This document shows, piece by piece, positions 1 through 20,773 of a stretch of DNA of 20,773 bases. Location: the IMG/VR virus record IMGVR_UViG_3300030329_000028, positions 1 to 20,773 of that record; one strand, written 5' to 3'. How positions within the stretch are numbered: position 1 is the first letter of the stretch; every line of letters starts with the position of its first letter. The notes beneath the pieces are model-generated. The model worked only from the letters and a program-made list of their open reading frames with translations, was not told the origin of the DNA and did not search any database. The translations under genes were made by a program, and so were the position numbers. Source of the stretch: a virus.

Positions 1-272
1 AGCTCATAGCGTTGTTCCTCTAGCTTCTTTTTAGCAGTATATGCTTCGATGGCTTCTTGCTCTATACTTCCACCACTAAAAACCTTACGTAGCATTGATG
101 GGTTCTTGGCTGACTTGTGTGCGTTGTCTACATCACTGACTGCTCCCATCCATCTTGACAAGTCCTGTGACATGGCTTCCAAGTCTCGCCCTGCTTGGAA
201 CATACGCTTGATGTTGGAAAAGGCTGCAGATGCTACACTAAGACTTGCTGATATGGTAACAGGGTCAAACAC
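1..272 (-). CDS. Partial conserved phage protein (3' end cut by window edge), GTG start
   Basis: An open frame runs from a GTG at 272-270 to the left edge with no stop, giving 90 complete codons. The peptide begins (M)FDPVTISASLSVASAAF, continues through GRDLEAMSQDLSRWMGAVSDVD, and becomes charged (EAYTAKKKLEEQRYEL) at the edge. The GTG shares one base with the TAG stop of the fibre gene before it (TAGTG), the same one-base junction seen at the three fibre boundaries behind it. This supports both the start and translational coupling. From memory, similar small proteins occur beside tail fibre genes in marine phage genomes; their function is unknown. The hydrophobic, small-residue N terminus followed by a charged helical part could suit a membrane-linked or internal virion protein, but that is a guess. 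The coding call is fairly sure and the function open. Confidence 0.72.
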   Translation of the reverse strand, partial: MFDPVTISASLSVASAAFSNIKRMFQAGRDLEAMSQDLSRWMGAVSDVDNAHKSAKNPSMLRKVFSGGSIEQEAIEAYTAKKKLEEQRYE

Positions 273-1252
273 TATCCTTTAAGCTTTGCTACTTCAGCTT
301 CTAGTGTATCTATACGAGCCAATGCTTCTTGTAATGCTTTAGTCAACAGTGGTGTTAATTTACCGTAGTCCACACCTTGATACATTGGTTTTTTATTACC
401 GTCCTTGTCAACATCTCCACCATATCCATCTTTCTCACCACTAACACAATGTGGATATACCTCTTGTAGTTCGTGTGCAATTACACCAACCAAACTTTTA
501 CCATTTGTTTGTGCAGTTTGGTCTTTCCAATCAAAGGTTTTTATTTTTACTTGTTTAACTTTTGCACTAGCATCCACATCCCAATCTTTTACATTGTCCT
601 TTAATCTGTAATCAGAAACATTTTCAAACTGTGTAGTGCCACCACTATCCACTCGTATTTGTCCTGTTTCACTACCACTTGAGTTGAATAGTCGTATAAA
701 GTCTCCTTGAGTATTACCAGACCTTTGAAGGTTGATTACACTCCCCCCATCAGCAGAAGCCACAGTTGCTCTCATATTACACGCTTGGCTACCACTTACT
801 TGAAGCACTTGTTCATTATCTATTAAAGTTTGTGTTGTTCCTATGAGAAGTCTATGGTCGTGGTCTAATCTAAAACCCTCAACAGTTGCACCATTTATTT
901 CTCCTGTTCTTGCTACTAGAGCTATACCATCTGTACTTTCTCTCAGCCCTCCTATAGAAGCACCAAAACCACTTGTGTTAGCAACTTCAAATGAAATAAA
1001 AGCACCTTCATCTGCTCCACCACCAGTGTTACTAATTCTTATGGCTTCTATATTATTACCTGAACTTGTAGCATCTACATGAAGAATAGCATCTGGGTTC
1101 TCATCTCCAATACCCACCCTATTATTACCTGCGTCCACTACTAACATATTTGTTTTATCATTAGACTCTACACGAAAGTCTACATCATTAGATGCTTCGT
1201 TAAATACTGCTCCTCCTGAGACTAATCTTGCTGTATCTGATGCTCTTGTCAT
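272..1252 (-). CDS. Tail fibre with C-terminal peptidase S74 chaperone (fourth of four)
   Basis: A 326-residue fibre-like protein. Residues 1-210 are rich in Gly, Ser, Thr and Asn and contain short beta-repeat phrases such as VGIGDENPDAILHVD and LLIGTTQT, typical of trimeric beta-helical fibre shafts. From about residue 213 an S74 intramolecular chaperone begins: SDYRLKDNV gives the Ser213/Lys218 pair, followed by GVIAHELQEV and VDYGKLTPLLTKAL, and ending in a coiled coil (IDTLEAEVAKLKG). In this family the chaperone trimerises the fibre and then cuts itself off in front of the serine. Here that would leave a mature fibre of about 212 residues. The start shares one base with the preceding stop (TAATG), with GGAGAG upstream inside the previous gene. 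Which receptor it binds cannot be told. Confidence 0.9.
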   Translation of the reverse strand: MTRASDTARLVSGGAVFNEASNDVDFRVESNDKTNMLVVDAGNNRVGIGDENPDAILHVDATSSGNNIEAIRISNTGGGADEGAFISFEVANTSGFGASIGGLRESTDGIALVARTGEINGATVEGFRLDHDHRLLIGTTQTLIDNEQVLQVSGSQACNMRATVASADGGSVINLQRSGNTQGDFIRLFNSSGSETGQIRVDSGGTTQFENVSDYRLKDNVKDWDVDASAKVKQVKIKTFDWKDQTAQTNGKSLVGVIAHELQEVYPHCVSGEKDGYGGDVDKDGNKKPMYQGVDYGKLTPLLTKALQEALARIDTLEAEVAKLKG

Positions 1253-1270
1253 TATTTACTCTCCAATGCT
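1250..1270 (-). repeat. Reused fibre-gene junction, copy B
   Basis: This 21-nt stretch is identical to 3732-3752. It codes the last residues (ALESK), the stop and the start of the following fibre, and includes the GGAGAG ribosome site for that fibre. The identity ends sharply on the upstream side. Confidence 0.75.
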
Positions 1271-2076
1271 GTCAATCGTGCTTCTATAGATGAGAAGATA
1301 AAAGAGAACAACTCTGCATATCGCACACCTAGTCTTGTCTGCTCTTTGCCATCCTCGTCTTTATATGTGCCTGATATAAACAACCCATACTTAGAAGCAT
1401 CTAGTCCTTCTGCATTAAAAGCTGATTGCACTTCTTGTGCAATAATACCTGTGTGCGTCCTAGCCTTGTCACCTTTTTCTGCAACTTTATCTTTCCATCT
1501 AAATGTCTTAAACAATGCAGATAACTTTTTAGCTACGTTTAGTTCTTTAGATGTTAAACTTGCTGTGTCTTGTTTTTCATTTTGGTCTGACGTTTGGATT
1601 GTTCCATTAGTTGCGTGTATGTCAACAAATCTTACGCTTTCACTTCCTATGTCTTTATCATTGTCTGCTGTAGCACCTGCACTATTTGTAGGAACGACAT
1701 TGTTACCAACAAACTTTATTCCAGTGGAAGTGTGTGCTATAAAAAATTCTCCATTAATACCAATACTTCCTATAGTACTGCCGTCTTTACGCAAGTCTAT
1801 TATTGTTCCATCACTGCTTGTTCTGTTTAAAAATGCACAAGCATCACCACTAACTGTTGCAAGAAGTTCTCCACTAGCTTTTAACTCAGCACCAACAGTT
1901 CCTATACCTGTTGATGACTTGGCTACTAATAGATGCCCATTTGTGTCAATAGTGACTCTATCACTACCACCTCCCTTGAAATGTATGGTATCATCTGTGT
2001 CAGCAGTTATGCTAGTATCACCGTCAGCATCAAGCTTTAACTCTTGTCCACCTAATTGTACATTACTTCGTGTCAT
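1252..2076 (-). CDS. Tail fibre with C-terminal peptidase S74 chaperone (third of four)
   Basis: The shortest of the four S74 fibres, 274 residues. The N terminus MTRSNVQLGGQELKLDADGD resembles the MTRASDTARLVSGG start of the next fibre, suggesting a common way of attaching to the tail. Residues 20-160 are beta-rich shaft-like sequence. The chaperone starts near residue 163: SDQNEKQDT supplies Ser163/Lys168, followed by TGIIAQEVQSAF, VRYAELFSFIFSSI and the terminal coiled coil EARLTALESK. Self-cleavage as known for the family would leave only about 162 residues, a very short fibre or a tip domain. A good ribosome site (GGAGGA) lies in the last codons of the preceding gene, and the ATG overlaps its stop by one base. 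The identity of the C-terminal domain is secure; the binding target is unknown. Confidence 0.88.
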   Translation of the reverse strand: MTRSNVQLGGQELKLDADGDTSITADTDDTIHFKGGGSDRVTIDTNGHLLVAKSSTGIGTVGAELKASGELLATVSGDACAFLNRTSSDGTIIDLRKDGSTIGSIGINGEFFIAHTSTGIKFVGNNVVPTNSAGATADNDKDIGSESVRFVDIHATNGTIQTSDQNEKQDTASLTSKELNVAKKLSALFKTFRWKDKVAEKGDKARTHTGIIAQEVQSAFNAEGLDASKYGLFISGTYKDEDGKEQTRLGVRYAELFSFIFSSIEARLTALESK

Positions 2077-3734
2077 TAACCGTCCTCCAACTTCTTGATA
2101 CGAGCTTCTAGTGCATCGTTCTTTGCTGATAATTCTTTGATTGCATTTACAAGAACAGGCACGAGTCTTTCATATTTCATTCCATACCTTTGTTCATCTT
2201 CTGTAAGGTTACAGGTCAACATAGTGTCTGGACTATCTCCAAAGCCATTTGCTTTTTCTACTTCAAGAACTTCTTGTGCAACAAATCCTATGTGTACTTT
2301 TGACTGTTTTTTGCTTCCATTAGGTGTACCTAAAGGCTCTTCTTCTGTTCCGTACCATGAACGTTTATCCCACTTATAGGTAACAGGACGTAAATCTTTA
2401 ATCCAGTTTAGCCCTATGTTAAAGTCTGTAATGTCAGCCTTATCCCTAGAGTCTGAAGATGAAATAGAGGTATCTGCACAAAAGAAATCATTAATATCAT
2501 CATCACCTAAACAAATAGTGTCACTGCCACTATTAATATTACCACTAGGAGATGATGCCCTTCCTGCCTGATGTCCAACCATTATATTATTATTACCAGA
2601 GGTAAGATTAAATCCTGCTTCCCAACCTACAGCAACATTCTTACTACCAGTCTGAGTTGAGTCACCCCCTGCTTTACCACCTATAAATGTATTCTTTTCT
2701 CCAGTCGTGCAACCATTTCCTGCTAATGCACCAACAGCAGTGTTAAAAGAATCTTGAGAAGAAGTAAAATTTTGATTCTCTAAAGCTTGATCACCTATAG
2801 CAACAGAATTATCGCCTTGTGTATCTGAGGTTAATGCTTTATACCCCATAGCCACATTGCTAGTTCCTACAGTTATGGCATCACCTGATTCACTACCAAT
2901 AAAATTATTAAACTTACCTGTTGTAACAGCACTACCTGCATTATGACCAACTGCTACATTGTGAGCATCAGTAGAGGAGGTAAAGTTTTGAGCATCTAAA
3001 GCTCCTACACCTATCGCTACAGTTTTATTACCTTTGGTGTCTGCACCTAATGCTCCCCATCCAATAGCAATATTAAAGTCAGCATCCGTAAGTGCATCAC
3101 CTGCTGTAGCTCCCATTATAGTGTTTTCTCTGCCTGTTGTTATAGATGTACCTGCGTTATACCCTACTGCTGTATTTTGTGAGTCTAAACCTGCATTAAG
3201 GGTTTTTAATGCACGATAGCCAACTGCAACATTTTGTCCATTTGCATCCTCTGTAGCAAGTGCTTCAAAGCCTACAGCTACGTTGGCATCACCTGTTGTC
3301 AAGGCTGTACCTGCTTCGTTGCCTACTAGAGTATTTTCATTACCACCTGATGCAATAGCATCTCCTGCATTTTTACCTGCAATAAAGTTATCTGTACCTA
3401 GTGTGCCTGAGTCATGTCTTACATAACGGCTATCACTATCTGTTCTACTGAAGAAGTTAGCTGCAGAGAACGCATCATACACAATTATCTCTATGACATC
3501 ATCTGCTGTAGCACCTGTACCCAACACAACGGATGTACCTGATGTAGCTGTGTAGTCGTTGCCACCACCTTTTAAGAGGACTCCATTCTGATACACATCA
3601 ACGAAATTATTATCAGTATAATTTAGCGTGAGATTAGCTGTGTCAGTACCACTGAATGTAGTCTGACTAGCAGTTGCTGTGTACTGATATCTTTGTCTAA
3701 CCCCAAATGAAGGGCTTTTTCCTAAATACGGCAT
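2076..3734 (-). CDS. Tail fibre with YadA-head-like repeats and C-terminal peptidase S74 chaperone (second of four)
   Basis: A 552-residue fibre in three parts. Residues 1-95 form a beta module (VDVYQNGVLL, DDVIEIIVYDAF) that also starts the neighbouring 446-residue fibre and probably docks to the tail. Residues 116-392 hold about fifteen short repeats of the type N-x-A-V-G-x-x-A-G (NVAVGFEAL, NTAVGYNAG, NIAIGWGAL, NVAVGHNAG), the pattern of the YadA/Hia-type left-handed beta-roll head of trimeric autotransporter adhesins. From residue 427 an S74 chaperone follows: SDSRDKADI gives Ser427/Lys432, then HIGFVAQEV, MKYERLVPVLVNAI and a coiled coil (ALEARIKKLEDG). The position before the lysine is Asp rather than the usual Leu. 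The start overlaps the preceding stop by one base. The architecture suggests a self-trimerising surface adhesin. Confidence 0.9.
   Translation of the reverse strand: MPYLGKSPSFGVRQRYQYTATASQTTFSGTDTANLTLNYTDNNFVDVYQNGVLLKGGGNDYTATSGTSVVLGTGATADDVIEIIVYDAFSAANFFSRTDSDSRYVRHDSGTLGTDNFIAGKNAGDAIASGGNENTLVGNEAGTALTTGDANVAVGFEALATEDANGQNVAVGYRALKTLNAGLDSQNTAVGYNAGTSITTGRENTIMGATAGDALTDADFNIAIGWGALGADTKGNKTVAIGVGALDAQNFTSSTDAHNVAVGHNAGSAVTTGKFNNFIGSESGDAITVGTSNVAMGYKALTSDTQGDNSVAIGDQALENQNFTSSQDSFNTAVGALAGNGCTTGEKNTFIGGKAGGDSTQTGSKNVAVGWEAGFNLTSGNNNIMVGHQAGRASSPSGNINSGSDTICLGDDDINDFFCADTSISSSDSRDKADITDFNIGLNWIKDLRPVTYKWDKRSWYGTEEEPLGTPNGSKKQSKVHIGFVAQEVLEVEKANGFGDSPDTMLTCNLTEDEQRYGMKYERLVPVLVNAIKELSAKNDALEARIKKLEDG
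2655..2831 (-). repeat. 59-residue long-period repeat in the YadA-like fibre, second copy
   Basis: Codes residues 302-360 of the 552-residue fibre, aligned to residues 230-288 with the shared phrase QNFTSS and the same order of N-x-A-V-G turns. Each copy contains about four short repeats, showing growth by duplication of a larger block. Confidence 0.7.
2871..3047 (-). repeat. 59-residue long-period repeat in the YadA-like fibre, first copy
   Basis: Codes residues 230-288. Partner of 2655-2831, separated from it by a 13-residue turn. Confidence 0.7.
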
Positions 3735-3752
3735 TATTTACTCTCCAATGCT
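3732..3752 (-). repeat. Reused fibre-gene junction, copy A
   Basis: Identical 21 nt to 1250-1270, at the boundary between the first and second S74 fibre genes. It contains the ALESK codons, the TAATG stop/start overlap and GGAGAG. See copy B for the other boundary. Confidence 0.75.
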
Positions 3753-5074
3753 TTCACTTTTTCTTTAAGTGTGTCTATTTCAGCTTCAAGTGCTTCAATA
3801 TTTTCTTGTGCTTTTTGTAAAGCTGATAACAGAACTGGTATTGTTTCTGTATATTTCATACAAAGCTTATCGTTTTGGTCTTTATCAATAACCTCTGGAT
3901 AATTTGTCTGCCAATCTTGAGCAATGAAACCTATACGTTTTTTATCGTCTTGATAATTAATTCCATTCAAAGTCCAATCTTTATAATTAAAAGTTACTGC
4001 TCTTAAATTTTTTATGTTGTCGTAACTCTCTTGTTTATTGAACTCGATAATATTTTCTTTAAGAGTTTCATCTGAAGATGCTGTAAAAGCTGTGCTATTA
4101 ACTGGTAAATGACAACCAACACCACTTTGTACTGCAAATTCTGCAACCTTCGTTGCTTGACCTGATGGTGCAAAAAATCTAAAAGCAGTAGAAGTATCTA
4201 CACCAGTATTTGCATTTATTCTGCCTACTGATGTAAGTCTCATGCGTTCATCTCCACCTGTTTTAAAAGCCATATCATCCGAACTATTAATATAACTTAT
4301 TTGTCCTCTGTCAGCGTCACCTGTGTCACCCATGTTTATAAAAGATGTGCCACTTGTTGAACTTGTAAGTTGCAAACTTCCGTTGCCACTTGAGTCTTCA
4401 ACGTGTAAGAGAGTTGCAGGAGAAGTCGTGCCAATACCTACTCTGCCACCTTCTGACATATCAATACGCATGGCTTCAATACCACTGCCACCATCGCTAC
4501 CTTTAAAAATTATATCTCCATCAGAAATTGCAGACTCAAAGGTTAAATTAGCAGGTGTTGCTTCTGTTTGAACTTGACCAAAAGTAGTGCCATTTTTTGC
4601 AAAGAAAATCTGTTGACCATTAGCATCAAGTTTTATATCTCCTGCAACATCTATTGTTAAATCACCACTAGATAAGTCAATTTCAGTTCCGTCTATTGTG
4701 ATGTTGTCAACAGTGACACCTGCGTTAGCAGTAACTGCACCTGTAACACCTAGTGTGCCAGAGATACTAGCATTACCTGTGTAACTAGCTAGACTACCGT
4801 CAGGTGGTGTTACCGTCTGCACAGCAGAGCCTAAGAACACCACGTAGCATGAGTCTGTACTTGCCACTGCTGCAGAAAATGTAATTGTCGTGCCAGACGC
4901 TGTGTAAGACTTACCAGAGCCTTCTTCCTGTTTTACGTTGTTGATATATACAAGAAGCTCTTTGCCGTTTGCTACGGCTCTATCAAGCGTATAGCCTGTA
5001 CTACCGTCACCTGTTATGGTTTGCGTTACAAACGCTTGAAACTGTGTGGCTAGTTCATTACCAATGTAAGGCAT
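3734..5074 (-). CDS. Tail fibre with C-terminal peptidase S74 chaperone (first of four)
   Basis: A 446-residue fibre protein. The N-terminal 95 residues (MPYIGNELATQFQAF, LLVYINNVKQEEGSGKSY, SCYVVFLGSAV) look like the tail-attachment module common in marine podovirus fibres. The middle is beta-repeat shaft (IDLSSGDLTIDVAGDIKL, VGIGTTSPATLLHVED). The S74 chaperone begins at about residue 334: SDETLKENI with Ser334/Lys339, then RIGFIAQDW, MKYTETIPVLLSALQ and a long coiled coil to the end (IEALEAEIDTLKEKVKALESK region). Autocleavage would release about 113 residues. One base separates it from the preceding stop (TAATATG), and GGAG stands upstream. Its last codons overlap the ribosome site and start of the next fibre, so the fibres are probably translated together. 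Confidence 0.9.
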   Translation of the reverse strand: MPYIGNELATQFQAFVTQTITGDGSTGYTLDRAVANGKELLVYINNVKQEEGSGKSYTASGTTITFSAAVASTDSCYVVFLGSAVQTVTPPDGSLASYTGNASISGTLGVTGAVTANAGVTVDNITIDGTEIDLSSGDLTIDVAGDIKLDANGQQIFFAKNGTTFGQVQTEATPANLTFESAISDGDIIFKGSDGGSGIEAMRIDMSEGGRVGIGTTSPATLLHVEDSSGNGSLQLTSSTSGTSFINMGDTGDADRGQISYINSSDDMAFKTGGDERMRLTSVGRINANTGVDTSTAFRFFAPSGQATKVAEFAVQSGVGCHLPVNSTAFTASSDETLKENIIEFNKQESYDNIKNLRAVTFNYKDWTLNGINYQDDKKRIGFIAQDWQTNYPEVIDKDQNDKLCMKYTETIPVLLSALQKAQENIEALEAEIDTLKEKVKALESK

Positions 5075-5075
5075 A

Positions 5076-5447
5076 TTAAGTTATCTCCATAATGCTTAGT
5101 GTACCTGAAAGTTTATCTGCGACAGAACAGTCTATAGTTATTTGGTCATCAACTTCTAATACAACTTTATTTCCTGCCATTAGTTCTAATGATGAACCAA
5201 CAGGAATAGGTGCGTCTTTTATAATTATACTTGTACCGTTTGAAACAAGACTTTCTGTTGCACCACCTCTACTGCCTGTAGAGCTTACAAGTCTTACTGT
5301 AGCTGTAACTTGTGAAGTGTGTATATTAGATAATACTAAACCAAGAACTATTGCTGTTACCCCACTACCTGCTTCATACATAATATAGGGTGAACCTGAA
5401 GACGCAGGTTCTGCTGCAAAGTTAATCATTCTAAAATCGTTTGCCAT
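5076..5447 (-). CDS. Small virion/tail structural protein, unrecognised family
   Basis: A 123-residue protein beginning MANDFRMINFAAEPASSG, followed by alternating hydrophobic beta stretches (VTAIVLGLVLSNIHTSQVTATVRLV) and an IPVGSSLELMAGNKVVLE segment. The last phrase is typical of small beta-sandwich phage structural proteins. No signal peptide, membrane segment or enzyme motif is visible. It lies between the long 873-residue fibre and the first S74 fibre, with a clear ribosome site (AAGGAG) in the 10-nt gap upstream, so it probably belongs to the fibre or baseplate-like assembly, perhaps as a connector between fibre and tail. That role is inferred from position only. Confidence 0.8.
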   Translation of the reverse strand: MANDFRMINFAAEPASSGSPYIMYEAGSGVTAIVLGLVLSNIHTSQVTATVRLVSSTGSRGGATESLVSNGTSIIIKDAPIPVGSSLELMAGNKVVLEVDDQITIDCSVADKLSGTLSIMEIT

Positions 5448-5457
5448 ATCTTTCTCC

Positions 5458-8079
5458 TTATCCTAATGCAATGGCTAATGCTGTTGCTTCATCTGCTGCT
5501 GATGCTGTTGTTGCAACAGTTCCTGCAGTTGAGGGCAATGTTAGTGTTATATCTGATGTGGATGTAGGACCTATAAGTGTTACTTTGTTTGTGCCGTTGT
5601 CACTGTCCTCAAAGAACTCAACAAATCCTGCAGATGTAGAACCGTTTTTGATAGACATACCTGCGTTAAATACATCTTTTGCAGTAGAGGTAGAAACACC
5701 TGTTTGTGTCATCGTTCCTGTGACAGTCATGTTGTCATTAACTGTAACTTCAGACGTGGTGTGTCCTATAGACACTGGAACACCTGACGTAGCTGTTCCT
5801 ATGGTAATTCCGTTTGATGTGTTTGAATTGTCTATGTTTAATGATGTTGTAGCATCTAAAGAAATAGTTGCTCCATCAACAGCTAGTGTCCCATCTATAT
5901 CTGTGTTATCTAGGTTAGCTGTGCCGTCTACATCTATATCTACTGCATCTATGTTACCTTTAAATATAGTAGCAGTTACTGTGCCTGTGCTTGGATTGTA
6001 AGTAAAGTCTCCGTCAGATTCTAATCCAACATTTCCTGTAGCTGAAGTATCTTCAATAAATGTAATTAAATTTTCTTCGTTTGTACTTTCATTATCAGCA
6101 ACAGTTACGTGTGTAGCATTTGTGGCTGTTCCTGTTACATCACCTGTTACATTACCCTCTATATTAGCAACAAGTGTACCTGTTGTCATATTCAAGTTGC
6201 CTGTGCTACTTGCGTTATCTGTAGTAGTACCTAATGCAAACTTATCTGCTGATTCGTCCCAGATAAACAGAGCATCATTACCTGTTGACCCTCTTTGTAT
6301 AATAATACCAACATCATTAGAGTTAGAACTTGCACCACTATTTAATTCTAATAGACTGTCTTTAATAGTAGTATTAGTTGTATCTATTGTAGTTGTTGTA
6401 CCGTTTACTGTAAGATTACCACCAATAGTTACGTTGTTTGTTACAGTAGCACTGTCGATATAGGCATCTTTCCAACGAACACTTGTAGTACCTAAATCTA
6501 CGTCACTATCTGTTTGAGGACCAAATACACCATCAGCTACAAATACTTGTTCAGCGTTGGCTGCATAAAAATGTATTTCATCTGCTGTTTCAAAGTCTAT
6601 CTTTGTTTGGTCATCTTCCCCAATTTTTATATCCGTTGCTAGTAAAGAAGTAATTCCTGTTTGAGCTGCATCTACAGCTAATGTTACTGTTGTTGATGAT
6701 GCACTTGAAGATAAACCTGTACCACCTGCAATAGTTAATGTTTCACTATCTAAGTCAATATCAATAGTGCCACTGTCAGTGGTTACATCTAAATCTTCTG
6801 CTGTTATTTGTGCATCAACATAAGCCTTTACAGACTGCTGTGTAGGCACAAGAGTGGCACTGTTAGATGTCATATCATCTTCATCTACAAATGCCGTGAT
6901 GGTTATTGAGCCATCAGATAAGCTACCATATGTAACTGTGCCTGTGGTTGTTATTGCTGATGAACCGTTATCTATTGCACCAAAGCCTGATGATATAGAA
7001 CCACTGTTCAATGCACCTGTTGATACAAGGTTAGGCATTGCTGTTATTTCATCGTCAAGATAGGCAGCTAAAGTTTGCACTGTGGTTTGTGCCATAGTGC
7101 CACCATGATTCATTACGATACCATGTCCGTCAGATACAGTGGTTGTTCCTATAGATGTATCACCATCAACTATATTAAGTTCTGTGGCAGTTGAATCAAC
7201 AGCAGCTAATTTTGTAAAGTCAGCTTGAACTAAACCTGATACATTATCTAATAAGTTCAACTCTGTAGCTGTGGCTGTTAGTGCTACATTCTCATTTATC
7301 TTTGGTGAGGTTAGTGTTTTGTTTGTAAATGTTTGTGTATCTGCAAGTGTAGCTACAGTAGAATCTATTGCAAAAGTAACAGCATTACCACTTCCACTTG
7401 TATCAATACCTGTGCCACCTGTAAATGTAAGTGTTTCACTATCTAGGTCAATACTTAATGCACCACCACTATCAGCTTGAAAGTCTAAGTCTTCTGCTGT
7501 TAGTTGTGTATCTACATATGCTTTTACAGATTGTTGTGTTGGTACGAGAGTAGCACTATTAGAAGACATGTCATCTTCATCCACAAACGCTGTGATTGTT
7601 ATTGAACCATCTGACAAACTACCATATGTAAGTGTTCCTGATACATCAGCATTACCATTTATGTCTATAGTCGTTGCTGCAAGTTGTATTTCTGTATCAG
7701 CCACAAGGTCTAGCTGTCCATCAGTGCTTGAGTTTATTGATATGGCTGTATCACGAAACTGTATCTTTTCTGTAGATGCTATGAGTATATCATCAGAGAA
7801 CTCAAAGTAGTCTTCATCTTCCATCCACTTGAGTACACCGTCATTTGATTCACCATCAAAAGTTACAGTAATGTCTGTGCCTGCTGTACCATCTCCTAGT
7901 GTAAGAGATGTGCCAAGCATCTTAGTTATAGGACCACCTTCATTAGCAGTGCCATCATGTGTGTGTCCAGTGCTTGCTTGAAAGACTGCTAATAACTGAT
8001 TAAACTCGTCATTAGTGTGAGCTGCCGTGATAACATCACCGTCAGAGTACGAGGATTGTCTTGTGTATGTTGCTCCCAT
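5458..8079 (-). CDS. Long tail fibre/adhesin protein with internal duplication, no S74 domain
   Basis: An 873-residue acidic protein dominated by Thr, Ser, Asp, Gly and Ala, with very few Lys or Arg, as expected for a beta-helical trimeric fibre. The N terminus (TYTRQSSYSDGDVITAAHTNDEF, then GHTHDGT with His39 and His41) resembles the tail-attachment start of marine podovirus fibres. Residues about 148-225 and 380-457 are a near-exact duplication (TYGSLSDGSITITAFVDEDD, LVPTQQSVKAYV, DLDSETLT-GGTG). TATELNLLD-type phrases occur between the copies. The C terminus has ITLTLPSTAGTVATT and no S74 motif, so unlike its four neighbours it does not appear to process itself. Its start follows directly on the preceding stop (TAAATG). 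It could be the main fibre or a tail appendage shaft to which the shorter fibres are attached. Confidence 0.86.
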   Translation of the reverse strand: MGATYTRQSSYSDGDVITAAHTNDEFNQLLAVFQASTGHTHDGTANEGGPITKMLGTSLTLGDGTAGTDITVTFDGESNDGVLKWMEDEDYFEFSDDILIASTEKIQFRDTAISINSSTDGQLDLVADTEIQLAATTIDINGNADVSGTLTYGSLSDGSITITAFVDEDDMSSNSATLVPTQQSVKAYVDTQLTAEDLDFQADSGGALSIDLDSETLTFTGGTGIDTSGSGNAVTFAIDSTVATLADTQTFTNKTLTSPKINENVALTATATELNLLDNVSGLVQADFTKLAAVDSTATELNIVDGDTSIGTTTVSDGHGIVMNHGGTMAQTTVQTLAAYLDDEITAMPNLVSTGALNSGSISSGFGAIDNGSSAITTTGTVTYGSLSDGSITITAFVDEDDMTSNSATLVPTQQSVKAYVDAQITAEDLDVTTDSGTIDIDLDSETLTIAGGTGLSSSASSTTVTLAVDAAQTGITSLLATDIKIGEDDQTKIDFETADEIHFYAANAEQVFVADGVFGPQTDSDVDLGTTSVRWKDAYIDSATVTNNVTIGGNLTVNGTTTTIDTTNTTIKDSLLELNSGASSNSNDVGIIIQRGSTGNDALFIWDESADKFALGTTTDNASSTGNLNMTTGTLVANIEGNVTGDVTGTATNATHVTVADNESTNEENLITFIEDTSATGNVGLESDGDFTYNPSTGTVTATIFKGNIDAVDIDVDGTANLDNTDIDGTLAVDGATISLDATTSLNIDNSNTSNGITIGTATSGVPVSIGHTTSEVTVNDNMTVTGTMTQTGVSTSTAKDVFNAGMSIKNGSTSAGFVEFFEDSDNGTNKVTLIGPTSTSDITLTLPSTAGTVATTASAADEATALAIALG
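6819..6935 (-). repeat. Internal duplication in the 873-residue fibre, second copy
   Basis: This 117-nt stretch aligns without gaps to 7515-7631 at an offset of 696 nt, exactly 232 codons. About twenty differences are seen, mostly at third codon positions, so the protein is nearly unchanged while the DNA has drifted. The wider protein similarity extends to about 78 residues. Confidence 0.8.
7515..7631 (-). repeat. Internal duplication in the 873-residue fibre, first copy
   Basis: Partner of 6819-6935, covering residues about 150-188 (SLSDGSITITAFVDEDD and LVPTQQSVKAYV). In-frame and gap-free. Confidence 0.8.
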
Positions 8080-9603
8080 TTACCTTCTTGCTCCTACTTG
8101 ATATTCTAATTGAAAACCTTTTAGTGAGTATGGTGCTGTTTCACCACCGTCATTTACTCTTAGTGCTACAGCGAACCCTGATCCCTCTACGGATTGTCTA
8201 AACAGTGGCTGTGATGCACCACCATATGTACCCACTACAGAAGAAGATGTGCCATATGTTGACGTTCCATATATAGCTGCAATATCTTGTGAGTCTAGTT
8301 CATATGCAGCAGGTCTTGCTGAGTCTTTAGATTCATAATCATATCGTAAAAATAAATCTGCATCTATAGATGACTCAGGCTTAAAGTTTACAACGACACG
8401 TTGCATGTGTTTTCGTATACCTGCATCACCAAATGTCATATCAGGACTTCTATACTTTGCCAGTATTGCCGTCCCATCAAAAGTGTTACCCTGCTCTTGT
8501 CTATAAACAAAACCATTTGAATAATCACCGTGTAAAACTATAACATCTCCTGCTTTTACAAAACTATCTGTTGATGCAGGTTTAATACCTCGTAGCTCTG
8601 AAAATTCAAATGTCTGTCCTTTTAATACACAAGCTATACCTTTTGTGCTGTTTTGTGCAGTTGCTGCTTTAGTAAAAAATATCCTGTATTGTGTTCTGTC
8701 TGGTATGACTACACTCTGAAACTCAGATGCACTTGATAGATTATCATCAAATATAGACTGCACATTAGAACTAATTGTGCCAAGTTCAACGTCACCAATT
8801 CTTGCTGTACCTGCAACTGTTCTCAAACCATCAGGTCCTAAAAATATTAAGTCACCTGCAAATTCCTGTATTGTGTTGCCGTTTATGCAACCAATGTCTC
8901 TAGTAACAGCAGATACGGAAAAGTCACTAGAACTACTGCCACTCATTTTAAATATTCTGTTTTCACAAAAAATAAATAAGTTATCACGGAAAACCTTTAG
9001 ACCTGTTATAACATCATCTACTTTTATACTTCCTGCACCACTACCAAACGCATCTTCGTCAAAAGGTTGGCTAAACACTAGCGTCTGTGGTGTAGAGGAC
9101 TTACCTGCATAAAACATGTGACTTTTAAACGCTGTCACAAACTTAGAACCTGATACATCACTATTGCTTACATCGGTTGCTGACATCGCTGAGTTAAAAA
9201 ATGTTGGAGCATTTGCTCCGTCCACAACTATTAACTTATCGTTACCATCAAAGTTGTATCTTTCAAAAGCGTATGTTCCTGCACTTGTTCTACCAGTATC
9301 TCTTTCTGTCCAACTAGAACCACCTGCTGTAGCACTAAATATCTTTTCACCTCTAGCTGCAACCACTAAGTCACCAAATGTAGCCACCATTAAAACTTGC
9401 TCTGTAGAAGAACTTGTTTGTGGTACAACAGCACTTACATATTTACTAAACCCATTTATTCTTCTGTAGCCACCTTCTATGTCAGGCTCAAAGTTTTGTA
9501 GTTCTAATGCTTCTCCGGGTTGCATTAAAAATGTAGAACGATTTAAAACTAACCCACCTTGACAGTTAAAAGCTGTAGGTTGTACTTGTGACAGATCAGG
9601 CAT
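8080..9603 (-). CDS. P22 gp10/T7 gp12-like tail nozzle (stabilisation) protein
   Basis: A 507-residue protein starting MPDLSQVQPTAFNCQGGLVLN and then PGEALELQNFEPDIEGGYRRINGF, the N-terminal signature of podovirus tail tubular B/gp10-like proteins: a glycine-rich opening followed by a 'rules per position, then genome-of-values' phrase. Repeated blade-like segments follow (VLMVATFGDLVVAARGEKIFSAT, LIVVDGANAPTFF, GLKVFRDNLFIFCENRIFKM, LIFLGPDGLRTVAG), suggesting a beta-propeller. In P22 and T7 such proteins sit below the adaptor ring, close the tail tube and carry the fibres. Its place after the adaptor gene and before the fibres agrees. One base separates it from the 79-residue gene (TAATATG). 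Assignment rests on pattern and gene order, not on a database match. Confidence 0.82.
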   Translation of the reverse strand: MPDLSQVQPTAFNCQGGLVLNRSTFLMQPGEALELQNFEPDIEGGYRRINGFSKYVSAVVPQTSSSTEQVLMVATFGDLVVAARGEKIFSATAGGSSWTERDTGRTSAGTYAFERYNFDGNDKLIVVDGANAPTFFNSAMSATDVSNSDVSGSKFVTAFKSHMFYAGKSSTPQTLVFSQPFDEDAFGSGAGSIKVDDVITGLKVFRDNLFIFCENRIFKMSGSSSSDFSVSAVTRDIGCINGNTIQEFAGDLIFLGPDGLRTVAGTARIGDVELGTISSNVQSIFDDNLSSASEFQSVVIPDRTQYRIFFTKAATAQNSTKGIACVLKGQTFEFSELRGIKPASTDSFVKAGDVIVLHGDYSNGFVYRQEQGNTFDGTAILAKYRSPDMTFGDAGIRKHMQRVVVNFKPESSIDADLFLRYDYESKDSARPAAYELDSQDIAAIYGTSTYGTSSSVVGTYGGASQPLFRQSVEGSGFAVALRVNDGGETAPYSLKGFQLEYQVGARR

Positions 9604-9604
9604 A

Positions 9605-9844
9605 TTAAATAACTTTTTTCTTTGTTTCCATTTGCATCTTTTGTGCTAGATGACTTATTAAAACTGAACGCATAAAGACTGCTCTATCTCTATTAGTAAA
9701 AGAATACTCTCTTACGTCTTCTCCTCCCACTCTTAAAGAGAATATGTAGAAAGCACCTACTTTAGTTACTAAAGAAGCACATCCCTCTGCTATTCTTTTT
9801 AAATCAACCTTCTTGCCAAAGCTTGTTTCAATAATATTGCTCAT
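9605..9844 (-). CDS. Small unrecognised protein between adaptor and tail nozzle genes
   Basis: A 79-residue basic protein (MSNIIETSFGKKVDLKRIAEG...) with a central hydrophobic beta-like stretch (GAFYIFSLRVGG), a charged helical part (NRDRAVFMRSVLISHLAQKM) and a Lys-rich end. No signal peptide or membrane helix is evident. It sits two bases after the adaptor gene and one base before the nozzle gene, so it is almost certainly co-translated with tail genes. It could be a small tail component or an assembly chaperone. I do not recognise the family. Confidence 0.72.
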   Translation of the reverse strand: MSNIIETSFGKKVDLKRIAEGCASLVTKVGAFYIFSLRVGGEDVREYSFTNRDRAVFMRSVLISHLAQKMQMETKKKVI

Positions 9845-9846
9845 TT

Positions 9847-10782
9847 TTATATTACTCTTGGATTTAAATCTAATACTTGACTAGGAGTTCTTGGTATAAA
9901 TGTTGATCTTATATATTCATACTTGTTCACTAACAATGACTGCATATTCTTGATACCTTGCTCAAATCGTGCAAAGTTAAGTTGGTATTGTGCAGTCTCT
10001 CCTCTATACTGATACACAAAAGCTGTAGCTCCATCCACTATAACGGCATCAAAACGTGCAGGTATAGTTGTTGTATCTCCATGTGCTGATAAATCTGTTG
10101 GGAAAGTGTAATAGTCAAACTTTAAAGAATATGACCTATTAGGATAAGGGTGTAAAAGATAATTGTTGTCAGGGGATCTAACCACATTTTTTGGAACTCC
10201 TCCTTGGTCGAACTGTGCTACCTGCACCCCACTGCTATGAGCAGAAGCTGTTGTGCTGTTTGCTCCTCGTGAAACACCTGTAAAAGTTGTAGATGAAGTG
10301 CCTGTGTAAGTAACCTCTTCATTGCCTATATGCAATGTGCCTGCACTATCAAATCCTGTTGTACTGGCTACAGTTATTGTAGTTGCTGAATCTGTTAGAG
10401 ATCCATCTAGTGTGGTTGTATTTATTTCATCTTCTTGAGTTACAAAAGCATTTATATAATCATTATACTGAAGAATAGTTAGCTTACCACCACTCGTTGC
10501 TAAATCTTCATCTTTAACTAATCTAAATGTATTGTAGTCTACATGTTTAGTTGATGTAGGTAAACTATATCTAACAGTTCCTGCTGTAAGTGTTTTAGTC
10601 TCTGTTGCATGATTAAACGGAAAGTTGTATTCTTTTTGATTAATATATCTTATAGACTCATTCACAGCATTTTGTGCTTGTACCTGTATACCTCTAGCAC
10701 TAGAAAAGTTAGAAGAAGTTAGCTGTACTTCATTTAGTCTTGCTAATGTATTGTTAGTAAGTGTTAGATATGTACCAGACAT
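9847..10782 (-). CDS. Head-tail adaptor, T7 gp11 (tail tubular A)-like, with inserted beta domain
   Basis: A 311-residue protein. The N terminus MSGTYLTLTNNTLARLNEVQL, followed by GIQVQAQNAVNESIRYINQKEYNFPF, is the typical opening of tail-tubular-A/adaptor proteins of marine podoviruses, which form the ring joining portal to tail. A second family-like stretch, GGVPKNVVRSPDNNYLLHPYPN, comes at about residue 192. The two are separated by a 70-residue block (residues 121-190) with the pattern LTDSATTITVASTTGF, LHIGNEEVTYTG, FTGVSRGANSTTA. That block looks like an independent Ig-size beta domain inserted in a loop. Stop and start of its neighbours are 12 and 2 bases away, and AAGGA precedes the start. 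P22 gp4 would occupy the same place in the gene order. The call is good for the scaffold of the protein; the role of the insert is unknown. Confidence 0.82.
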   Translation of the reverse strand: MSGTYLTLTNNTLARLNEVQLTSSNFSSARGIQVQAQNAVNESIRYINQKEYNFPFNHATETKTLTAGTVRYSLPTSTKHVDYNTFRLVKDEDLATSGGKLTILQYNDYINAFVTQEDEINTTTLDGSLTDSATTITVASTTGFDSAGTLHIGNEEVTYTGTSSTTFTGVSRGANSTTASAHSSGVQVAQFDQGGVPKNVVRSPDNNYLLHPYPNRSYSLKFDYYTFPTDLSAHGDTTTIPARFDAVIVDGATAFVYQYRGETAQYQLNFARFEQGIKNMQSLLVNKYEYIRSTFIPRTPSQVLDLNPRVI

Positions 10783-10794
10783 TGATATCCTTTC

Positions 10795-11193
10795 TTAGGA
10801 TTGTTTTGTCATATCTAGGATGATGTTGTATGTATCCGTGTTAGAATGTCCTACAGTTGTAAACATGATGTCACCTGTCTTACCAGATCCTGCATTATTC
10901 TGTAGTCCACCAAAACTGGAGAAGTCTATGTCTCCTGTAGTATCTAATAGTTTGTATGCTTCTACATCTGTAGATGCGTCCCAAAGTATTTGCACTTTCA
11001 TTCCGTCAAGTGTGTAGTATATTCTGTCTATTGTTACTCCTGTGCATGTAGCACCTTTTTCACCTGCAGTAAATGCACTCACATCTACTTTGTTTACTGC
11101 ACTCTCTCCTGTGCCGTCACTTACGTTGGTGAACTTCATAACTAATCTGTAAGGTGTATTGAGTATTGTTTGTGATGTGACTGTATCTGCCAT
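10795..11193 (-). CDS. Virion structural protein of unknown role, downstream of coat genes
   Basis: A 132-residue protein beginning MADTVTSQTILNTPYRLVMKFTN, with alternating beta-like segments (VTIDRIYYTLDGMKVQILWD, GDIMFTTVGHSNTDTYNIILDM). No catalytic motif, signal peptide or membrane helix is seen. From memory, proteins opening in this way are widespread in marine phage structural clusters next to the coat and decoration proteins; none that I know has an assigned role. It is the first gene after a terminator-like hairpin (11206-11240) and has AGGA seven bases before the ATG. A head completion or neck protein is most likely from its position between coat and adaptor genes. Confidence 0.8.
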   Translation of the reverse strand: MADTVTSQTILNTPYRLVMKFTNVSDGTGESAVNKVDVSAFTAGEKGATCTGVTIDRIYYTLDGMKVQILWDASTDVEAYKLLDTTGDIDFSSFGGLQNNAGSGKTGDIMFTTVGHSNTDTYNIILDMTKQS

Positions 11194-11205
11194 TAGTATT
11201 CCTTT

Positions 11206-11240
11206 ATATTAAAATAGAGGGCAAGCTTTCACCTGCCCCC
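11206..11240 (-). terminator. Terminator-like hairpin after coat and decoration genes
   Basis: Read on the minus strand, the left arm GGGGGCAGG (11240-11232), a six-base loop (TGAAAG) and the right arm CTTGCCCTC (11225-11217) form nine pairs, seven Watson-Crick and two G-U. A T-rich run TATTTTAATAT (11216-11206) follows. This has the form of a factor-independent terminator, though the T-run is interrupted. It lies in the 58-nt gap between the decoration gene and the next structural gene, so it probably lets part of the transcription through and lowers expression of the tail genes relative to the coat genes. Confidence 0.7.
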
Positions 11241-11251
11241 TAGATTATAAT

Positions 11252-11728
11252 TTAAGCAAGCTGATCCCTAGCTACTTCGTCAGCTTCCATCTCACCGATG
11301 TCACTAACGTCCAATAGGACAGCGTATACTCTGAGTTTACCTGCAGTAAATGAACCACCACTTCCTGCTAAAGTTACATCCAAAGTATCGTCTGAAGTAA
11401 TTACGATATCACCTGCAACGGTTGCACTAGGAGCATAAGCACCATCAGAAGCACCGTCAATATCAAATGCCGCAACATACTCATTGTCATCGACAGCAGT
11501 ACCAAGAATGGCTGTTGCGTCAGTACCAGAGTTCATAGTTGCACTTGTAGTTACCTGTAAACCTGCAGCAATGATTTTGGTGTTTGCAGGTACAGTGAGA
11601 CACTGAACTACATCTCCCGGAGCAATGCTGTTAGCTGTTAGGTCAACTATTTGTTGCACATAATATGGTTGTCTTCCACGAGAAGAAGAACCATGAGTAT
11701 TTGCAAGAGTTGCTGTAATTGTAGCCAT
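11252..11728 (-). CDS. Head decoration-like (capsid accessory) protein
   Basis: A 158-residue acidic, beta-rich protein with no charged clusters. It begins MATITATLANTHGSSSRGRQPYYVQQIVDL, runs through VVQCLTVPANTKIIAAGLQVTTSAT, and ends with GKLRVYAVLLDVSDIGEMEADEVARDQLA. It follows the coat gene by 12 nt and has one of the strongest ribosome sites of the window (AGGGAGG), so it should be made in amounts close to the coat protein. Together with size and position this points to a capsid-decorating protein such as a trimer at the threefold sites. From memory, this type follows the coat gene in many marine phage clusters. A minor head or tail protein remains possible. Confidence 0.78.
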   Translation of the reverse strand: MATITATLANTHGSSSRGRQPYYVQQIVDLTANSIAPGDVVQCLTVPANTKIIAAGLQVTTSATMNSGTDATAILGTAVDDNEYVAAFDIDGASDGAYAPSATVAGDIVITSDDTLDVTLAGSGGSFTAGKLRVYAVLLDVSDIGEMEADEVARDQLA

Positions 11729-11734
11729 GATTTA

Positions 11735-11741
11735 CCTCCCT
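11735..11741 (-). promoter_or_regulatory. Strong ribosome binding site of the decoration gene
   Basis: AGGGAGG on the minus strand lies six bases before the ATG at 11728 and overlaps the coat gene stop codon by one base. It is close to a full anti-16S match, supporting both the start choice and high translation. Confidence 0.75.
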
Positions 11742-12808
11742 TAGAATTTTGAGACATATAAAGCACGAGTAAGTGCTTCAGGTCGTAATATTTTACGTCC
11801 ATAGAGATGCATACCTCTGACGATGTCAGCAAAGCTGTCAGGGTCACGATATGTCTCTGTTTTGTTGATTTGCTCTGCAGTGGCTACTGCTGAACTATGT
11901 CCTGCAACAATTATACCAAAGTGGCTTGATCCTGTAGAAGTAGCTCCTGTAGGACCATTACCGACTTCAGGTAGGTTGTTTGACATAAACACTTTGAAGC
12001 CATGCAAGTTGCTGAAGATCATACCATTTTTGAGTTCGTCCTTTGAAGAAACAAAGTCACCATTCATAATTCTGGAGTCTTCATCTTTTAGCAATTCAGC
12101 AAAGACTGGGTCGATTACAAGCCATCTTCCCTCTTTATCAACATGCTGTTGGTCAAGCTTTCGCCCCATTCTGTTGATAACAGCTAGAGGTGTAGCATGA
12201 GCAGCAGTGGTATTAACACCATCGCCCATTCCTCTTGGCTGAACAACAATAGAGTTGCCTGAAGAACCACCGTTGAAGTCTTCAGCATCTACCTGCATAG
12301 TTGCAAGTAGTTCGTTTGAAGCAGCAGATGCTACAGCTTTAGAACCTGATACAGTTGAGTTTACTGTGTCTGGTCTTCCGTGTAGTGCAGACTGCTTGAA
12401 ACCTGCTAGATAGCCTAGAACTTCCTGATCGTATTGATCTGAAAGTCTGTAAGCTGCTCTGTCAGTAGCTAAAGATTGGAAGTTGATGTGCGAGTGAGCT
12501 TCCTCAATGTCATCGACTTTAAATGCAAAGTAGTTTGCTTTGTCAACGACTAGAGAAAAGTCCTCATCGTCCAAGTCCTGAGGTGTGATTGTAGTGCCAC
12601 GAGCATACTCTTTTACAGTAATCTCTGGCTCTTTGATTATTTTAACAGTATCACCCATCTGAGCAATCTCACCAAAATAGTCAGAATTTGTGATACCTTC
12701 CACAACAGATGACTTACGGAAAGCAAGCTGTACCTGTTTGGAATAAATGATAGGACTGAAATTACCGTTGGGTAAATTTCCGTGTCCTGCCGCAGTTTGA
12801 AAAGCCAT
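11741..12808 (-). CDS. Major capsid (coat) protein
   Basis: A 355-residue protein, near the size of P22/T7-type coat proteins. It begins MAFQTAAGHGNLPNGNFSPI, then YSKQVQLAFRKSSVVEGITNSDYFGEI and VKIIKEPEITVKEYARG, the usual opening of HK97-fold coat proteins in marine podoviruses: an N-arm, a helix, then E-loop-like strands. The end, IVRGMHLYGRKILRPEALTRALYVSKF, is a conserved C-terminal phrase I remember from such coats. An internal stretch rich in Gly/Ser/Thr (residues 280-295) may be a surface loop. It has the best ribosome site in the window (GAGGAGG) and is preceded by the only long untranslated leader with a promoter, as expected for the most abundant virion protein. The scaffold gene lies directly upstream and the decoration gene downstream. 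The assignment is strong from context, good from sequence. Confidence 0.9.
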   Translation of the reverse strand: MAFQTAAGHGNLPNGNFSPIIYSKQVQLAFRKSSVVEGITNSDYFGEIAQMGDTVKIIKEPEITVKEYARGTTITPQDLDDEDFSLVVDKANYFAFKVDDIEEAHSHINFQSLATDRAAYRLSDQYDQEVLGYLAGFKQSALHGRPDTVNSTVSGSKAVASAASNELLATMQVDAEDFNGGSSGNSIVVQPRGMGDGVNTTAAHATPLAVINRMGRKLDQQHVDKEGRWLVIDPVFAELLKDEDSRIMNGDFVSSKDELKNGMIFSNLHGFKVFMSNNLPEVGNGPTGATSTGSSHFGIIVAGHSSAVATAEQINKTETYRDPDSFADIVRGMHLYGRKILRPEALTRALYVSKF

Positions 12809-12815
12809 GTTAAAT

Positions 12816-12822
12816 CCTCCTC
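12816..12822 (-). promoter_or_regulatory. Strong ribosome binding site of the coat gene
   Basis: GAGGAGG on the minus strand, seven bases before the ATG at 12808. The strength and spacing fix the coat start and predict very efficient translation. Confidence 0.82.
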
Positions 12823-12863
12823 ACTTTTCAAGGTCACAGATACAAATTACAATTACTGATACA

Positions 12864-12917
12864 GGGGCTAATTTAGTTCTAGGTGCAGATGTACATTCTG
12901 GGCTAGTTAAACTAGGT
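12864..12917 (-). repeat. Two related ACCTAG...TAGCCC boxes in the coat leader
   Basis: On the minus strand, ACCTAG-N6-TAGCCC (12917-12900) is followed 15 nt later by ACCTAG-N8-TAGCCC (12884-12865). The six-base ends are identical while the middles differ in length and sequence. The first copy is also self-complementary (CTAGTT-T-AACTAG). They could be protein-binding sites or small RNA hairpins in the 5' leader. No known element is recognised. Confidence 0.5.
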
Positions 12918-12995
12918 TATTCTCATCATATTGCTTTTTGTCGAAAATATATACACTTATAAGTAGTCCATAAAGGGGTTATGCGTGTATATTAA

Positions 12996-13005
12996 TGTAT
13001 ATACA
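12996..13005. promoter_or_regulatory. Perfect palindrome at the predicted coat transcription start
   Basis: TGTATATACA is a perfect 10-base palindrome located two bases downstream of the -10 hexamer, where an operator would block or modulate initiation. The region is AT-rich, so chance is a real alternative. Confidence 0.3.
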
Positions 13006-13007
13006 TA

Positions 13008-13035
13008 GTTATACATATATTTTTAAAAATGTCAA
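13008..13035 (-). promoter_or_regulatory. Sigma70-type promoter ahead of the coat gene
   Basis: Minus strand TTGACA (13035-13030), a 16-nt AT-rich spacer, then TATAAC (13013-13008). The first hexamer is a perfect consensus match and the second matches five of six bases. It begins nine bases after the scaffold stop codon, so coat genes would be transcribed independently of upstream genes by host RNA polymerase. The expected start near 13001 leaves an untranslated leader of roughly 190 nt. Confidence 0.72.
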
Positions 13036-13043
13036 CACTTTTT

Positions 13044-13931
13044 TTATCTAGCCGATCCAGATACATCATAGATAAACTTACCTGTTCGGATAGCTTCCAT
13101 GACTTCATCTGCTCGTCTTTCATATTCCTGTGAAGACATTTTTTGTACTTGAGACTCCTTCAGATATGAAGATTCTTCATTTGTCTGAGGTTTAGTTCTC
13201 GTTGACTTTGTGTTTGTAGCAAAAGCTGCATCTTTACTGCTTGACTTCTTTTTGCTGATACCTTTGTCAGCTTTGTATAAGTCTATAGCACGAGAAGCTG
13301 ACTTTGCATCTGTATCATTATCATATAGAGCTTGTTGAACCCACTTTGGTTGTTCTTCTGCCCAGTTATGAAAGTCATCACTTTCCCTGATATCAGCAAA
13401 ATCAGGATGCATTTTTAATAACTCAACTTCAGCCTTTTCCTTCGTAGCTGAATGTTGCATCTCATTGATCTCTTTGATTTTGTTTTCAAGACCTTCGGCT
13501 TGCTCAAGAGATTTTTTGATAGCTATTGTTTCAACGACTGCTGCAATGTCAGGATATTGCTTTGTCCATGCTTCGATGTCCTCATCACTGCTAGGAAGTT
13601 TTATTTGTTTTTTAGTTGCTTCATCTAGCTGTGACTTGAGAGCTTTGACCTGCTCCTGCAGTTCAGTCTCTTTTTGCTGAGAATACCTACGCAGATCACC
13701 ATAACGCTTTTTAAACGTTTTTTCTTCTGCACTGGTTGGTTCAGGCTCTTTGTCCTCTTTTACCTCTTCAGCTTTTTGTTCCTCAGTTGTTTCGCCTTTT
13801 TGTTCAGCAAGAAGTTTTTCTAACTCCTCTTCGTCTTTTTTAATCCTATCATCTCTTGAATATTTTCGAGATGCTAATGCCATCACCTTTTTAGGTGTAG
13901 CGTCTTCAACCATTACATTTGGTTCTGCCAT
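13044..13931 (-). CDS. Capsid scaffold protein
   Basis: A 295-residue, very charged protein (Lys, Glu, Asp, Gln), close to the 303 residues of the P22 scaffold. Two coiled-coil-like stretches are visible at about residues 73-115 (YGDLRRYSQQKETELQEQVKALKS region) and 135-175. They are followed by HPDFADIRESDDFHNWAEEQ and PKWVQQALYDND (residues 175-206), a phrase I remember from scaffold-type proteins of marine phages. The linker near 228-250 is Ser/Lys/Thr-rich. The C-terminal basic/helical part (SSQEYERRADEVMEAIRTGK) would suit coat binding, as in P22. It lies directly before the coat gene, the usual place. AAAGG precedes the ATG. No protease motif is visible. Confidence 0.86.
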   Translation of the reverse strand: MAEPNVMVEDATPKKVMALASRKYSRDDRIKKDEEELEKLLAEQKGETTEEQKAEEVKEDKEPEPTSAEEKTFKKRYGDLRRYSQQKETELQEQVKALKSQLDEATKKQIKLPSSDEDIEAWTKQYPDIAAVVETIAIKKSLEQAEGLENKIKEINEMQHSATKEKAEVELLKMHPDFADIRESDDFHNWAEEQPKWVQQALYDNDTDAKSASRAIDLYKADKGISKKKSSSKDAAFATNTKSTRTKPQTNEESSYLKESQVQKMSSQEYERRADEVMEAIRTGKFIYDVSGSAR

Positions 13932-14002
13932 TTACTTTACCTTTCGTTAGGGCTAACTGTTGCCATGTTGATGGGGAGTTAGGTAGCCAACATATTGTGG
14001 AT
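13932..14002 (-). other. Short spacer before the scaffold gene with two small hairpins
   Basis: This 71-nt gap is the second longest in the window. On the minus strand it contains GTTGG-CTAC-CTAAC (13991-13978) and GTTAG-CC-CTAAC (13957-13946), two five-pair hairpins with nearly the same stem, followed by the AAAGG ribosome site of the scaffold gene. No T-run follows, so a terminator is unlikely. RNA processing or a protein-binding role is possible but unproven. Confidence 0.35.
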
Positions 14003-15805
14003 TTATTTTTTACGTGATGAAGCCAATCCACCCTTCTTCATTCTCTTTGGTTTAGCTTTAGGTGAAGCTATACCACCTTTCTTCAGTCTTTGTGGTTTCA
14101 TAGGTTTTGTGGGTACACCACCTACGTAGAAACCTCTAGCAACTCTTTGGGCTTCTTCCATCTGTTTATCAAACGCTACGTTCTGTGCTACAGTATCTAA
14201 GTCACCTTGACCTACTGATTCTTCTGCCCTTTGAATTAAATCTTTCTTTGGCTCTGTTCCTGTTCTACCAAATCCTGCTCTGTCTCTTGCGTCTTGTTCA
14301 GCTTTGCTTCGAACATCTTGCACGTTTTTCTCCATTCTGCCCAACTGAGCTTGAGTTATATTTTTTGGATCTGTGCTTCCGTATAATAACATTCTGTCCA
14401 TACTTGTCATTGGCATCTTAGACTGAGCTTTTGTTTGTAGAGCTTCTTCAAATTTAGATAGATCCTCTGCTCCTACCTTTGTTTCTTCTCTTCTTTGTTG
14501 AGTAACTCCTCTGTCCTCTCCTTGAATAGGAGTGGCTGCAGTAATTCTATCTATTTCTTTCTGTGCATCTTCTCTAGCTTTTTTAGCTTGCTCTTGAGCT
14601 TCAAATCTTCTTCTTTCAGACTCACTCATGTCTTTTTTAAGTTTAGCCATATCTCTAGCTAAACCAGATGTCGCAGCATTTGTTATAGACCTAAAAGCTT
14701 TTGTTATAATGCCGTACAAAGGATTACCAAGTTTTATCTCTCCTTCTTTATATTTATTTAACAAACCTTTTATTTCATCATCACTGTAAGCAGTCCCTAA
14801 ACCTGATACTTGCTGTAAATCATAACCGACATTTAATGCAACCTTTTCTAAAAATGGCATATTATAATAATTAGCAAATCCATTCTTACCATCTGTTGCA
14901 AATACATTATCACCACCTAACTTTTCATATTCTCTTTTTAAGTTTTCGTAGGCAGACTTTTGTAATTTTATTGGATTACCTTGTTCATTATACAAAGCGT
15001 AAGGCTTATCATCTTCTCTAGCAAAAATTTCTGTAGACATAGGAGCTTCAGGCATTGATAATGTTCCTGCACCATCCGTAGGATCTGCAAATTGCCTATC
15101 TGATCCCTCTTGCGTAGGTGTAGAACCAGAACTTGCTGCTCTTGGGTCTATTTGCTGTTCCATTGGTGTATCATCTACAACATATCCCTCTGGTAATGGA
15201 AACATAGGCTCGTCACCCTCAAACGGATGCATTTCAAAATCATCTGGATTGTTTGGATTAACTATTTTTTTGAGTGTAACAGTTCCACGAGTAGGAGCAG
15301 TCTTTAATGAGTCTCGTATTTCTTGTTTCTCTTCTTCCGTATATTCTGTTGGCTGTGTACCTGCTGTCACCTGACTTGTAAATCGTGGATCATCTAGCAG
15401 TCCTCCTGTTTGTAGTCCTACTACACCACCTTCAGCTTTTTCTTCTTTCTCGTCATCTTCTTTTTTCATCTCGCCTGATATGACAACTAAGTCTGCCATA
15501 CCAAATGGAATATCGTCTGGTATCTCAGCTTCTTCTGGGTTGCCAAGCTGTCCCATCTTTTCCATCATCTTCAAGCCTTGCTTGGCATCTTGACGCATCT
15601 TCATTAATGTTTCAAGACCAATGTATCGTACAACGTCTGCAGGAAAAACAAACTCACCCTCACTAAGCATTGTAGGTATATCGTCTGCAACTTCTTCTTT
15701 TAATGAACCTGACGGTACTTTGTTGCCTGATTTTGGTTCTGTTTCACCACCGTCATCCTGCATACCACCTTCTTGCATGAAAGCCATATTCATTTGTTCC
15801 TGCAT
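14003..15805 (-). CDS. Large disordered virion/assembly protein of unknown function between portal and scaffold
   Basis: A 600-residue protein rich in Met, Glu, Asp, Lys and Gly. Its one well-defined block is residues 41-103: DDIPTMLSEGEFVFPADVVR, LETLMKMRQDAKQGLKMMEKMG, then EIPDDIPFGM. I remember this block from many marine phage proteins at this position, always without a function. Much of the rest is low-complexity and probably disordered; a long charged helix lies at about residues 390-420. The C terminus is strongly basic and holds two copies of a short motif, KKGGIAS (575-581) and KKGGLAS (590-596), separated by Pro/Lys. Placement between portal and scaffold fits an internal head, pilot or assembly protein, and a basic tail could touch DNA or the portal. 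No protease or lysozyme motif is visible. Confidence 0.82.
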   Translation of the reverse strand: MQEQMNMAFMQEGGMQDDGGETEPKSGNKVPSGSLKEEVADDIPTMLSEGEFVFPADVVRYIGLETLMKMRQDAKQGLKMMEKMGQLGNPEEAEIPDDIPFGMADLVVISGEMKKEDDEKEEKAEGGVVGLQTGGLLDDPRFTSQVTAGTQPTEYTEEEKQEIRDSLKTAPTRGTVTLKKIVNPNNPDDFEMHPFEGDEPMFPLPEGYVVDDTPMEQQIDPRAASSGSTPTQEGSDRQFADPTDGAGTLSMPEAPMSTEIFAREDDKPYALYNEQGNPIKLQKSAYENLKREYEKLGGDNVFATDGKNGFANYYNMPFLEKVALNVGYDLQQVSGLGTAYSDDEIKGLLNKYKEGEIKLGNPLYGIITKAFRSITNAATSGLARDMAKLKKDMSESERRRFEAQEQAKKAREDAQKEIDRITAATPIQGEDRGVTQQRREETKVGAEDLSKFEEALQTKAQSKMPMTSMDRMLLYGSTDPKNITQAQLGRMEKNVQDVRSKAEQDARDRAGFGRTGTEPKKDLIQRAEESVGQGDLDTVAQNVAFDKQMEEAQRVARGFYVGGVPTKPMKPQRLKKGGIASPKAKPKRMKKGGLASSRKK

Positions 15806-15817
15806 TGTTGTTCCTTT

Positions 15818-16048
15818 CTAGGTCTTTCCGTTTGCGTTTACACTATCCCTTAGTTGTCGCAATCGTCTTAGCATTAAAATAGCACCTTGTGATCTATGCA
15901 GTATAACTAAATCGTTTGTCTGCTCCATAACTGCGTGATTTTGTGCTATTAAAAAATTTATATAATCATTGAAGCTGTCCCATTGGTCCTTGTTGTTGAC
16001 CAACGGCTTGAGCTTGCTGAGTAGCTTGTCCTGTAGGTTGTTCTGCAT
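15818..16048 (-). CDS. Small helical protein overlapping the portal 3' end
   Basis: A 76-residue protein beginning MQNNLQDKLLSKLKPLVNN, then KDQWDSFNDYINFLIAQ and ILMLRRLRQLRDSVN. It appears wholly alpha-helical and amphipathic. I remember similar small proteins following portal genes in marine phages, which supports it as real. The first 27 codons lie in another frame inside the portal gene (15966-16048), where the portal codes only Gln/Gly/Ala-rich sequence. The ribosome site is poor: AGGA sits one base from the ATG, with GGA further up, so it may be translated by coupling to the portal. Function is unknown; a portal-bound assembly factor is a possible guess. Confidence 0.78.
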   Translation of the reverse strand: MQNNLQDKLLSKLKPLVNNKDQWDSFNDYINFLIAQNHAVMEQTNDLVILHRSQGAILMLRRLRQLRDSVNANGKT

Positions 16049-18122
16049 TTCCTGTAAATCCTTGTTCCTGTGGCAAAGGTACTTGCCCTGTTCCTATAGT
16101 CGCACCACCTGCTCCAGTTGGATCTTGGGGATTTGCCCCTGCAGGAGGTTTCGGCTGTTGTGGCTGTTGCTGTTGGAATTTTTTCATGATCTCTGCTTGC
16201 AATGCAGCTTCGTCCATGTTGTTCGTCACCTTGTCTGGGTCTAGGTCTAGTGACTTGGCTATCTCTCTTATTACGTACTGAAACTTTGCAAACGGTGCAA
16301 GTGACTGATTGCTTGCCACTTGTAGAAACTGCATAAGTCTTTGGCTACGCACTTCGTTTGCCATCAAGCTTTCTGTACCACGAGCTTTCACTTCTAAGTC
16401 CCCTTTGGTCTTCTTGTCAAAGTTAAACTGCATGTTAAATCTAAACAGACCTTCGCCTAATGGTCTAAGTAAATAATCGTCTACGTTCTTTATAACATTC
16501 TTGATGCCACCACTTGCTGCGTTCATCAGCATAGATATACCTGATGCTGTACGTCCAACGCCCATAACACCAGTTTGTCCGTGAGCAAAGCTTGGCAGTC
16601 CTGTACTTTCGTCTGCAAGCACTCTGGCTTTGTCAAACAGTTGCATGTTCTCGTTGGCTACGTTTGGAAACTTTGTACCAAAGATTGCTTGACCCGGAGC
16701 GCCGCCCTGTCTTCTGAATATTTTTCCCGGATAAACAGAAAGGTCTTGACCCGGTACTAAGTTTGTTTCATCTATCTCTATCAACAGATTACCAGACATT
16801 ACAGCATTGTCAACAGCCATTCGCATAAAACCATTCATCAATGTTTGTGTATCGTCCATGTTCTCTGCAATACCTACACCAAAGAAGCTGTATGGATTAA
16901 GTTCGTATGGAGCAGCCATGTATGGTATCTTTGCAGGTTTGAATGGATTAAGCACCATTCGTAATACTTTACTGTTGCATATCCAGATGTTTGCTTGTAT
17001 TTCATCGTGATCTGCTATCTCTTCAGGAATATCTAGTCCCTGCTCTTTTAGCATCATCGTATCTACCATGCCCCAATACTCTAACACTTCATATCGTGCT
17101 ATTGCATGTTCTGGTGAATAGTCAGATAGATCATCTTCCCAGTATTCTTTATTGTAGTTCTCACCTAGTTCAATAGCTTCATCTATCATAGTATCTCTAA
17201 AGTGAGGTCTTTTCTTTAATGCACGTAGCTGTGATCGTGACATCTTGTGTCTTTCTATCACATACTGTGCTTCGTCCATATTGTTTGCATCTGGATCAGG
17301 AAAAAAGTTCCAGACTGATACATGTGAAACTTGTGGTACTGTTTTAAATACTGGTGAATATTCTCCATCGTCACCCCAGTTAGGATATTCTTTGTCTATT
17401 GCAAAAGGTCCTTTCATCACACCTGTGCCAAACAGAGCCATTTCAAATGCTGTGCTTCGTAGATGTTTGTTTGCGTTTGACTCTTCTAACTGGTCATGTA
17501 TCTGCTTCTGCATATTCTTTGCAGCAATCATTGCAGGACTAAATGTAATCGCTGTAGGTGTTTTACCCACACCCTCTCGTAGATTGTCTACATCGTCAAA
17601 CTTACCTTCTAAAGGTCCTAGTTTGTCCATTAGGCTTTCTTTTGTAGAACCTGCAGGTAAATCTTTACCATCACCTGCAAAGCCATAAGGACTTTCCATA
17701 TCGTCTAGTCTTCCTCGAATATTCTCTGGCTCTTTCGGATCAAAGCTTACATCTGATACCACACCCTCTGGTAGTTCTGTTGGCTCTACCGTAAGTGGAA
17801 ACTTATTATTAGCAAACAGCACATCGACTATCTGCCCATATGCTGCAAGTGTTTTAGTCTTTGTTACCTTAATAAATACTCGTGACTTTTCTGCTTCTGT
17901 AAATTGTACATCAGAACCATATAGACCTCTGTAGTTCCTGTATGCTCTTAACCACCTTTGCTCGTCTTGCTCTCTGTAGTCATCAGCTTTCTTGTATCTA
18001 TCCATGATATATGGAATGATGTTAGAACTATTGTAATCATCTTGACTGTCAACCTCTGTGTCTTCGATAGCGATTGATGAGTCATCCATAAATACTTCTT
18101 CGTCTATATTATCTTCAGCCAT
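15966..18122 (-). CDS. Portal protein (head-tail connector)
   Basis: A 718-residue protein, close to the 725 residues of the P22 portal, which forms the dodecameric DNA-entry ring. I place the start at ATG 18122, one base after the TerL stop (TAATATG), rather than the in-frame TTG at 18134. The acidic N terminus (MAEDNIDEEVFMDDSS) is followed by a helical stretch at about residues 41-70 (MDRYKKADDYREQDEQRWLR, AYRNYRGLYG) and then VFIKVTKTKTLAAYGQIVDVLF, typical of podovirus portals. A stem-like part includes MAAPYELNPYSFFGVGIAENMDD and TGVMGVGRTASGISMLMNAA (near residues 408 and 517). The last 69 residues (650-718) are Gln/Pro/Gly-rich and probably unstructured; the final 27 of them overlap the next gene. 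Confidence 0.92.
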   Translation of the reverse strand: MAEDNIDEEVFMDDSSIAIEDTEVDSQDDYNSSNIIPYIMDRYKKADDYREQDEQRWLRAYRNYRGLYGSDVQFTEAEKSRVFIKVTKTKTLAAYGQIVDVLFANNKFPLTVEPTELPEGVVSDVSFDPKEPENIRGRLDDMESPYGFAGDGKDLPAGSTKESLMDKLGPLEGKFDDVDNLREGVGKTPTAITFSPAMIAAKNMQKQIHDQLEESNANKHLRSTAFEMALFGTGVMKGPFAIDKEYPNWGDDGEYSPVFKTVPQVSHVSVWNFFPDPDANNMDEAQYVIERHKMSRSQLRALKKRPHFRDTMIDEAIELGENYNKEYWEDDLSDYSPEHAIARYEVLEYWGMVDTMMLKEQGLDIPEEIADHDEIQANIWICNSKVLRMVLNPFKPAKIPYMAAPYELNPYSFFGVGIAENMDDTQTLMNGFMRMAVDNAVMSGNLLIEIDETNLVPGQDLSVYPGKIFRRQGGAPGQAIFGTKFPNVANENMQLFDKARVLADESTGLPSFAHGQTGVMGVGRTASGISMLMNAASGGIKNVIKNVDDYLLRPLGEGLFRFNMQFNFDKKTKGDLEVKARGTESLMANEVRSQRLMQFLQVASNQSLAPFAKFQYVIREIAKSLDLDPDKVTNNMDEAALQAEIMKKFQQQQPQQPKPPAGANPQDPTGAGGATIGTGQVPLPQEQGFTGNAEQPTGQATQQAQAVGQQQGPMGQLQ

Positions 18123-18123
18123 A

Positions 18124-19683
18124 TTAATATCCAAATGTTGCGTCTGCTACAGGCATGCTATTTGTTTGTCTGCTTGCAGGATCATAATCAAATACACTAA
18201 ACCGTGGTCTTGACATTATACCATATCTTAGAGCATCATACAAGTGATCTTCTGAGTTTGTGTCTATATCTTCTGGATTTTTTTTATCCAGTGGTATAGC
18301 AGGTAGTTGCGAGATGATGTTAGTACATGTGCTAAAAAAAACCAAACGTGGTTCTTCGGTGTATTCGTCAACTTGTAATCGTCTATGTATTTCATTTTTA
18401 CCTGATACTCTACTTCCTCGACTTCTATCAGAAGGTCTAAACCTACAGCCTTTCATAATCATTTGCTCTGCTAGGCTAGGTCCTGTGTCTCCTCGTTTGT
18501 GCCAGAGTGAACTATCCAACACTCCATACTTTATATTACCGTCTTCTGCTTCTTCATCTAATATCATATCAGCCAAATCTGTAGCTAATACTTTTGATAC
18601 GTACAACTCTCTATATACTATCAGTTGTTCTGACGGAGCAACAGCAAACCATACAACGGCAGAATGACTTCCATACCCATAGTCGCATGCCCTAAACTTA
18701 ACCCAGTTGCTAGGTATATGGAAAGGCTCAACCACATGTACGTTGCGATCAAACTCGGTGAAAGCTGCTCCTTCTTTAATATCCCAATCTCCTTCCAGTA
18801 GTTGTCTTCTTTGCTGTTCAGGAAGGGATAGAAGCATTGCTTCATAATCGCCCTGAGATGCGAGGTAAGGGTTATCTGTAAGTCGAGCAGGTATAAACCT
18901 ACGTTTGAATAGTGGCTGTCCTGCTTTGCTGTGTCCTGCAGGATACTTGAGTTCTTCTCCACTTTCAATGTCTGTTGCATTAAATGCCTTGTTATACGGT
19001 GCAGGGTCTATAAACATCTTCTTGACCCAGTGATGTCCCCTACCTCCGGGGTTCGTGGTTGCTCTCATATACACTGGCAGATCAGGTGATGTAGAACGTA
19101 AACGTGATCTCATGTAGTTCCAAGCAAACGGTGTAGCCCACTGTGTAAGTTCATCAAACCCTATCCAACTAAATGCCAAACCTTGATATCGTAGTACGTC
19201 ATCATCTCTATCTAGGTATGACATCCATAGTCTTGCACCTGACGGTGCTACCCACTGCATCTTTCTTTCTGACCACTTTATACCTTTCCAAATCTTTGGA
19301 TAGAGTTCTTGACTTTTAAATATAAGTTCTCTCAACTCTTCTGTGGTGTGACGCAGTAGTAAGCCACTAAATGCAGGATGTCCCATGTAACGCAGAGGGT
19401 CTGCTAACATTGCGTAAGACTTACCACCTCCTGCTGAACCACCGTATAGAACTTCTCTTTCACCTGCTGCTAGAAACGATGTTTGAGGACCTTCATTTGG
19501 TTTGAAAATAACATTGTGTGCTTCTTCAACAGGTATCGCTTCTATTTGTATCTCTTTAACTGGTGGCTTCTGTTTTTGCTCCTGTACGACTTTCTTCGAG
19601 TTCTTTCGCTTTGTTGATCGCTTTTTCGGCATACTCTGCCCACTTGCGTAAGCTTGTAACTTTGTTCTTACGTTGTCGTTCAT
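18124..19683 (-). CDS. terL: Terminase large subunit (ATPase and nuclease)
   Basis: A 519-residue DNA packaging motor. The ATPase half shows Walker A GGSAGGGKS (residues 81-89), Walker B FSWIGFDEL with Asp177/Glu178, and a TTNPGG coupling motif (209-214). The RNase H-fold nuclease half shows the expected acidic residues in ACDYG (Asp334), YGVLD (Asp390) and HLYDALRYG (Asp483). All key residues are present, so it should be active. It cuts concatemeric DNA and pumps it into the prohead at the portal, coded directly downstream. The basic N-terminal tail (MPKKRSTKRKNSKK) lies in the part overlapping the preceding HTH gene (19556-19683). ATG 19683 or 19632 are both possible starts; neither has a strong ribosome site, and the next ATG is too late for Walker A. 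Confidence 0.95.
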   Translation of the reverse strand: MNDNVRTKLQAYASGQSMPKKRSTKRKNSKKVVQEQKQKPPVKEIQIEAIPVEEAHNVIFKPNEGPQTSFLAAGEREVLYGGSAGGGKSYAMLADPLRYMGHPAFSGLLLRHTTEELRELIFKSQELYPKIWKGIKWSERKMQWVAPSGARLWMSYLDRDDDVLRYQGLAFSWIGFDELTQWATPFAWNYMRSRLRSTSPDLPVYMRATTNPGGRGHHWVKKMFIDPAPYNKAFNATDIESGEELKYPAGHSKAGQPLFKRRFIPARLTDNPYLASQGDYEAMLLSLPEQQRRQLLEGDWDIKEGAAFTEFDRNVHVVEPFHIPSNWVKFRACDYGYGSHSAVVWFAVAPSEQLIVYRELYVSKVLATDLADMILDEEAEDGNIKYGVLDSSLWHKRGDTGPSLAEQMIMKGCRFRPSDRSRGSRVSGKNEIHRRLQVDEYTEEPRLVFFSTCTNIISQLPAIPLDKKNPEDIDTNSEDHLYDALRYGIMSRPRFSVFDYDPASRQTNSMPVADATFGY

Positions 19684-19963
19684 TCTTTAGCCGTTTCATC
19701 AATCCTACGTGCGATATCTCTCGTCCACTGTTTTTTGTTAGCCAGTTGGCAACTTGCCTGTATGAATACTGTCGTGTGTATGCTCTTGCCTGTTCTAATA
19801 AATCTAACTCTAACTTTACTGGTTGTAAAACATCTGGATCGTTTTCATCTACAACATAACCAAACGGCACTGTTCTTGCTATCTTCGGTATAGCCACCCA
19901 CTCTTCTTCTTCTTTCATATCTGTGGGTTGTGGTAGTGTCCACTTACCTAATGATCTATTCAT
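19556..19963 (-). CDS. Helix-turn-helix DNA-binding protein between small and large terminase genes
   Basis: A 135-residue protein. After an N-terminal segment with TVPFGYVVDENDPDVLQPV (residues 31-49), it shows a resolvase-like helix-turn-helix at about 67-94: SYRQVANWLTKNSG, then REISHVGLMKRLKNE. A long basic/charged helix forms the C terminus. I remember this family from marine phage packaging clusters, where it accompanies but is distinct from the small terminase. It starts within the small terminase gene (eight-base overlap), with AAGG two bases before ATG, and its last 128 nt overlap TerL in another frame. A role in recognising packaging sites or helping TerL start is plausible, as is a transcription regulator. 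Confidence 0.8.
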   Translation of the reverse strand: MNRSLGKWTLPQPTDMKEEEEWVAIPKIARTVPFGYVVDENDPDVLQPVKLELDLLEQARAYTRQYSYRQVANWLTKNSGREISHVGLMKRLKNERQRKNKVTSLRKWAEYAEKAINKAKELEESRTGAKTEATS

Positions 19964-20324
19964 TGCCTTTTTCTTTTGGTGGCATTAGCATCACACCACC
20001 TGTAGCTTCTACTTGCATCTTTTCTGTTTTTACTAAACCAGTTCTGTCAAGTAACTCTTTCGCTGCAGCTAGTTTGTCACGTATACCTAACTCTGTTGGG
20101 TCTACTAAACCACCTGCAATCGCAACAGCAGCTCGTGGTGCATTTCTAGCCATATAGTCTTGTGTAGCTTCAAGTATCTCATCTTTGATACCTCTCATCA
20201 CCTCTGTCGTGCTTGATGCATCAGAATATCCTGCTAACTTTTTAGCTGTAACTAAATCACCACCTGCTTCGTCAAACAAAACAGCTAGTAACTTTTGTTG
20301 TTTTTCTGTAAGTTGTCTTGCCAT
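19956..20324 (-). CDS. terS: Terminase small subunit-like protein
   Basis: A 122-residue protein of the size and build of phage small terminases. LTEKQQKLLAVLFDEAGGD and LVTAKKLAGYSDASSTTEVMR (residues 5-45) look like an N-terminal DNA-binding helix-turn-helix. A central helical oligomerisation part follows (NAPRAAVAIAGGLVD; LGIRDKLAAAKELLDRTGLVK), then a short tail that could contact TerL. Small terminases bind the packaging site and control the large subunit. It starts one base after the preceding gene (TAATATG) with GGAAG upstream, and ends inside the HTH gene start. Sequence pattern and position agree; no motif proves it alone. Confidence 0.82.
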   Translation of the reverse strand: MARQLTEKQQKLLAVLFDEAGGDLVTAKKLAGYSDASSTTEVMRGIKDEILEATQDYMARNAPRAAVAIAGGLVDPTELGIRDKLAAAKELLDRTGLVKTEKMQVEATGGVMLMPPKEKGNE

Positions 20325-20325
20325 A

Positions 20326-20643
20326 TTAACACTTCCACCTTCTTCTTGCCTGTCGCAGTCTACTGTTTGGATTTTTTGCTGCTTTAGGAAACATTTTCAT
20401 TTGTCCTGCACTTCTTGCACAGTAGGACTTTCTTCTTGCTGCTCTTGCTCTACTTCTTGGCTTGCTCTCTGTAACGGCTGTCTGTAGCTTTGATCCGGGA
20501 TTTCTACGTCTGTACTTTGCAACACCTCTTGCAGTCATACCTGCACCTGCTGCAGTGGGTCTTTTGTCTCCACTTTTTACAGACATCCCCTGCATACCAG
20601 TTGGTTTTCTTTTAGGTCTTCCTTGTCTAGGTGGTGTTCTCAT
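20326..20643 (-). CDS. Small basic Cys-containing protein, DUF6321-like
   Basis: A 105-residue protein with extreme Arg/Lys content (predicted strongly basic). Blocks are KRKPTGMQGMSVKSGDKRPT (residues 11-30), GAGMTARGVAKYRRRNPGSKLQTAV, RKSYCARSAGQM and a closing RLRQARRRWKC. The pattern (x-G-L/M-T-x-x-G-x-x-K-Y-R-x-x-N-P-G-S, later S-Y-C-A-R-S, final W-K-C) matches what I remember as DUF6321, small proteins found in marine phages; its function is not known. The N-terminal ATG shares bases with the preceding stop (ATGA). The composition suggests binding to DNA or RNA, and its place before the small terminase suggests packaging or condensation of DNA. That is an inference. The two Cys could bind metal, but a four-Cys site is absent. 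Confidence 0.75.
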   Translation of the reverse strand: MRTPPRQGRPKRKPTGMQGMSVKSGDKRPTAAGAGMTARGVAKYRRRNPGSKLQTAVTESKPRSRARAARRKSYCARSAGQMKMFPKAAKNPNSRLRQARRRWKC

Positions 20644-20773
20644 GTTGTTAATTGAAAGTGAGGACCATCAATAAATGGTCTACGCCCAGAACTCCTACGT
20701 AAATCTATGTAAGCGTTCATAGCTTGTTCCATAGTGCCACTCCATTCGGATATATCATTTATATGCCATGCAG
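20640..20773 (-). CDS. Partial unrecognised protein (5' end cut by window edge)
   Basis: An open frame enters from the right edge and ends at TGA 20642-20640 after 43 codons, overlapping the ATG of the DUF6321-like gene by four bases (ATGA). The end reads EWSGTMEQAMNAYIDLRRSS and then GRRPFIDGPHFQLTT. The overlap and protein-like composition support coding. The family and function are not recognised; it probably belongs to the same late operon. Confidence 0.65.
   Translation of the reverse strand, partial: AWHINDISEWSGTMEQAMNAYIDLRRSSGRRPFIDGPHFQLTT

What the first reader, a model, noticed from the sequence alone, without database searches (positions are those of the whole stretch)
15966..16048. 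Portal tail overprinted by a conserved-looking helical protein
Seen: the last 27 portal codons, all Gln/Gly/Ala/Pro-type low complexity, share DNA with the first 27 codons of a 76-residue protein whose sequence there (LQDKLLSKLKPLVNN, KDQWDSFND) is rich in ordinary helical residues. Inferred: the small protein carries the constraint here, and the Gln-rich portal end may be largely a by-product of its frame, a case of overprinting onto a disordered tail.
Basis: partly seen in the sequence, partly recalled or inferred. Interest (0 to 1): 0.55.

Follow-up and report, generated by a model that had tools for sequence, protein, structure and literature searches.

The report
Phage portal tail shares neighbouring gene's DNA
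In a family of marine bacteriophages the last two dozen residues of the DNA-entry (portal) protein are written in the same DNA as the start of the next gene; that gene holds the exact sequence, but its silent positions are bent to keep the portal tail open and rich in glutamine, glycine, alanine and proline, so the tail is not an accident.

Summary
Observation confirmed: window 15966-16048 (minus strand) encodes the end of an HMO-2011-type podophage portal and the start of a 76-residue protein, 83 nt, +1 frame. The small protein is a real, conserved helical family next to the portal; its frame is present in 150 of 150 assessable loci found through the portal alone, one of them truncated. It carries most of the sequence constraint. 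But the Gln-rich portal end is not a by-product. Random synonymous recodings of the window's small protein leave the portal frame open in 1,535 of 50,000 draws, and none of these reaches the observed Gln or Gln+Gly+Ala+Pro count. The small gene's third codon positions go from 10% C outside to 48% C inside the overlap. Changes that would stop the portal frame are almost absent. Relatives without overlap (CRP-738-like) carry a tail of similar length and composition from separate DNA, and non-overlapping small genes read in that frame are stop-ridden. The overlap is one clade here; a deeper, separate one exists in pelagiphages. Best reading: a portal tail re-encoded on top of a pre-existing gene, both products under selection.

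The parts
15966..18134 (-). portal protein gene (ATG start probably at 18122)
   Evidence: phrog_332 1e-84, phrog_1216 8e-37; phmmer to portal 9d83_A 3e-10
15818..16048 (-). 76-aa helical protein gene, conserved portal neighbour
   Evidence: homologues in 64 IMG/VR loci and 14 phage records; predicted helical bundle, pLDDT 91.7
15966..16048 (-). 83-nt overlap: portal tail AEQPTGQATQQAQAVGQQQGPMGQLQ over the small protein's first 27 codons
   Evidence: substitution classes; recoding tests
16059..16063 (-). AAGGA, probable ribosome-binding site of the small gene, inside portal codons for Gln-Gly
   Evidence: AAGGA within 18 nt upstream in 146 of 167 distinct long-overlap loci; third positions of the surrounding portal codons nearly frozen
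16047..16109 (-). conserved portal C-terminal motif GGATIGTGQVPLPQEQGFTGN
   Evidence: consensus GGGNIGTGxxPxPGExGFSG in alignments A3 and A5; PxPGxxGFTGN also in non-overlapping Aeromonas phage portals
15969..16169 (-). portal C-terminal region predicted disordered
   Evidence: AlphaFold2 residues 648-718 (numbered from the ATG) pLDDT under 50; no secondary structure after residue 651

Best explanation
This is a functional overlap of two real structural-module genes in HMO-2011-type podophages. The small helical protein is an old neighbour of the portal; in the outgroup and in most CRP-738-like phages it starts right after the portal stop. In the clade of the window the portal reads on through the first ~24 codons of the small gene in the +1 frame. 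SHOWN by comparison: the small protein's amino acids carry the sequence constraint, while the portal frame imposes a looser, compositional one (stay open, no Lys/Arg, Gln/Gly/Ala/Pro-rich), paid for by the small gene's silent third positions. INFERRED: the tail's own DNA, still separate in CRP-738-like phages, was lost in this lineage and the tail was rebuilt on the neighbour's DNA. INFERRED: the small gene is translated from a ribosome-binding site inside the portal codons EQGF, so the two are translated together. INFERRED: the tail is an unstructured extension of the portal crown and the small protein a portal-associated assembly factor or minor virion protein.
For: Small family has an invariant Q-G plus conserved L/V/LRD positions in phages with and without overlap. 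Synteny portal then small gene in phage records. Frame kept in 150 of 150 assessable portal-found loci (of 160; 10 cut at the portal end), one truncated. Classes, WIN clade n=36: NN 0.35, NS 1.45, SN 0.54 per site; small-only dS 5.13; portal-only dS 4.12; HMO clade n=57 similar in pattern. Non-overlapping controls: dS of the first 24 codons is 0.78 and 0.92 of the rest, so the drop to 0.28-0.30 goes with the overlap. Nonsense changes 0 over 6.8 sites (WIN) and 1 over 4.4 (HMO). Third-position C 0.482 in overlap, 0.095 after it, 0.141 in portal body (160 sequences); window alone GC3 22/26 vs 13/48, p=2e-6. Recoding tests. Same tail type from other DNA in CRP-738-like phages: median 22 aa, Gln 0.21, QGAP 0.81, last residue Gln in 34 of 42; long-overlap clade 24 aa, 0.31, 0.71, 104 of 120. 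Tree.
Against: The direct portal ratio dNN/dSN is 0.64 (bootstrap 0.28-6.09) in WIN and 0.67 (0.33-1.8) in HMO, so amino-acid purifying selection on the tail is not shown by that ratio alone. Missense changes silent in the small protein still run at about half the small-only silent rate (WIN: 30 changes over low+other 11.5 sites). Parsimony counts undercount at saturated sites. Tail loss then regain is only as parsimonious as independent losses in sister lineages. No expression data; the small protein's role is unknown and its fold matches nothing solved (best E 1.7).
Confidence: 0.8

Rival explanations
1. By-product: only the small protein is selected; the portal tail is whatever its +1 frame gives.
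For: Small-protein constraint is stronger; the tail end is ragged, overlap lengths run 38-104 nt in this clade by my start rule.
Against: Recoding null fails to give an open, Gln-rich, Lys/Arg-free tail; third positions flip to C/G in the overlap; nonsense avoided; same tail without overlap in CRP-738-like phages.
Confidence: 0.05
2. RNA-level selection: an RNA hairpin or translation-coupling structure in the overlap, not the portal peptide, fixes the small gene's third positions.
For: The window folds a 9-bp stem in the overlap (101 nt, z -1.97). Stem cells paired 0.69 against 0.37-0.50 with slid partners.
Against: All 9 pairs kept in 18 of 136 distinct loci; the C/G bias is measured over codons 2-24 as a whole and goes with loss of stops and Lys/Arg, which a hairpin would not require.
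Confidence: 0.08
3. Programmed +1 frameshifting at the portal stop joins portal and small protein into a fusion.
For: All 369 overlaps of 30 nt or more in the table have the phase that a +1 shift would need.
Against: Non-overlapping relatives mostly have the other phase (overlaps of 1 or 4 nt); I recognise no slippery codon before the stop, which usually follows a Gln codon (slippery motifs recalled); the small gene has its own start and a frequent AAGGA.
Confidence: 0.04
4. The small protein really starts further downstream (as annotated for HMO-2011 gp50), so the overlap is shorter.
For: HMO-2011 gp50 is annotated from an internal codon; 11 of 147 complete ORFs in the portal-found set have only GTG/TTG by my start rule.
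Against: N-terminal residues are conserved with non-overlapping orthologues; AAGGA upstream of the chosen start in 146 of 167.
Confidence: 0.04

Closest known systems
Overlapping genes in which one frame codes an intrinsically disordered region (hepatitis B virus polymerase spacer over PreS)
   Same: One nucleotide of frame shift, first position of one frame on the third of the other, a disordered segment over another coding sequence (passages of PMC9093120).
   Different: There the disordered spacer is thought to have arisen de novo by overprinting; here the same kind of tail exists in relatives without overlap.
De novo overprinted genes recognised by codon usage (Pavesi, Magiorkinis and Karlin 2013, PMC3744397; abstract and outline seen)
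   Same: Two frames, one more distorted in codon usage.
   Different: In that rule the ancestral frame keeps the more genome-like codon usage. Here the gene that also exists alone, the small one, is the more distorted (distance to portal body 0.517, portal frame 0.26).
HMO-2011-type podophages (PMC9038755, passages seen)
   Same: Portal, terminase and coat genes; the window's portal clusters with HMO-2011, CRP-1 and CRP-345.
   Different: That paper's main text has no occurrence of 'overlap'; the small gene is not annotated in the CRP-1, CRP-345, HTVC033P, HTVC103P and HTVC104P records.

Membership tests
HMO-2011-type podophage structural module | TerL, portal, small gene, variable gene, scaffold-like gene, coat protein in this order (order as seen in related records) | tested here: met
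HMO-2011-type podophage structural module | portal groups with HMO-2011, CRP-1, CRP-345 | tested here: met
   SH-aLRT 98
De novo gene by overprinting (applied to the small gene) | no homologue outside the overlap | tested here: not met
   homologues with 0-4 nt overlap
De novo gene by overprinting (applied to the small gene) | atypical codon usage marks the new frame | tested here: not met
   the older frame is the more distorted one
Ordered/disordered overlapping pair | one product folded, the other disordered in the overlap | tested here: met
   predictions only
Ordered/disordered overlapping pair | both products made | not testable with these tools
   no expression data
Programmed +1 frameshift | conserved slippery sequence before the shift site | tested here: inconclusive
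   codon before the stop mostly Gln, by inspection

The most novel reading that the evidence does not exclude
A protein feature was moved rather than born: this lineage lost the DNA for its portal tail and re-encoded a tail of similar length, composition and usual C-terminal Gln in the alternative frame of the conserved neighbour. Pelagiphages independently superimposed the same two genes at a different register, with the portal's GGGNIGTGxxPxPGE..F(S/T)G motif lying over the small protein's conserved YRxQGK core. Compositional selection on a disordered tail can thus be satisfied on top of an already constrained gene.
Probability: 0.5. Interest if true: 0.6.

Novelty: new variant of a known kind. 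Interest (0 to 1): 0.45.

Why it matters
It gives a natural, well-replicated case (hundreds of marine phage sequences, with and without overlap) in which sequence-level and composition-level selection on one stretch of DNA can be separated. It suggests that ordinary dN/dS logic can miss constraint on low-complexity tails, and that codon usage can point to the wrong frame as the newer one. It also exposes a conserved structural-module gene that is missing from several reference annotations of marine phages.

Tried and rejected
Family searches for the small protein: Pfam, PHROGs, NCBIfam and PDB sequence searches gave no convincing match; Foldseek against PDB best E 1.7. The direct dNN/dSN test of the portal was too noisy to decide. 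The pelagiphage arrangement was considered as ancestral (overlap first, later resolved by duplication); the outgroup without overlap argues against it, but the rooting rests on four gammaproteobacterial phages with long branches. The overlap hairpin was examined and is not consistently kept. Rows dropped: 6 loci whose best small hit was a wrong neighbour (CRP-3 gp38); loci with another gene between portal and small gene, where the computed overlap is below -40, left out of the tree and position work; 10 of 160 portal-found loci cut at the portal end; sequences with gaps in the compared columns (36 of 44 WIN, 58 of 59 HMO of which 57 entered the overlap count, 51 of 60 pelagi distinct sequences used); loci lacking the GF(S/T)G-type motif (2 CRP-738-like, 7 pelagi, 1 outgroup). 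In one search the WIN part finished and the script then stopped with an error on the HMO part; one search replaced it.

Full report
WHAT IS THERE. The window is part of an HMO-2011-type podophage. On the minus strand run a terminase large subunit, a portal (18134-15966), a 76-aa ORF (16048-15818), a 600-aa ORF, a 295-aa ORF in the place of a scaffold gene (phrog_13678, unknown function) and a major capsid protein. The portal and the 76-aa ORF share 83 nt (15966-16048), the small frame being +1 to the portal, so a small-gene third position is a portal first position.

THE SMALL GENE IS REAL AND OLD. tblastn finds it in 14 phage records and in 64 IMG/VR loci; further queries bring several hundred loci. 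Its alignment has an invariant Q-G and conserved L/V/LRD positions in phages with and without the overlap. It is predicted as a helical bundle with mean pLDDT 91.7. No family or solved structure matches convincingly.

THE OVERLAP VARIES, THE SMALL FRAME DOES NOT. Over 388 loci grouped by nearest small protein, most in each group are: window-like 83-104 nt, HMO-2011-like 65-86 nt, CRP-2-like 11 nt, CRP-738-like 1 nt, pelagiphage-like 176-218 nt; Aeromonas, Vibrio, Pseudoalteromonas and rhizobial relatives 4 nt or less. That sample was collected through the small gene, so I also collected 160 loci through the portal alone (best 80 of at least 599 confirmed in each of two searches). Ten are cut at the portal end; in the remaining 150 the small frame was found in all. 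One of them, L556, has a shift that truncates it to 41 aa. Some of these contigs are the same as in the first sample, so the two are not independent.

CONSTRAINT. On trees built from the upstream portal DNA I counted changes by their effect in both frames. Window clade, 36 of 44 distinct sequences: silent in neither 0.35 per site, silent only in the small protein 1.45, silent only in the portal 0.54. Outside the overlap: small gene dS 5.13 and dN 0.80; portal dS 4.12 and dN 0.21. HMO clade, 57 sequences: 1.45, 3.41, 2.16; small-only dS 11.46. Silent-in-small changes thus fall to 0.28-0.30 of the small-only rate. In relatives without overlap, dS of the first 24 codons is 0.78 (61 sequences) and 0.92 (39 sequences) of the rest, so the drop goes with the overlap. 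An earlier count on 44 sequences over a slightly shorter core gave 0.38, 2.54, 0.94 with small-only dS 7.11. Against my reading: portal dNN/dSN has wide intervals (0.28-6.09 and 0.33-1.8). Split further, the reduction is strongest for changes that would stop the portal (0 changes over 6.8 sites in WIN, 1 over 4.4 in HMO); missense changes silent in the small protein run at about half the small-only rate. The portal tail is held open and in composition more than in exact sequence. In pelagiphages the three classes are nearly equal (2.58, 3.26, 2.50; portal-only dS 11.04), so neither frame dominates there.

NOT A BY-PRODUCT. If the tail were only the shadow of the small frame, synonymous recoding of the small protein should give similar tails. 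Over 170 distinct sequences recoding gives 6% Gln, 24% Gln+Gly+Ala+Pro, 11% Lys+Arg and 3.3 stops; the real tails have 29%, 71%, 0.2% and none. Conditioned on an open frame the null is 14%, 32% and 14%, and in 156 of 160 loci under 1% of recodings reach the observed Gln+Gly+Ala+Pro. For the window alone, 1,535 of 50,000 recodings are open and none reaches its 9 Gln or its 19 Gln/Gly/Ala/Pro. The cost is visible in the small gene: third positions are 48% C and 5% T in the overlap, 10% C and 32% T after it (160 sequences). The non-overlapping orthologues show a much weaker swing (C 0.20 to 0.17 and 0.28 to 0.22, T nearly level) and, read in the same frame, contain on average 4.1 (CRP-2-like) or 2.3 (CRP-738-like) stops per 24 codons.

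THE TAIL EXISTS WITHOUT THE OVERLAP. After the GF(S/T)G motif, CRP-738-like portals carry 18-29 residues (42 distinct; Gln 0.21, QGAP 0.81, Lys+Arg 0.001; 34 of 42 end in Gln) on DNA before the small gene. Long-overlap portals carry 17-34 (120 distinct; 0.31, 0.71, 0.005; 104 of 120 end in Gln) on the small gene's own DNA. CRP-2-like, CRP-9/13, ctYwJ313 and rhizobial portals have 0-8 residues. On a 35-row portal tree rooted on Aeromonas, Vibrio and Pseudoalteromonas phages, the long overlap is one clade (SH-aLRT 98) and the pelagiphage overlap another (90). So the overlap is derived, at least twice if the root is right, and the portal tail was superimposed on the small gene. Loss then regain is my preferred history; independent losses in sister lineages are equally parsimonious, but in either case the tail's DNA in this clade is the small gene's DNA.

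TRANSLATION. AAGGA lies within 18 nt upstream of the small start in 146 of 167 distinct long-overlap loci, and third positions of the surrounding portal codons (E-Q-G-F) are nearly frozen, which fits a ribosome-binding site inside the portal gene. Co-translation is inferred.

FUNCTION. The portal's last ~67 residues are predicted disordered, in a model of modest overall confidence (mean pLDDT 57.7). From general knowledge of podophage portals the C-terminus points into the capsid; a flexible, uncharged tail there and a helical partner made next to it suggest assembly or packaging roles. This is inference; nothing here tests it.

LITERATURE. Searches listed no paper that I recognised as describing this overlap. 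In PMC9038755 'overlap' does not occur in the main text; in PMC6918029 its two occurrences are about other matters. Most subscription papers are not held, so this is not proof of absence from print.

Noticed in passing
L401, L403, L404 (HTVC033P, HTVC103P, HTVC104P) and L402 (HTVC115P), portal 3' ends: The small gene lies almost wholly inside the portal 3' end (191-200 nt where computed) and is not annotated there; the CRP-1 and CRP-345 records lack it too, HMO-2011 gp50 starts internally, ctYwJ313 has two fragments.
   Followed up: yes
15985-16011 minus: 9-bp RNA stem CCGUUGGUC/GACCAAUGG in the overlap; all 9 pairs kept in 18 of 136 distinct long-overlap loci.
   Followed up: partly
L409:4615-4800 (phage vB_Pun_Y3): A 61-aa ORF directly after a distant portal has a similar helical-looking ...RGKIQQIDDIL end; may be a remote member of the small family.
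   Followed up: no
L556 (overlap 188): A frame shift in the pelagiphage-type overlap joins the portal frame to the end of the small protein; sequencing error or natural variant.
   Followed up: no
L442, L449, L470: Portals with GFTGV instead of GFTGN lose the ATG made by GN; my start rule then falls on an internal ATG, so the true start there is uncertain.
   Followed up: no
272-5074 minus: Four consecutive ORFs, each with a Peptidase_S74 (chaperone of endosialidase) domain towards the C-terminus, as in tail fibres.
   Followed up: no
L399:4525-4689 (CRP-3): An extra 54-aa ORF sits between portal and small gene in CRP-3; several CRP-738-like loci also have gaps of up to 690 nt there.
   Followed up: no
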